This document shows, one piece after another, positions 1 to 52,864 of a DNA stretch of 52,864 nt. Location of the stretch: contig WTBT01000038.1 in NCBI GenBank assembly GCA_013138965.1, forward strand, positions 1 to 52,864, given 5' to 3'. Under the pieces are notes generated by a model, which was given only the letters and a program-made list of their open reading frames with translations, was not told the DNA's origin and searched no databases. Numbering within the stretch: position 1 is the first letter of the stretch; the number at the start of each line of letters is the position of its first letter. Source of the DNA: Candidatus Aegiribacteria sp. (GTDB lineage Bacteria; Fermentibacterota; Fermentibacteria; Fermentibacterales; JCC-6). Position numbers and translations under genes: made by a program.

Positions 1-2
1 CC

Positions 3-626
3 GGACCTGTGCCTGATCACATAATCGAGGCTGACGGGAACGGCTGGATCGAGGTCGACCCTGACGCTATCGACGACGGCTTCAACGGTGCACTCGCGCG
101 GGTGAGAACCGAGAAAATCGTTTCTGGTGGAGTAGCACCCGGCAGCGGCGCCGGTACGACACCTGCTAATGCGAAGAACGGCGCCCTGGTGAAGCTCATC
201 TTTGAGACCACGACCGATCCGACCGACCCGACAAAGACTATCAGGCAATTCTTTACCGTAACCATTCTGGTCAACAACTGGCAGGAAGTGCGCCAGTTGA
301 GTCTGGTCGAGTTTCAGTCTGGATCAGCAGGTTCCTGCACTGGCCTCACCACTGGTGTGACCATCCTCTATACAATCGATCACGAGTGCATCGACGAGTG
401 GAAGGTTGATATGAGCAGTGCCGCCAGCTCGTCCGGGTGGTCTGAACCCGTCGGGTTGCCTCTGGGAAACACGCCACGGGGGGTAGCCATGACCAACCCG
501 ACCATTCCCACAACCACATGGCCAAAATGCTCCTACAGCGTCCATCTGAGCTCCCGCAGAGCCCTCACTGATGGTGAGAACAACGACGATATGAATACCA
601 AAACGGTTACCTTCTGCAAGGTCTGA
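3..626 (+). CDS. Hypothetical protein, C-terminal part (5' end off the window)
   Basis: The frame is open to the left edge of the window (GGA at 3, CCT at 6, then a GTG at 9), so this is probably the 3' part of a longer gene. About 205 residues are visible, rich in Ser, Thr, Gly, Asp and Pro with alternating beta-type hydrophobic stretches and a Cys in LYTIDHECIDEW and near the C-terminus (FCKV). No membrane segment and no sorting tail is seen. The composition suggests an extracellular or surface beta-rich protein, but I do not recognise a family. G/C-rich codon choice looks somewhat stronger than in the genes to the right. It ends with TGA and is followed by a hairpin at 646-681. Confidence 0.5.
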   Translation, partial: GPVPDHIIEADGNGWIEVDPDAIDDGFNGALARVRTEKIVSGGVAPGSGAGTTPANAKNGALVKLIFETTTDPTDPTKTIRQFFTVTILVNNWQEVRQLSLVEFQSGSAGSCTGLTTGVTILYTIDHECIDEWKVDMSSAASSSGWSEPVGLPLGNTPRGVAMTNPTIPTTTWPKCSYSVHLSSRRALTDGENNDDMNTKTVTFCKV

Positions 627-1004
627 GTACACCGTCCACTTTCTGCCCGGAGTGAAGCTCGTTGCGCGGGCTCACTCCGGGAGAGCCTTTACGGCGTAAC
701 GATGTCGAAGCCGATACTGATCAGGCTTGAACGTGCTGCCAGCCAGCATTCCTCTATCCAGGCACTTCCTCCAGGCCCCGGCAGGCAGGGCTGCCATAGT
801 ACCAATCTATAACATGATTACTGAAAATAAAGTTTCCTGTTACTCTGAAACCTTTACAGGCGATTTCGGTTCGACCGAAGCCTGTCATTGATTCCATCAG
901 ATATTCCCGCCAAGTATGATAATTCAGACAACATCATACAGCAGGAAGTATATTAAACATAATTCAAAGGTATCATCAGTCATCTGTAGTGAAAGGAGTT
1001 TTCG
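627..1004. other. Intergenic region with a second structured hairpin
   Basis: This 378-bp gap holds no convincing gene. Besides the hairpin at 646-681 it contains a strong imperfect stem-loop at 856-885: ACAGGC (856-861), a 3-nt bulge GAT, TTCGGT (865-870), loop TCG, ACCGAA (874-879), GCCTGT (880-885), i.e. 12 paired bases. No T-run follows on either strand. The part from about 900 on is A/T-rich and should contain the promoter of rqcH; a good ribosome-binding site AAAGGAG lies at 992-998. Confidence 0.5.
646..681 (+). terminator. Terminator-like hairpin after the first gene
   Basis: A perfect 10-bp inverted repeat: CCCGGAGTGA at 646-655 pairs with TCACTCCGGG at 672-681 around a 16-nt loop, starting 20 nt after the TGA of the upstream gene. 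The downstream bases (AGAGCCTTTACGG) contain only a short T stretch, so it is not a textbook intrinsic terminator; a transcript-end stabilising hairpin is equally possible. Confidence 0.5.
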
Positions 1005-2594
1005 GTGGACGGTGTTTTTCTGAGTGCCCTGCTGCCGCCCCTGAAAGACCTGATTCTAAACAGGGAATGCAGGAAGATCGGCTGTCCCTCAAGGGATGGT
1101 TTCGGCCTTATGTTCAACGAAGGTGTTCTTGTTCTGAATGCCAGACCGGATTCTCCGGGGCTCACCTGGAGCAGCGCTGTAAATATGACAGAACTGCCTT
1201 CTCCGGTATGGAGCCATCATCTTGAAGGGGCTGAAGTCATGGATCTACTTCAGCCGGGTGCGGACAGGGTACTGCATATATGCTTCAGAAGCGGTCTTCT
1301 CTACGGCAATTCAGACGTTACTCTTATTTTTGAGATTACCGGCAGGAACGCCAACGTTATTCTTCAAAGGAATGAAGACAGCAGGATTCTTGCCTGTCAC
1401 CGAAAGGTTTCCACCCGCATAAGCAGGTACAGAACCGTAGCCCCCGGACAAGTATATGTACCACCGCCATCTTCGGGCCTGTCTCCCGGGTTCTGGAGTT
1501 CTTCCATTGAACTGAGAGAATCTATTGAAAATACTAATGATTCTCCTGCATTACTGTACAAAATGCTTGAGGGTGTAGGGCCGGTTACCGCCGGAGCCCT
1601 GATCCGCCATGCAAGGATCAGTAAGATGCCGCTGATCGAAGCGGTGACGAAACTGGAGAAAGCTCTGATGGAACAGGATTTCAGTCCCTGGGAGAGCCCC
1701 GATGGCCCCCTGCCAATAGAGCTGGGCGAGGGAGAACCAATAATAGACCCGCTTTCCATAAGGATGACCGGAGAATCAACCGGCATCAGGAAAGACAGGC
1801 TTGAAACATGGACAGCAATTCTCCGAAAAAGGATATCGGTGCTGCGCAGAAGACTTGCGGGTGTAATGACCGCCATGGATCAACTTGTATCTCCCGAGAA
1901 GTACAGAACATGGGGTAACCTGCTTCTCTCAGCAGGGGATAATTCAAGAAAAGGCCTCGAAGAGATAGAGCTGAAGGACTGGAACGGATGCGAGCATAGA
2001 ATCCCACTGAAACCTTTCAGATCCCTCAAATCCAATGCCGCCAGGTTTTTCAGGAAGGCATCCAATACGGGAAAGGAAAAGCGCAATCTTGAAGAACATA
2101 AGCTTAATGCGCTGAATGAAATAGAATCTCTGGAGATGTCTCTCTCCGAGGCACCTGACCTTACAGTTGACGAACTTGAAGCACACCTCAGGAATCACAG
2201 AAAGAAAGTTCGCGATCAGGATGACCGGAGGAAAAGGATAGAGGCGAAATTGCTCAGCGGCGGCTGGAGGTGCTTCGCCGGAAGAAATGCCCGGGAGAAC
2301 GAAGAGGTTACCTTCAAAATGGGAAAACGGGGCGATCTATGGTTCCATGCAAGAGGTTATCCGGGTGCCCATGTGATTCTTAAACTCGATGGAAGGACGG
2401 ACAACCCGCCTGGTGAGATAATACTTGAAGCAGCGGTTGAGGCTGCAGGGAGGTGCGGAGCCTCCTCCGGAGTGATCCCTGTTGACTATACCAGGGTTCA
2501 GTATGTTAACCGCAGAAGAAAGGGAAAACCGGGACAGGTTGTATACTCCAGGGAGAAAACTGTTTTTGTGGACCTGGACAGAAAGGGAAGATAA
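1005..2594 (+). CDS. rqcH: RqcH-type NFACT protein (Rqc2/FbpA homolog)
   Basis: Bacterial ribosome-associated quality-control factor: RqcH-family proteins bind stalled 50S-peptidyl-tRNA complexes and direct alanine tailing. The 529-residue protein has the expected order: NFACT-N domain (about 1-200) with the conserved Asp-Arg pair at D87-R88 (QPGADRVLHICF), a helix-hairpin-helix-like segment (MLEGVGPVTAGAL, about 185), a charged coiled-coil middle (about 270-410), and a C-terminal NFACT-R/DUF814 domain with KRGDLWFHARGYPGAHVIL and VDYTRVQYVNRRRKGKPGQV. The start is GTG with AAAGGAG six bases upstream. It is followed one base later by the cyclic-nucleotide-binding protein, so both are likely co-transcribed. 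Family is clear; the biochemical role is inferred from family. Confidence 0.93.
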   Translation: MDGVFLSALLPPLKDLILNRECRKIGCPSRDGFGLMFNEGVLVLNARPDSPGLTWSSAVNMTELPSPVWSHHLEGAEVMDLLQPGADRVLHICFRSGLLYGNSDVTLIFEITGRNANVILQRNEDSRILACHRKVSTRISRYRTVAPGQVYVPPPSSGLSPGFWSSSIELRESIENTNDSPALLYKMLEGVGPVTAGALIRHARISKMPLIEAVTKLEKALMEQDFSPWESPDGPLPIELGEGEPIIDPLSIRMTGESTGIRKDRLETWTAILRKRISVLRRRLAGVMTAMDQLVSPEKYRTWGNLLLSAGDNSRKGLEEIELKDWNGCEHRIPLKPFRSLKSNAARFFRKASNTGKEKRNLEEHKLNALNEIESLEMSLSEAPDLTVDELEAHLRNHRKKVRDQDDRRKRIEAKLLSGGWRCFAGRNARENEEVTFKMGKRGDLWFHARGYPGAHVILKLDGRTDNPPGEIILEAAVEAAGRCGASSGVIPVDYTRVQYVNRRRKGKPGQVVYSREKTVFVDLDRKGR

Positions 2595-2595
2595 T

Positions 2596-3078
2596 ATGAA
2601 CAGTGAATTCGCACAGGAGCATCTCGACGTATTCAGTTCCGCTTACCTCTTCCGGGATCTGAAACCTGAAGAACTCGACTCTTTCGTCAGTAACGCCCAG
2701 TATTCAGACTATGTTCCCAACAGTGTGATCATCAGGGAGGATGACCAGGGTGAATATCTCTACCTGATCCTGTCCGGCAAAGTCCGTGTCACAAAAAGAA
2801 CCTACGAGCGGATCGAGCAGATACTTGGAATTCTGGAAACAGGGGATTTCTTCGGTGAGATGGTCCTTCTTGACCGCAGGAGCAGAAGTGCCTCCGTATA
2901 CGCGCACACAAGGGTGGAATTGGCCAAGATCCAGCATTCTAAGGTAGCCTCAATACTTAATGAAAATCCCAGAATAGGCCTGAAAGTGCTTCGCGCTTTC
3001 TCAGAGGTTATTTCCATCAGACTGCGTAACGCCAACGATAAGCTGAGGTCACTGCCCTTTATCGAAAGAAGCTTCTGA
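2596..3078 (+). CDS. Stand-alone cyclic nucleotide-binding domain protein
   Basis: A 160-residue protein made almost entirely of one cNMP-binding (CAP_ED) beta-barrel: YLFRDLKPEELDSF at the N-terminal helix and the phosphate-binding cassette GDFFGEMVLLDRRSRSASV with its FGE and Arg-Ser-Ala elements. No HTH, kinase or channel domain is attached, so it would act as a regulatory sensor through a partner. The frame is open further upstream, but ATG at 2596 directly after the rqcH stop, with GGGAAG in front, is the sensible start. The next gene, cdd, begins two bases after its stop, so it sits inside a three-gene operon. The ligand cannot be told from sequence. Confidence 0.85.
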   Translation: MNSEFAQEHLDVFSSAYLFRDLKPEELDSFVSNAQYSDYVPNSVIIREDDQGEYLYLILSGKVRVTKRTYERIEQILGILETGDFFGEMVLLDRRSRSASVYAHTRVELAKIQHSKVASILNENPRIGLKVLRAFSEVISIRLRNANDKLRSLPFIERSF

Positions 3079-3080
3079 GA

Positions 3081-3458
3081 ATGAGCGAGCTTACCGAAGA
3101 ACTTCTTGCGAAGGCGAAGGAAGCAGTTTCGAGCTGTTACTGTCCATATTCAGGGTTTCATGTAACCGCGGTTATTGAGGATGACAAGGGTGGGCTGCAT
3201 ATAGGAGTCAACGTCGAGAATTCCTCCTACGGACTTACCATCTGTGCCGAAAGAGCAGCGGTTTTCTCAGCAGTCTCATGCGGACAAAAGAAATTCAGAA
3301 GGATTCTGATATACTCACCTGACGGTGATCCGGTGCCCTGCGGAGCCTGCAGGCAGGTGCTTGCCGAGTTCTGCGACGATGATTTCCCTGTAATGCTGGC
3401 AACACCCGGCACTGTCAAGCATTACTCTCTGGCAGAACTGCTCCCCCACCGCTTCTAA
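3081..3458 (+). CDS. cdd: Cytidine deaminase
   Basis: Small homotetrameric-type cytidine deaminase (125 residues, usual length for that class) converting cytidine/deoxycytidine to uridine/deoxyuridine in pyrimidine salvage. The zinc site is intact: Cys55 and the proton-shuttling Glu57 in TICAERAA, and Cys87/Cys90 in PCGACRQVL; the substrate-binding VNVENSSYG motif lies at 44-51. Last gene of the rqcH operon, two bases after the preceding stop. It converges with tex; the short gap (3459-3506) is T-rich (ATTTTTTATTTA) but shows no clear stem. Confidence 0.95.
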   Translation: MSELTEELLAKAKEAVSSCYCPYSGFHVTAVIEDDKGGLHIGVNVENSSYGLTICAERAAVFSAVSCGQKKFRRILIYSPDGDPVPCGACRQVLAEFCDDDFPVMLATPGTVKHYSLAELLPHRF

Positions 3459-3506
3459 GGCCGGGCTTACCTTTCTAACCTATTTTTTATTTATTATATA
3501 ATTGTA

Positions 3507-5648
3507 TTATCTGTTTTCAATTCCTGTCATGGAAAGGGATATACGGCTTCTCTTGATGTCAACCTCAAGAACCCTTACCATGAGCTTCTCACCTGCAGAG
3601 ACTATATCCGCGGGGTTTCTGACGAATCTATCCGCCATCTGACTTATGTGAACAAGCCCATCCTGATGTACCCCCACGTCTACGAAAGCACCGAAATTAG
3701 TAACATTTGTCACTATGCCGGGAAGTATCATACCCTCCTCAAGATCCTTAATGTCATGTACATTGGCAAAACTGAACACCTGGAAAGATTTCCTGGGATC
3801 TCTGCCTGGTTTTTCCAGCTCTTTCATGATATCACGCAGAGTTGGAAGACCAGTTTTCCCGTCTACAAAATCTTTCAGATCTATCGTTTTCCGTGCATTC
3901 TCCGACTGCATCAGTTCCGCAACACTCAGACCTTTCGATCCAGCCATCCGTTCCACCACGGAATAGCTTTCGGGATGAACACCGCTTGCATCCAGCGGGT
4001 TCTGCCCATTTCTGATCCTGAGAAATCCGGCGGACTGCTCGAATGCAATCGGCCCGAGACCTGAAACTTCAAGCAGTTGCTGACGACTGAGAAATGACCC
4101 GTTTTTCTCACTCCATTTAACAATATTCCTTGAAACCCGTTCAGTAAGACCGGATACGTAGGATAGAAGCTGGGGACTTGCGGTATTGAGATCGACTCCG
4201 ACACTGTTCACACAACTCTCAACTGTGTCATCAAGAGCCTTCTGGAGTTTTCTGCTGTCCACATCGTGCTGATACTGGCCAACTCCGATAGACTTTGGAT
4301 CGATCTTAACAAGTTCCGCCAGGGGATCCTGAAGCCTTCTCCCAATCGAGATAGCTCCCCTGACAGTAAGATCAAAGTCGGGAAATTCTTCCCGCGCAAC
4401 CTTGGAGGCTGAATAGACGGATGCGCCGCTCTCATTTACCGGAATGACCTTAATATCCTCCCGCAGACCTGTCTCTCCCAGGAATGCTTCGGTTTCCCTT
4501 CCGGCAGTACCGTTTCCCACCCCAATGAATTCCTGTCCGAATTCCTCTATCAGTCCGATTACGGTCTTCACAGCCTCCGACCTCTTGGCTTCGGACATGA
4601 AGGGGAAAATCGTCGTGTTATACTCAACCGCTCCCTGTGAATTGAGACAAACAAGTTTGCAGCCTGTCCTGAAACCCGGGTCAATGGCCAGAACACCTTT
4701 CGGGCCCAGCGGCGGAGCGAGCAGGAGTTCTCTAAGGTTGGAGGTGAATACCATTATTGCCTCATCATCGGCCGCTTCCTTACTTCTCAAACGGGTCTCC
4801 GTCTCCATTGATGGAGCAAGAAGTCTGCGGAAACCATCCAATGCAGCCTCAGATATTACTTTCCCCTCAGCGGTATCAGGATTCAGGCATACCGCTGAAA
4901 GGATAATATCCAACGCCCTCTCGAGTGAAACGGTTATCCTCAGTGACAGAATCTTTTTATCTTCTCCCCTGCGCATTGCGAGAACCCTGTGAGATGGAGT
5001 AGCGCGCAGAGATTCATTCCACTCAAAATAATTCCTGAATTTCGATCCTTCCTCTTCCATTCCAGAAACCACTCGACATTCATAACTGCCGGTATCCCAG
5101 TAAAGCTTTCGCATGGAGTCTCTGATCTCAGCGTTATGTGCCAGGTCTTCCGCAATAATATCCCGGGCTCCGGAGACAGCGTCTTCTGCCGTTTCAACGC
5201 CTTTCTCGGAATCCATGTATTCACGGGCATACAGAAAAGGATCATCACCCTCCTGAAGCAGTATCCTCTGTGCCAGGGGTTCCAGCCCTTTCTCGCGTGC
5301 TTTTGTGGCTCTGGTCCTTCTTCTCGGGCGGAAAGGGAGGTAGATATCCTCAAGAGAGGTAATAGTACACGCACTGCCGATCTTTTCACTTAACTCGGCT
5401 GTTAGAAGCTCCCGCTCACCCAGTGACCGCAGTATGGCATTTCGTCTCTCATCAAGCTTTTCAAGCTGTTCCAGTCTGTCCCGGACAGTCATGACGGAAA
5501 CTTCATCCATGCTTCCGGTAGCTTCTTTTCGATACCTTGCGATAAAGGGTATAGTAGCTCCGTCTGCAAGCAAGGATGCAACTGCGGCAATGTGCATCCT
5601 GCTCAATTTTGTTTCAAAGGATATCTTCTCAAAATGAATGCTCTGCAT
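3507..5648 (-). CDS. tex: Tex-family RNA-binding protein (YhgF-like)
   Basis: A 713-residue homolog of Tex, a conserved nucleic-acid-binding protein linked to transcription and RNA handling. Visible in order: N-terminal helical Tex core (ARYRKEATGSMDE, YLPFRPRRRTRATKAREKGL), the YqgF/RNase-H-like domain beginning VLAIDPGFRTGCKLV, the two helix-hairpin-helix modules (VGVDLNTASPQLLSYVSGL; LLEVSGLGPIAFEQSAGFLR) and a C-terminal S1 domain (GIVTNVTNFGAFVDVGVHQD, ending ISLSMTGIENR). Length is close to the family norm. The ATG at 5648 fits the family start. It lies 49 bp downstream of the PC4-like gene on the same strand, suggesting co-transcription of two nucleic-acid-binding proteins. Confidence 0.95.
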   Translation of the reverse strand: MQSIHFEKISFETKLSRMHIAAVASLLADGATIPFIARYRKEATGSMDEVSVMTVRDRLEQLEKLDERRNAILRSLGERELLTAELSEKIGSACTITSLEDIYLPFRPRRRTRATKAREKGLEPLAQRILLQEGDDPFLYAREYMDSEKGVETAEDAVSGARDIIAEDLAHNAEIRDSMRKLYWDTGSYECRVVSGMEEEGSKFRNYFEWNESLRATPSHRVLAMRRGEDKKILSLRITVSLERALDIILSAVCLNPDTAEGKVISEAALDGFRRLLAPSMETETRLRSKEAADDEAIMVFTSNLRELLLAPPLGPKGVLAIDPGFRTGCKLVCLNSQGAVEYNTTIFPFMSEAKRSEAVKTVIGLIEEFGQEFIGVGNGTAGRETEAFLGETGLREDIKVIPVNESGASVYSASKVAREEFPDFDLTVRGAISIGRRLQDPLAELVKIDPKSIGVGQYQHDVDSRKLQKALDDTVESCVNSVGVDLNTASPQLLSYVSGLTERVSRNIVKWSEKNGSFLSRQQLLEVSGLGPIAFEQSAGFLRIRNGQNPLDASGVHPESYSVVERMAGSKGLSVAELMQSENARKTIDLKDFVDGKTGLPTLRDIMKELEKPGRDPRKSFQVFSFANVHDIKDLEEGMILPGIVTNVTNFGAFVDVGVHQDGLVHISQMADRFVRNPADIVSAGEKLMVRVLEVDIKRSRISLSMTGIENR

Positions 5649-5697
5649 TATTACTCTTTCAGAAACCGTATGGATCCTGCATCAACTGACTGGCAAT

Positions 5698-5910
5698 CTA
5701 CCCCAGCTCTTCAAGCGCATTGTTTATCGCATCTCGAACCTGAACCATAACTTCGGGCACCAATGTAAGCCCCTTACGAGTGGGCTTCCAGTCTCCTTTA
5801 TCATCCATATAATAAATCCTGGCACCTATGTACTGATTCCCCTTGAATTCGGAGAGCTCAATTCTGATCATATCCTCCCCTTTTTCTATATCCTTGATTG
5901 CCTTCTCCAC
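5698..5910 (-). CDS. PC4/YdbC-like ssDNA-binding protein
   Basis: A 70-residue protein matching the transcriptional coactivator p15/PC4 fold: IRIELSEFKGNQYIGARIYY followed by WKPTRKGLTLVPEV and a C-terminal helix VRDAINNALEEL. Bacterial members bind single-stranded DNA and are thought to act in transcription or repair. The GTG at 5910 has GGAGG four bases upstream; an internal ATG at 5871 also has GGGGAGG but only two bases away, so the GTG is preferred though a 57-residue form is possible. Located between nrdJ and tex on the same strand. Confidence 0.85.
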   Translation of the reverse strand: MEKAIKDIEKGEDMIRIELSEFKGNQYIGARIYYMDDKGDWKPTRKGLTLVPEVMVQVRDAINNALEELG

Positions 5911-5930
5911 AATTCCTCCATTCAGTGTTG

Positions 5931-5950
5931 CAACCCGCTGATTCGGGTTG
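5931..5950 (-). promoter_or_regulatory. Small hairpin upstream of the PC4-like gene
   Basis: CAACCCG (5931-5937) and CGGGTTG (5944-5950) form a perfect 7-bp stem with a 6-nt loop, about 20 bases ahead of the GTG start of the PC4-like gene and inside the nrdJ-PC4 gap. It could be a 3'-end hairpin of the nrdJ transcript or a leader element. No T-run follows. Confidence 0.35.
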
Positions 5951-6083
5951 AACCGGAAGTCTAATGAAAAAGGCAGGTGAAATGCAAGCCCGGTTCCACT
6001 CTGCGGATCAATCGCAGGAATCGCTGCCGGTCAAATCAGAAGATCAATTATTGTCTGATGAATATCCGGAAGGGCGGGTTTTA

Positions 6084-8489
6084 TCAACCGCACTCGGAAT
6101 AGCCGCAATTGAGAGCGCAGGCAACACATCCTGATTCATATTTGAGAGGTCCTCCGCATGTGGGACATGCTCCAGCAAGGTTTTCGGCAACCTCTTCATC
6201 GTTCAAATCGGCATCACTTATATTGGCGTTTTCCTCTTCCCGTACCGATTCAATGGACTGAATGGTGTCCGTGTTGTCTGATACATGCATCTTTTCATCG
6301 ACATACCATTCGATTGTCTGCCCGATAGCATCAGCGCATGAAAGAATTCTGTTGCCGCCCTGCCAGACGATTCTATGGCAGCTTATTCCCTTAAGCTCCT
6401 TAACTATAGCCTCTGGTCTGATGCCGGATCTCAAAGCAAGAGAAATGAGCCTGCTTATCGCTTCAGACTGGCTGGCGGCACACCCGCCTGCTTTTCCCAT
6501 CTGTGAAAACAGTTCAACCGGACCATTCTCATCCATGTTTATAGTTATATACAGTTTTCCGCAACCGGTTCTGATTCTTCTTGTTATTCCTGAAGTTACG
6601 TCTCCCCTGTCCCGTGGACCTATGGGAACTGACGGTAGAACAACACCATCGGTCTTTTCAGCTTCCTTTGATTTAGCAAGGTTAAGGACCTGTTTATCCC
6701 TGCTCTTATCCCGGTAGACTGTAACACCTTTGCACCCAAGCCTTCGTGAAAGTTTGAAAACCTCAGCTACACTTTTGCGCGAAGCATTCTCAGGAAGATT
6801 CACTGTTTTTGAAACAGCGTTATCAGTGTATTTCTGGAAAGCCGCCTGCATTCTTACGTGGTATGCGGGAGAGATATCATGAGACGTGACAAATAACCTC
6901 TGAATATCCCTGGGAATCTCCAGGATTCCCTGACAGGTCCCCGACTCAGCGACATGCTCAAATACTTCTTCTGAGAAGAAGTCCCGTTCCCTGGCAATTC
7001 TGCTGAATTCGGGTACTACTTCATGCAGCTCATCATTCTCGTCCAGAAGGTTGCATCTTGTGAAAACGAGAGCGAACACGGGTTCAATACCGCCCGAACA
7101 GCCTGCAAGGATACTGATTGAACCGGTTGGAGCTATTGTAGTGACAGTTGCATTACGTACCGGTGGCATATGCTTGCTGTCGTGCACACTTCCCTTGAAA
7201 TTTGGAAACGGCCCCCTTTCCTTTGCCAGGTCAACACTTGCTTTTCTTGCCTTTTCCGCAACGAAACTCATAAGTTCTTCAGCGAATAGCAGTGCTTCCT
7301 CGGAATCGTACGGTATTCCCAGCTTGAAAAGAAGATCGGCAAAGCCCATAATACCAAGGCCTATTTTTCGGTTGCCTGCCACCATTTCAGCAATCTCCGG
7401 AAGAGGATAGCGATTGATCTCAATGACATCGTCCAGAAATCTGACAGCAGTACTCACAGTTGTTTCAAGCCTGTTCCAGTTCATTCTGAATTTGCCGCTT
7501 TCGCTCCTGTCTGTCATGACAGAAACGTTAACAGAGCCTAGATTGCACGCTTCGTACGGAAGCAGCGGCTGCTCTCCACATGGATTTGTGGCTTCAATTT
7601 CAGCAATATGCGGGGTAGGGTTCGCGTCGTTCATACGGTCAATGAAGATCAAACCCGGTTCCCCTGAATTCCAGGCAGAGTCAACAATGGAGTCGAATAC
7701 TTCATTTGCATCTTTTGAATCGACTATCATACCGTTTCTGGGATTGACAATATTGTACTTTGATCCCCTTTCGACAGCATCCATGAATTCATCGGTAGCC
7801 GCAACCGAGAGGTTGAAGTTATTCAGCTTATCCATATTACGTTTCACGTTGATGAATTCGTCAATGTCCGGATGATCCACCCTGAGAACCGCCATGTTCG
7901 CTCCCCGGCGTACTCCCCCCTGCTTGACAGTTTCGGTGGCCTGGTCAAAAACATTCATGAAGGATATCGGACCGCTGGAAATACCCTTTGTTGACATTAC
8001 GGTATCATTGGCAGGGCGAATCTTCGAGAATGAGAATCCTGTTCCCCCGCCACTTTTATGAATCAGAGCAGTATTCTTAACAGCGGAAAATATGCTTTCC
8101 ATGCTGTCTTCAACAGGAAGAACGAAGCATGCTGAAAGCTGACCGAGTTGCCGTCCAGCGTTCATAAGTGTTGGAGAATTGGGAAAGAATTCCTTTTTCG
8201 CGATCATATTATAGAATGCTACCGTTATCTGTTGAACATCATTCCCGAACTTCTCCTCTGCCGATGCGACTGCCTCGGCAACACGAAGAAGCATGTCCGC
8301 GGGTTTCTCAAGGATCTCCCCGGATGCTGATCTCTTCAGGTAACGTTTCCTCAGAACGATGTGCGCGTTGTCGGTGAACTCAGGTTCAATCAGATCTTTG
8401 AAGTCTGGTGAAGGCCTGTCTCCTTCAACAGCCTGTTCTCTGCTGTCCGTTTGTGAGAACAAATCACTTTGCAGATGGAACTCCGCCAA
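6084..8489 (-). CDS. nrdJ: Vitamin B12-dependent (class II) ribonucleotide reductase
   Basis: Adenosylcobalamin-dependent reductase that makes deoxyribonucleotides without oxygen or a separate radical subunit. The 801-residue protein has the class II core with FFPNSPTLMNAGR, the N-terminal redox Cys121 (LSACFVLPVEDSM), the active-site N-x-C-x-E motif at Asn302-Cys304-Glu306 (TNPCGEQPLLPYEACNLGS) and APTGSISILAGCSGGIEP. The tail has the TSCPxC-like zinc/redox cysteines (ACPTCGGPL ... CVACALNCGYSECG), typical of NrdJ with the extra C-terminal module. The start is TTG at 8489, supported by GGAGG six bases upstream. I looked for a cobalamin riboswitch in the 5' region and saw none. Confidence 0.96.
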   Translation of the reverse strand: MAEFHLQSDLFSQTDSREQAVEGDRPSPDFKDLIEPEFTDNAHIVLRKRYLKRSASGEILEKPADMLLRVAEAVASAEEKFGNDVQQITVAFYNMIAKKEFFPNSPTLMNAGRQLGQLSACFVLPVEDSMESIFSAVKNTALIHKSGGGTGFSFSKIRPANDTVMSTKGISSGPISFMNVFDQATETVKQGGVRRGANMAVLRVDHPDIDEFINVKRNMDKLNNFNLSVAATDEFMDAVERGSKYNIVNPRNGMIVDSKDANEVFDSIVDSAWNSGEPGLIFIDRMNDANPTPHIAEIEATNPCGEQPLLPYEACNLGSVNVSVMTDRSESGKFRMNWNRLETTVSTAVRFLDDVIEINRYPLPEIAEMVAGNRKIGLGIMGFADLLFKLGIPYDSEEALLFAEELMSFVAEKARKASVDLAKERGPFPNFKGSVHDSKHMPPVRNATVTTIAPTGSISILAGCSGGIEPVFALVFTRCNLLDENDELHEVVPEFSRIARERDFFSEEVFEHVAESGTCQGILEIPRDIQRLFVTSHDISPAYHVRMQAAFQKYTDNAVSKTVNLPENASRKSVAEVFKLSRRLGCKGVTVYRDKSRDKQVLNLAKSKEAEKTDGVVLPSVPIGPRDRGDVTSGITRRIRTGCGKLYITINMDENGPVELFSQMGKAGGCAASQSEAISRLISLALRSGIRPEAIVKELKGISCHRIVWQGGNRILSCADAIGQTIEWYVDEKMHVSDNTDTIQSIESVREEENANISDADLNDEEVAENLAGACPTCGGPLKYESGCVACALNCGYSECG

Positions 8490-8676
8490 CTACACCCTCC
8501 CGACCCTTGAAAATACATGAGTAACACAATACAAATATTTTAAACATCAATTGATCTGCATTTCTTGAATTAATCCCTATTGCTACCAAATATGGGATTA
8601 AAGCTGCTATGTAAACCCAGATCAAATACACAATAAATAAAACCTGCCGACAAAGGTAGACTATCAATATTTTGTA

Positions 8677-8764
8677 CCGTTGGCAAGGGGCCACTACTAC
8701 AGGTAGTGCTGAGCGGTAACCCATTGGCATGTGTATGGTTCGTTTGCTAGTTTACAGCCAACGG
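8677..8764 (+). promoter_or_regulatory. Possible structured leader of the sigma-factor operon
   Basis: Just upstream of the sigma factor, CCGTTGGC (8677-8684) is perfectly complementary to GCCAACGG (8757-8764). Between them lie a 6-bp hairpin CACTAC/GTAGTG (8692-8708, loop TACAG) and a weaker CCAT/ATGG or AACC/GGTT stem (8718-8740). Together they could fold as a closed multi-branch RNA ending about 15 nt before the Shine-Dalgarno GGAG at 8780. This is hand-folded; no known riboswitch class is recognised, and the rest of the 8490-8788 gap shows nothing else. Confidence 0.3.
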
Positions 8765-8788
8765 AAAGCATACCTGTTTGGAGTAATT

Positions 8789-9346
8789 ATGAAAAGCAGA
8801 CGCAGGAAGATTTTTGAGAAGGAAGTGATCTGTCATCTGGACAGGCTCTACGGCTACGCGATGCATCTCTGTCGAAACGATGAAGATGCATCCGACCTTG
8901 TTCAGGATACTTATCTTAATGCGCTCAAATCCGAAAAGCAGTACTCCATAGGAACAAATGCCGGCGCATGGTTGTTTACCATAATGCGAAATACGTTTCT
9001 GAACAAGATAAGAAGAATGAGCAGGAAACCGGCAGGTATGGCTGGTGAATGGATAGAACAGATAACCAGGGAAGATATTTCGGAGTTGAAAAAGCACGGT
9101 CCCGACCCGAGTGTCAAATGCCTGGACAATCTTCTGAAGGAAGATATCGCCAGGGCTATCGATGATCTTCCCGATGAGTTCAAGGATACTGTGATACTCT
9201 GCGATGTACAGGGGTTTTCCTATGCGGATATCGCTAGAATCCTTGATATCCCGATTGGCACCGTAAGGTCGAGAATACACAGAGGCAGGCTGATACTGCG
9301 TCATTTACTTGCTGATTGGAAAAACGTAGCTATGGGGGGAAGTTAA
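8789..9346 (+). CDS. ECF-family RNA polymerase sigma factor
   Basis: A 185-residue alternative sigma factor. Region 2 is seen in DRLYGYAMHLCRNDEDASDL and DLVQDTYLNALKS with WLFTIMRNTFLNKIRR, and region 4 in LPDEFKDTVILCDVQGFSY followed by the HTH DIARILDIPIGTVRSRIHRG. The frame opens upstream at 8729, but ATG at 8789 with GGAG five bases before it gives the usual ECF N-terminus. The next gene, a zinc-finger anti-sigma factor, starts one base after its stop, the typical sigma/anti-sigma arrangement, so activity is probably released by an envelope or redox signal. It heads an operon that includes LpxH and a glycosyltransferase. Confidence 0.93.
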   Translation: MKSRRRKIFEKEVICHLDRLYGYAMHLCRNDEDASDLVQDTYLNALKSEKQYSIGTNAGAWLFTIMRNTFLNKIRRMSRKPAGMAGEWIEQITREDISELKKHGPDPSVKCLDNLLKEDIARAIDDLPDEFKDTVILCDVQGFSYADIARILDIPIGTVRSRIHRGRLILRHLLADWKNVAMGGS

Positions 9347-9347
9347 C

Positions 9348-9569
9348 ATGACCTGTGAAGATGCTCATTTAAAAATGCACGATTACATCTCCGGAGAGCT
9401 TGCCGAGGAACATCACAGGCCTCTTATGGATCATATGGACGAATGCCCGAACTGCCGTGAGTTCTTCAGGCAGACCGCGAATATTCAGACAACCATGAGG
9501 GGTTTTATGCAGTACGAGGCTCCCTTTGAACTGCAGGCCGCGGTTTCAAGCATACTGGCAAATGCATGA
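9348..9569 (+). CDS. Zinc-finger anti-sigma factor domain protein
   Basis: A 73-residue protein resembling the ZAS/zf-HC2 anti-sigma domain: acidic N-terminal helix (CEDAHLKMHDYISGELAEEH) and the zinc motif H29-x3-C33-x2-C36 in HMDECPNCREFF. Normally this module is fused to a transmembrane anchor; here the frame stops at 9569 and a separate overlapping frame (start 9562) supplies the membrane segment. It starts one base after the sigma-factor stop with GGGGGGAAG upstream. It would bind and hold the preceding ECF sigma factor; release mechanism unknown. Confidence 0.8.
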   Translation: MTCEDAHLKMHDYISGELAEEHHRPLMDHMDECPNCREFFRQTANIQTTMRGFMQYEAPFELQAAVSSILANA

Positions 9570-10029
9570 CTCACGGAGGTCGGATACGACAGTAAATCCG
9601 ATATTACCGTCGGTAATCGCGTTTCTACTTCTCGCATCAATGCCTTTACTTTTCAGGAAACCTTCGACCACAATAACAGACCTTGAAGAGATAGCCATTC
9701 ATGCATCCGCGCTTTCCTTATCCGATTCTGCCTGGCTCGGCAGCTGGTGGATCTGGGACGGGATTGAGCCCCCACTTCCCGGCTGCGTAGCCTTCGGGAC
9801 GCATGACTTATATCCTTTTCGACTTATTACAGCGAGAGATGTGCAAACCGGTGATATTCTCGTCAGGATTATTTCACTATCAAGCCTTCCATCAGAGGCA
9901 AGTACAGTGAGCTGCCAGAATTTTCATTTCACCTCTTTTGTGCAGGATTCCGAGGCCTTAGTTCTTATACATCAACAGGACTCCGAATCCTGGCCTGTCA
10001 ACCTGTTTTCGGTTATTACTGATGGCTGA
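9562..10029 (+). CDS. Single-span membrane protein, probable second half of the anti-sigma system
   Basis: About 155 residues from ATG 9562, which overlaps the anti-sigma stop (ATGCATGA). One clear membrane segment near the N-terminus (ILPSVIAFLLLASMPLLF, about 12-30) follows a short basic head, then an extracytoplasmic domain rich in Ser/Thr with a Cys in VSCQNFHF. No family recognised. Position directly after a soluble anti-sigma zinc finger suggests it is the membrane/periplasmic sensing half of a split anti-sigma factor, translationally coupled to it. A frameshift or sequencing error joining the two into one protein is the main alternative. Confidence 0.65.
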   Translation: MHDSRRSDTTVNPILPSVIAFLLLASMPLLFRKPSTTITDLEEIAIHASALSLSDSAWLGSWWIWDGIEPPLPGCVAFGTHDLYPFRLITARDVQTGDILVRIISLSSLPSEASTVSCQNFHFTSFVQDSEALVLIHQQDSESWPVNLFSVITDG

Positions 10030-10090
10030 TTTTACAGGATTAATGCATTTAATTCTGAAACCGATTGTTCACGAACAGAAAGATATTATT

Positions 10091-10591
10091 GTGAAAAGAT
10101 TGATTGTATTGATCCTGATTGCCCTTATTCCTATCTGCGGCTGCGATGAGAGAACAGATGAAGTCGGATCCGGAAACAACAACTCAACCTCCATCGGGCC
10201 TCTTACCGCGCAGCTGCCCGGTATTCTTATTGCACCCACGGGGGATACTGTCCAGGTTCTTCCGGGAACCGATGTGATTCTCTACTACTGGCTTCCTCTT
10301 GAAAAATACGATGAGATGCAGGACGACCTCCGTTTTCTGGCTTCACTTGATACATCCTATCTTGTTCTACCGATGCAGCCGGACCATGAATCACGTAACC
10401 ATGCTCAGCGCGTGGTAAACAACATGGAGATTTCTCTGCCGGTATACCTGGCCGACTCAGCCGTCATGGAAATGATCGATACCGATATCCTGCCATCCTG
10501 CCTGATTCTGACTCACGAAGGCTACGAGATCTCAGAAAATGGTTTTGGAGCGCCTTCAAGGCTTCTGATACAAATCCAGAGTGTGGAATAA
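10091..10591 (+). CDS. Lipoprotein with redoxin-like fold features (function unknown)
   Basis: From GTG 10091 the protein begins with a lipoprotein signal (VKRLIVLILIALIPICGCDE), the acylated Cys most likely being the second of ICGC. The frame stays open upstream to 10022, but that gives an unlikely N-terminus. The mature part (about 145 residues) has a pattern like TlpA/thioredoxin proteins: APTGDTVQVLPGTDVILYYW, a long helix, then PVYLADSAVMEMIDTDILPS and CLILTHEGYEI, resembling the cis-Pro and beta-strand end of redoxins. The CxxC active site is absent, so any redox activity is doubtful. Its stop overlaps the lpxH start (TAATG). Confidence 0.6.
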   Translation: MKRLIVLILIALIPICGCDERTDEVGSGNNNSTSIGPLTAQLPGILIAPTGDTVQVLPGTDVILYYWLPLEKYDEMQDDLRFLASLDTSYLVLPMQPDHESRNHAQRVVNNMEISLPVYLADSAVMEMIDTDILPSCLILTHEGYEISENGFGAPSRLLIQIQSVE

Positions 10592-11358
10592 TGGATAGAT
10601 TCTTCCTGAGTGACGTCCATCTTTTTCCGGAACCGGAGCCTCATCCCGGCCGGGAGAAATTCATTTCCTTCCTGGATTATCTTCATGATTCATTCGATCC
10701 GGGGGAGCTCTGGATACTGGGTGATCTCTTCGATTTCTGGTTCGAATACAGAACTGTAGTCCCTTCCGGATACGAAAGATGCATCTCCTCAATAAGAAAA
10801 CTGACGGATAAAGGCTGGGTATTTCACTTCATTCCTGGAAATCACGACTTCTGGGTCGGAAAGCATTTCGTTGAATCGACTGGAGCCTTCATCCATTCCG
10901 ATGATTATCTGATACTTGATCTCAATGGTAAAAAGGTACTTCTTTCTCATGGTGACGGGCTGGGATCAGGTGATATCGGTTACAAGCTCATTAAACCGGT
11001 ACTGAGATCTGCAATAAGCAGGTTCCTGTTCGGTCTTCTTCATCCGGATCTGGGTACTTATCTCGCAAGGCGCTTTTCAGATACCAGTAAGAGAATTCTC
11101 AGGCATGATCTTGATAAAATACCCTCTGGAATGCAGAAATGGGTCAATGAGAGATTCGATGAAGGTGTTGATATCATCATCACAGGTCATACACACCTGG
11201 ACACTGTTATCAGGAGTAATAAAAGTATATATGTTTCTCTTGGAGACTGGCTGACGAGATTCACCTACTGCCACATGAGAGATGGCACGGAAGAACCTGA
11301 ACTTCTTGAATATTCCTGTAACAGTCCCGAATGCCGGGAACTACTGAAGGAGCGGTGA
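10591..11358 (+). CDS. lpxH: UDP-2,3-diacylglucosamine diphosphatase-like metallophosphatase
   Basis: Calcineurin-type dinuclear metal phosphatase of the LpxH family, which cleaves UDP-2,3-diacylglucosamine to lipid X in lipid A synthesis at the cytoplasmic membrane face. All metal motifs are present: D8/H10 (SDVHL), D45 (GDLFDFW), N84-H85-D86 (GNHDFW), H120 (SHGDG), H200 and H202 (GHTHLD). At 255 residues it is near the usual LpxH length (about 240). The start ATG overlaps the previous stop by one base and its own stop overlaps a GTG of the next gene, so it is translationally coupled. Implies an LPS-type outer membrane; a related non-LpxH phosphoesterase cannot be fully excluded. Confidence 0.85.
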   Translation: MDRFFLSDVHLFPEPEPHPGREKFISFLDYLHDSFDPGELWILGDLFDFWFEYRTVVPSGYERCISSIRKLTDKGWVFHFIPGNHDFWVGKHFVESTGAFIHSDDYLILDLNGKKVLLSHGDGLGSGDIGYKLIKPVLRSAISRFLFGLLHPDLGTYLARRFSDTSKRILRHDLDKIPSGMQKWVNERFDEGVDIIITGHTHLDTVIRSNKSIYVSLGDWLTRFTYCHMRDGTEEPELLEYSCNSPECRELLKER

Positions 11359-12308
11359 TTAACTTGGTTTCGGAAAAAACCGGCAGGAACCCGGATGTTT
11401 CTATCGTAATCCCGGCGTTCAATGAAGAGGAAAGTATTTCCGAACTCGTACGGCAGATCAATGAATGCATGCAGGGCATGCTGTATGAAATCATTGTAAT
11501 CGATGACGGCAGCACAGATGGAACCTGGGAACGTATCATGAAACTCTCCTCCCGGTTCCCCCTGAAGGGTCTCAAACTGAACAACAACCAAGGGAAAGCT
11601 GCGGCTCTGGCAGCCGGTTTCGCGGAATCATCGGGCAAGTATGTGGTGACAATGGATGCCGATCTTCAGGACGATCCATCCGAAATACGCGATATGATCA
11701 AACTAATGGAGGAGAAGAACTACGATCTCGTAAGCGGCTGGAAGAAGAACAGGAAGGATCCTGCCAGCAAGACTCTTCCTTCGAAACTGTTTAATCTCAC
11801 GGTTAAGCTCACCACGGGTGTGAAGCTCCATGACTTCAATTGTGGATTGAAGGTCTACAGAAGCAGCGTGGCCAAGAACCTGGAACTGTATGGAGAAATG
11901 CACCGATACACTCCTGTTCTTGCCGCACAGCAGGGGTTCTCAGTCGGAGAAAAGGTTGTGCACCACCGACCCAGGAAATACGGAAAGACGAAATACGGAA
12001 TGTCCCGTTTCTTCAGGGGATTCTCGGATCTCCTGACAGTTCTTTTCCTTCACAGGTACTGCTACAGACCACTGCATTTCTTCGGAGGCATCGGAACACT
12101 TATTGTACTTATAGGGTTCGGGATCTCCGCATACATGACCATCCTCTGGTTCGGCGGGGAACCCATAGGCAGAAGGCCTCTGCTTCTGCTCGGTGTGCTT
12201 CTTCTGGTGGTGGGATTCCAGTTCATCTCACTGGGACTCCTCGGGGAAATGTTCCTGAAACTGTCATCCAGATCACATTACAGTATAAGGAAACGAACCG
12301 GAGAATAA
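11331..12308 (+). CDS. GT2 polyprenol-phosphate glycosyltransferase (DPM1/ArnC-like)
   Basis: Family 2 glycosyltransferase: SIVIPAFNEEESI at the start of the GT-A domain, IIVIDDGSTDGT, the metal-binding MDADLQDDP, and the membrane-proximal HRPRKYGKTKYGMSRFFRG motif typical of dolichol/undecaprenyl-phosphate sugar transferases. Two C-terminal membrane helices (about 240-265 and 275-300) match the ArnC/GtrB type. Start is uncertain: ATG 11331 lies inside lpxH without a ribosome site; GTG 11355 overlaps the lpxH stop (GTGA) and TTG 11364 follows AAGGAG (11347-11352). It would load a sugar on a polyprenyl phosphate for transfer outside the cytoplasm, matching the envelope theme of this operon. 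Confidence 0.88.
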   Translation: MPGTTEGAVINLVSEKTGRNPDVSIVIPAFNEEESISELVRQINECMQGMLYEIIVIDDGSTDGTWERIMKLSSRFPLKGLKLNNNQGKAAALAAGFAESSGKYVVTMDADLQDDPSEIRDMIKLMEEKNYDLVSGWKKNRKDPASKTLPSKLFNLTVKLTTGVKLHDFNCGLKVYRSSVAKNLELYGEMHRYTPVLAAQQGFSVGEKVVHHRPRKYGKTKYGMSRFFRGFSDLLTVLFLHRYCYRPLHFFGGIGTLIVLIGFGISAYMTILWFGGEPIGRRPLLLLGVLLLVVGFQFISLGLLGEMFLKLSSRSHYSIRKRTGE

Positions 12309-12324
12309 ACCTGGCAGTAGCCTG

Positions 12325-12472
12325 CTAATCCACTTTGATAATCCTGAGAGAACCGGAGTTGCTTCCCATATGATAGAACTTCACGAAATACGCGCCAGGC
12401 GGAGCGGAATTCCCTGATTCATCAACTTCGTTCCAAACTACTGAAGATGAGCCTGTACCTTCGTAGGTTTTA
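12325..12472 (-). pseudogene. Relic of a second C-terminal sorting (T9SS/FlgD-like) tail
   Basis: Immediately downstream of the sorting-tail protein on the same strand, but in a different frame, the minus strand reads KTYEGTGSSSVVWNEVDESG, then NSAPPGAYFVKFYH and LRIIKVD before a TAG at 12325. The VVWNEVDESG...PPGAYFVK pattern is the second half of a Por-secretion/FlgD-Ig-like tail. The frame is open only back to a TGA at 12496 and has no start, so it is a truncated remnant, either a tandem duplicate of the neighbouring tail or what is left of another gene. Confidence 0.6.
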
Positions 12473-14257
12473 ATTGAGTTTAACAATATGTTGAATCATA
12501 TCATTAAAACCTTGTATACAGACTCGTGCGATATAAATCCCGGCAGGGATATTCTTTCCATTCCATATCAGTGTTCTGACATCACCCGGAGCACTCAATC
12601 GAGAAGATTCAACCAGTCTACCAGCAAGATCGAATATTTCAATGGTAACTTCTCCCACGGGGATGCCTGAGATCACGAACGTAAGATTTTCCATGAATGG
12701 GTTAGGGTACGCTGAAAGCAGAGGAGTGGAATACTCTTCGTACTCAGGATTCTCTATCCCAACAGATCCTTGAATATCAATGTCATCCACATACAAGCCC
12801 TCTCGTGTGCCGGTATCATCACTGCCGAAAACGAAACGTACCTGCCCGGGACCCGCAAGCGAATCTGGTATTGTGATTCCCCATTGCGACCACCCGGATT
12901 GTCCGGATAAGACACCGGTACCCTCTGCAAAAGGTCCTGTAGAGGAAGGTATGATCTGATAAGAATATCCGCCTGATGGTTCAAGGTCTATCCAGGTTCC
13001 ACATCTGCCATACTGCAATAGGCCACCATCGAATGCGGAAATACCTGAATTATTTAAGGGGATCTGGGCATCGATCCATATCCAGAAAGAAATATCACCT
13101 CCGATAGGCATATTAAATAATGGTGAGGTTACAGCAGAGAAGAGATGATTATCATAATCACCTGAACCGGTATCCCCACACTTGAAGCTCTGTGTCCCGC
13201 CTGCAGTGTGATTTCTTGTGGAGGAGATATGCCAATTGTCCAGCCATCCGGACTCCACAGCACTCCAGAACCATTGTTCTATCCCGGACTCGACATCACA
13301 TTCGATCCCACAACCGACAGGAATATTGAACTCGAAAGAGTTAGAATAACCTCCATCAGCAAATACAGTAAGCTGCATTGCATACGTCTGGTCTTCAGGT
13401 GTTGAGGTTGGTGCTTCGATGCTATAACCACTTGCCCCCCAGGACGAACCACAGGGTGGAATATTCCCGAAGTCATCAGAATTATCATTAACGATAATCT
13501 CAGGTGTGAGGCTCTGAAGAATTGCGAAAACATTTGCCAAAGGAGAGTTCTCCAGATTTGATAACTGAAGATGTAGTGTTATTTCCTCGCCAGATTCGAA
13601 TGCCATATTACCATTTCCGAGAACTGTATCGTCAGTGTACATCCAGGATATCATCGTACTATCCACTGGACCTGCGCCTGATGAAACGGAAATCCAGTCC
13701 CAGCGAGCACCGGGTTCTTCTCCCGTGTAAAGCCCGAATTGACCTGTCTGAGGAGAAGTATCTATTGCATCAAGTGTCCAGCTATCACCGGTTGAGGGAA
13801 CGTCTATTTGGAGCTGAAGTAAATTCCCTTCACAAATGAGGGTTAATTCATACCATACACCGCTTGGAAATGATGCGTAAAGACTGTTATAGATAGTTGA
13901 TGGGTTACCACATGAAATTCTTCTAATTCTGGCCACATCGTGATCAGGAGATACATATGCAGCGATGCCAGTATCCTCTGAATTCAATCTGCATATCACT
14001 CCAAGCGCATGAATAGCCGTCCCACTTATTTCTATCGAGCAGTCTTCACACTGAATATCACCCGGAGGAACCAGGGCAGCATTAGCATATGCTGTACTCC
14101 CATGAGCTTGTCCGGATGAGGAACACCAAGTTCCAGGTAAACAGCGCTGATCCCAGTCGCTTATATCACCATCGGAAAAATCATCAAAAAATACAATGTC
14201 CGAATTATTAGGAGATATTTGAAGTATAGTCGCTAATACCATTAACGTATAAACCAT
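12470..14257 (-). CDS. Secreted protein with type IX-style C-terminal sorting domain
   Basis: A 595-residue exported protein: N-terminal signal-like segment (MVYTLMVLATILQIS), a concanavalin/LamG-like beta domain starting FFDDFSDGDISDWDQRC (about 24-195), a bacterial Ig/CARDB-like stretch (about 200-315), a second jelly-roll-like domain beginning around GIEQWFWSAVESGWLDNW and ending FVFGSDDTGTREGLYVDDI (about 320-500), and the sorting tail SAYPNPFMENLTFVISG ... IFDLAGRLV ... NIPAGIYIARV ... IVKLN. Such tails direct secretion and surface attachment in FCB bacteria. Many Cys (e.g. CEDCS, CGIECDVES) suggest disulfides. Substrate unknown; the beta domains could bind carbohydrate or protein. Confidence 0.85.
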   Translation of the reverse strand: MVYTLMVLATILQISPNNSDIVFFDDFSDGDISDWDQRCLPGTWCSSSGQAHGSTAYANAALVPPGDIQCEDCSIEISGTAIHALGVICRLNSEDTGIAAYVSPDHDVARIRRISCGNPSTIYNSLYASFPSGVWYELTLICEGNLLQLQIDVPSTGDSWTLDAIDTSPQTGQFGLYTGEEPGARWDWISVSSGAGPVDSTMISWMYTDDTVLGNGNMAFESGEEITLHLQLSNLENSPLANVFAILQSLTPEIIVNDNSDDFGNIPPCGSSWGASGYSIEAPTSTPEDQTYAMQLTVFADGGYSNSFEFNIPVGCGIECDVESGIEQWFWSAVESGWLDNWHISSTRNHTAGGTQSFKCGDTGSGDYDNHLFSAVTSPLFNMPIGGDISFWIWIDAQIPLNNSGISAFDGGLLQYGRCGTWIDLEPSGGYSYQIIPSSTGPFAEGTGVLSGQSGWSQWGITIPDSLAGPGQVRFVFGSDDTGTREGLYVDDIDIQGSVGIENPEYEEYSTPLLSAYPNPFMENLTFVISGIPVGEVTIEIFDLAGRLVESSRLSAPGDVRTLIWNGKNIPAGIYIARVCIQGFNDMIQHIVKLN

Positions 14258-14317
14258 TATTTCACTTCTTCCACTTAAATGTTAATAACAATACTGGTTT
14301 TTCGTCAAGACTAGTCG

Positions 14318-14345
14318 ATAGGTACATTATCAATAGGTACATTAT
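14318..14345. repeat. Tandem 13-bp direct repeat upstream of the sorting-tail gene
   Basis: ATAGGTACATTAT occurs at 14318-14330 and again at 14333-14345, separated by CA, giving a 15-bp period. It lies 61 bp before the start of the secreted protein gene and just outside the IS256-like relic. Could be a regulator-binding direct repeat or a small duplication. Confidence 0.55.
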
Positions 14346-14379
14346 GTTGTATTATTCTATACTGGAATAATTAGATCAA

Positions 14380-14843
14380 GTCCCGAATTTTCTGTGACTT
14401 TCATCTAGCACTCCATTGAGATTGTTTCAGCTTCTTTCTTTTCCTGTTCTTCTTCCTAATACCTGCAAGACTTCCATGTTCAGATAACGCTTCCGGTAAT
14501 CCATTTCTCATGTATATCCTGCCAGATTGATCCTATCAATCTGAGAGCACTATTGGGTATCCTGTCTGCACATAGCTCCTCGGTGATCTCATAGGGCTTG
14601 CGCCCCATGTGCTTCTCGAATTCTGCTTCAACGAGTTCCTGGATTCTATCCTCTACCATCTTACGCATGGCATCCTTGTCATTAAGCAGCCTCTGGACAT
14701 TTGCCTCCGATTGTACCAATTTACCATTGGCCATCGTCTTCCTCCTTTGGGTTTGGGTTGATGTGTTGTTAAAACAATACCCAATTGAGGTGATGATGGT
14801 CGCTCCTTAAACGACTGCTAGGAATTCACAGAAAAATAAGGAC
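14380..14843 (-). mobile_element. IS256-family deletion derivative (MITE-like relic)
   Basis: A 464-bp unit with imperfect terminal inverted repeats: left end 14380-14397 (GTCC..A.TTTTCTGTGA) and right end 14826-14843 match at 15 of 18 positions, including 10 identical bases TTTTCTGTGA. Inside is a reading frame whose first part matches the N-terminus and whose last part matches the C-terminus of Mutator/IS256 transposases, i.e. the catalytic middle is deleted. Flanking 8-mers (TAGATCAA and ACAATCAA) share ATCAA and may be a decayed target duplication. It cannot transpose by itself, but intact relatives in the genome could mobilise it. Confidence 0.65.
14480..14734 (-). pseudogene. IS256/Mutator transposase, internally deleted and frameshifted
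   Basis: An 84-codon frame with a good ribosome site (AAGGAGG) and ATG at 14734. Residues 1-55 (MRKMVEDRIQELVEAEFEKH, MGRKPYEITEE) look like the start of an IS256-family transposase; residues 58-80 (IPNSALRLIGSIWQDIHEKW) look like its C-terminal region, so roughly 300 residues with the DDE catalytic site are missing. Near the end the frame breaks: after HEKWITG the neighbouring frame continues as RKRYLNMEVLQ to a TGA at 14427. No transposase activity is possible. Confidence 0.7.
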
Positions 14844-14869
14844 ACAATCAATAATTATATGGAGGTGAC

Positions 14870-15598
14870 ATGTCAGACGCAGTAAAATCTGGAGAAAAGG
14901 GAAGAGGAATAATACAAGAAGTATTCGGTAAAATCCCTCTTCCCCCCAAGTGCGATTCATTTGATCCAACCTACGATAAATACTGGATAAAAAGAATATG
15001 CAATGAGGTCTATACGGAGCCTGCTCGACGGAAAGCTGAAGGTATCAATGATTTTATCAGTAGTGGAGATTCTATTCTTGATGTTGGATGCGGGACTGGT
15101 GATACTCTTGAATACCTCCTGGAAACCCGTGAAGTAGATGGAACAGGATTGGATATTTCGGATACTGCTCTGGCAGTAACATCCTCAAAAGGATTTAAAA
15201 CTTTCAATATCGATCTTACTGACATGGATACTGAGTTGGATTCTATTTATGATCATATTGTCCTATTCGAGGTTGCTGAGCACATCATCAATGCGGAAAT
15301 GATTATGATGAAATTAAAGGGCAAATACCGAAAGGGCTTGTACGTTTCAACTCCAAATCTTGGATACATCGCACATCGTTTCAGATTAATGTTTGGAAGA
15401 TTTCCGCTTACTTACATTTCAGATCCTCGAGAACATGTTCGATACTGGACAGTTAAGGACTTCCTTGACTGGTCAAATTGGTTGGGATTCAAGAAACCTC
15501 AGGTACTTGGGATCAGAGGTAAGGTCAAGGTATTTGGACTTCCAGCAAGATGGCCTTCACTGTGGGCAAGTGAGGTTGTATTCAGATTCACACCATGA
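14870..15598 (+). CDS. SAM-dependent class I methyltransferase
   Basis: A 242-residue Rossmann methyltransferase: SAM-binding motif I ILDVGCGTGDTLEYLLE (about 70), motif II GTGLDISD, and FEVAEHI, with TPNLGYIAHRFRLMFGRFPL and DPREHVRYWT resembling MetW/UbiG-type enzymes. ATG at 14870 with GGAGGT upstream. The gene is A/T-rich for this window (line 14881-14940 has 21 G/C of 60). It starts right after the IS256 relic and converges with the GT4 gene; together with the glycosyltransferases it probably modifies a surface glycan or lipid. Substrate unknown. Confidence 0.85.
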   Translation: MSDAVKSGEKGRGIIQEVFGKIPLPPKCDSFDPTYDKYWIKRICNEVYTEPARRKAEGINDFISSGDSILDVGCGTGDTLEYLLETREVDGTGLDISDTALAVTSSKGFKTFNIDLTDMDTELDSIYDHIVLFEVAEHIINAEMIMMKLKGKYRKGLYVSTPNLGYIAHRFRLMFGRFPLTYISDPREHVRYWTVKDFLDWSNWLGFKKPQVLGIRGKVKVFGLPARWPSLWASEVVFRFTP

Positions 15599-15657
15599 GA
15601 TTATCCTTGCAGATTCATACAAACAAAAAGTAGATATTTGCAAGTGGCTTAGATATA

Positions 15658-16809
15658 CTAATCGGAAGCAAAAGCAAGAATGGCTGATGCCAGGTTATCC
15701 CAGGAATATTTATGCTTTTCCTTTACGATTCCTTCAGCAAGTCTGGATGCGAAATCTTCGTCGAAAAAGCGAATTGTCGCTTCTGCCAGTTTTACGGAAT
15801 CTTCAGGAGGAACAAGGAATCCTGTCACACCGTCATGAACTACCTCCGGCAACCCGCCAACATCTGTTGTTACAACTGGTAGATCGTAATTGTAAGCTAT
15901 CTGAATAATACCGCTCTGAGTTGCTGACAGATACGGAAGCGCGAGAAGATCTGAAGCGATGAAATAATCCTCTACTTTGCTGTCGGGAACGAAACCGTTA
16001 TCGAAAGTTATTATATCTTCGGCACCTGAATTGCTGATTCTGTCGTAATAAGGCGCACTGTCACCGTAGACATCCCCGACTATCAACACTCTGACTCCAT
16101 TCCCATATCTATCTTTCAGGATCGGACATGCATCAATTAAAAAGTTTACTCCCTTATACGGTTTGATAAACCCGAAGAACAGTACCACCTTAATATCTGC
16201 TGGAAGTCCCAGACTTTTCCTTGCTTCCTTTTTGCTTTTTCTTTCCACTCCGGGTTCACCGAAGTCGTAAACAGGATGCGGAATCAATTTAATCCTGTCC
16301 TTTTTAACTTTCGGCAGGACAGAAAGAAGATCACTCTTCACATTCTCTGACTGCGCTATGAACCCGTAACCCTGGCTTAACGCAGTTTTGCCCAATACAC
16401 GGCTGAAGGGCTGTTTCTCATGAGGTATGACGTTATCAAGTATGTAGATAGTTTTAATGTCAGTGTTGCGATTGAGCATCCATGCAATTGCAGCATAACC
16501 AAGCGCAAAAAAGGGCAGCCAGTATTTCATTATTACTGCCACGGGACTTTCTTTTCTGATATCCCTGTAAGTTCTGTACCAGCTTAAGGGTGACCACGGT
16601 ACAAAACGAGGACTGTTCTCCATCCTGATCCATGAAGCAACTTCCCCGAACTGATCCGACCCTGGAAACAAGAAACGTGGGTACTGTTTCTTGAAAGAAG
16701 ACCAGAATACTTCGTTACCCTTTCCCTTGAGTTCTCTCGCAAGCATCCCGAGATAAGTAACGATACCTCCGCGGAAAGGTGGTGCTGGACCAAGAATACA
16801 AACCTTCAT
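15658..16809 (-). CDS. Glycosyltransferase family 4 (GT-B)
   Basis: 383-residue cytoplasmic GT-B enzyme. The N-terminal domain starts KVCILGPAPPFRGGIVTYL (the glycine-rich acceptor loop); the C-terminal nucleotide-sugar domain has VVLFFGFIKPYKGVNFLIDA, VLIVGDVYGD, the ASDLLALPYLSATQSGIIQI motif with its Glu-like position replaced by Gln, and VVTTDVGGLPEVVHDGVTG FLV. ATG 16809 overlaps the upstream gene's TGA (ATGA), making the longer frame start at 16914 unnecessary. The GT4 E-x7-E motif appears altered (TQSGIIQI in place of E..G....E), which may affect donor handling. Second gene of a two-gene minus-strand pair with the GT9 enzyme. Confidence 0.88.
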   Translation of the reverse strand: MKVCILGPAPPFRGGIVTYLGMLARELKGKGNEVFWSSFKKQYPRFLFPGSDQFGEVASWIRMENSPRFVPWSPLSWYRTYRDIRKESPVAVIMKYWLPFFALGYAAIAWMLNRNTDIKTIYILDNVIPHEKQPFSRVLGKTALSQGYGFIAQSENVKSDLLSVLPKVKKDRIKLIPHPVYDFGEPGVERKSKKEARKSLGLPADIKVVLFFGFIKPYKGVNFLIDACPILKDRYGNGVRVLIVGDVYGDSAPYYDRISNSGAEDIITFDNGFVPDSKVEDYFIASDLLALPYLSATQSGIIQIAYNYDLPVVTTDVGGLPEVVHDGVTGFLVPPEDSVKLAEATIRFFDEDFASRLAEGIVKEKHKYSWDNLASAILAFASD

Positions 16810-17879
16810 TTTGAACTCAGCAAACAGTTTATGCTTTCCAGCACAGTATCGGGAGTGAGTGTTTCCATGCAAAAGCTCTTGTTCGTGCATTTGGGTTGGA
16901 AAAAACAGGTGCATTTCTGTTCAGGAGCCAGGATGACTCCCCTCCCGTACAGTTCGAATTCATACGGATTGAATATGTTGTTAAACAGGACAAGCTTCTT
17001 TTTAAGACCGATCGCTATATGCATAGCCATTGTGACGGCAGTAACTACTACCTCGCATCTATCCATGATTGAAATGAACTCATCCAGCGAGAAACAACCT
17101 GGATAGTATGCATTCGTTAACTCCGAAATCCTCTTATTCTTCTCATCTTCCTCCGGCCCTCCAAGAAGCATAACCCTCTTCCCTTGACCAAGAAGAAGTC
17201 GGGTCAGTTCTATCCAGTATTTTTCAGGCCATAATCTGCTGGTCCATCTACTTCCACATCCTGTATTCAGCCCTATAACAGACCCTGTGCCAGGGATCTT
17301 CAGATCCACGCGAGTGTCAGGCGGATCCAGGATGTACTCCTCCCCCTGAAACTCATAGCCACACATGGCCATAGTCTCTTCAACATAGGATAACCTGTTC
17401 GTCCTGTTTTCATCATCGAATAAACCTGTAATGAACTTATTCTGTGCAGCGCCCTTGTCGCAGGGACTGCAGTAACCATTGTCATCAAGTATAAAACCCA
17501 GCTTCCGTCCGGCGTTGATCTCCTTCGCCAGAGCACAGGCTTCTCTGTCTTTATCAAGGTTTATCAACAGATCAAAGTTGGTGTTTCTCAACCACAGTAT
17601 TGACTCCAGAGAGAATGATAACGGATCATCAATGATCTTGGGGAGAAGTTCAGGATACTTGCTGAGCCATGCAATCCTGTGAGAAGGGAATTCCCTTTTC
17701 AGAGGTTCTAAAATAGGTGTAGTTCTGATCACGTCACCGGCAGCAGCCAGTTTGATTACTAGAATTCGCCCTTCTCTTTCAAGATACTCCGGGCAGGAAT
17801 TGCAGTGATATCCATGCAGTTTGTGCGGTTTGCATGGTATGTATCCTAGAAAATGAATGCAATCAGTCTTTATCGTCAT
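16806..17879 (-). CDS. Glycosyltransferase family 9 (heptosyltransferase-like), Cys-rich ends
   Basis: A 357-residue GT9 protein related to ADP-heptose:LPS heptosyltransferases: ILVIKLAAAGDVIRTTPILE near the start, VIGLNTGCGSRWTSRLWPEKYW (nucleotide-binding region), VMLLGGPEEDEKN and VVVTAVTMAMHIAIGLKKKLV. It has an unusual N-terminal cysteine cluster (C7, C16, C26, C29: C-x8-C-x9-C-x2-C) before the GT-B fold and a C-terminal one (CTCFFQPKCTNKSFC), suggesting metal binding or structural disulfides. Probably adds a sugar to a core-type acceptor. Overlaps the GT4 gene by 4 bp; likely co-translated. Confidence 0.88.
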   Translation of the reverse strand: MTIKTDCIHFLGYIPCKPHKLHGYHCNSCPEYLEREGRILVIKLAAAGDVIRTTPILEPLKREFPSHRIAWLSKYPELLPKIIDDPLSFSLESILWLRNTNFDLLINLDKDREACALAKEINAGRKLGFILDDNGYCSPCDKGAAQNKFITGLFDDENRTNRLSYVEETMAMCGYEFQGEEYILDPPDTRVDLKIPGTGSVIGLNTGCGSRWTSRLWPEKYWIELTRLLLGQGKRVMLLGGPEEDEKNKRISELTNAYYPGCFSLDEFISIMDRCEVVVTAVTMAMHIAIGLKKKLVLFNNIFNPYEFELYGRGVILAPEQKCTCFFQPKCTNKSFCMETLTPDTVLESINCLLSSK

Positions 17880-18000
17880 GCTGGAGTTCCCTTCCTAAGT
17901 TCGCTGCGAAGTGAATTCGATAAGCTTGATTCACACAATCCGGAATCATCACTTACGATGGGGAATATATATATTTGCCTGTTGAATGTTACACACGTTA

Positions 18001-18039
18001 TTTTAAGCAATGATGCAATCTAGTCATCGTTGCTTGAAA
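18001..18039 (+). promoter_or_regulatory. Strong hairpin in the leader of the CTG-start epimerase
   Basis: AAGCAATGATG (18005-18015) pairs with CATCGTTGCTT (18025-18035) with one wobble and a 9-nt loop; flanking TTTT/GAAA extends the stem to about 15 bp. It ends 23 nt before the AGGGAG ribosome site of the epimerase and lies in the divergent gap between GT9 and the epimerase. No T-run follows on either strand, so an operator or leader structure is more likely than a terminator. Confidence 0.5.
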
Positions 18040-18073
18040 AATCGACCCATATTCAAGAGACAGGGAGACGGGT

Positions 18074-18970
18074 CTGAATATTTTTGTTACCGGAGCAGGT
18101 GGTTTCATTGGCTCGTCAGTATTCACCCATTTTTCGGGTAAGGATTTTTCGGTTGAAAAACATGTAAGATCTATTGATGGTGATCTGACTGAGACTTCGA
18201 TACCGGAAAAGGTTAACATAATCGTTAACTGTGCTGGCAGACTGGGACTTCCAGGAGTTAAGCCCAATCAGTTAACGCAATCAAATGTTACCCTGCCAAT
18301 ACTGCTGGCGGATATATGCAAAGCCAGAAAAATCCATTTAATTCATCTCAGCACACCTGGTATTGCGGGTCTTAGAGCGGATATCACTGAAGACAGTCCG
18401 GCTGATCCATGGGGGGATTACGAAAAATCGAAATATCAGGGTGAAGAGGCTCTGCGTAAACACTCTATATCAAAGTCCGGACAATTGACAATACTAAGAC
18501 CGGATTTCGTCTATGGCCCTGGAGACAGGCACAAATTGCCCTTCTTCAAACAGGTTGGAAAAGGTTGGCTTCCTCTTATTGGTTTTAAGGATGTTAGAAT
18601 CAGACCGACCTTTGTTTCAGATGTCTGCAGTGCTATTGAGAATTCAATGCCTGGAAAATGTCTTAATACTGGGCTCTTCAATATTGGTGGTCCTGAGGTG
18701 GTATCTATCAGGAAATTTGGCGCTCTGATAGCAAAGATAATGGGGCAGAAGCTTATATCAATTCCATTACCTCGACTCTTCTACGCTATGGCTCTGAGAT
18801 CAGGACCATTCAAACCCAGATCTCTATCACGCACCAGAGTAAGACTTTTCAGTGAAGATCACTTCGTTTCCATCAACAAAGCAGCTGATGCAGGATTCAC
18901 ACCCTCGATCTCGCTTTCCGATGGTATTCAGAAAACACTGGAATGGTACAGATTCGAGAAACTGCTATGA
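18074..18970 (+). CDS. NAD-dependent epimerase/dehydratase, apparent CTG start
   Basis: Extended SDR (298 residues) acting on nucleotide sugars. The N-terminal Rossmann motif is NIFVTGAGGFIGS, followed by IVNCAGRLGL, IHLSTPG (catalytic Ser/Thr position), the Y-x3-K pair in DYEKSKYQGEEAL and ILRPDFVYGPGDRHKLPFF. The frame from 18038 to 18970 contains no ATG, GTG or TTG until the internal TTG at 18485, which would remove the whole cofactor site. CTG at 18074 immediately precedes NIFVTGAGG and has AGGGAG at 18062-18067 six bases away, so CTG is the likely start. The stop overlaps the next gene by ATGA. A recent start-codon mutation is the alternative. Confidence 0.85.
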   Translation: MNIFVTGAGGFIGSSVFTHFSGKDFSVEKHVRSIDGDLTETSIPEKVNIIVNCAGRLGLPGVKPNQLTQSNVTLPILLADICKARKIHLIHLSTPGIAGLRADITEDSPADPWGDYEKSKYQGEEALRKHSISKSGQLTILRPDFVYGPGDRHKLPFFKQVGKGWLPLIGFKDVRIRPTFVSDVCSAIENSMPGKCLNTGLFNIGGPEVVSIRKFGALIAKIMGQKLISIPLPRLFYAMALRSGPFKPRSLSRTRVRLFSEDHFVSINKAADAGFTPSISLSDGIQKTLEWYRFEKLL

Positions 18971-19923
18971 TGGCAAGGCAACGTCTTGTCTGGCTCAGCA
19001 GAGCTGTATTGCTGATTCTGCTCGCACTTTCAGTAGTATTAATCCTCAAGTATGGAAATGAATGGCTTTCTGAAATAGCACAACTGAGCTGGGAACCTGA
19101 TCCTCTGCTTATTGCGCTTTCAACTCTCCTTCTTCTCTTTTCTTTCTGGTTTGCACCTTTTGGATGGGTATGGATATCAAAAGAGCTAGGATCTACTTCC
19201 AGCTTCAGTGAACTCAGAGGTGTTTGGTTCGCCAGCCAGCTTGGAAGATATATTCCGGGAAAGATCTGGCTTTTCGCCGGGAGGGCTGGTTACCTGAAAT
19301 CAAAAGGTGTCAGCACATTGAATGCTGCTTTAGCGCCAGTGTATGAGTTAATGCACACAGCAGCTGCAGTTGGCCTTATAACCTTTTTCACCGCGTTGCT
19401 GTTTCCTGAGTTTCTTAACTCGAATATTCTGAGATTAGCGGCAGTTCTGGCAGGAATATGTCTGCTGGTCCTGCCATTGCTCCATCCAGTGCAGAAATAC
19501 GTTTATCGACTCAGGGAGAAAGGGAATAGTAATACTGCCGGTTCTGGAAGAACGGATAGGATGCCATTTCTTCCACCAAACCTCTCGATAAGAGTGATCT
19601 GTTTTTATTCTGTTCTCTGGATTATCAGAGGGTTTTCTTTATTCATCTGGCTTGCGGCTCTCGGAATATCCAACAAGGGACTCTGGGCTTGCATAGCTGC
19701 AACCCCACTATCCTGGCTGGCCGGGTATATTGTCTTCCTCGTCCCGGGTGGTGTTGGTGTGCGAGAAGCTGCAACCGTTGCAATGATAGCGGGTCCGGGT
19801 GAAACTGGTCCGATTCTTGCAGCAGTACTGGGTCAGCGATTGTTGCTTGCTGTTTTAGAAGTGATCCTAGCTGGAATCAGCGCGAAATCAATTCCGTTTC
19901 TCCGAAAGGAAGTGAAAGGATAA
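18967..19923 (+). CDS. LPG_synthase_TM / flippase-like membrane protein
   Basis: About 318 residues with eight or so hydrophobic segments, matching the lysylphosphatidylglycerol-synthase transmembrane (UPF0104/AglD-like) family: FWFAPFGWVWISKELG, FASQLGRYIPGKIWLFAGRAGY, TPLSWLAGYIVFLVPGGVGVREAATV and LGQRLLLAVLEVI. The RYIPGKIW and VPGGVGVRE signatures are diagnostic. The soluble lysyl-transferase domain of MprF is absent, so it resembles the lipid/glycolipid translocase half. Start ATG 18967 overlaps the epimerase stop and its own stop overlaps the YfhO gene. A paralogous domain recurs in the radical SAM fusion at 22255, suggesting the pair acts on the same lipid-linked product. Confidence 0.85.
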   Translation: MMARQRLVWLSRAVLLILLALSVVLILKYGNEWLSEIAQLSWEPDPLLIALSTLLLLFSFWFAPFGWVWISKELGSTSSFSELRGVWFASQLGRYIPGKIWLFAGRAGYLKSKGVSTLNAALAPVYELMHTAAAVGLITFFTALLFPEFLNSNILRLAAVLAGICLLVLPLLHPVQKYVYRLREKGNSNTAGSGRTDRMPFLPPNLSIRVICFYSVLWIIRGFSLFIWLAALGISNKGLWACIAATPLSWLAGYIVFLVPGGVGVREAATVAMIAGPGETGPILAAVLGQRLLLAVLEVILAGISAKSIPFLRKEVKG

Positions 19924-22265
19924 TGAAACTCCCTATCTGGCAGAAGTGTATACTGCCGGGCATGTTACTGATCCTGGTTATCCTTACATACTGGCCTGTA
20001 TTCAACTCCGCAAAACTTCCCGGAGGTGAGTTGAGTGATACAGTCAGTCAGGGTTACCCATTCTTCACTTTTACAGAGAAGGCGGTGCAGAATGGACGGC
20101 TACCGCACTGGAATCCATATATCTTCTGCGGTGTACCATTCTATTCCTCATTCTCGGCACCTGTCTTCTATCCTGTTCGAGGTCTGCTCCTTTTACTCTC
20201 CGGGACTGGGGGAGTCGCAAGATTCCTGTTCCCTATTCATATGTTATTCGGAGGAATATTCGCATGGTTGTTTCTTCGATCCATCGGAGTGAGTAAATGG
20301 GGCAGAATAGTGGGTGCCCTTGCATTTGCCTGCACATCATGGTCGAATACCCTCTTTTATGCCGGCCATGCCAGCAAGATCATCTGCTGGAGCTTTCTTC
20401 CGCTTCTGCTCTATTCATGTGAGAAGTGGATGCAAACCAGGAAAGGAAAGTTCATTGCCATAGGAGGACTTGCGTTGGGAATGCAATCCCTGGCAAGCCA
20501 TCCTCAGATGATCCTCTACTCGACCGGAGCAGCCCTGATCTGGCTTGGTTTCAGAACCTTTTCTTCCGGTGGATCCTGGAAGGTAAATACACTGAAAGCT
20601 CTGATGGGCTTCTCAAGCATTATGCTTCTTGCTGTGGCAATTGGAGCTGTACAGCTACTTCCCGCTTACAACTTCTCGAAGTATTCCACAAGAGGAGATG
20701 GCCTTTCTTTCGATCAGGCTGCCAGCTATTCTCTGCCACCGGAGGAAACCCTTACAATGCTTTTCCCGAAGTTGTTCGGTTACAGACATGGATTCCCGGG
20801 CAGCTCTATCTCTGGAGTACCGCTTTACTTCGGCAGACTGGGTCTTCGCCTTAGCAGTGAATTCGTTGGGATATCTGTTTTCCTTTTAGCTTTGGCAGGC
20901 TTTATGGGGGCACAGAAAAAATACCGGTGGCCTCTGCTGACAATTATGGCGGCGGGTCTTCTTGTATCATGGGGAGGATATACCCCACTATTCGAAATCC
21001 TGTACAGGACCATCCCGTTCTTCAGAAAACTCAGAGCACCTCACATGGCTGCCTTTCTTACTACTACTGCAATAGCGCTGGCAGCCGGACCAGGTTTCGA
21101 TGCGATCTTCGTCAGGAAGAAATTCAACAGCAGGAAATTACTGTTCGGAATCGCAGCTTTCTCTGGAACATGTATTCTCGTTTATCTTCTTGCAGATGTT
21201 CTTCTTCCAGGTCTTCAATCCGGATGGTGGAACAGGATGGGTAACGCAAGCGCAACCGGATACTCCTTTGTGGTACAGAGGCGTGTGGACATGGCAGCCC
21301 CGGACTTCCTCAAGGCAGCCGGAGCAGCTCTTGTTATCTGCGGATTACTGTTCTTCAGAAAACAGTTTAAGGAGCGATATTTCATACCGGGCATGATCAT
21401 CATCATTCTTCTGGCAATTGAGCTTGTTCCTGTAGACAGAGATTTTCAGGTCTACCTGCCCCAGACCGATGTAAATCAACTGTTTACTGCCCCGACTGAT
21501 CTGTCTGAAATGACCGGGGAAGGCAGACTGCTTCCTGGAGGTAATGATTTCATTCCATTCGGAATCAGATCTGTAATGGGCTACCATGCCGCAAAACCTG
21601 CTGTAGCCGAGGATCTACAAATGATACTGTCTTCCGGTGGAATTGCAGCATTCAGGCAAACCGCCTTCACCGTTCTACAGAGCCAGGATGGATATCTTAC
21701 TTACGAACAATTCAGAGAATCCCTGATCCTCCAAACCCGTGAGTCAGATCCATCCTATGCTGATACTCTTGAAGCCTTCCTTCCTGAAAAACCTCTCCCC
21801 AGGGCATGGTTCGCAGAATCCTGGGTTGAACTGGATGAGAACAGATGCCTTTCACTTCTGGCATCAGGTCTCAATCCCCAGGAGATGTCTGTTCTATACG
21901 GTGAGGTTGAACTTCCAGAACACATGGATGTTTCAGAAGCTGAGGTAACAATTGTCACTGATGAAGCTGAAAGGGTTGTTATAACTACGAGTAATTCCCA
22001 TGATGGTCTTCTGGTTCTGGCCGACTTGTGGTATCCCAGATGGCAGATACGAATTGACGGTAATCCGGTGCCGATGCTTCAGGCGAATCACTGGCAGAGA
22101 GGTGTAGTAGTTCCCTCCGGATTCCATGAAGTGGAATTCAGCTTCGATTCATCCGATGTTACATTGGGGCTGATCATATCGATTATTGGAATTCTGGCAG
22201 TCTTATTGATAGTGGTTTTTGAAACGGTAACGTATAAAAGGAGAGAGCGTCTAAATGAAAGGTGA
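19923..22265 (+). CDS. YfhO-family multispanning membrane protein
   Basis: A 780-residue GT-C-like membrane protein of the YfhO family (members are linked to glycosylation of lipoteichoic acid or other envelope polymers). About a dozen membrane helices; conserved first-loop features GGELSDTVSQGYPFF and GRLPHWNPYIFCGVPFYSS, then SLASHPQMILYSTGAALIWLG and FRKLRAPHMAAFL, and a C-terminal extracytoplasmic domain (about 580-745) with VLADLWYPRWQIRIDGNPV typical of YfhO, followed by a last helix. It overlaps both neighbours (1 bp and 11 bp), so the three membrane genes form one translation-coupled unit. Confidence 0.88.
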   Translation: MKLPIWQKCILPGMLLILVILTYWPVFNSAKLPGGELSDTVSQGYPFFTFTEKAVQNGRLPHWNPYIFCGVPFYSSFSAPVFYPVRGLLLLLSGTGGVARFLFPIHMLFGGIFAWLFLRSIGVSKWGRIVGALAFACTSWSNTLFYAGHASKIICWSFLPLLLYSCEKWMQTRKGKFIAIGGLALGMQSLASHPQMILYSTGAALIWLGFRTFSSGGSWKVNTLKALMGFSSIMLLAVAIGAVQLLPAYNFSKYSTRGDGLSFDQAASYSLPPEETLTMLFPKLFGYRHGFPGSSISGVPLYFGRLGLRLSSEFVGISVFLLALAGFMGAQKKYRWPLLTIMAAGLLVSWGGYTPLFEILYRTIPFFRKLRAPHMAAFLTTTAIALAAGPGFDAIFVRKKFNSRKLLFGIAAFSGTCILVYLLADVLLPGLQSGWWNRMGNASATGYSFVVQRRVDMAAPDFLKAAGAALVICGLLFFRKQFKERYFIPGMIIIILLAIELVPVDRDFQVYLPQTDVNQLFTAPTDLSEMTGEGRLLPGGNDFIPFGIRSVMGYHAAKPAVAEDLQMILSSGGIAAFRQTAFTVLQSQDGYLTYEQFRESLILQTRESDPSYADTLEAFLPEKPLPRAWFAESWVELDENRCLSLLASGLNPQEMSVLYGEVELPEHMDVSEAEVTIVTDEAERVVITTSNSHDGLLVLADLWYPRWQIRIDGNPVPMLQANHWQRGVVVPSGFHEVEFSFDSSDVTLGLIISIIGILAVLLIVVFETVTYKRRERLNER

Positions 22266-24357
22266 TCATAAAAAACTGTTCCATCACCTGACTACCTGGG
22301 GTGGTATGATTCTCCTTATCGTAGCTGTATTCTATTTCATTTTTGAACTATGGCCCGAATGGCGTCCGGAACTGGAAGAATTCTGGAAGAATTCCAGGGA
22401 GAGCGCCAGTCTTCCAATGATCGGTATATCTTTCCTGTCCCTCCTGCTTGGTTACTATTTTGCTCCGGCTGCTTGGAGGAAAATCCTTGATGCGTTGAAG
22501 ATCCCGAAAATCGACAAGGGTGAAGTAAGAAGGAACTGGTACATCACTCAGATGGGCCAGTACGTTCCGGGAAAACTTTGGATGGTTGTTGGAAGGTTAA
22601 CTTTTCTGAAAGCAAACGGCACTGGCCCCGTTAAAGCAATAACAGCATTTGTTCTCGAGAACCTCTACATGATGGCCGCCATGACTATTATGGCCTTGAT
22701 AGGTCTTCCGTTTCTGGGCCTGGCAAATGTACCTCTTCCTGTAGTAATAGCTCTGTGGATCTCAGCTGGCCTGGGAATTATCATGCTGTTCGCGCCGAAA
22801 ATCCAGAAAAAAATAGCACACAAGCTAAGTCATAGATTTGGCACGGAGATAGACAGTCTTCCCCATATCTCACACAAGCATCAGGCTATTTTCATCGGAT
22901 ACCATCTGCTTTCATGGAGCCTTCGCAGTATGGCTCTCTATTTCTGGTTCCGCGGCTTCGGAGTAAAGCCGGATCAACCCTTTGCAATGATAGCGATCTG
23001 CCTGCTGGCCGGACCGGTCTCCTGGTTCATTGCTCTTGCTATGGTTTTCATACCCGGAGGTATCGGTATCAGAGAGGGTGTCCAGGGGCTTCTTCTTTCA
23101 GGTTTCGTGCGCGGTGGAGCGGAAGTCGCCACTGTAATAGCACTTGGACAGAGGGTAATGCTGATCTTAATCGAAGGCCTGTATGCTCTTCAAGCAATCG
23201 TTTATGGCGCCATGAGAAAAAGATTCACTACGAAAATGAATCATATAGAGCAGGTTTTTCATCTTGCAGGAAGCTTGTTCAAAGGTGCTCTTGCAATGCG
23301 AGGTCTCTCCCCCCCACCTCAGCCGATCAACGTGACATTCTCTGTTACACGTCGCTGTCAATCAAGGTGCAGAACATGTTACATATGGAAGCATAACTCT
23401 GATGATGATCTTGATCTTAACACGATTGAAAGGCTTTTCAGATCTATCGGATGGACCTATTTTTTCAATGTTTCCGGTGGGGAACCCTATTTAAGAGATG
23501 ATCTACCGGAAATAGTAAGACTTGCCTGCAGATTCATGAAGCCTGCAATAGTACATATTCCAACCAATGCTCTTGCTCCAGAGCGAATTGAAAGAATAAC
23601 ACGGGAAATACTCAACGTGATTGAACAGGAAGCACCTGGCACCCTTCTAACCGTAAAACCCTCCTTTGATGGAGTGGGAGCTTTGCATGATGAGATCCGA
23701 GGTGTACCCGGCAACTTTGAAAAGCTTCTGGAGACTATCGAAAGGCTAAAAATACTCAGGAAACAGTATAAGTATCTTCATGTTGGGGTTGGAACAGTTG
23801 TCTCTCGGTTTAATGCTTCGCATCTCCAGGAAATAATCGAGTACGCAAGAGGACTTGATGTTGATACGTACATCAATGAAATAGCAGAGGAACGTGAAGA
23901 GTTCTTTAATCTCGGGTCAGGAATTACCCCGGAGAGTCACAGTTACGATCAACTGATGGATATATTCAAGGAATCAGTCAGAGGGAAAATGAAAGATATG
24001 AAGATACTATCTCGGATCACTACTGCTATGAGGATTGTTTACTACGACCTTGCAGTAAAGATCCTTGACAGTAATAAACAGGAAATACCATGCAATGCCG
24101 GCATATTGAATGTGAATATCAATTCAAATGGCGCCGTATGGCCTTGCGCAGTTCTGGCTTACAATGCAGAAATGGGTGTAGTCAGTCAGAACAATGACTT
24201 CCAGTACATCTGGCGATCAAGGAAAGCAAAGAATATCAGAAGATCAATCAGGAGAGGGGAATGTGCTTGTCCACTTGCGAATCAAGCTTACTCCAACATC
24301 CTCCTCCACCCCCCAAGCCTAATAAGAGCTCTCTGGATAGCATTCCGAGGTAAATAG
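22255..24357 (+). CDS. Fusion: LPG_synthase_TM flippase-like domain + radical SAM/SPASM-like domain
   Basis: A 700-residue two-part protein. Residues 1-325 are a multi-helix LPG_synthase_TM module (TQMGQYVPGKLWMVVGRLTF, FIPGGIGIREGVQGLLLSG, ALGQRVMLILIEGLYALQ), paralogous to the gene at 18967. Residues 355-700 are a radical SAM enzyme: INVTFSVTRRC then C368-x3-C372-x2-C375 for the 4Fe-4S cluster, SGGEP at 407-411, and a SPASM/twitch-like C-terminus with C-x12-G-x4-C (IPCNAGILNVNINSNGAVWPC region) and a later C-x-C (GECACPLAN). The domains are in one frame with no break. Such a fusion is not one I know; it suggests radical chemistry on a membrane lipid or peptide coupled to translocation. The TAG stop runs into the inverted repeat of the transposon. 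Confidence 0.9.
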   Translation: MKGDHKKLFHHLTTWGGMILLIVAVFYFIFELWPEWRPELEEFWKNSRESASLPMIGISFLSLLLGYYFAPAAWRKILDALKIPKIDKGEVRRNWYITQMGQYVPGKLWMVVGRLTFLKANGTGPVKAITAFVLENLYMMAAMTIMALIGLPFLGLANVPLPVVIALWISAGLGIIMLFAPKIQKKIAHKLSHRFGTEIDSLPHISHKHQAIFIGYHLLSWSLRSMALYFWFRGFGVKPDQPFAMIAICLLAGPVSWFIALAMVFIPGGIGIREGVQGLLLSGFVRGGAEVATVIALGQRVMLILIEGLYALQAIVYGAMRKRFTTKMNHIEQVFHLAGSLFKGALAMRGLSPPPQPINVTFSVTRRCQSRCRTCYIWKHNSDDDLDLNTIERLFRSIGWTYFFNVSGGEPYLRDDLPEIVRLACRFMKPAIVHIPTNALAPERIERITREILNVIEQEAPGTLLTVKPSFDGVGALHDEIRGVPGNFEKLLETIERLKILRKQYKYLHVGVGTVVSRFNASHLQEIIEYARGLDVDTYINEIAEEREEFFNLGSGITPESHSYDQLMDIFKESVRGKMKDMKILSRITTAMRIVYYDLAVKILDSNKQEIPCNAGILNVNINSNGAVWPCAVLAYNAEMGVVSQNNDFQYIWRSRKAKNIRRSIRRGECACPLANQAYSNILLHPPSLIRALWIAFRGK

Positions 24358-24381
24358 GGTCGGACATAACATCGTACACTT
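24356..24381 (+). repeat. Left 26-bp inverted repeat of the transposase unit
   Basis: Reads AGGGTCGGACATAACATCGT then ACACTT, the exact reverse complement of 25488-25513. The first two bases fall in the TAG stop codon of the upstream radical SAM fusion gene, and the inner end touches the transposase stop at 24380. Confidence 0.9.
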
Positions 24382-25393
24382 ACGAAATTAGAATTTCTAT
24401 AATAAATGGATGTTCTCTCTGTAATTCTGCTCCTCTCCGAACTGCCTTCGCAGCACCTGACCTGCTAACATTGAGTAATCTTGAAATATCTCTATAACTG
24501 AGACCGAACTTCTGCGAACATATCCATGCTATCGCTCCACGAGCTTCCGCAAGCTCAGAACTACGACTATTCCCGCGAATTACTTCGCGGGATAAGCCCA
24601 TTTTAACTACTATCTGATCAAACAGTCGTTCAATTCTCTTGTGTATGTTCTCTCTGTTCCTAACCTCCAGTGATTTGAAATCATTTAACCGACTTAGAAC
24701 TCTTTTGGCGAATTCCTTATCTCCCAGAACTCTGCAGATACCAGTCCAATGCGAAGTTCCAGTTCTCTGATCTGAACTCTTAATTCCATTTTTACCTATA
24801 CTAAAGTTTCCGCTAACCATTTCACTGGAGGCCATACTATTAACATCATTCAGTAGAGATGTCTGATAGTTCTTTATTGCATAGTATTCAGTATCGCCAA
24901 AATACTCCAATACAGAATCTCTCTTCATCCATTTACACTCCATCTTTCCGATAAGACATGGATGTCCGGACCACTTATACGTATCTAACTCTTCCAGCGA
25001 ATTGACAACCTTCGCCTTTAAAGGATTAAGATGAACGTAGTTAATGAGTTTCAGAAAATAGTTTTCCTCTTGTACGAGTATTGATTTAAATCGCCCCTGA
25101 AACACATGTCCAGATCTATCATGGCGCCTGTTATATGAAATAGCGAATCCTGTAAGTAACCGGTGCATCAGAAGACTTATGGGTTCTGGCCCGGTTCGGA
25201 TAAGAAGATGTAGATGATTTGGCATTATCACCCACGCATATACGGAAAACTTCAATTCAACAACAAGCTGTTCCAACCTGCTTCTAAGATCCTCGTACTC
25301 AGATAGGTTTGAGAAAAGAGTCCTGCCGTCTATCCCCCGTGCCATTATATGGTGCAAGGCATCTTCCCAATCGGGTCGCATTATTCTAGCCAT
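24380..25393 (-). CDS. REP-associated tyrosine transposase (Y1, IS200-like)
   Basis: 337-residue transposase. N-terminal Y1 HUH domain: HHIMARGIDGRTLF, the HUH motif in MPNHLHLLIRTG, FAISYNRRHDRSGHVFQGRF (with the catalytic-Tyr region near SYNRR/VFQGRFKS) and NYVHLNPLKAKVV. The C-terminal third adds a helical DNA-binding part ending in an HTH-like IAWICSQKFGLSYRDISRLL NVSRSGAAKAVRRG, like DnaA-domain-type RAYTs. Frame and motifs are intact, so it may be active. ATG at 25393; 94 bp separate it from the right repeat. Lower G/C than the adjacent pur genes. Confidence 0.88.
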   Translation of the reverse strand: MARIMRPDWEDALHHIMARGIDGRTLFSNLSEYEDLRSRLEQLVVELKFSVYAWVIMPNHLHLLIRTGPEPISLLMHRLLTGFAISYNRRHDRSGHVFQGRFKSILVQEENYFLKLINYVHLNPLKAKVVNSLEELDTYKWSGHPCLIGKMECKWMKRDSVLEYFGDTEYYAIKNYQTSLLNDVNSMASSEMVSGNFSIGKNGIKSSDQRTGTSHWTGICRVLGDKEFAKRVLSRLNDFKSLEVRNRENIHKRIERLFDQIVVKMGLSREVIRGNSRSSELAEARGAIAWICSQKFGLSYRDISRLLNVSRSGAAKAVRRGAELQREHPFIIEILIS

Positions 25394-25487
25394 AGTTATT
25401 ATAGCTTACTCATGATCTCACTAAATTTCAAGGGCTAATTATTCCACAAGATCTATCATCTGTTTACTATGAGAATAGCTGTTTCAC

Positions 25488-25513
25488 AAGTGTACGATGT
25501 TATGTCCGACCCT
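25488..25513 (-). repeat. Right 26-bp inverted repeat of the transposase unit
   Basis: Perfect reverse complement of 24356-24381. On the minus strand its outer half is read as the last codons of the tsaC/yciO gene (QGRT, stop TAA at 25500-25502), so the repeat provides that gene's C-terminal residues and stop. Confidence 0.9.
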
Positions 25514-26102
25514 GGTTGCCTCCCTGGCTGCCCCGGATCAGACGGATGATTGTTGAGGGAGATGATGGGGGCAGATCTCCCGCATTGAGTACAATATCTG
25601 AGGCTGCGATTATGCTCTCCGGAATGTCTTTTATGCTCAGCTGCGCATCTTCACCAGCATGATTGGCACTGGTGGAAACAAGCGGAACACCGCAACGTTT
25701 CAGAAGTTGTCCACTCAGGGGGTCGGCGGGATGACGGAGCGCCACTGTATTATCCTCTCCCCTGACCCATATCGGGCATCCATCTCCAGAAGGAAGTACA
25801 ACGGTAAGTTTCCCCGGCCACCGAAGCTTCAGTATCTCCATTACTTCAGGATCAATGCCGGAAGTAAGATTGCCTGCCATCTCGAGTCCATCAACGATTA
25901 GGATGAACGCTCGCGGCTTCTCATAACCCTTGATCTTCGCAAGCCTCTCCACCGCAACCCTGTCGTCGGCACGGCACAACATTCCGTAAACGGTGTCGGA
26001 TGGATAAATAACCACGCCTCCTGCGAGAAGGAGTGAAACGGCTTTCTCAACGGTTTCCTCTTCAGGGTCGGTGATAGTTATGGAAAATTCCGGTGTTCTC
26101 AC
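25500..26102 (-). CDS. Threonylcarbamoyl-AMP synthase family protein (TsaC/YciO/YrdC)
   Basis: A 200-residue YrdC-domain protein; the family makes threonylcarbamoyl-AMP for the t6A37 modification of ANN-decoding tRNAs. Visible: VIYPSDTVYGMLCRADD, LAKIKGYEKPRAFILIV (the Lys/Arg substrate-binding site), PGKLTVVLP, VALRHPAD and VSTSANHAGEDA. It lacks the Sua5 extension, so it is TsaC- or YciO-type; which one cannot be told with certainty. The GTG start overlaps the purE stop (GTGA). The C-terminal residues and stop come from the inverted repeat of the inserted transposon, so the original tail may have been different. Confidence 0.85.
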   Translation of the reverse strand: MRTPEFSITITDPEEETVEKAVSLLLAGGVVIYPSDTVYGMLCRADDRVAVERLAKIKGYEKPRAFILIVDGLEMAGNLTSGIDPEVMEILKLRWPGKLTVVLPSGDGCPIWVRGEDNTVALRHPADPLSGQLLKRCGVPLVSTSANHAGEDAQLSIKDIPESIIAASDIVLNAGDLPPSSPSTIIRLIRGSQGGNQGRT

Positions 26103-26542
26103 CAGCCGCGGAGTTCTTTCAGCCGAGCCGCTACTTCAGGATCCTCGAGAGCTATTATCTGTGCCGCGAGATAAGCTGCATTCCTGGCCCCATGTGACCC
26201 TATGGCCACCGTTGCTACCGGGATACCCTTGGGCATCTGGACGGTTGAAAGAAGCGAATCCATACCGTTGAGGGGGCCCGCTGCCAGGGGAACCCCTATC
26301 ACCGGAAGTATGGTCTGTGCCGCTACCGCTCCGGCCAGATGGGCCGCAAGTCCGGCACCGGCGATCAGAACCTTCAGTCCCCGTTCAGATGCGCTTGAAG
26401 CGTACTCCTTCACTTTATCCGGAGCCCTGTGGGCAGACATCACATTTACCTCGCAAGGGATCTTGAGGTCTCTGAGGACTTCGGACGTCAGTTTCATTAC
26501 CTCTTTGTCACTTTCACTTCCCATAAGAATTCCAACAAGCAT
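26099..26542 (-). CDS. purE: 5-(carboxyamino)imidazole ribonucleotide mutase
   Basis: A 147-residue PurE: GSESD at 8-12, the catalytic His38 in MSAHRAPDKV, IAGAGLAAHLAGAVAAQT and PVIGVPLAAGPLNGMDSLL, SMVQMP-like STVQMPKGIPVATVAIG. In purine synthesis it moves the carboxylate of N5-CAIR to C4 (class I). The GLAAHLAG loop matches class I, the usual bacterial type that works with PurK, which is not in this window. ATG overlaps the purD stop (TGATG), so translation is coupled. Confidence 0.94.
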   Translation of the reverse strand: MLVGILMGSESDKEVMKLTSEVLRDLKIPCEVNVMSAHRAPDKVKEYASSASERGLKVLIAGAGLAAHLAGAVAAQTILPVIGVPLAAGPLNGMDSLLSTVQMPKGIPVATVAIGSHGARNAAYLAAQIIALEDPEVAARLKELRGW

Positions 26543-27789
26543 CAGACTGTCCTCCCTATATCTCTTCTGTAATATTTTCCTTTGAAATCGATCTTATCAA
26601 GTTCTTTATAGGTCTTATCCAGGGAATCCTCGAGCGTGTCTCCCATGGATACAACACTGAGTACTCTGCCGCCTCCGGTAACAAGCTTTCCATTTTCCAT
26701 TGCAGTACCCGCATGAAAAACCAAGGCATCCTCGATTTTATCCAGACCGGTGATCGTGAATCCCTTCTTATAGGTGCCGGGATAACCTCCCGAGGCGATT
26801 ACAACGCAGGCGCAGCAGCCATCCTTGACTGGAACTTCTCCCTGAAGTGATCCTCCACGGGCAGCAGTATCAAGAAGATCCGCAAGATCATTCTCAATCA
26901 TGGGAAGCACTGCCTGAGTCTCCGGATCAGCAAAACGAACATTGAATTCAAGTACTTTGAGACCTTCAGCCGTAATCATCAAACCAGCGTAAAGAACCCC
27001 TCTGTAATCTATACCCCTTGAAGCCAGCTCTTCCAGTACAGGGAGAATGATTTCCTTTCTGGCTTTTTCGCAAAAACCATCTACGATTTCAGGCGGTGGA
27101 CAGATGGCTCCCATCCCTCCTGTATTCGGACCTGAATCTCCGTCTCCGAGGCGCTTGTGATCTCTGCTCGGAGGAAGAATAACACAATCAGTTCCGCTGC
27201 AGATGGCGAGTACGCTCACTTCTTTACCCTGAAGCCGTTCTTCGATAACAACACGCTGACCTGACTCACCAAACCTGCCTCCGAAAAGGGAGTCAAGGAT
27301 GGAGCGTGCTTCATCAGATTCATCGGGTAGAAATACACCTTTACCCGCTGCCAGACCGTCAGCCTTTATTACAAATCCCTTCGCGTCTTCACCCATGTAT
27401 TTCATAGCGGAGCTTGTGTCCGTGAAAACCCTACAACGTGCTGTAGGTACGCCTGCGTAATTCATGATATCCTTTGCGAACCATTTACTGCCTTCAAGCT
27501 GTGCGCCATTCTTTCCAGGGCCGAAACAGGGGATGCCTTTCATTCTCAGTTCATCAGCGAGCCCGGCAACAAGAGGTACTTCAGGACCGACCACTACAAG
27601 ATCAACCTTTTCATTTCCTGCGAGATCAACAAGGCCATCAATATCGGAGACCTTCACCGGGAATAATTTCGCGATCTCCGCCATCCCGGGGTTACCCGGA
27701 GCACATATCAGAGAATGATCGCCTGACCTTGATAATGCCCATACAAGTGCGTGCTCTCGACCTCCGCCACCGACAACCAGAATTGTCAC
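26542..27789 (-). CDS. purD: Phosphoribosylamine-glycine ligase
   Basis: GAR synthetase, 415 residues, an ATP-grasp enzyme of purine synthesis. Seen: ILVVGGGGREHALVWAL at the start, VVGPEVPLVAGLADEL, the ATP-grasp region FVIKADGLAAGKGVFL, SRDHKRLGDGDSGPNTGGMG and LEFNVRFADPETQAVLP. Length is normal. The GTG start has GGGAGG four bases before it. First gene of a purD-purE-tsaC/yciO run with overlapping starts and stops. The 146-bp gap to panB (27790-27935) shows only an imperfect TGTCTGACAATG/CATTGTCGGACA repeat. Confidence 0.96.
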   Translation of the reverse strand: MTILVVGGGGREHALVWALSRSGDHSLICAPGNPGMAEIAKLFPVKVSDIDGLVDLAGNEKVDLVVVGPEVPLVAGLADELRMKGIPCFGPGKNGAQLEGSKWFAKDIMNYAGVPTARCRVFTDTSSAMKYMGEDAKGFVIKADGLAAGKGVFLPDESDEARSILDSLFGGRFGESGQRVVIEERLQGKEVSVLAICSGTDCVILPPSRDHKRLGDGDSGPNTGGMGAICPPPEIVDGFCEKARKEIILPVLEELASRGIDYRGVLYAGLMITAEGLKVLEFNVRFADPETQAVLPMIENDLADLLDTAARGGSLQGEVPVKDGCCACVVIASGGYPGTYKKGFTITGLDKIEDALVFHAGTAMENGKLVTGGGRVLSVVSMGDTLEDSLDKTYKELDKIDFKGKYYRRDIGRTV

Positions 27790-27935
27790 TTTTCCTCCCT
27801 TGGAGTGTGTCTGACAATGTACATTGAGCAGAAGATTCTCACAGCTGAGATAGAATGCTCGAAGATTTGAGGAGAATACTGGATCTATTTGACGATAATA
27901 TGCGAGTATTATAGCCAGCTGTGTGTATCTTATGC

Positions 27936-28757
27936 CTATGTTTCATTGTCGGACAGGCTCCTTGAATGGTATACGTTACTATCGGCCGGGAAATCCTCGT
28001 TCCTGACCTCGCGCGAGAATTCCTTCAGAGCTTCAATAATTATGCCATCCAGCTGAACGTATTTCTTGACGAATCTGGGTTCGAAATCTCCCGATAGACC
28101 AAGTATATCGTTCACCACAAGTATCTGCCCGTCGGTGTACCTGCCGGCACCAATACCGATGGTGGGCACCTCGAGTTTCCCGGTAAGCTCAGCTGCAAGT
28201 TCCTCTTCAATACACTCAAATACGATTGAGAATACACCGGCCTGCTGCAGGGCAAAGGCTTCCTCAAACAGCTCATCGCGTCTGTTGCTGTAAACGACCC
28301 TGTAACCTCCCGCCTGCTTGATCGACTGCGGAAGCAGTCCCACATGTCCCATAACAGGTATTCCGGAATCGATGATAGCCCGTGCGCGGGATACGGAGCG
28401 ATTGTTACCCCCCTCGAGCTTCACAGCGTCCGCGCCGCCTTCCGCGAGAAATCTTACGGCGTTCTTTACAGCCTGTGAATCGGAGCGTTCGTAGGATCCG
28501 AACGGCATGTCACCTACAACGAGGGTGTTGACAGCTCCCCTGGAAACGGCTTTTGTATGGATTATCATGACATCAAGGTCTGCGCCAAGCGTAGTCTCCT
28601 CGCCGAATACCGCCATCGCAATGGAATCACCTACGAGTATGAAGTCCACTCCCGCTTCCTCTTGCAGCCTGGCGGTCATGTAATCGTATGCAGTAAGTGA
28701 TACGATCTTTTCCCCCCTGTTTTTCTTCAACAGCAGGGAATGGATATCCTTTTTCAT
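27936..28757 (-). CDS. panB: 3-methyl-2-oxobutanoate hydroxymethyltransferase
   Basis: First committed enzyme of pantothenate synthesis, adding a hydroxymethyl group from methylene-tetrahydrofolate to alpha-ketoisovalerate. Motifs: VSLTAYDYMTARL, VDFILVGDSIAMAVFG (metal-binding Asp), MPFGSYERS, AVKLEGG, PVMGHVGLLPQS and VPTIGIGAGRYTDGQILV. At 273 residues it is full length. The ATG overlaps the stop of the upstream PAP2 gene (ATGA). No panC or panD nearby. Confidence 0.96.
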   Translation of the reverse strand: MKKDIHSLLLKKNRGEKIVSLTAYDYMTARLQEEAGVDFILVGDSIAMAVFGEETTLGADLDVMIIHTKAVSRGAVNTLVVGDMPFGSYERSDSQAVKNAVRFLAEGGADAVKLEGGNNRSVSRARAIIDSGIPVMGHVGLLPQSIKQAGGYRVVYSNRRDELFEEAFALQQAGVFSIVFECIEEELAAELTGKLEVPTIGIGAGRYTDGQILVVNDILGLSGDFEPRFVKKYVQLDGIIIEALKEFSREVRNEDFPADSNVYHSRSLSDNET

Positions 28758-29677
28758 GATGATGGCTCCTTAGAATCAGCAGGACGACCCGGCGCGAGGC
28801 GACCGTCCGGAATCAGCCATTTATAAACAACAAGATAGCATGCTACAGCATAGGCCAGACCAGCAATTATATCAATAATATAATGCTCCGCACCGTAAGC
28901 GATTTCAAAACATATACCCGCCACTACTATTGTAAACCACCAGGCTTTCCATCGAAACTCCCGGAAGGCTATCATCAGAACAAGTATCGGTACCCCTGCA
29001 TGAAGCGAGGGCATAGCACCCCTCGGGCTGGGGCTGAATGAGGAGATTATTCCTCCGGGCGCAAGTTCCCCGAGTGCTCTGAGGGTTATCCTTTCGACCT
29101 GGGGGATCATGTTCTCAAGAGAAGCCATCCAGGGGGGTGTAAGAGGAAACAGAACATAGGTAGCGTATCCTGCAAGTGTAATCAGGGTCATTGCCACGGT
29201 TGCCCTCTTCATCCTTTCCACTCCCTTTCTGACAAGAAGCAGCAGCGGAAATACTATCGGAATGAAATACAGTGATGAATGGAAGACGGCAAAAATGTAA
29301 TCGTACCATGCTATACCACCATGGTAAAGCTGTTCCTGAAGCCATACTACAGGCAGTTGTCCGAACAGACTCCTTTCGAAGGCAATGATTCCCGCGCCAT
29401 GGAATTCCTGAAAATGGGAAGAAACGACAAACTGCAGCTGCCAGTACGAAAGCGCGAGAAGCGGATAGAACAACCAGGGTCTCAGCACTCCTGGAAGGTG
29501 TTTCCATCTGTACAGAAAGTAACATAGTAAGAAAGACATGAGAGGGACCGGAACTCTGGGAACAAGCCTTGAAAGAGGAACGATCAACATGATCGCAGTG
29601 TATGCCGTGAAAAAGATAAGTATCAAACGGTAATTTCTATCTTCCACAGAAGAGTATATCGTCTTGAATGAAAACAA
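28754..29677 (-). CDS. PAP2-superfamily membrane phosphatase/transferase (AUR1/IPC synthase-like)
   Basis: Multispanning membrane protein (about 307 residues from TTG 29677) of the PAP2_3 type. Catalytic motifs: PSLHAGVPILVLMIAF (His acting in phosphate transfer) and AYGAEHYIIDIIAGLAY (second His/Asp), both near the C-terminal membrane helices. Related proteins transfer phospho-head groups such as inositol phosphate or dephosphorylate lipid phosphates. The frame opens at GTG 29755, but TTG 29677 has GGAAGG seven bases ahead and the first 26 residues look non-coding, so I prefer it. Upstream of and overlapping panB by 4 bp. Confidence 0.8.
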   Translation of the reverse strand: MFSFKTIYSSVEDRNYRLILIFFTAYTAIMLIVPLSRLVPRVPVPLMSFLLCYFLYRWKHLPGVLRPWLFYPLLALSYWQLQFVVSSHFQEFHGAGIIAFERSLFGQLPVVWLQEQLYHGGIAWYDYIFAVFHSSLYFIPIVFPLLLLVRKGVERMKRATVAMTLITLAGYATYVLFPLTPPWMASLENMIPQVERITLRALGELAPGGIISSFSPSPRGAMPSLHAGVPILVLMIAFREFRWKAWWFTIVVAGICFEIAYGAEHYIIDIIAGLAYAVACYLVVYKWLIPDGRLAPGRPADSKEPSS

Positions 29678-30003
29678 TTTACTGCCTTCCGTACACTGCA
29701 GATTCAATCGACATAAAAATGCGGGGGCCATATCCCTGAAGAATGTCTCGTTCACAGGGTTAAAGGTCTTACTACGGCCTGTTGCTGCTTCAGTCTACCT
29801 GATTTACCAGGTCACGCATCAGCAGGACATCAGGGCGCGGCCTTCATTGCTTGCATTTGGCACTCTCAGCAACTGGCCCCCTATGTTAAAAAGTTAATAC
29901 TCTTCGCATCAAGTGTCAATTATGCCCTTGGAGTATCTGCGAATCTCAATTAGTTTTCGCCATGGGAAATCTTAACAAACACCCTGACAGGAAGTGCTGA
30001 TAA

Positions 30004-31446
30004 ATGGCAAAGAACATTACAAATCCTGAAAAGGATTATGCAAGATGGTACCAGGATGTGATCCGTGAAGCTGAGCTCGCCGACTCCGCTCCGGTTCGGG
30101 GGTGCATGGTAATCCGCCCCTATGGTTACTCAATCTGGGAAAATATTAAGGCAAGTCTTGATGCAAGCTTCAAGAAAACCGGGCACAAGAACGCGTACTT
30201 CCCTCTGTTCATACCGGAGAGCTTCATTAAAAGAGAAGCCCAGCATATTGAAGGCTTTGCTCCTGAACTGGCCGTTGTCACCCACGCGGGGGGAAAGAAG
30301 CTTGAAGAATCCCTTGTTGTAAGACCTACTTCAGAGACAATTATTAACCATATGTTCTCAAAATGGATTAACAGTTACAGAGATCTGCCCATGCTGCTTA
30401 ATCAGTGGGCAAATGTAGTTCGATGGGAAATGCGTCCCAGAGCGTTCCTCAGAACCACTGAATTCCTCTGGCAGGAGGGGCACACCGCACACGCGAATGA
30501 GGAGGAAGCCAGAGAGGAAACCCTTCGAATGTTGAATGTATACGCGGATTTCGCGGAGAATATGGCCGCTATCCCCGTAATACGTGGAAGGAAGACAGAA
30601 CGGGAAAAGTTCGCAGGCGCGGTGGACAGCTATTCAATCGAAGCGATGATGGGTAACGGCTGGGCTCTGCAGAGTGGAACAAGCCACTACCTGGGAACCA
30701 ATTTTGCCAGGGTGTTCGATACAATGTACCTTGACAGCAACAACGAACAGCAGTTCGTACACCAGACCAGCTGGGGAGTGTCCACAAGACTGGTCGGCGC
30801 TGTTATCATGGCTCATGGCGATGAAAACGGCCTGCGCCTGCCGCCAAAGCTTGCGCCGGTGCAGGTGGTTATCATTCCGATAGCCAGGGATGACTCGGCA
30901 AGGGCTGAGGTAATGACGGTTGTTGACAGTATAAGAGATGGCCTGGAGAACAAGGGTGTTCGGGTTGAAGTGGATAACCGCGGCGGCATGAGTCCCGGCT
31001 TCAAATTCAATTACTGGGAAGTCCGTGGAGTTCCCCTGAGGCTGGAGATCGGACCGCGCGACCTGGAAGAGGGGCATGTGATTGCCAGCCAGAGGAACAG
31101 ACCGGGCAGAGACAGTAAATTCACGATTTCCCTTGATTCTCTCGTGGAGAACATTCCAGGAATTCTTGAGAAAATTCAAAGCGAGATGCTTGGTGAGGCA
31201 ATCCAAAAGCGGGATTCCAGAACCTATACTGTTGAAAACATGAACGATTTTCGCGAAGCAATAGTTAGTAAACCTGGTTTCTACGATGTATGGTGGGGTG
31301 GTAACACTGAAGATGAAGCAAGGCTTCAGCAGGAAACAAAAGCAACTGTGAGGTGCATCCCCCTCGAGCAACCGGAAGGCTCCGGAAAGTGCATCATGAC
31401 CGGCAGAGAAACGAACACAAGAGTTATTCTCGCGAGGGCGTACTGA
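30004..31446 (+). CDS. proS: Prolyl-tRNA synthetase, archaeal/eukaryotic type (ProS type 3)
   Basis: 480-residue class II tRNA synthetase charging tRNA-Pro. The short form without the bacterial INS editing domain is shown by the N-terminus (EKDYARWYQDVIREAELAD), VRGCMVIRPYGYSIWENI, LVVRPTSETIINHMFSKWI (motif around the adenylate site), FLRTTEFLWQEGHTAHA (motif 2), SHYLGTNFARVFD and MAHGDENGLRLPPKLAPVQ (motif 3 and start of the anticodon domain). The C-terminal zinc-type extension has lost most Cys but keeps the tail ARAY, typical of this class. Good ribosome site AGGAAG upstream. Monocistronic, convergent with the GT-C gene. Confidence 0.95.
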   Translation: MAKNITNPEKDYARWYQDVIREAELADSAPVRGCMVIRPYGYSIWENIKASLDASFKKTGHKNAYFPLFIPESFIKREAQHIEGFAPELAVVTHAGGKKLEESLVVRPTSETIINHMFSKWINSYRDLPMLLNQWANVVRWEMRPRAFLRTTEFLWQEGHTAHANEEEAREETLRMLNVYADFAENMAAIPVIRGRKTEREKFAGAVDSYSIEAMMGNGWALQSGTSHYLGTNFARVFDTMYLDSNNEQQFVHQTSWGVSTRLVGAVIMAHGDENGLRLPPKLAPVQVVIIPIARDDSARAEVMTVVDSIRDGLENKGVRVEVDNRGGMSPGFKFNYWEVRGVPLRLEIGPRDLEEGHVIASQRNRPGRDSKFTISLDSLVENIPGILEKIQSEMLGEAIQKRDSRTYTVENMNDFREAIVSKPGFYDVWWGGNTEDEARLQQETKATVRCIPLEQPEGSGKCIMTGRETNTRVILARAY

Positions 31447-31485
31447 CAGATACACCCGGCAGGAGCAGGAGAGAAAGAGGGAGTT

Positions 31486-33126
31486 CTAATTTCTTCCTCG
31501 TACACCCAGGTACGCGACGTTCCAACCACGCCAAGTCCACGGTTCCCTGATAAGGGTGAAAAGTGTAGTCCAGCCTGGGTGATCCGACATCCTTATCGTT
31601 CTGAACCTGTGGCTGTTATCAGTTCCGTAAACCCCAAGGATTTCATATTCATCGGGAAGAGGTGAAAATGACACGGAATAACGTGCACCTTCCGAATTCC
31701 ACTCCGGCAGGTGAGATTCAACATATGGCATCAGCGGCCAGCAAATGTTGTCCTCCTGGCTATAGTAACCAGGCCAACAGGGACCTATGTTCAGCGGTAG
31801 AACTGTTACATTATCTTGCAGGTTCAAATCGTAAAATGCGTTCAATATACCGCCTTGTGTCTTGTACTGAACGATTTCGAATATCTGATAAGAGGATATC
31901 AGAAATGGAATCAACAGGAGAATTCGCAGCTTTCTGACACTGAGAATGTATCGCAACCCGATGGAAGCCACGACAAAAACCACTCCCATCAATGGTATGA
32001 GATATCTTGATTGAAAATTGTCATTTCGACAGGCAAGAAACAGGAATGGTACAGTCCCAAGCACAAACAGCAACAGCATCCGGCAGTCAGGACTCCTCCG
32101 TTTTGAAAAAAACAGTCCGATGGCTGTAAAAAAGCCTGTTGCGGCAAAAGGACCTGGAAAAGCAATCGTAAGGTACATGAAACTGTAGAAAATATTTTTG
32201 GCCAGAATGGATAGAGAACCACAGGGAACCTCACGTTCAATATGGAACTCTTGAACCTGTCTGATTAATTCCGGAAAGTGAAGGAAATAGTTGGGAAATA
32301 AGATAAGTAGAGAAAGTATAAAAGATACGAGACTCATCAAAAGGTGATTCCACACACGGAAACAGTCATTTCGAATATCATGAATGATGGAGAACAGAGT
32401 TGCTGGAAATACCAGAATGGCAGTAATTATCGCGATTGCTTCGATCGAAACAATCTGTGGAAATGCGGCAAGAATGACCGCACCGGAAAAGACCGCGAGG
32501 ATAAACCAACGCAAGGTCTTCTTTGCATATGCCCTGTCCGAGAAATGTTCCGGAATAATAAGTAACACGGGAAGTCCCAGAATCAGGGCAGTTGGTCTTG
32601 TCCCCACCATCAAAGCAAGAACTACCCCTGTAATAATGGCATGTTTTCGGGAAGGCTTATAAACCGCCATGCAGTAAAAGAGGATATTAATCGCAAACAG
32701 CATCGCGTTTTCAGGCGTAGGTTCAAAGGATTCTATCAGTATCACCGCTGAACTCAGCACAACAGCAACTGCCGAAAAGAAGCTCAGGTGTACCGAGTGT
32801 TTTTTATCAAGCGATGAAAAACCTCGACAAAGAAAAAAGAAACCGGTTAAGGCCATAAGAAATTGCACTAATCTTAAAAGATAGGGAGCAAGAGCTCCCA
32901 GTTTCAAGGCCAGAAAAGCTTCGAGAATGTAGGCATTGACAAGACCGTACAGCATGAAGGTTCCTGAAAAATGTCCGTGGTGCGCAAGTCGTGCTCCCGC
33001 ACCAACAGTAAACAAAGAATCGAGGTATATGGGCAGATTAAAGGAACTGATAGTAACAGCTACCCACAGGACTAATAATAAGAATACATAAATCAAATTT
33101 GCCCTGGCTATCGAGCGAGTTTTCAT
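31486..33126 (-). CDS. GT-C-like polytopic membrane protein
   Basis: 546 residues with roughly eleven membrane helices, the pattern of lipid-phosphate-sugar-dependent (GT39/PMT-like) glycosyltransferases: an acidic residue in the first periplasmic loop (NLPIYLDSLFTVGAG), FEPTPENAMLFAINILFY, MVGTRPTALILGLPVLLI and RNDNFQSRYLIPLMGVVF, then a soluble C-terminal extracytoplasmic domain (about 440-546). No precise subfamily can be given. Preceded by a 337-bp A/T-rich gap, so probably its own promoter. Codons are A/T-rich compared with proS. It could use the polyprenyl-linked sugars made by the GT2 enzyme; that is inference. Confidence 0.7.
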   Translation of the reverse strand: MKTRSIARANLIYVFLLLVLWVAVTISSFNLPIYLDSLFTVGAGARLAHHGHFSGTFMLYGLVNAYILEAFLALKLGALAPYLLRLVQFLMALTGFFFLCRGFSSLDKKHSVHLSFFSAVAVVLSSAVILIESFEPTPENAMLFAINILFYCMAVYKPSRKHAIITGVVLALMVGTRPTALILGLPVLLIIPEHFSDRAYAKKTLRWFILAVFSGAVILAAFPQIVSIEAIAIITAILVFPATLFSIIHDIRNDCFRVWNHLLMSLVSFILSLLILFPNYFLHFPELIRQVQEFHIEREVPCGSLSILAKNIFYSFMYLTIAFPGPFAATGFFTAIGLFFSKRRSPDCRMLLLFVLGTVPFLFLACRNDNFQSRYLIPLMGVVFVVASIGLRYILSVRKLRILLLIPFLISSYQIFEIVQYKTQGGILNAFYDLNLQDNVTVLPLNIGPCWPGYYSQEDNICWPLMPYVESHLPEWNSEGARYSVSFSPLPDEYEILGVYGTDNSHRFRTIRMSDHPGWTTLFTLIREPWTWRGWNVAYLGVRGRN

Positions 33127-33463
33127 TTTACATTTCTATTGAAGTCCAAAGCTATCTGCTGTATTTAATCCGAAATTGCACCCTTACCGAAGGTTACTGT
33201 TACTATACAGAATCCTCTGTACAAAGAAATGGATACTTTTATCTGTTCTTTACTGTTGCTTCACTTCTTGTATAGTTATACTTACTTAAATTCATTCAAG
33301 TAGCAGTTTATAAATGATTATTATAATGCAAGGACTTCCAGTTATTTTCCGATACTGATTCCGATTACAGCAGGGAATATTGAGAGATCCTGGTTATATA
33401 GATTGAAACGATATGCTTACATGGCAACCGGGGGCATGAATACCCCCGGTTGCATCAAGTATT
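33127..33463. other. A/T-rich intergenic region between the GT-C and S9 peptidase genes
   Basis: 337 bp without a gene. It contains a small palindrome TACAGA-ATCC-TCTGTA at 33206-33221 upstream of the minus-strand GT-C gene, operator-like, and the hairpin at 33424-33453 after the S9 peptidase. No clear promoter hexamers with good spacing were found by eye. Confidence 0.5.
33424..33453 (-). terminator. Terminator-like hairpin after the S9 peptidase gene
   Basis: Perfect 11-bp stem GCAACCGGGGG (33424-33434) / CCCCCGGTTGC (33443-33453) with an 8-nt loop CATGAATA, 11 nt beyond the stop of the minus-strand peptidase gene. Very G/C-rich and well placed for transcript end formation, though the following minus-strand bases (CATGTAAGC) are not a T-run. 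Confidence 0.65.
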
Positions 33464-35494
33464 CTATCTGATCAGTGAAGTGGAGTTGGGTATCTCCTCG
33501 AACATCCGGCATTCAACACCCGGCACATGGTTGTAGAGGAATTCCTCAACCCTGCCTGCGAATTCAAGCCTGTTGGCCTCGATAGCAAAACCGTGCCCTT
33601 CGTTCTCGTAAAGCACGTAGTAGACTTCGTTGCCGTTCTCCCTGAGAGCAGCCACCATCTGATCGGATTCAGCCTGTACGACCCTGGGGTCGTTCACGCC
33701 CTGAACTATCAGCATGGGAACCCTGATATCCTCAACGTAATTAAGCGGTGAACGTTCCTCAAGCATCAATGAATCCTCGTCCATATCACCCACTCTGATA
33801 TCCATAATGGCGCCCAGAGGTTTCCAGTAGGGAGGAACGGTTTCCCTGAAGGTAATGAGATTCGACGGTCCGAAGAAATCCACTCCCGCGCAATAGAGGT
33901 CCGGTGTGAATGTCACTCCGGCAAGTGTTGCGTAACCTCCGTAGGAACCTCCCATAATGACAACCCTGTCAGAATCCGCGATGCCCTGGTCGATAGCCCA
34001 GGCAACCGCATCTGTAAGATCGTCCTGCATTCGGCCTCCCCACTCCTTGTTACCCGCGTTAAGATGTTCCTTGCCGAATCCGGAGGAAGCTCTGAAATTC
34101 ACCTGCAGAACGGCAAATCCCCGGTTAGCGAGCATCTGGACGAAAGGTTCGTAACCATACTTATCCCTGGCCCAAGGACCACCGTGCACGTATAGAACCA
34201 TTGGAAGAGGTTCTTCACCGGCATCAAGGGGCACTGTCAGATAACTGGGTAATATGAGCCCATCACGCGCGGGAATAAGAAGAGGCTGCACTTCAGCCAA
34301 TTGGTAATCATCAAGGGCGGGGATAGCGTTGAACAGGTAGGTCATGGAGAGGTTTGTACGATCGTAAAGGTAATAGACAGCAGGGCTCTGCGGAGTGAAG
34401 TACGCCACTATCCATGTACTGTCAGCGTTGTCCCTGGAAGTAGCCGCGAAGTCTCCGGGGTGAAATTCACCAAGAAAATCGTAATCATCCTGGATGGACG
34501 GATCAAGAACCTCCACGTTTCTCCTCAGATAATGGAAGCTGACCGACCTGGGCTGACCGGTGAACGGGTCAAAGGAAACACCGCCTATATCGGCCAGTGA
34601 ATCGTAGGCGATCTCAGTTATCTCTCCGGTATCCAGATCCTGATAGAGAAGCTTCGTTGTGTTGGATTCAAGATTGGACTGGTAGTAAATACCCCTGCCA
34701 TCCTCACTGAAACGCTCTGGATTGACTGTATCAAGGGCGGAAAAGCTTACGAACTCTTCCCATTCCACAGCATCTGCATCCTTAAGATAGAATACAATCG
34801 TACCATCCTGGGGATCTATGGTAGCCATACCTCGAATATTCAGATCCTCGTCGGTCAAATAGCCAAGAACCATGCAGCCGTCTTCGGTGGTTCCGGGATT
34901 TTCCTGAAGCAGAGTAAGCTCACCCGTCTCGAGGTTACAGGAATAGACATCGAAGAACATCGGATTATTCCGGTTCATTTCGATGAGAACCCTATTGGGC
35001 TGATCACGGTCAGTGGCGCTTACGTAGGCCTTGACCTCTTCGAAAGGAGTAAGGTCAGTTACTTCTTCAGTCTCAACATTCAGCCTGTATACGTGCTCAT
35101 TCTCTTCCCCTGCCAGGTCCTGCATATAGAGAATATCTATACCGTTTTCCGCCCAGAAATAATTGATTACGCCACGGTTTGTATCGTAAGTGATTTGTCT
35201 GGCTTCGGATCCATCGGCATTCATGATCCAAAGATTGAGGACGCTGTCAACCGGGGCAATGTAAGCGATCTGCTCACCATCAGGAGACAGCTGAGGGCGC
35301 ATTCTTTCAGGATTGCCGAATAGAACGGTTCGGGGAATAAGCTCATCTGCCCCGATCGATTCAACATGTTCGATCACTACATCGGAATCCATCGAATCTT
35401 CAGGTACAGCCGGGGATCCATCCTCCCCGCAGGCAATTATCAGAATCAGACCCGTAAGAAGCGCTATTACAGTTAATTGTGATCTGTCTTTCAT
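33464..35494 (-). CDS. S9-family (prolyl oligopeptidase-type) serine peptidase, lipoprotein
   Basis: 676 residues from ATG 35494, which has AAGGAAG six bases upstream; the frame extends to 35566 but that part is not signal-like. A lipoprotein signal ends LILIIACGE (acyl Cys about 22). Then a beta-propeller with WD40/PD40-like repeats (LSPDGEQIAYIAPV, NLWIMNADGSEARQI; about 60-400) and the alpha/beta-hydrolase domain: LPMVLYVHGGPWARDKYG, nucleophile Ser about 517 in MGGSYGGYA, Asp about 602 in GVNDPRVVQ and His about 634 in NEGHGFAIE. An outer-membrane or periplasmic dipeptidyl/acylaminoacyl peptidase for peptide use. Monocistronic, divergent from the next gene. Confidence 0.92.
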   Translation of the reverse strand: MKDRSQLTVIALLTGLILIIACGEDGSPAVPEDSMDSDVVIEHVESIGADELIPRTVLFGNPERMRPQLSPDGEQIAYIAPVDSVLNLWIMNADGSEARQITYDTNRGVINYFWAENGIDILYMQDLAGEENEHVYRLNVETEEVTDLTPFEEVKAYVSATDRDQPNRVLIEMNRNNPMFFDVYSCNLETGELTLLQENPGTTEDGCMVLGYLTDEDLNIRGMATIDPQDGTIVFYLKDADAVEWEEFVSFSALDTVNPERFSEDGRGIYYQSNLESNTTKLLYQDLDTGEITEIAYDSLADIGGVSFDPFTGQPRSVSFHYLRRNVEVLDPSIQDDYDFLGEFHPGDFAATSRDNADSTWIVAYFTPQSPAVYYLYDRTNLSMTYLFNAIPALDDYQLAEVQPLLIPARDGLILPSYLTVPLDAGEEPLPMVLYVHGGPWARDKYGYEPFVQMLANRGFAVLQVNFRASSGFGKEHLNAGNKEWGGRMQDDLTDAVAWAIDQGIADSDRVVIMGGSYGGYATLAGVTFTPDLYCAGVDFFGPSNLITFRETVPPYWKPLGAIMDIRVGDMDEDSLMLEERSPLNYVEDIRVPMLIVQGVNDPRVVQAESDQMVAALRENGNEVYYVLYENEGHGFAIEANRLEFAGRVEEFLYNHVPGVECRMFEEIPNSTSLIR

Positions 35495-35714
35495 CATATA
35501 CTTCCTTCCCAAAGCTATGGTTCGAACCAACTCGAATTCTTCATCCTGCAATTCGATCATCAGCACTGATCAACTATGGTGATGCTGTGCAGGCTATTGA
35601 CATGACAATATTCGCTCGGATCAATCTGGGTACTTTCCCTTCAACAGCTTTATACCTATCATACTTGAAGAATTGTCAAATCCAAAACTCTCATAATAAT
35701 TAAGGAGTATATGT

Positions 35715-36200
35715 ATGCCAGGCAACATGTTCGATGATAAGGGCAGATTGAATATCCCTGAAGTAAAGTACGATAAAAAAAAGACAACCAAGGCAGAAAT
35801 TGTTCTCAATGCGGTCTACTGCCCCCAGGGACACAATCTGATCTCAGTTGATAATGAAGTATCAGGTTTTCCGGGGATCACTGTGAGATTCAATGGCAGA
35901 AAAAGCGGAAGCGGACTTGTATCCCTTTCAGCGGTATTCGGAGACACTTCCCACAGTGTCATCGAAGGAAATTTAGATCCGGATGAACCTCTTGACCTTT
36001 CGTGCCCCCACTGCGGAACGGAGCTGGACGTACTGGCAAGCTGTCCATGCAACCCCGATGCCGTGACTGTAATGTGCTACTTATACCCCAAAAAGGATCC
36101 GCACCAGGCCATTGCCTTCTGTAACGTTCTTTCCTGTCCGAACTCGGCGGTTATCAGGTCAGGCGAGGCCATGCGATTGCTTTCGGAATCACGTTATTAG
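35715..36200 (+). CDS. Cysteine-rich conserved protein, function unknown
   Basis: 161 residues, no membrane segment. After a basic head (KYDKKKTTKAEI) it has CPQGH (about 36-40), a Gly-rich beta stretch (SGFPGITVRFNGRKSGSG), CPHCGTELDVLASCPC (about 96-112) and a distal FCNVLSCPNSAVIRSGEAM. The paired Cys/His sets look like zinc-ribbon knuckles or a metal site. I recall similar proteins in anaerobes but can assign no function. AAGGAG lies about eight bases before ATG 35715. It is divergent from the S9 peptidase and 184 bp ahead of the histidine kinase. Confidence 0.7.
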   Translation: MPGNMFDDKGRLNIPEVKYDKKKTTKAEIVLNAVYCPQGHNLISVDNEVSGFPGITVRFNGRKSGSGLVSLSAVFGDTSHSVIEGNLDPDEPLDLSCPHCGTELDVLASCPCNPDAVTVMCYLYPKKDPHQAIAFCNVLSCPNSAVIRSGEAMRLLSESRY

Positions 36201-36384
36201 CTGAGGAAGTGTAAAAGCAGTGGACCGCTTCACTTTGAGGAGTTGACGCAGGCCCGGATCTGATCGGAATGGTCGGCGGGTTCCTTCCATGACCATCTCC
36301 TCCCGGATCATCCAATGCTTTGACGCACCCGCATCAAGTCTCTATTATTAGATTATTGTTTTTCCAAAGGGAGGATCAGATCCT

Positions 36385-39000
36385 ATGGCCGATTCAATGC
36401 AGGTACTGGAAGACAAGCTTGAATCAGTAGCCGGTAAGGAACGTATCGAGCTTCTGATCGAGCTTTCCCTCAGAAATTTCAAGGTCTCACCCACAAAAGC
36501 CCGATCCTATGCAGAAGAAGCCCTTGTTATGACAATACACTCCAGATCCAGATCACTGGAAGCAAAAGCTCTGAACGCACTTGGCAGAGCCAACCTTGGA
36601 CAGTTTACCCATGTTGAAGCCCTGAAGCACCTTCACATGGCTCTTTCCATCTACGAAGAACTTGATTCAAAGCAGGGTATCGCCGAGGTGTTCGGCAGCA
36701 TCGCTCTGGTGTACCACTCAAGCGGTGAACATGAAGATGCCCTTGAATACCTTGACAAAAGCAGGGTACTATTCGAGGGGCTCGATGACAGGATACAGCT
36801 TGCCAATAACCTTAACTCAACAGGTGTGGTTCTTATCGGTCTGGACAGAAACGAAGAGGCGCTGAAGTACCTTGAAGAATCACTGGCAATGGCTATTGAA
36901 GAGGACGATAACAGAACGATGAGAAGCGCCACCAACAATATAGGCATTCTCCACTTCGAGAGCGGTAATCTGGAAAAGGCGATCGTCTTCTACAAGAAAG
37001 CTGCGGAACTCAGTGAGCAACAGGGAGAATTGAAATCACTTGCCGGTAATTGCATCAATATAGGTCAAAGTAATTTACGATTGGGTAATTACGATGATGC
37101 CCGTAAATACCTGAACAGGGGGCTTGAAATAGCTGAACAGTCAGAGGCATTGGATTTCACTCTGCGGGGGTGCTATTCCCTCTGCGATCTCTACGAAAAA
37201 GAAGGGGATTTCGAGAAGGCGCTCGAATATCACCGCAGGGTAAGTGAGCTTCAGAATAAGCTTTTCACCCTGGAGAAAAGCAAGGCCATCGCTGAGATAG
37301 ACGCAAGATACCAGACGGAGAAGGCCGAGCAGGAAACGGAGATCCACCGTCTTAAGAACATAGAACTGGCCGAGAAGAATCAGCTCATAGAAGCGCAGGC
37401 AGAATCCCTTCAGAAAGCCAATCTGGAGATCAGCGCTCATAAGGAAGAACTTATCGAGAAAAATCTGGTACTTGAAGAGCTCCTTAAGGAGAAAGATGAT
37501 TTCCTTAGCAGGATGGTTGCACATATCTCCGACGGGGTGATGATAGATGACCAGAATGGCAAGATCCTTTACGCCAATGACCGTTTCCTGAAGATATTCG
37601 GTTTCTCCAGGAATGATATTCTGAACATGGATTTTTTCAGATGCGTTACGCCGGAATGGAGAGAAAATGTCCGGGATTACCATATACGGCGCCTTGCCGG
37701 TGAAGATGTTCCCGACAGATTCGAATTCGAAGGCCTTAAAAAGGGCGGGGGCAGAATATGGCTTGAGGTTGGCGTTACCGTGGTTGAGCGGGACGGCGTC
37801 GTACAAGGCACCCAGTCTCTGATATGTGATATTACCAACAGGAAAACACTTGAGGCTCAGCTTCTGCAGTCGCAGAAACTTGATGCCGTTGGAAGGCTTG
37901 CGGGAGGGATAGCACACGACTTCAACAACCTGCTTACTCTGATTAAGGCTCATTCCGAGTTCATTCTCGCGGATCTTTCCGAGACCCACCCCCTTCAACC
38001 GGATGCCGAGGAGATAAGCAAAGCCGCTGACCGCGCCTCTGCACTCACCAGGCAGCTTCTGGCATTCAGCAGGCAGCAGATACTTCAGCCAAGGGTTCTG
38101 GACATAAGCAGGGTTGTATCGGGGCTTCAGAGGATGCTGAGCAGGTTACTGAGTGAGGATATTCAGCTTGTCACATTCTTCTCGCAGGACGCAGGATGTG
38201 TATTCGCGGATGAGAGCCAGATCGAACAGGTTATTGTCAATCTGGTGATAAACGCAAGGGATGCCATGGAATCAGGCGGCAAACTCACTATCAATGTAAG
38301 CAACGTTGATATTGATGAACACTCACTGGTAATCAATCCCGATCTTCATCCGGGGCAATACGTGCAGATCTCCATCAGCGATACAGGAACTGGAATGAAC
38401 GCAGATACCCAGGCTCGTATCTTCGAACCCTTCTATTCCACCAAGCTGAGTGAAAAGGGCAGCGGCCTGGGTCTTGCCATGGTATACGGTATCATTATGC
38501 AGAGCAACGGAGTTATTGAGGTGAGCAGCGAACCCAAGGTCGGTACAACGTTCACTGTGAACCTGCCCAGGGTTAAAGGGGAACATATTCCCGATGAGGT
38601 GCAGGCTGTAAAGAGCGTTGAATCCGGCAAGGGAGAGAGCATCCTTCTGGTGGAGGACGACGAAGCCCTGAAAAACGTGATTGAGCGGTACCTTTCCAGA
38701 GAGGAATACAATGTGGTGTCAGCCGGATCGGCGGAAGAAGCATTGGAGCTGTTTGAAGGCAGGAGTGACAAATTTCAGTTCCTTCTTACCGATGTTGTAT
38801 TGCCGGGCATCAATGGCGTAGTTCTCGCTTCTCAGCTGAAAGAAAACGGTTTCAACGGCAGCATCCTCTATATGACGGGCTACACGAAGGACGCCAGTCT
38901 GCTTGCTGACGTGAAAAATGGCTACAAGAAGCTGCTGGAGAAGCCTTTCAGCCTTAATACACTTGGACAGATGATAAGAGATCTACTGGATACCGAATAA
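36385..39000 (+). CDS. Soluble hybrid histidine kinase: TPR-PAS-HisKA-HATPase-REC
   Basis: 871 residues with no membrane helix, so a cytoplasmic sensor. Order: about six TPR repeats (35-300, e.g. LGRANLGQFTHVEALKHLH, GDFEKALEYHRR), a coiled coil (300-372), a PAS domain (375-490, MIDDQNGKILYANDRFLKIF), HisKA with phospho-accepting His511 (AGGIAHDFNNLLTLI), HATPase with N box NLVINARDAME, DTGTGM and GSGLGLAMVYG, and a C-terminal receiver with LLVEDD, phospho-acceptor Asp803 (LLTDVVLPG), MTGYT and LEKPF. GGGAGG precedes ATG 36385. The output partner is unknown; no response regulator with a DNA-binding domain is nearby. Confidence 0.93.
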   Translation: MADSMQVLEDKLESVAGKERIELLIELSLRNFKVSPTKARSYAEEALVMTIHSRSRSLEAKALNALGRANLGQFTHVEALKHLHMALSIYEELDSKQGIAEVFGSIALVYHSSGEHEDALEYLDKSRVLFEGLDDRIQLANNLNSTGVVLIGLDRNEEALKYLEESLAMAIEEDDNRTMRSATNNIGILHFESGNLEKAIVFYKKAAELSEQQGELKSLAGNCINIGQSNLRLGNYDDARKYLNRGLEIAEQSEALDFTLRGCYSLCDLYEKEGDFEKALEYHRRVSELQNKLFTLEKSKAIAEIDARYQTEKAEQETEIHRLKNIELAEKNQLIEAQAESLQKANLEISAHKEELIEKNLVLEELLKEKDDFLSRMVAHISDGVMIDDQNGKILYANDRFLKIFGFSRNDILNMDFFRCVTPEWRENVRDYHIRRLAGEDVPDRFEFEGLKKGGGRIWLEVGVTVVERDGVVQGTQSLICDITNRKTLEAQLLQSQKLDAVGRLAGGIAHDFNNLLTLIKAHSEFILADLSETHPLQPDAEEISKAADRASALTRQLLAFSRQQILQPRVLDISRVVSGLQRMLSRLLSEDIQLVTFFSQDAGCVFADESQIEQVIVNLVINARDAMESGGKLTINVSNVDIDEHSLVINPDLHPGQYVQISISDTGTGMNADTQARIFEPFYSTKLSEKGSGLGLAMVYGIIMQSNGVIEVSSEPKVGTTFTVNLPRVKGEHIPDEVQAVKSVESGKGESILLVEDDEALKNVIERYLSREEYNVVSAGSAEEALELFEGRSDKFQFLLTDVVLPGINGVVLASQLKENGFNGSILYMTGYTKDASLLADVKNGYKKLLEKPFSLNTLGQMIRDLLDTE

Positions 39001-39115
39001 GGCAGCTGTTCTCTTTCTCATTGAACCCCCCTGTACATGCATGGAGTTGTATATCTACCGTAATATGAGTACAATCCACTGTCAGTTTCAAACAGGAAAA
39101 TTCAGAGGGGATACA

Positions 39116-41002
39116 ATGAGCAGGGAATTCACTTTTCGCGAGAAACTCAGCTACGCTTTCGACACAATGATGTCACGGGGTACAGCTGGTCTGATAATCT
39201 GGTTGGGGGTTCTTTCAGCAATACTTATCGTTCTTTTCTCAGTACTTATCCTTACCACGGGGACTGCTCCGAACGAAGAAGGATTTCCAACGCTTCTCTG
39301 GATGAGCCTCATGCGAACTATGGACCCCGGCAACATTGGAGGGGATGAGGGCAGCCCTGGATTTCTTCTAAGCATGCTCTTTGTCACATTCAGCGGAATT
39401 TTCATTTTCAGCGCTCTTATAGGTATTCTGACAACAGGCCTCGAGGGAAAACTTGAAGCTCTCCGCAAAGGTAAATCGAGAGTTGTCGAAACAGATCACA
39501 CAGTTATTCTGGGCTGGTCCGAGCAGGTTTTCACAATCGTCTCCGAGCTGTCGATAGCCAACGAGAATCAGAAAAATCCCTGTGTCGCAATAATGGCCAA
39601 CATGGACAAGATCGAAATGCAGGATTCGATCAGGGAAAAGGTGGCTGACACAGGCAACACCAGAGTAGTATGCAGAACGGGAAATCCTGCCGAACCGTCT
39701 GATCTTGAAAGAATGAGCCTTCACACTTCAAAGTCCATCATCATCCTTTCTCCGGATAACGATAATCCAGATCCGGAAGTAATCAAAATCATGCTGGCGA
39801 TAAACAACAGAACTGCAGAAAGACAGCAGTCAGTTCACATGGTGGCTCTTATAACAAATCCCGATAATGTGCACGCTGCCCATATTGTAGGGGGTAATCA
39901 AGCCGAGATTGTGCTGGCAGGAGATATAATCGCCCGAATGGTGGCTCAAACATGTCTTCAGTCGGGTCTTTCAGTGGTCTATCAGGAACTGCTGGATTAC
40001 GGTGGGGATGAGATATATTTTCACAATGAACCAGCTCTCGCCGGAAAGTCATTCGCCGAGGCAACGCTCATGTATGAGGCAAGCATCATAATCGGGCTGC
40101 AGAAAGAGGGAAAGGCTCCCGTCCTAAACCCGCCAATGGACACTGAAATCGAAGAGAATGACAATATTATTGCGATCTCTGAAGATGATGATACTGTAGT
40201 TCTGTCGGGACTCACAAACCCAGAGATTCAATCCGATCTCATATGCCACTTTGCAGAGGAGGAAAACGGACCCGCCCGAATAATCATGCTGGGCTGGAAC
40301 TGGCGTGCCCCTATCATTATCAGAGAGCTTTCCAATTATCTCAAACCCGGATCATACCTTAAACTCATCGCGGATGAATCTCTCTGCCAGCCGATGCCTC
40401 CTTTTGGGCTTGAGAACCTGCAAGTAGAATATACAGCTGGTAATACCACCGACAGAACCGTCCTTGAAAACCTGTCATTTGAAGAGTACGACCATATTCT
40501 TATTCTCAGTTACTCGGACTGCATGGAGCCCCAGGAAGCAGATTCCAACACCCTTATGACCCTTCTTCACATTCGCGACATTGCCGGCAGGCTTGATGAA
40601 AACTTCTCACTCATTACCGAAATGAGAGATATCCGCAACAGAAATCTTGCGGAAATAACGGGCGCCGACGATTATATAGTAAGCGATCAGGTTCTCAGCC
40701 TTCTTCTCACGCAGATATCCGAAACAAAAGAATTGAGCGCAGTATTCTGGGACCTCTTCGATCCCGATGGCTCCGAGATATACCTGAAACCCGTATCAAG
40801 ATATGTGAAACCGGGAGAACCGGTAAATTTCTACACAGTTGCAAAAAGTGCTTCACAGCTGAGTGAAGTTGCATTCGGATACAGAATCGCAGCCCGCAGG
40901 AATGATTCCGATAGCGCTTACGGCATTGTTGTTAATCCTGAAAAAAGTAAATCCATTGTGTTTGATAAGGACGATATGGTGATTGTGCTGGCAGAGGATT
41001 AA
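39116..41002 (+). CDS. CASTOR/POLLUX-type ion channel with RCK-like domains
   Basis: About 628 residues from ATG 39116 (GAGGGG upstream; the frame opens earlier at 39041). Membrane helices AGLIIWLGVLSAILIVLFSV and GFLLSMLFVTFSGIFIFSAL flank a pore loop LLWMSLMRTMDPGNIGGDEG, where DPGN is like the filter of plant CASTOR/POLLUX channels. Then two TrkA_N/RCK-like nucleotide-binding folds: VVETDHTVILGWSEQVFTIV and RIIMLGWNWRAPIIIREL, each followed by a strand/helix domain, and a TrkA_C-like end. Family members are regulated cation channels. Likely a homotetramer in the inner membrane. Single gene, no obvious partner. Confidence 0.85.
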   Translation: MSREFTFREKLSYAFDTMMSRGTAGLIIWLGVLSAILIVLFSVLILTTGTAPNEEGFPTLLWMSLMRTMDPGNIGGDEGSPGFLLSMLFVTFSGIFIFSALIGILTTGLEGKLEALRKGKSRVVETDHTVILGWSEQVFTIVSELSIANENQKNPCVAIMANMDKIEMQDSIREKVADTGNTRVVCRTGNPAEPSDLERMSLHTSKSIIILSPDNDNPDPEVIKIMLAINNRTAERQQSVHMVALITNPDNVHAAHIVGGNQAEIVLAGDIIARMVAQTCLQSGLSVVYQELLDYGGDEIYFHNEPALAGKSFAEATLMYEASIIIGLQKEGKAPVLNPPMDTEIEENDNIIAISEDDDTVVLSGLTNPEIQSDLICHFAEEENGPARIIMLGWNWRAPIIIRELSNYLKPGSYLKLIADESLCQPMPPFGLENLQVEYTAGNTTDRTVLENLSFEEYDHILILSYSDCMEPQEADSNTLMTLLHIRDIAGRLDENFSLITEMRDIRNRNLAEITGADDYIVSDQVLSLLLTQISETKELSAVFWDLFDPDGSEIYLKPVSRYVKPGEPVNFYTVAKSASQLSEVAFGYRIAARRNDSDSAYGIVVNPEKSKSIVFDKDDMVIVLAED

Positions 41003-41206
41003 GGCGGATAAGAAGTATATATAGTTATAATATTTATTTACTCGAAGAAGTATTAAATATTAATATTGTTACCAAACATATTCAATTACTTAACTATTTT
41101 CCAGGTCTAACAGATGGAAATAATTATGGACTTCTCTATGGTATCTGTCTACCTCAAATGCATTCGATGTATAGTCTTAATTATAAAGAGGGAGTTTGAA
41201 CTATCC

Positions 41207-42256
41207 CTAATTCACCACCGCCACGGGGGCGTCGTGGGCAAGGGAGTAATGCCCGGAAGTGATAACCTGGTCACCCTCTTCAATCCCCTCTTGATCCCTC
41301 TCTAAAATGGCTACAATGCCTCTGCCTTCCGGACCCAGGGTTACGTAGCGCCACTGGGCGTGACCGTCCAGAACGACGAATACCATGTCACGGTCATCCC
41401 TTATCAGGATGGCCTCCTGGGGTACTACAAGCTGATCCGGATACACTGCTATAACTATCTCAAGCCTTGCGGTGGCTCCGGTCCTAAGGTTGTGTATGGC
41501 AGGAAGGTCGATAATAACCTCTCCAGCCCTCATCGAAGGGTCAATAACCGGGGATACCGATGCCACGGTTCCAAGCACTGTAGTATCGTTGAGAGAGGGA
41601 ATTGTAACGTAAACCCTCTGGCCGCTCGCGCACCTTGCCAGTTCACGCTCATCCAGGTTCACCTTCGCCTGAAGGCTCCAGGGGTCTATGATCTCTCCGA
41701 GGAGGGTGCCGGGGTAAACAACCATCCCTTCCCTTGCCGATACATCGGACACCAATCCATTAAAACCCGCCCTTATGGCAGCGTTGCTGTACTGGGTCTG
41801 AGCTGAAGCCAGGCTGGTCTGCGCGTCGGCCAGTCCTGTGGTCTGACGGAGCATGCTTTTAACTTCCTGTGTAAGTTCACCCCTGTAATTCTCGCATTCG
41901 AATTCGTACAGCGCCTGTGAGTTTCGATAAGAGCTGCTGGCGCTTGATAACCTGGAAGCGCTTTCACCGGAGGCGATCCTGAATATGACCTCTCCATCGC
42001 TTACTTCCATTCCGACATATTCAGGGGCCTGAACAATTTCTCCCTGGATCTGTGCGGTGAGGCGCTGCGTTCTGGCCGATGCTATCCTTCCAGTTGATCC
42101 CACTACTTCGAACAGTGTATCCACCGCGGCCACTGCTGCCGTAACCGGCAGAGGGGAAGGTTCAAGGGTCTCCATTTCAGCCTCTTCTTCCTCACCACCG
42201 CAGGCGGCAAGAAATAGAACGATAATAGATACGGCAAAAGCTGATTTTTTAATCAC
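41207..42256 (-). CDS. RND efflux periplasmic adaptor, lipoprotein
   Basis: 349 residues from GTG 42256, which overlaps the RND permease stop (GTGA) and has GAGGAAG upstream. A lipoprotein signal ends VLFLAACGG (Cys19). Then the MFP/HlyD layout: biotinyl-lipoyl half (IQGEIVQAPEYVGMEVSDG), a short alpha-hairpin (about 90-155, rich in Ala/Ser), the second lipoyl half (IRAGFNGLVSDVSAREGMVV), beta-barrel (LQAKVNLDERELARCASGQRV) and membrane-proximal domain (VVPQEAILIRDDRDMVFVV). Links inner-membrane pumps to an outer-membrane channel, which is not encoded here. Last gene of the permease-permease-adaptor operon. Confidence 0.9.
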   Translation of the reverse strand: MIKKSAFAVSIIVLFLAACGGEEEEAEMETLEPSPLPVTAAVAAVDTLFEVVGSTGRIASARTQRLTAQIQGEIVQAPEYVGMEVSDGEVIFRIASGESASRLSSASSSYRNSQALYEFECENYRGELTQEVKSMLRQTTGLADAQTSLASAQTQYSNAAIRAGFNGLVSDVSAREGMVVYPGTLLGEIIDPWSLQAKVNLDERELARCASGQRVYVTIPSLNDTTVLGTVASVSPVIDPSMRAGEVIIDLPAIHNLRTGATARLEIVIAVYPDQLVVPQEAILIRDDRDMVFVVLDGHAQWRYVTLGPEGRGIVAILERDQEGIEEGDQVITSGHYSLAHDAPVAVVN

Positions 42257-45200
42257 TTCTTCTTCCTCTCTTTCCGGGAAGTCAACTGTATAAGGGCAGG
42301 CAGAGATATCAGTACAAGGGGCGTGGAAACGATCATACCGCATACAACGGTAAAAGCCAGATTCTCCCAGAGATCATTAGTCTGGGATATTGGCCACAGA
42401 ACCAGCGGAAGCAGCCCCAGAATCGTTGTAGCGCTGGTCTGCAGAATAGGCCTGAGCCTCTCCGCAACCACCATGTCCGCAGCCTTTCTGACATGAATAC
42501 CGGCTTTCATCTTCTTCTGATAACTGTCTACCAGTAATATCGAATTGTTAACCGCAATACCAACGAGGAAAACACTCCCTACGTAGGCCTGCGGAGTGAA
42601 TACCTTGTCAAATGCCCAGAAACCGGCAACCACTCCCACCATCGCCATGGGTATTACGGCCAGGATATATAGTGGAGCCTTGAAAGATTCGAAGACTATC
42701 GCAGTCACCGCAAATACGGCTATGATCGCGAGCAGGACTATCAGGTTCATATCGGTATCATCATCCTGCAGCCAGAATGGTATGTACGTCTCTTCGTAAA
42801 CCCTGTACCCGGAGGGAAGTTCAAGATTGTCCAGAAGTGTCACCCTGAAACGCGCGGCCATTCTCTCGGCACCCATGAACGAGTAGGCAACCGTACGGAT
42901 ATACTCACCGTTCTCCCTTTCTACGGAACCCTGAACAGCAAGCGTGTCGATCCGGATAATGTCACCGAGCTCCATTGTTCCGCCGCTGGTCATGATACGG
43001 CTCTCGAGCACATCGGAAAGTTCGGGATTCTCCATGCCGTCTATCCTGAAAGTCATATCCATGCTTTCGTCGCCGATCTGAACCTCGGCTCCGTACCCTC
43101 CGGCAAGGTTATACCTGAAAGCCTGGAAGATCTGGTAGGGATTCACACCGAGATCGGCCAGTTCCTGCCTGTCGAAAACCACCGCAAGCTGGTTGCGCTC
43201 CGGCCTTCTCGGATCCCAGTTAATGTTCACCTCGCCTACTCTTGGATGACGCTCCAGCATTGTCATCATGGCCATGGCAATATCCTTGAGCCCCTGGTAA
43301 TCGAACCCCCTAAGCTCTATTGTCTGCATCATTCCGGCGCTTCGTGTGCTTCTCCAGTATGGTTCGGGGTTCATACCCCTTACATACACGCTCCTGGTGC
43401 CGCCTAATGTAGTAGCCAACGCCACCACTTCGGCCTCGATCTGAAGGCCGTACCCCGTTTCAACAGCCTCTTCGGTAAGAATCGAATAAATACTGGCACT
43501 TTCTCCATATACCGAGGTTCTTGTTGATTTAATCCCATCGCTGCTGGTCAGTATCTCTTCAAATCCTCTGGTTGCGTCATCCACGACACACTGGGGCGTG
43601 CCCGGAGGGAACTGCAGCCATACCATTATGTAATCAACATCGAAGCTGAAGCCCCACTCCTGTCCTTTTTCGACTTTGGTGATGAATACGTAAACTCCTC
43701 CCGCAACAAGCAGCAGAGAGAGAAGTACGGCGATCAGGGGTCTGTGATGCAGAACTGCAATCATCCTGGCAAGATGCCTGTCCCATTTCTTCTCCCTGTA
43801 CCATTTGTTCGATTTCCATCTTCCCGCTATGGAGGGCACCAGCGTCAGGCAGATGCAGTAGGAAGCCGTAAGTGTGGCAGCGATTGTAAAGGCAAACGGC
43901 CGGTAGTAGAGTTTCAGAATACCTTCACTGGCCAGAAGGGGCACCAGAGCCACCATTGTGGTGAGTATGCCGCCGAGAATCGGCATAGCCACTTCCTTCG
44001 CTCCGATCCTGGCTGCTTCCATCGGGGACATCCCATGTCTCCTGCGGAAACCTATGGCTTCAAGAACAACAACAGCGCCGTCAACAAGAAGCCCGAAGGC
44101 TATGGCGAGGGCGCTGAGTGTCAGTATATTGATGCTGAAACCAGCCAGATATACAGCCGTAACAGCCATTGCTGCTGAAAAGAGAATTGAGCTTAATATC
44201 AGTGGTGTGGAAAGCGGGCTGTGATTCAGCAGCAGAAGAATGAGAATAATGGAAACGAGCGAAATAAGAGCTCTCCATGAAAGATCCTTCAGATCACTGG
44301 TTATACCCTCGGTGCCATCCTCCGTGAGGTTAAGCTCTATACCTTCCGGGAGGAAGGCTTCAAGTTCCTCTATCTCGGACTTGACCATGCCGGCCACACG
44401 GACAGCGTTGCTGGATGCGCTCCGGTCTATCTGAAGGCTTACCTGATCCATTCCGTTGTACCTGAATATGTAGTTGTTGCTTTCGCTGTAATTCACCAGT
44501 ATTCTGCTGGTTACATCGGAAAGTGTAATAAACCTTCCGCCCCGGTTCGAGATAACGAGGTCTTCCAGTTCAGCAACATTGGAAGGGACGGTAGAAAGGC
44601 GGATAACCGCTTCGAGCCCGGACGTGTCAACCGCCACACCTGCATTTCTGTCCACTATGCCCAAGCTCACCGCACTGCCAACTTCGGAGAGGGTAAGGTC
44701 CAGGGCATTCAGGGCATCGCGGTCTATGTCAATAACGATTTCCTGCCTGCCGAGACCTTCCACTATTACAGAACTTACCCCTTGGATACGCTCAAGTCTG
44801 GGAACGATAATATCGTCCGAGATCTGCTTCAGAATAGAGGGTTCAGCCCCCGTGACGGCATAGATCAGGAAACCCTCGCTATCAAGTTCACGGGGAACCG
44901 CCTGGGTTACACTTCCGGTATTCACAGCATCCGGGAGTTCATCCTGCAGGAAAGATATCCTTTCGGTAAGCTCCATGGCCGCAACGTCCATATCCGTACC
45001 TTTTTCGAAGGAAACGCTTACATTGCTGCTGCTGGGGCGGGATGTAGATGAAACTTCAACTACACCTTCAACTTCACGCGCAACATCTTCGATAGGACGC
45101 GTAACCTGTTCACAGATGGCTTCAGGATCGGCCCCCGACCAGTAGGCGGAAATATTCAGTGTTGGCAGAGTAGCATCGGGTGTACCCTCAATTGGGACTC

Positions 45201-45285
45201 TGTCAAAAGAGACGAACGCCAGAACCAGCAGGGCTGCAAAGATAACCGCTGTTCCCCGCGGCCGGGTCAGAACCAGATCAACCAT
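42253..45285 (-). CDS. RND multidrug-type permease (second of pair)
   Basis: 1,010 residues from ATG 45285, which overlaps the upstream permease stop by 8 bp. Standard HAE-type RND: first helix PRGTAVIFAALLVLAFVSF, porter domain, helix cluster with the proton-relay region ALAIAFGLLVDGAVVVLEAIG (one Asp followed by Gly rather than a second Asp), FRRRHGMSPMEAARIGAKEV, second porter domain, and GSVFLVGIAVNNSILLVDSY near the C-terminal helices. Ends in a basic tail (TSRKERKKK). Proton-driven export of an unknown substrate. It differs clearly from the first permease, so a mixed trimer like MdtBC is likely. Confidence 0.93.
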   Translation of the reverse strand: MVDLVLTRPRGTAVIFAALLVLAFVSFDRVPIEGTPDATLPTLNISAYWSGADPEAICEQVTRPIEDVAREVEGVVEVSSTSRPSSSNVSVSFEKGTDMDVAAMELTERISFLQDELPDAVNTGSVTQAVPRELDSEGFLIYAVTGAEPSILKQISDDIIVPRLERIQGVSSVIVEGLGRQEIVIDIDRDALNALDLTLSEVGSAVSLGIVDRNAGVAVDTSGLEAVIRLSTVPSNVAELEDLVISNRGGRFITLSDVTSRILVNYSESNNYIFRYNGMDQVSLQIDRSASSNAVRVAGMVKSEIEELEAFLPEGIELNLTEDGTEGITSDLKDLSWRALISLVSIILILLLLNHSPLSTPLILSSILFSAAMAVTAVYLAGFSINILTLSALAIAFGLLVDGAVVVLEAIGFRRRHGMSPMEAARIGAKEVAMPILGGILTTMVALVPLLASEGILKLYYRPFAFTIAATLTASYCICLTLVPSIAGRWKSNKWYREKKWDRHLARMIAVLHHRPLIAVLLSLLLVAGGVYVFITKVEKGQEWGFSFDVDYIMVWLQFPPGTPQCVVDDATRGFEEILTSSDGIKSTRTSVYGESASIYSILTEEAVETGYGLQIEAEVVALATTLGGTRSVYVRGMNPEPYWRSTRSAGMMQTIELRGFDYQGLKDIAMAMMTMLERHPRVGEVNINWDPRRPERNQLAVVFDRQELADLGVNPYQIFQAFRYNLAGGYGAEVQIGDESMDMTFRIDGMENPELSDVLESRIMTSGGTMELGDIIRIDTLAVQGSVERENGEYIRTVAYSFMGAERMAARFRVTLLDNLELPSGYRVYEETYIPFWLQDDDTDMNLIVLLAIIAVFAVTAIVFESFKAPLYILAVIPMAMVGVVAGFWAFDKVFTPQAYVGSVFLVGIAVNNSILLVDSYQKKMKAGIHVRKAADMVVAERLRPILQTSATTILGLLPLVLWPISQTNDLWENLAFTVVCGMIVSTPLVLISLPALIQLTSRKERKKK

Positions 45286-48200
45286 GGACAACTGTATCCC
45301 TCTTTCCGGAGAGTATCCTGTACAGAACAGGAACAACCACAAGGGTAAGAACGGTCGCCACGGATATTCCACCTATCACGGCAATTGCCAGGGGCTGGCG
45401 CAGGCTGGCGCCGGAACCGAATCCTATGGCCATTGGAAGAAGGCCGAGAACGGTTGTTACAGTGGTCATAAGGACAGGTCTGAATCTGTCTCTGCCTGCC
45501 TGGATTATAGCATTGTTCTTATCAAACCCCTGCTTCCGAAGCTGTCCGATCCGCTCAACCAGAAGTATGCCGTCATTCACAACAATACCTGATAAGACAA
45601 CCACTCCGATACCGGAGAGGGCATTCCAGCTCTGACCGAAAAGTCCCAGACCGATCACAACACCGATGATCCCCATTGGAACTGTGAACATTATCACCAG
45701 GGGTTCTCGGAACGATTCGAACTGAGTGGCAAGAAGAACGTAAACGAGGCCTATGGCAAGAAGAACTGCCAGCACAAGGCTTGCTGTAGTGCGGTTCATC
45801 TCCTCGATCTCATTCCCCTGCCTCAGTTGAACGGGTGCTTCTCTCAGCAGAGTATCGGCAGCGGCGACCACATCCCTTGATATCTTCGCGAGATTGCTTC
45901 CGGAACCCTGAACCTGTACACCCACGGCACGGTTTCCCTGGTTGTGTTCTATGAAACCGGGAGTCTGCTGACGATACGGCTCGGTTATCCTGCTGAGCTC
46001 GAGAAGCCCCGATGATGTGGGTATCGATCTCGCCAGAAGCGAATCCGTCGGAATTCCCTCCCCGCTCCCCGCAAGAAGAACAACGTCCACTCTCTCATCC
46101 TGACGGTAATAAGTGGTTACCGTAATACCTCTTGATAAACTCTCCACGAAATCAGCTACATCGTTTGCGGTCAATCCGTACAGGTTCAGCAGTTCCTGAT
46201 CAAGGCCAAGGACCAATTCCGGTTTTCCTGGAAGGTACTGAACATCTGCCGATTCCACTCCCTCATATTGAAACAGTATTGCCGCAAGGCCTTCAGCCGC
46301 GGCAAGATCGATATTAATGTTCTCTCCCTCGAGATAGACCGTGAAGGAGCTTCCTCCGCCCAGTATCTCTCCAAGGAGGGACTGCCGTTTTTCAACAGTA
46401 ATGGAGAAATTGAACATGGTATTCCAGGCGTCTCTCAGCACCTGCATGGCTTCTGTCGCATCCTCGGGAGACGGATAGGAAGCGGTCAGAACAGCATCCA
46501 CTCCTTCCGAGGAGCGGACGCCGCTACGCCCTGAGACCCAGTCAGCACCGGAAGAAACGGCCAGGCCGGTAACCTCCCGGGAAAGTTCTATCATCTGCGC
46601 CATGGATGTTCCTCTTGGAGCCGAGTAGGATATTTCCAGCTGGTTCACCGGAGTACTGGGAAGAAGCTGCATGGGAAGCCCCATACCAGCCAGCAGTGAT
46701 ATTGCGAAGACCACCAGCACTCCGGACAATACAACCACAGGACGTTTTAGAATCCTCTCCATGAACCTCACATAACGTTCCTTCAGACGGGTTGTCACAT
46801 CTGTGCTTTTCTTCAGCTTCTTAATTCTGGCTGTAAGCGCTGGAATGATAGTAACAGCCACCAGAAGGCTGGCAAGAAGGGCAAATCCAACAGCCAGCGC
46901 CTGATCACGGAAAAGCTGACTTGTAATACCCTCCATGTAAACCACGGGAAAGAAAACGATGAGCGTGGTCAGCGTACTTGCCGTAATTGCCTTGCCTACT
47001 TCGGATGTACCTGATTTTGCAGCGCTGATCGCGCTTTCACCCTCTTCCCTCCGCCTGAAGATGGCTTCCAGAACAACAACCGCGTTATCAACGAGCAATC
47101 CTGTTCCAAGTGCAAGACCTCCGAGTGACATGATGTTCAGTGAAACACCTGATATGAACAGGAAGAAAAGCGCGATTGCGATACTCAGCGGAAGTGAAAG
47201 GCCAAGGACCAGCGGACTTCTCCAGTCCCTCAGGAAAAAGAAGAGAACCAGAAACGCAAGAAGGCCGCCAAGCAGGAGAGCTTCGATCACCTCGCCGATG
47301 GATTCCTCAATGAATTCAGCATCGTTCTGGATAACCTCAAGTTGCAGGGCTTCGTATTCACCATTGAGTTCCTCAACAAGCCCCTCAACTTCCCGCGCCA
47401 CCTCAACGGTGTTGGCTTCGGCCATTTTCCTGACGCGGATTATAAGGCAGCGTTCTCCGTTGAAACTGGCCCATTCGGTAACCGGCTTCTCGCCAAGGGA
47501 TACCTCCGCCACATCGCGCAGCAGCAGTGGTGTGGTACCTCTGACACCGATCACTGTATTCTCAACATCGGCAAGTGTGGAGAACTCACCCTCAAGTGAC
47601 AGGAAATACTCCCTCTGTCCGTCGCGGACAAGGCCTCCGGACATTGACACATTTGCCCCCTGGAGAGCCCGGGATATCTGCTGGGGGTCAAGGTTCAGTT
47701 CTTCAACTACACCTTCGCGGAGCCGCACGAATACCGCCGCTTCAGCTTCTCCCTGGATCTCGCAGCCGGCTACTCCTTCAGCCTGATCGATCCTGGTCGT
47801 GACAAGTCTCCTGGCAAAATCCGTAACTTCCGTCCAGTCGCCGGATTCCATGGTCATGAGTATTTCCATGAAGGGTCTTCTTGAAGGATCGTAATCCACA
47901 ATGGTCGGCCTGCCGGCCTCATCGGGAAGTGACCATCCTGCCACATCCAGCTTCTCTCTGACCTCAAGACGAGTGAAGTCCATCCTGGCGCCCCAGTCGA
48001 ACTCCAGTGTGATCCTGCTTCTGTCGCCGTAGGAGCGGGAGCTGTAGCTCCTGAGTCCCCGAACTCCGGCCACAGCGTTTTCAAGGGGATCAGTAACGAG
48101 ACGTTCAACCTCGTACGGGCTGGATGATGGATAGGTTGTTTCAATTGTCAGTCTTGGGTACTCGACCGATGGAAGAAGGTCCACCGGCATCTTCATCACT

Positions 48201-48304
48201 GCGACAGTTCCTAGAAGGGCTGCGACTATAGAGAGTACTGTTACGGCTACTGGTCTGGAAACGGCACTGCTGGTTAGTTTCACCGGGAACCCCCCCCCGT
48301 TCAT
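45278..48304 (-). CDS. RND multidrug-type permease (first of pair), G9 tract at its start
   Basis: 1,008 residues from ATG 48304 (1,001 from GTG 48283). RND signature: AVSRPVAVTVLSIVAALLG, MKMPVDLLPSVEYPRLTIET, porter domain, GLALGTGLLVDNAVVVLEAI (single relay Asp plus Asn), FRRREEGESAISAAKSGTSE and GIVVLSGIVVNDGILLVERI. Between ATG 48304 and GTG 48283 is a run of nine G on the coding strand (48290-48298) read as Gly-Gly-Gly. No ribosome site precedes the ATG other than weak matches; the G-run itself could serve the GTG. Heads the three-gene efflux operon. Confidence 0.93.
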   Translation of the reverse strand: MNGGGFPVKLTSSAVSRPVAVTVLSIVAALLGTVAVMKMPVDLLPSVEYPRLTIETTYPSSSPYEVERLVTDPLENAVAGVRGLRSYSSRSYGDRSRITLEFDWGARMDFTRLEVREKLDVAGWSLPDEAGRPTIVDYDPSRRPFMEILMTMESGDWTEVTDFARRLVTTRIDQAEGVAGCEIQGEAEAAVFVRLREGVVEELNLDPQQISRALQGANVSMSGGLVRDGQREYFLSLEGEFSTLADVENTVIGVRGTTPLLLRDVAEVSLGEKPVTEWASFNGERCLIIRVRKMAEANTVEVAREVEGLVEELNGEYEALQLEVIQNDAEFIEESIGEVIEALLLGGLLAFLVLFFFLRDWRSPLVLGLSLPLSIAIALFFLFISGVSLNIMSLGGLALGTGLLVDNAVVVLEAIFRRREEGESAISAAKSGTSEVGKAITASTLTTLIVFFPVVYMEGITSQLFRDQALAVGFALLASLLVAVTIIPALTARIKKLKKSTDVTTRLKERYVRFMERILKRPVVVLSGVLVVFAISLLAGMGLPMQLLPSTPVNQLEISYSAPRGTSMAQMIELSREVTGLAVSSGADWVSGRSGVRSSEGVDAVLTASYPSPEDATEAMQVLRDAWNTMFNFSITVEKRQSLLGEILGGGSSFTVYLEGENINIDLAAAEGLAAILFQYEGVESADVQYLPGKPELVLGLDQELLNLYGLTANDVADFVESLSRGITVTTYYRQDERVDVVLLAGSGEGIPTDSLLARSIPTSSGLLELSRITEPYRQQTPGFIEHNQGNRAVGVQVQGSGSNLAKISRDVVAAADTLLREAPVQLRQGNEIEEMNRTTASLVLAVLLAIGLVYVLLATQFESFREPLVIMFTVPMGIIGVVIGLGLFGQSWNALSGIGVVVLSGIVVNDGILLVERIGQLRKQGFDKNNAIIQAGRDRFRPVLMTTVTTVLGLLPMAIGFGSGASLRQPLAIAVIGGISVATVLTLVVVPVLYRILSGKRDTVVHG
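48290..48298 (-). repeat. Nine-G homopolymer in the 5' end of the RND permease gene
   Basis: Nine consecutive G on the minus strand, codons 3-5 of the frame from ATG 48304. Such tracts are prone to slipped-strand length change, which would shift the frame from the ATG but not from the GTG at 48283. If the ATG is the true start it is a candidate phase-variation switch; if the GTG is, it may instead tune the ribosome site. Confidence 0.6.
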
Positions 48305-48641
48305 TCTGGTATTTATCGGTTAAAAATACTAAATGAAATCAACAATCGCAATTATTCAGTGACATTCCACTGCATATTATTAATTATCAATAATTTACAT
48401 GATACTCCACGCGATGGTCTCAATTATCAAATGATAAACTGTGCAGAAGTATAGTGCATGCCCTCATTCTTTATCCCGGCAGTCAGGATGTGTTCCGGAC
48501 CGCGTACAGGAGGATAATATACAGCCTGCGATACAGTTACAACACGAATATATGCATTGCGTATTTTGAGATAGGTATAATAATGTGTCACAATGTATTG
48601 ATTGTGTAACCTATCTTATATCCGAATATCGTGCCTCTCTG
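48305..48641. other. A/T-rich intergenic region with a hairpin after vapC
   Basis: 337 bp without a gene, between vapC and the RND operon. AGATAGGT (48569-48576) and ACCTATCT (48609-48616) are perfect inverted repeats; nested inside, GTGTCACAAT and ATTGTGTAAC pair at eight of ten positions (about 48585-48610). They form a hairpin after the vapC stop. The part near 48340-48440 is very A/T-rich with short palindromes (ATTATT/AATAAT) and should hold the efflux operon promoter. The palindromic density could also mean operators. Confidence 0.5.
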
Positions 48642-49049
48642 TCAGAATTCCTGCTTGAGAAGTTCAAACAGATCTATCCTGGATGCCTTCTTATCGAATG
48701 TAAGAACAGAATCGCAGCCGGAGATTCTTGCGGATTGACCAATGAGAATATCTGTCAGATCGATTGAGCTCAAATGCGCTGAGGTCACCATTCCCTGAAC
48801 TGCTGCCAGAGCCTCAAACTCTATAATAGGCATCTGCATAAGATCGCTGAACGAACCGACTATCTCTTTTCTTGTCGCTTCGTAAGCGGACTCCAGAACC
48901 CATATGGTTTCAAGAACAACCAAGAGCGGAATGAACAGAACTTCACGAGCAGCTTCCGCAGCCCTGAAGCGTTCATATACGAGTTCAGCCTGCTGTTCAT
49001 CATCATTCACAAGAAACCGGACCAATACATTTGTATCAATTGCCTTCAT
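48642..49049 (-). CDS. vapC: VapC-family PIN-domain toxin
   Basis: 135-residue PIN ribonuclease. Acidic active-site residues in the expected places: D5 (MKAIDTNVLVRF), E47 (LVVLETIWVL), D97/D100 (SSIDLTDILIG) and D119 (LTFDKKASRI). The family cleaves RNA, often tRNA, when freed from its antitoxin. ATG at 49049 overlaps the antitoxin stop (ATGA), so production is coupled. Intact frame, so it should be functional. Confidence 0.93.
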   Translation of the reverse strand: MKAIDTNVLVRFLVNDDEQQAELVYERFRAAEAAREVLFIPLLVVLETIWVLESAYEATRKEIVGSFSDLMQMPIIEFEALAAVQGMVTSAHLSSIDLTDILIGQSARISGCDSVLTFDKKASRIDLFELLKQEF

Positions 49050-49294
49050 TCCGAGTTCTCCCTGATTCTTTCTTTCACCAGGGTATTCATCCGCTTAACA
49101 GAGACTGGTTTCCTGCCAGTTTTATGAAGGCGCCCGAAAACATCATCAACCTTTTTTGTTATTGCTCTAACAATTACCTCACCATCACCTATAACGATGA
49201 AATCAATTTTGTCACCCGCATGTAAATGCAGAGAATCTCTTACAGCTTTGGGAATCGTCACCTGCCCCTTGCTTGTCAACGTTGATAAAGCCAT
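49046..49294 (-). CDS. vapB: AbrB/SpoVT-type antitoxin (VapB)
   Basis: 82 residues: N-terminal swapped-hairpin AbrB fold (STLTSKGQVTIPKAVRDSLH, AGDKIDFIVIGDGEVIVRA) for DNA binding, then a basic C-terminal toxin-binding tail (RLHKTGRKPVSVKRMNTLVK). ATG 49294 has AAGGAG eight bases upstream; GTG 49300 is only two bases from it, so the ATG is preferred. Neutralises VapC and probably represses its own promoter through the repeated half-sites at 49304-49351. Confidence 0.92.
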   Translation of the reverse strand: MALSTLTSKGQVTIPKAVRDSLHLHAGDKIDFIVIGDGEVIVRAITKKVDDVFGRLHKTGRKPVSVKRMNTLVKERIRENSE

Positions 49295-49303
49295 CTTCAC
49301 ATC

Positions 49304-49351
49304 TCCTTACGTATTCGCATATTCCTTACCTAATTGTAAGGATATGTAAGG
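49304..49351. promoter_or_regulatory. Probable VapBC operator: repeated TCCTTAC/GTAAGG half-sites
   Basis: Four related half-sites directly upstream of vapB: TCCTTAC at 49304-49310 and 49323-49329, GTAAGGA at 49336-49342 and GTAAGG at 49346-49351. The middle two form a 7-bp inverted repeat with a 6-bp spacer (CTAATT). The first includes the AAGGAG ribosome site of vapB. Typical layout for cooperative autorepression by an AbrB-type antitoxin complex. The remaining bases to 49616 show no gene or other clear signal. Confidence 0.6.
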
Positions 49352-49616
49352 CTTTTGTCAAGTACCATCCCTTGCTAAAGCATCACCTTCAGGTTTCAAG
49401 TTCCAGGTCATATTCTATACCTGTTCTCTGATACCCCTTTCTTCGTCAAACGGATTATCAAATATCCTCAGTGAAGCTTGAAGCGTTTAACGGGAAAATC
49501 AGAAGACTTTTAAAGAATACTTGTGGCTTAAGAGATAAAGAGTACATGTTTCTGAGGATACAAAATCTCATGTACGCAAAAACCTGAAGTTATGCAAATT
49601 AGTTTGCTCATATTAG

Positions 49617-50774
49617 TCACTCCTTCATCGTCGCGGTCCAGATGGTGTAGGCGATAGCGCTTACGCCGAATACACCCGTTGCTATCCACGGCCATGCGGC
49701 ACCTTCAGATATGCTGGCAATAACGGCAAAAATCGCTGCTATCAACAGAAAAATGATATCGAAAATGGTTGCTTTTGCCCATTTACCAACAGGCGCCTCG
49801 CCTGAAAGAACTTCCTGGCGGCTTGCATCCACCAGTACACTGTAATCCCTGCCCGCAAAGTTGTATACAAGCTCCCAGACGGGAAGGTAAACGAGATCAA
49901 CACCCTGCACATCGATAGTTGTATCTACGTCAGTAATCTTTGTAGCCTTGCTCTCGACCTTCTCCTGATGCATCTCTATTATCCTGTTCCCGGCGGATGT
50001 CTCGGCCCTTTCCTGAGTGATCTGCCCGTTGATGATGTGCTCATGCATATTGGCTTTCTTCAGCTCATCGATGGAGAAATCCATCTTGCCCTCCAGAAGG
50101 TCCTTGTTAGGGGCTTTTTTCGAGCCTCCGAGCCTGAAGATGAACCTGCCCCAGTCCGGAAATACGCACTGCTTGCCAGGTTCAATATTCCGAATTCCCC
50201 AGAATTCCGAAGTATCCTCCCTGGCGTAAACAGGCCATGTGTAATCCTCGGTGATCCGGCCCTGAACAGGCTCCCAGCAGGTCTCTGTTTTCTTGTTTTT
50301 ACCTTCACCGAGTGTTTTTGTCCCTTTCTGCATGCCGCTCCAGCGGGTATTGCCGGTGCATCGAACTATCCAGTATGGAAGAACCCTCGCTTCCGTCTTT
50401 CTCCAGGTTACTTTATTAGGAAGATCCTTCGATTTGTAGAAACCCGTTTTAAGCCATCCCGAAGCGATTCCGATGGCTTCATCGCGCCCGACTTTGGGAG
50501 GAAGAAGAAAATGCGACTCAACTGTTACAATGTTGTCGTAACCGGCAAGCATTGTTGTAGTGCCGCAGTACTCGCAGGTAATAACAGCCTCACCCTCCAT
50601 ATATGAGAGAGGCGCACCGCAGTTACTGCAGCTTATCTCACGAATATCAGGTTTGATATCGTCCGCTGCAGTACTCTCAGCAGGTGTTTCAACAGGCTCA
50701 GTACTTTCACCGTTCTGAGGAATATCAACAGGTCCTTCTGCGGGTTCACTGCCGCCGTTTTTCTCTTCAGGCAT
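49617..50774 (-). CDS. Zinc-ribbon membrane protein, function unknown
   Basis: 385 residues. The N-terminal 40 are acidic and low-complexity (Glu, Pro, Thr), then a zinc ribbon CSNCGAPLSYMEGEAVITCEYC (C-x2-C-x15-C-x2-C, about 49-71), a long alpha/beta middle (VGRDEAIGIASGWLKTGFY, WTGYW-like VLPYWIVRCTGNTRWSG), a conserved-looking YLPVWELVYNFAGRDYSVLV, and two C-terminal membrane helices (FDIIFLLIAAIFAVIASI; WIATGVFGVSAIAYTIW). Similar zinc-ribbon/membrane proteins occur widely without known role. Sits upstream of no obvious partner. Confidence 0.65.
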   Translation of the reverse strand: MPEEKNGGSEPAEGPVDIPQNGESTEPVETPAESTAADDIKPDIREISCSNCGAPLSYMEGEAVITCEYCGTTTMLAGYDNIVTVESHFLLPPKVGRDEAIGIASGWLKTGFYKSKDLPNKVTWRKTEARVLPYWIVRCTGNTRWSGMQKGTKTLGEGKNKKTETCWEPVQGRITEDYTWPVYAREDTSEFWGIRNIEPGKQCVFPDWGRFIFRLGGSKKAPNKDLLEGKMDFSIDELKKANMHEHIINGQITQERAETSAGNRIIEMHQEKVESKATKITDVDTTIDVQGVDLVYLPVWELVYNFAGRDYSVLVDASRQEVLSGEAPVGKWAKATIFDIIFLLIAAIFAVIASISEGAAWPWIATGVFGVSAIAYTIWTATMKE

Positions 50775-50855
50775 ATCTGTCCTCCCCTACATGGTACAGT
50801 GCTTAATACAAATCAGATAAATTCCGCCAAGCTGAATATCTTCAATCAGAATTCC

Positions 50856-51335
50856 TCACTCAGCTACCGAGACCTTTATCATCACGTCACCCTGCCGGAT
50901 TGCGTCCACCACATCCTGACCATTTATAACCTTTCCGAAAACGGTGTGCTTACCGTTGAGATGAGGCTGGGAGCAATGGGTAATGAAGAACTGGCTTCCA
51001 TTGGTGCCGGGGCCGGCATTTGCCATGGAAAGTGAACCTGTTTCATGCTTCAGGGGGTTCCCGGCGAACTCATCCTCAAAATTGTATCCGGGACCTCCCC
51101 TGCCCGTTCCGGTGGGGTCTCCGCCCTGTATCATGAAATCGGGAATGACCCTGTGAAAGATAATCCCGTCGTAATAACCATCCTTTGCCAGACTGATGAA
51201 ATTATTAACGGTTTTCGGGGCATACTCCGGAAAGAGTTCCAGTTCAATTTTACCGCGATCGGTCTCTATTGTTAACCGGTATGTTCTGTCAGTATCGATC
51301 TGCATCTCGTGCGGCGTGCTGTACTTTGCTGTCAT
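50856..51335 (-). CDS. Cyclophilin-type peptidyl-prolyl isomerase
   Basis: 159 residues, single cyclophilin domain with no signal peptide, so cytoplasmic. Motifs: [19 protein letters not shown], the catalytic [17 protein letters not shown] (Arg in FHR), [28 protein letters not shown] and [11 protein letters not shown]. Assists folding by isomerising X-Pro bonds. ATG 51335 lies after a short A/T-rich gap. Probably PpiB-like. Confidence 0.95.
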
Positions 51336-51511
51336 TCCAGTTCCTTTCTGCTGTTATTCTTAAAGTCCGTTACGTTAGAGCCTAATGGTTTTGTTGTTCA
51401 TCTGCAATTTCAGGCAGAACTGTGAATGTACAGCAAATGCTTATAACGGCACGCGGGGATTCCGCGGGTCACATCATGGGCGTTACAATTCCGTTCAGCC
51501 TGATGGATGGT

Positions 51512-52486
51512 CTATTTCATCAATTTCCTGAGTTTGAAAGACGCGGGGCATGCCGCTATGCAGTTGGAGCAATCCCTGCCGATTTCAAGCCAGAAATCAA
51601 AACATCTTTCAGGATTGAACTGCCATCTATATACGCCGGGATTATTCGACTCGGTGAGTATCTCCCATGTGGGACTTTCCGAACGGCTGAGCGCGTTGAC
51701 TTCACATGCCTCAGCGCACAATGTACAGCCGGAGCATACTTCCTCTGAAGCAGGATATTCGTTTGGTGTCTGCACAAGTTCAAGGTCGGTTATTACTTTG
51801 CATATCCTTATTCTGGGTCCGAATTCCCTTGTAAGCAGCAGGCCGTTCCGCCCCAGAACACCAAGGCCTGCATCCATCGCCAGAGGTATACTGAGAGCAG
51901 TATCATTACCGCAGGAACGCGCGTAGTAACCCAGAATCCGTATGTACTCGCCTATGGCTCCCGCAAGGGCTGCCATCTTCGAGTATCCTCTTCCGATTTC
52001 TGCTGCTGCACTGAAATCGGGAGATCTGGATATACATGCCCTGTCCATTTCAACCGCCATTACTACAGCCCAGACAGCTTTCTCCGGAAGCGCTACAGGA
52101 TTTCCGCTGCACTCATGGCTGTAGAGCCATCTTGAATCAAGTTCAGTAATCCCAACCAGTGACGCTCCGAACCTCTCTGCTACTTCTGAAATATTCTCCG
52201 CCGCGGCTCCAGGGCTCGCAAACTCGTACCTGAAGGGGGCATGGTTATGAATCAATTTTCTGCTCCCCAGGGGTGTATCACGGAACGCACCCGGATAGTT
52301 ATCATGCAGTGTCCAGGATGCCCTGACCTCAGCCATTTCAAGAAGTTCAGGCTCACCCGGATCCAGAATATCAGGCCTTAAGTGCTCGAAACCGGTAAAA
52401 ATACCTCTGCGGTAGAACACGGTATTCCGCCTGTCGAATCTCCCGTGGACTTCAGGGTCCAGGTACCCTGTACTCTTGCTACTCAT
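51512..52486 (-). CDS. QueG/reductive dehalogenase-like 4Fe-4S protein
   Basis: 324 residues from ATG 52486 (GGAAGG upstream); the frame reaches 52594. The central part (AMDAGLGVLGRNGLLLTREF, then GPRIRICKVITDLELV) is typical of the cobalamin-dependent epoxyqueuosine reductase/reductive dehalogenase superfamily. Two 4Fe-4S sites follow: CSGCTLCAEACEV (C-x2-C-x2-C-x3-C) and a second from CFDFW plus CSNCIAACP. No Tat signal, so not an exported respiratory dehalogenase; the family often takes B12, consistent with NrdJ in the same genome, but the substrate is unknown. Gap 51336-51511 holds only a small CGCGG/CCGCG hairpin at 51452-51466. Confidence 0.85.
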   Translation of the reverse strand: MSSKSTGYLDPEVHGRFDRRNTVFYRRGIFTGFEHLRPDILDPGEPELLEMAEVRASWTLHDNYPGAFRDTPLGSRKLIHNHAPFRYEFASPGAAAENISEVAERFGASLVGITELDSRWLYSHECSGNPVALPEKAVWAVVMAVEMDRACISRSPDFSAAAEIGRGYSKMAALAGAIGEYIRILGYYARSCGNDTALSIPLAMDAGLGVLGRNGLLLTREFGPRIRICKVITDLELVQTPNEYPASEEVCSGCTLCAEACEVNALSRSESPTWEILTESNNPGVYRWQFNPERCFDFWLEIGRDCSNCIAACPASFKLRKLMK

Positions 52487-52777
52487 GACTGCCTTCCGGG
52501 CTGATGTACTGCGTAGTATCGTAAACTTATCTCTGCTGAGCAAGAACAAGAACAGCATAATAGCCCGGCGAAAATCATCAATGGAGGAGGACATGAGAGA
52601 ATATCAGATTTCTATGGTATCACAAATGTGAACTGTCCCGCACAAATCCTGGATTGAAACAGTACTGCTTAAGAACCTTGAAATAATAGCCTCACCCGTT
52701 GAGAATACGGGAACCGCTCCTTTGCCACAACGCCGGGAAGGGTGATAAACCCCCTTCTTATTTCATCAGCAAGAATT

Positions 52778-52864
52778 TCATTGTTTGACTGCAGCTTCCT
52801 GCCTTGAAACTGAACAGATAAAAACCTCCCGGTAAACGGACACCTGTTTCATCATGTCCGTTCC
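52778..52864 (-). CDS. C-terminal end of a probable sorting-tail protein (5' part off the window)
   Basis: On the minus strand the last 87 bases read GTDMMKQVSVYREVFICSVS and then RQEAAVKQ before a TGA at 52778. The GTD....V.....VF.CSV spacing is like the end of a T9SS/FlgD-like sorting tail (GTD-x-G-x-P-V-x-G-V-Y-x-C-x-V), but several consensus Gly and Pro are missing and it lacks the usual basic end. It may be a genuine divergent tail or decayed. The upstream part is outside the window. The 291 bp between it and the QueG-like gene show nothing else. Confidence 0.35.
   Translation of the reverse strand, partial: GTDMMKQVSVYREVFICSVSRQEAAVKQ

Follow-up and report, generated by a model that had tools for sequence, protein, structure and literature searches.

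The Arn pathway combines a polyprenyl-phosphate sugar (ArnC), a flippase (ArnEF), and an outer transferase (ArnT), and its logic can be likened to that of the operon described here. Among radical SAM enzymes, BlsE, DesII, BtrN, and SpeY act on soluble small molecules, DesII on a soluble nucleotide sugar, in contrast to the lipid-linked sugar proposed below for the enzyme of this locus. A full SPASM domain contains a seven-cysteine set with two auxiliary clusters. The twitch domain contains CX9-15GX4C and then a short C-x-C or C-x2-C pair, with one auxiliary cluster. We know of no established case in which the assembly of O-antigen, capsule, or glycoproteins involves radical chemistry on a membrane-bound precursor. 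The LPG_synthase_TM (PF03706) proteins are predicted as flippases of lipid-linked saccharides in glycosylation pathways (PMC5898192), and the term radical SAM is absent from the main text of that paper. Titles and the starts of abstracts in the open literature on radical SAM enzymes in polysaccharide contexts contain nothing on the family described below. An earlier note on this DNA had stated that no characterized protein has both an LPG_synthase_TM and a radical SAM domain; indeed, no such fusion was found in the open full-text literature, which leaves most subscription journals outside.

The window, that is, the whole stretch of 52,864 nucleotides analyzed here, belongs to a 2.9-Mb genome. 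In the named contig collection, its closest relatives belong to Candidatus Fermentibacterota (Aegiribacteria, Sabulitectum, and Fermentibacter). The fusion gene (22255-24357, + strand) is a single frame of 700 codons without a stop. Based on its translation, Pfam, its relatives, and alignment, the 700-aa protein consists of LPG_synthase_TM and a radical SAM/SPASM (twitch-like) enzyme. Pfam detected LPG_synthase_TM at aa 24-300 (E = 2.2e-16, 60.6 bits against a gathering cut-off of 33.4), Radical_SAM (PF04055) at aa 363-529 (E = 4.3e-12, 46.9 bits against 29.5), and SPASM (PF13186) at aa 613-672 (E = 4.9e-6, 27.2 bits against 21.5). The membrane half corresponds to aa 1-327 (22255-23235, + strand) according to Pfam, hydropathy, and the structure model, and the radical SAM half corresponds to aa 328-700 (23236-24354, + strand) according to the alignments. 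The CxxxCxxC motif is C368/C372/C375, and it is invariant in all 13 sequences of alignment A1 (11 fusions including that of the window, and two radical-SAM-only sequences), as is S407-G-G-E-P411. The unbroken frame, the joining of the two domains, and the positions of both motifs agree with the earlier note.

The same note described a partial SPASM cysteine set. The set is real, but it is twitch-like rather than a full SPASM. Four auxiliary cysteines (C613-x12-G626-x4-C631 and C670-x-C672) are fully conserved both in A1 and among the 30 unfused sequences of alignment A5 (two from Fermentibacterota and 28 others), which falls short of the seven cysteines of the full SPASM. C-x12-G-x4-C agrees with the twitch motif, and the second pair is C-x-C, not C-x2-C. 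Judged from the sequence, these cysteines appear to resemble the twitch set for one cluster. In many stand-alone members of the family (L081-L125), WPCC stands in place of the WPCA of the Fermentibacterota sequences; this extra cysteine adjoins a ligand of the auxiliary cluster.

Among the best 25 of the 35 NCBIfam models matching the protein, none reaches its curated cut-off, and all are far below. The best match is the PTO1314 radical SAM family (TIGR03961; E = 6.1e-17), of which the protein is not a member (61.9 bits against a cut-off of 306.05). The best NCBIfam E-value among 53 relatives is 3.9e-22. In the phage collection, three matches were found, 22-26% identical and to the radical SAM half only.

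The fusion is widely conserved in the order. Among 42 genomes of the order, including that of the window and tallied by hand from the match list, 33 have the entire fusion, its frame open and free of stops, at ~50-93% identity. Five have partial fusions, either at contig edges (G014, G020, and G032) or with broken frames (G035 and G040). Two (G005 and G036) have the radical SAM half alone, one (G004) has only a contig-edge fragment, and no ortholog was found in the last one (G009), a genome that is 66% complete. In 18 genomes from elsewhere in the domain, there is no full-length match to the fusion, and the best E-values are 3.2e-22 or weaker. The full open fused frame recurs in 33 of the 42 genomes, which excludes an assembly artefact such as a missing stop or a frameshift. 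For the four pairs tried, dN across the linker (codons 301-355) is 0.012-0.143 against dS of 0.20-1.47; judged from these values, the junction is evolving under purifying selection. The earlier note had asked about continuity across codons 325-360, about the same architecture in other genomes, and whether close relatives have two genes separated by a stop. The continuity and the architecture are both borne out by these genomes, and separate genes were not seen in close relatives, where the membrane domain is either fused or gone. LPG_synthase_TM and radical SAM are separate neighboring genes in two distant loci (L082 and L125). In G013, a fragment with a stop (C202:2972-3226; L016/L052), which shares 62% identity with aa 5-89 of the fusion, stands just before the full-length fusion gene and is perhaps a remnant of duplication.

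In the alignments, the unfused G005 form begins at the position of codon 328 of the fusion, with which the N-termini of the stand-alone relatives also align. This codon is ATG in the window and in most relatives compared, and CTG, GTG, or GTC in some. Re-initiation at this codon was considered and rejected: the 24 bases preceding the ATG in the window contain no stretch resembling a ribosome-binding site, no obvious one was seen by eye in the relatives, and several of them have CTG, GTG, or GTC there. In the radical SAM tree, which includes all 45 stand-alone sequences and 22 of the fusions, the radical SAM halves from Fermentibacterota form one group (100/100) apart from all 45 stand-alone sequences. 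G005 is nested among the fused sequences (96/96), implying that its membrane half was lost. The placement of G036 fits either loss or primitive absence of the membrane half. The fused membrane domain is placed as sister to the single LPG_synthase_TM protein of the operon (90/93; not starred, and the set includes long branches), consistent with duplication and subsequent fusion. The LPG_synthase_TM gene of the operon may have been duplicated, and one copy would have joined in-frame to the beginning of a radical SAM gene that was already present.

The membrane half has eight hydrophobic segments by hydropathy, and its inner loops are rich in K/R. This positive-inside pattern is consistent with an N-in/C-in topology, which would place the radical SAM half in the cytosol. 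The model of the fusion (54 sequences; pLDDT 84.4, pTM 0.76) matches SkfB, DesII, anSME, and BlsE. It also matches MprF (7duw at rank 30, E = 2.8e-5; 7f47 at rank 38), with low TM-scores (0.25-0.31) and a high rmsd over the full alignment. The MprF match is probably carried by the membrane half. The model of an unfused protein (pLDDT 91.9, pTM 0.91) matches SkfB first and then BlsE, anSME, and DesII; the target TM-score of BlsE, 0.66, is the highest among the 50 matches listed. The structure alignments included 26 (A4) and 28 (A5) of the 45 stand-alone proteins. Fold matches include the sugar-modifying DesII, BlsE, BtrN, and SpeY at 15-20% sequence identity, and the predicted fold does not decide between a sugar and a peptide substrate.

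The operon order in the relatives listed is LpxH-like protein, ArnC-like GT2, GT4, SDR, LPG_synthase_TM, YfhO-like protein, and the fusion. In the window, the LpxH-like metallophosphoesterase (10591-11358, + strand), a conserved neighbor in the relatives, is followed by the ArnC-like GT2 glycosyltransferase of the polyprenyl-phosphate sugar synthase type (11331-12308, + strand; 9bhc, E = 2.7e-47). The NAD-dependent epimerase/reductase (SDR; 18074-18970, + strand) has a probable CTG start with an AGGGAG-like stretch ~7 bases upstream. A truncated epimerase was rejected: the list of ORFs with ATG, GTG, or TTG starts gives only the C-terminal 161 aa, and the gene is complete from the probable CTG. 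The second, single LPG_synthase_TM protein (18943-19923, + strand) is a paralog of the fused domain at 30% identity. The last gene before the fusion (19923-22265, + strand) overlaps its start. It encodes a 780-aa membrane protein that is weakly YfhO-like and possibly a GT-C transferase, with profile scores below cut-offs (Pfam, 15.4 against 28.5 bits; NCBIfam PgfM1, 18.8 against 1400). No solved structural relative of this protein was found.

In both the window and the G017 locus (L043), a methyltransferase and an inverted GT4/GT9 pair (12470-17879) interrupt the conserved cluster, and a T9SS-tail protein adjoins them. The inverted GT4 (15658-16914, - strand) is 33-35% identical to the operon GT4 of the relatives. 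A search of the rest of the genome of the window found no operon-type GT4; the best match is this inverted GT4 at 35%. On the other side of the fusion gene, 24380-25393 (- strand) encodes a protein similar to REP-associated tyrosine transposases, with a score of 73.3 bits that is below the cut-off of 80. Its C-terminus matches a DnaA-type helix-turn-helix, again below the cut-off (28.1 against 31.5 bits). A scan for promoters and terminators yielded 28 and 14 sites, compared with 25.9 and 12.6 in shuffled sequences, and gave no signal.

The radical SAM half belongs to a wider family. The contig scan matched 102 relatives, of which 80 loci were kept: 35 from Fermentibacterota (L047-L080 and L126) and 45 from elsewhere (L081-L125). 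These stand-alone relatives are 46-54% identical and are distributed in many bacterial and archaeal phyla; the taxa include Nanoarchaeia, Woesearchaeota, Methanophagales, Myxococcota, Planctomycetota, Lachnospiraceae, Calditrichota, and Gemmatimonadota. None of the 45 loci outside Fermentibacterota has the fusion to a membrane domain. Their frames are mostly ~380 aa. Four (L087, L110, L111, and L113) have long upstream extensions, which do not match the membrane-domain profiles and are read as spurious. The N-termini of the stand-alone proteins have an average net charge of +4.6. An N-terminal amphipathic membrane helix was rejected, as the hydrophobic moment is not above that of controls (median control fraction 0.62).

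The neighborhoods of the stand-alone genes were compared by profiles built from the Fermentibacterota operon, with thresholds of at least 100 bits for GT4 and GT2 and at least 45 bits for SDR. The operon-type GT4 was found near the stand-alone gene in 28 of the 45 loci, SDR in 21 (19 on a second scan), and GT2 in eight; near-copies among the loci (e.g., L091, L095, and L096) inflate such counts. A Wzx-type cluster, named from its representative (Polysacc_synt/Polysacc_synt_3), occurs in 12 loci. In eight of these, it is directly upstream on the same strand, which corresponds to about four lineages because five of the eight form one clade. An LPG_synthase_TM gene is present in five loci, four by profile (L082, L100, L115, and L117; 53-64 bits, against 0/20 controls) and L125 by Pfam. 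It is directly upstream of the radical SAM gene only in L082 and L125, both recognized by Pfam; Pfam gave no LPG_synthase_TM match in L100, L115, or L117. Altogether, a flippase-type gene (Wzx-type or LPG_synthase_TM) is near the stand-alone gene in 17 of the 45 loci, directly upstream in 10. By the labels used, 28 of the 45 have neither type, and five (L083, L085, L088, L094, and L122) lack all five gene types. The absence of a gene says little where the locus spans only 3-4 kb, as some do. No homolog of the YfhO-like protein of at least 50 bits was found in the 45 loci. The multi-TM ORFs near the stand-alone genes (Pfam, 48 of 58 ORFs) include Polysacc_synt (12), PMT_2 (11), and LPG_synthase_TM (4).

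As a yardstick, 20 neighborhoods of other Fermentibacterota radical SAM genes were scored for GT4, SDR, GT2, LPG_TM, and YfhO, and none passes any of these thresholds; the Wzx-type cluster was not scored in them. Because these controls come from one phylum and the test loci from many, they are not a matched control. A genome-wide search for PF03706 covered 16 of the 45 stand-alone genomes. The L125 genome has one match in 1.5 Mb, which is the gene beside the radical SAM gene, and the L082 genome has four in 1.6 Mb, one of which adjoins the radical SAM gene. Six of 47 clustered loci (L084, L086, L089, L104, L105, and L124) have a gene for a B12-binding radical SAM protein (cluster c8, labeled after its representative in L105) near the stand-alone gene; in L084 and L104, it is directly upstream.

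The earlier note had proposed radical chemistry coupled to lipid export at the membrane, and had named peptides, proteins, and lipids as targets of radical SAM enzymes. Judged from the gene company, lipid-linked sugars are better candidates than peptides, proteins, or bulk phospholipids. We propose, with a probability of roughly 45%, that the fusion acts in a surface-glycan pathway, where a polyprenyl-linked sugar is modified and then flipped by the fused domain. The ArnC-like GT2, a GT4, and the epimerase/reductase would build a glycan linked to polyprenyl-(pyro)phosphate. The radical SAM half, on the cytosolic side, would alter a sugar of this glycan, and the fused LPG_synthase_TM half, as a flippase of the MprF/AglD type, would move the modified glycolipid across to the outer face; there, the YfhO-like protein may transfer the sugar onward.

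This proposal is suggested by the retention of the fusion (33 full and 5 partial in 42 genomes) with a selected linker, and by the presence of the ArnC-like GT2, SDR, second LPG_synthase_TM, and YfhO-like protein in the operon. The stand-alone loci often contain glycan genes, none of the 20 controls reaches the GT4, SDR, GT2, or LPG_TM thresholds, and the sole PF03706 gene of L125 adjoins its radical SAM gene. The sugar-modifying enzymes and MprF among the fold matches, and the positive-inside pattern that puts the radical SAM half in the cytosol, are also in favor. So is the predicted role of PF03706 proteins as flippases in glycosylation pathways (PMC5898192). On the other side, 28 of the 45 stand-alone loci have no flippase-type gene, five have none of the five types, and the eight upstream Wzx cases reduce to about four lineages. 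The YfhO-like assignment is below cut-offs, and SkfB, the best fold match, is a peptide maturase. G005 and G036 have no membrane half. The coupling to export stands in part: the fusion is real and widespread and flippase-type genes accompany 17 of the stand-alone genes, but the covalent link is dispensable in two genomes of the order, since they keep the radical SAM half alone. We suggest only tentatively that this radical SAM family of bacteria and archaea modifies sugars on a polyprenyl carrier together with the flippase of that carrier, the two being one polypeptide in Fermentibacterota, where the radical enzyme would pass its product to its own flippase.

It is conceivable, although rather unlikely, that the radical SAM enzyme acts on a soluble nucleotide sugar before the lipid carrier, and that the membrane half tethers it or works separately. 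The fold matches to DesII and BlsE, the stand-alone members without a membrane domain, and the loss of the membrane half in G005 and its absence in G036 would agree with this. However, the flippase-type genes near 17 of the 45 stand-alone genes, 10 of them directly upstream, suggest a tie to membrane translocation, as does the selected fusion. It is improbable that the protein matures peptides or proteins, as a RiPP-like or lipoprotein-modifying enzyme whose membrane half acts as an anchor or exporter. The closest fold is that of the RiPP maturase SkfB, and there is weak profile kinship to WgkB, PapB, and the like, all far below cut-off. Against this, a separate precursor gene was seen neither in the 22-bp gap after the fusion gene in the window nor in the overlap that precedes it, and the neighbors are glycan genes. 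It is likewise improbable that the fusion is a lineage accident, in which the halves are independent and their joining has no functional meaning. Its confinement to one phylum among the 80 loci kept, with stand-alone genes elsewhere, and the loss in G005 could be read in this way, but of the 40 genomes in which the radical SAM half, or enough of the fusion to be informative, is present, 38 (33 full and 5 partial) retain it, at identities down to about 50% and with a selected linker. The least probable reading is that the enzyme modifies a polyprenyl or phospholipid chain by radical chemistry and that this lipid is then flipped, as the similarity to the tetraether lipid synthases Tes/GDGT-MAS is weak (Tes, 37.9 of 450 bits, far below cut-off) and the neighbors are sugar enzymes, even though the family of the fused domain moves lipids in MprF (PMC5898192).

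Under the preferred reading, modification of a polyprenyl-linked sugar and its flipping by the fused domain, the locus can be compared with known systems. BlsE, DesII, BtrN, and SpeY share fold matches and twitch-like auxiliary cysteines with the radical SAM half. In the Arn pathway, ArnC is close to the GT2 of the window; in contrast, the window has LPG_synthase_TM in place of ArnEF and the weakly YfhO-like protein in place of ArnT, and its operon adds a radical SAM enzyme. MprF also joins a flippase-type domain, akin by Pfam to the membrane half, to an enzyme altering the moved cargo. However, that enzyme is the lysyl-transfer domain pfam09924 (DUF2156), of which Pfam found no match in the fusion protein, and the context of MprF is aminoacyl-lipid whereas that of the fusion is sugar. 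In AglD of Haloferax, LPG_synthase_TM is likewise joined to an enzyme that takes part in assembling lipid-linked sugars (PMC5898192), but the enzyme half is GT2 and the domain order is reversed; Pfam found no GT2 domain in the fusion protein, and the GT2 of the window is a separate gene. The fusion serves as a Rosetta-stone link, indicating a likely partner (a flippase) and pathway (glycan assembly) for a radical SAM family of many phyla. If the preferred reading is true, radical chemistry would take place on a membrane-bound glycan precursor, and the principle of MprF and AglD, in which one domain modifies and its neighbor moves, would be extended to a third class of enzymes.
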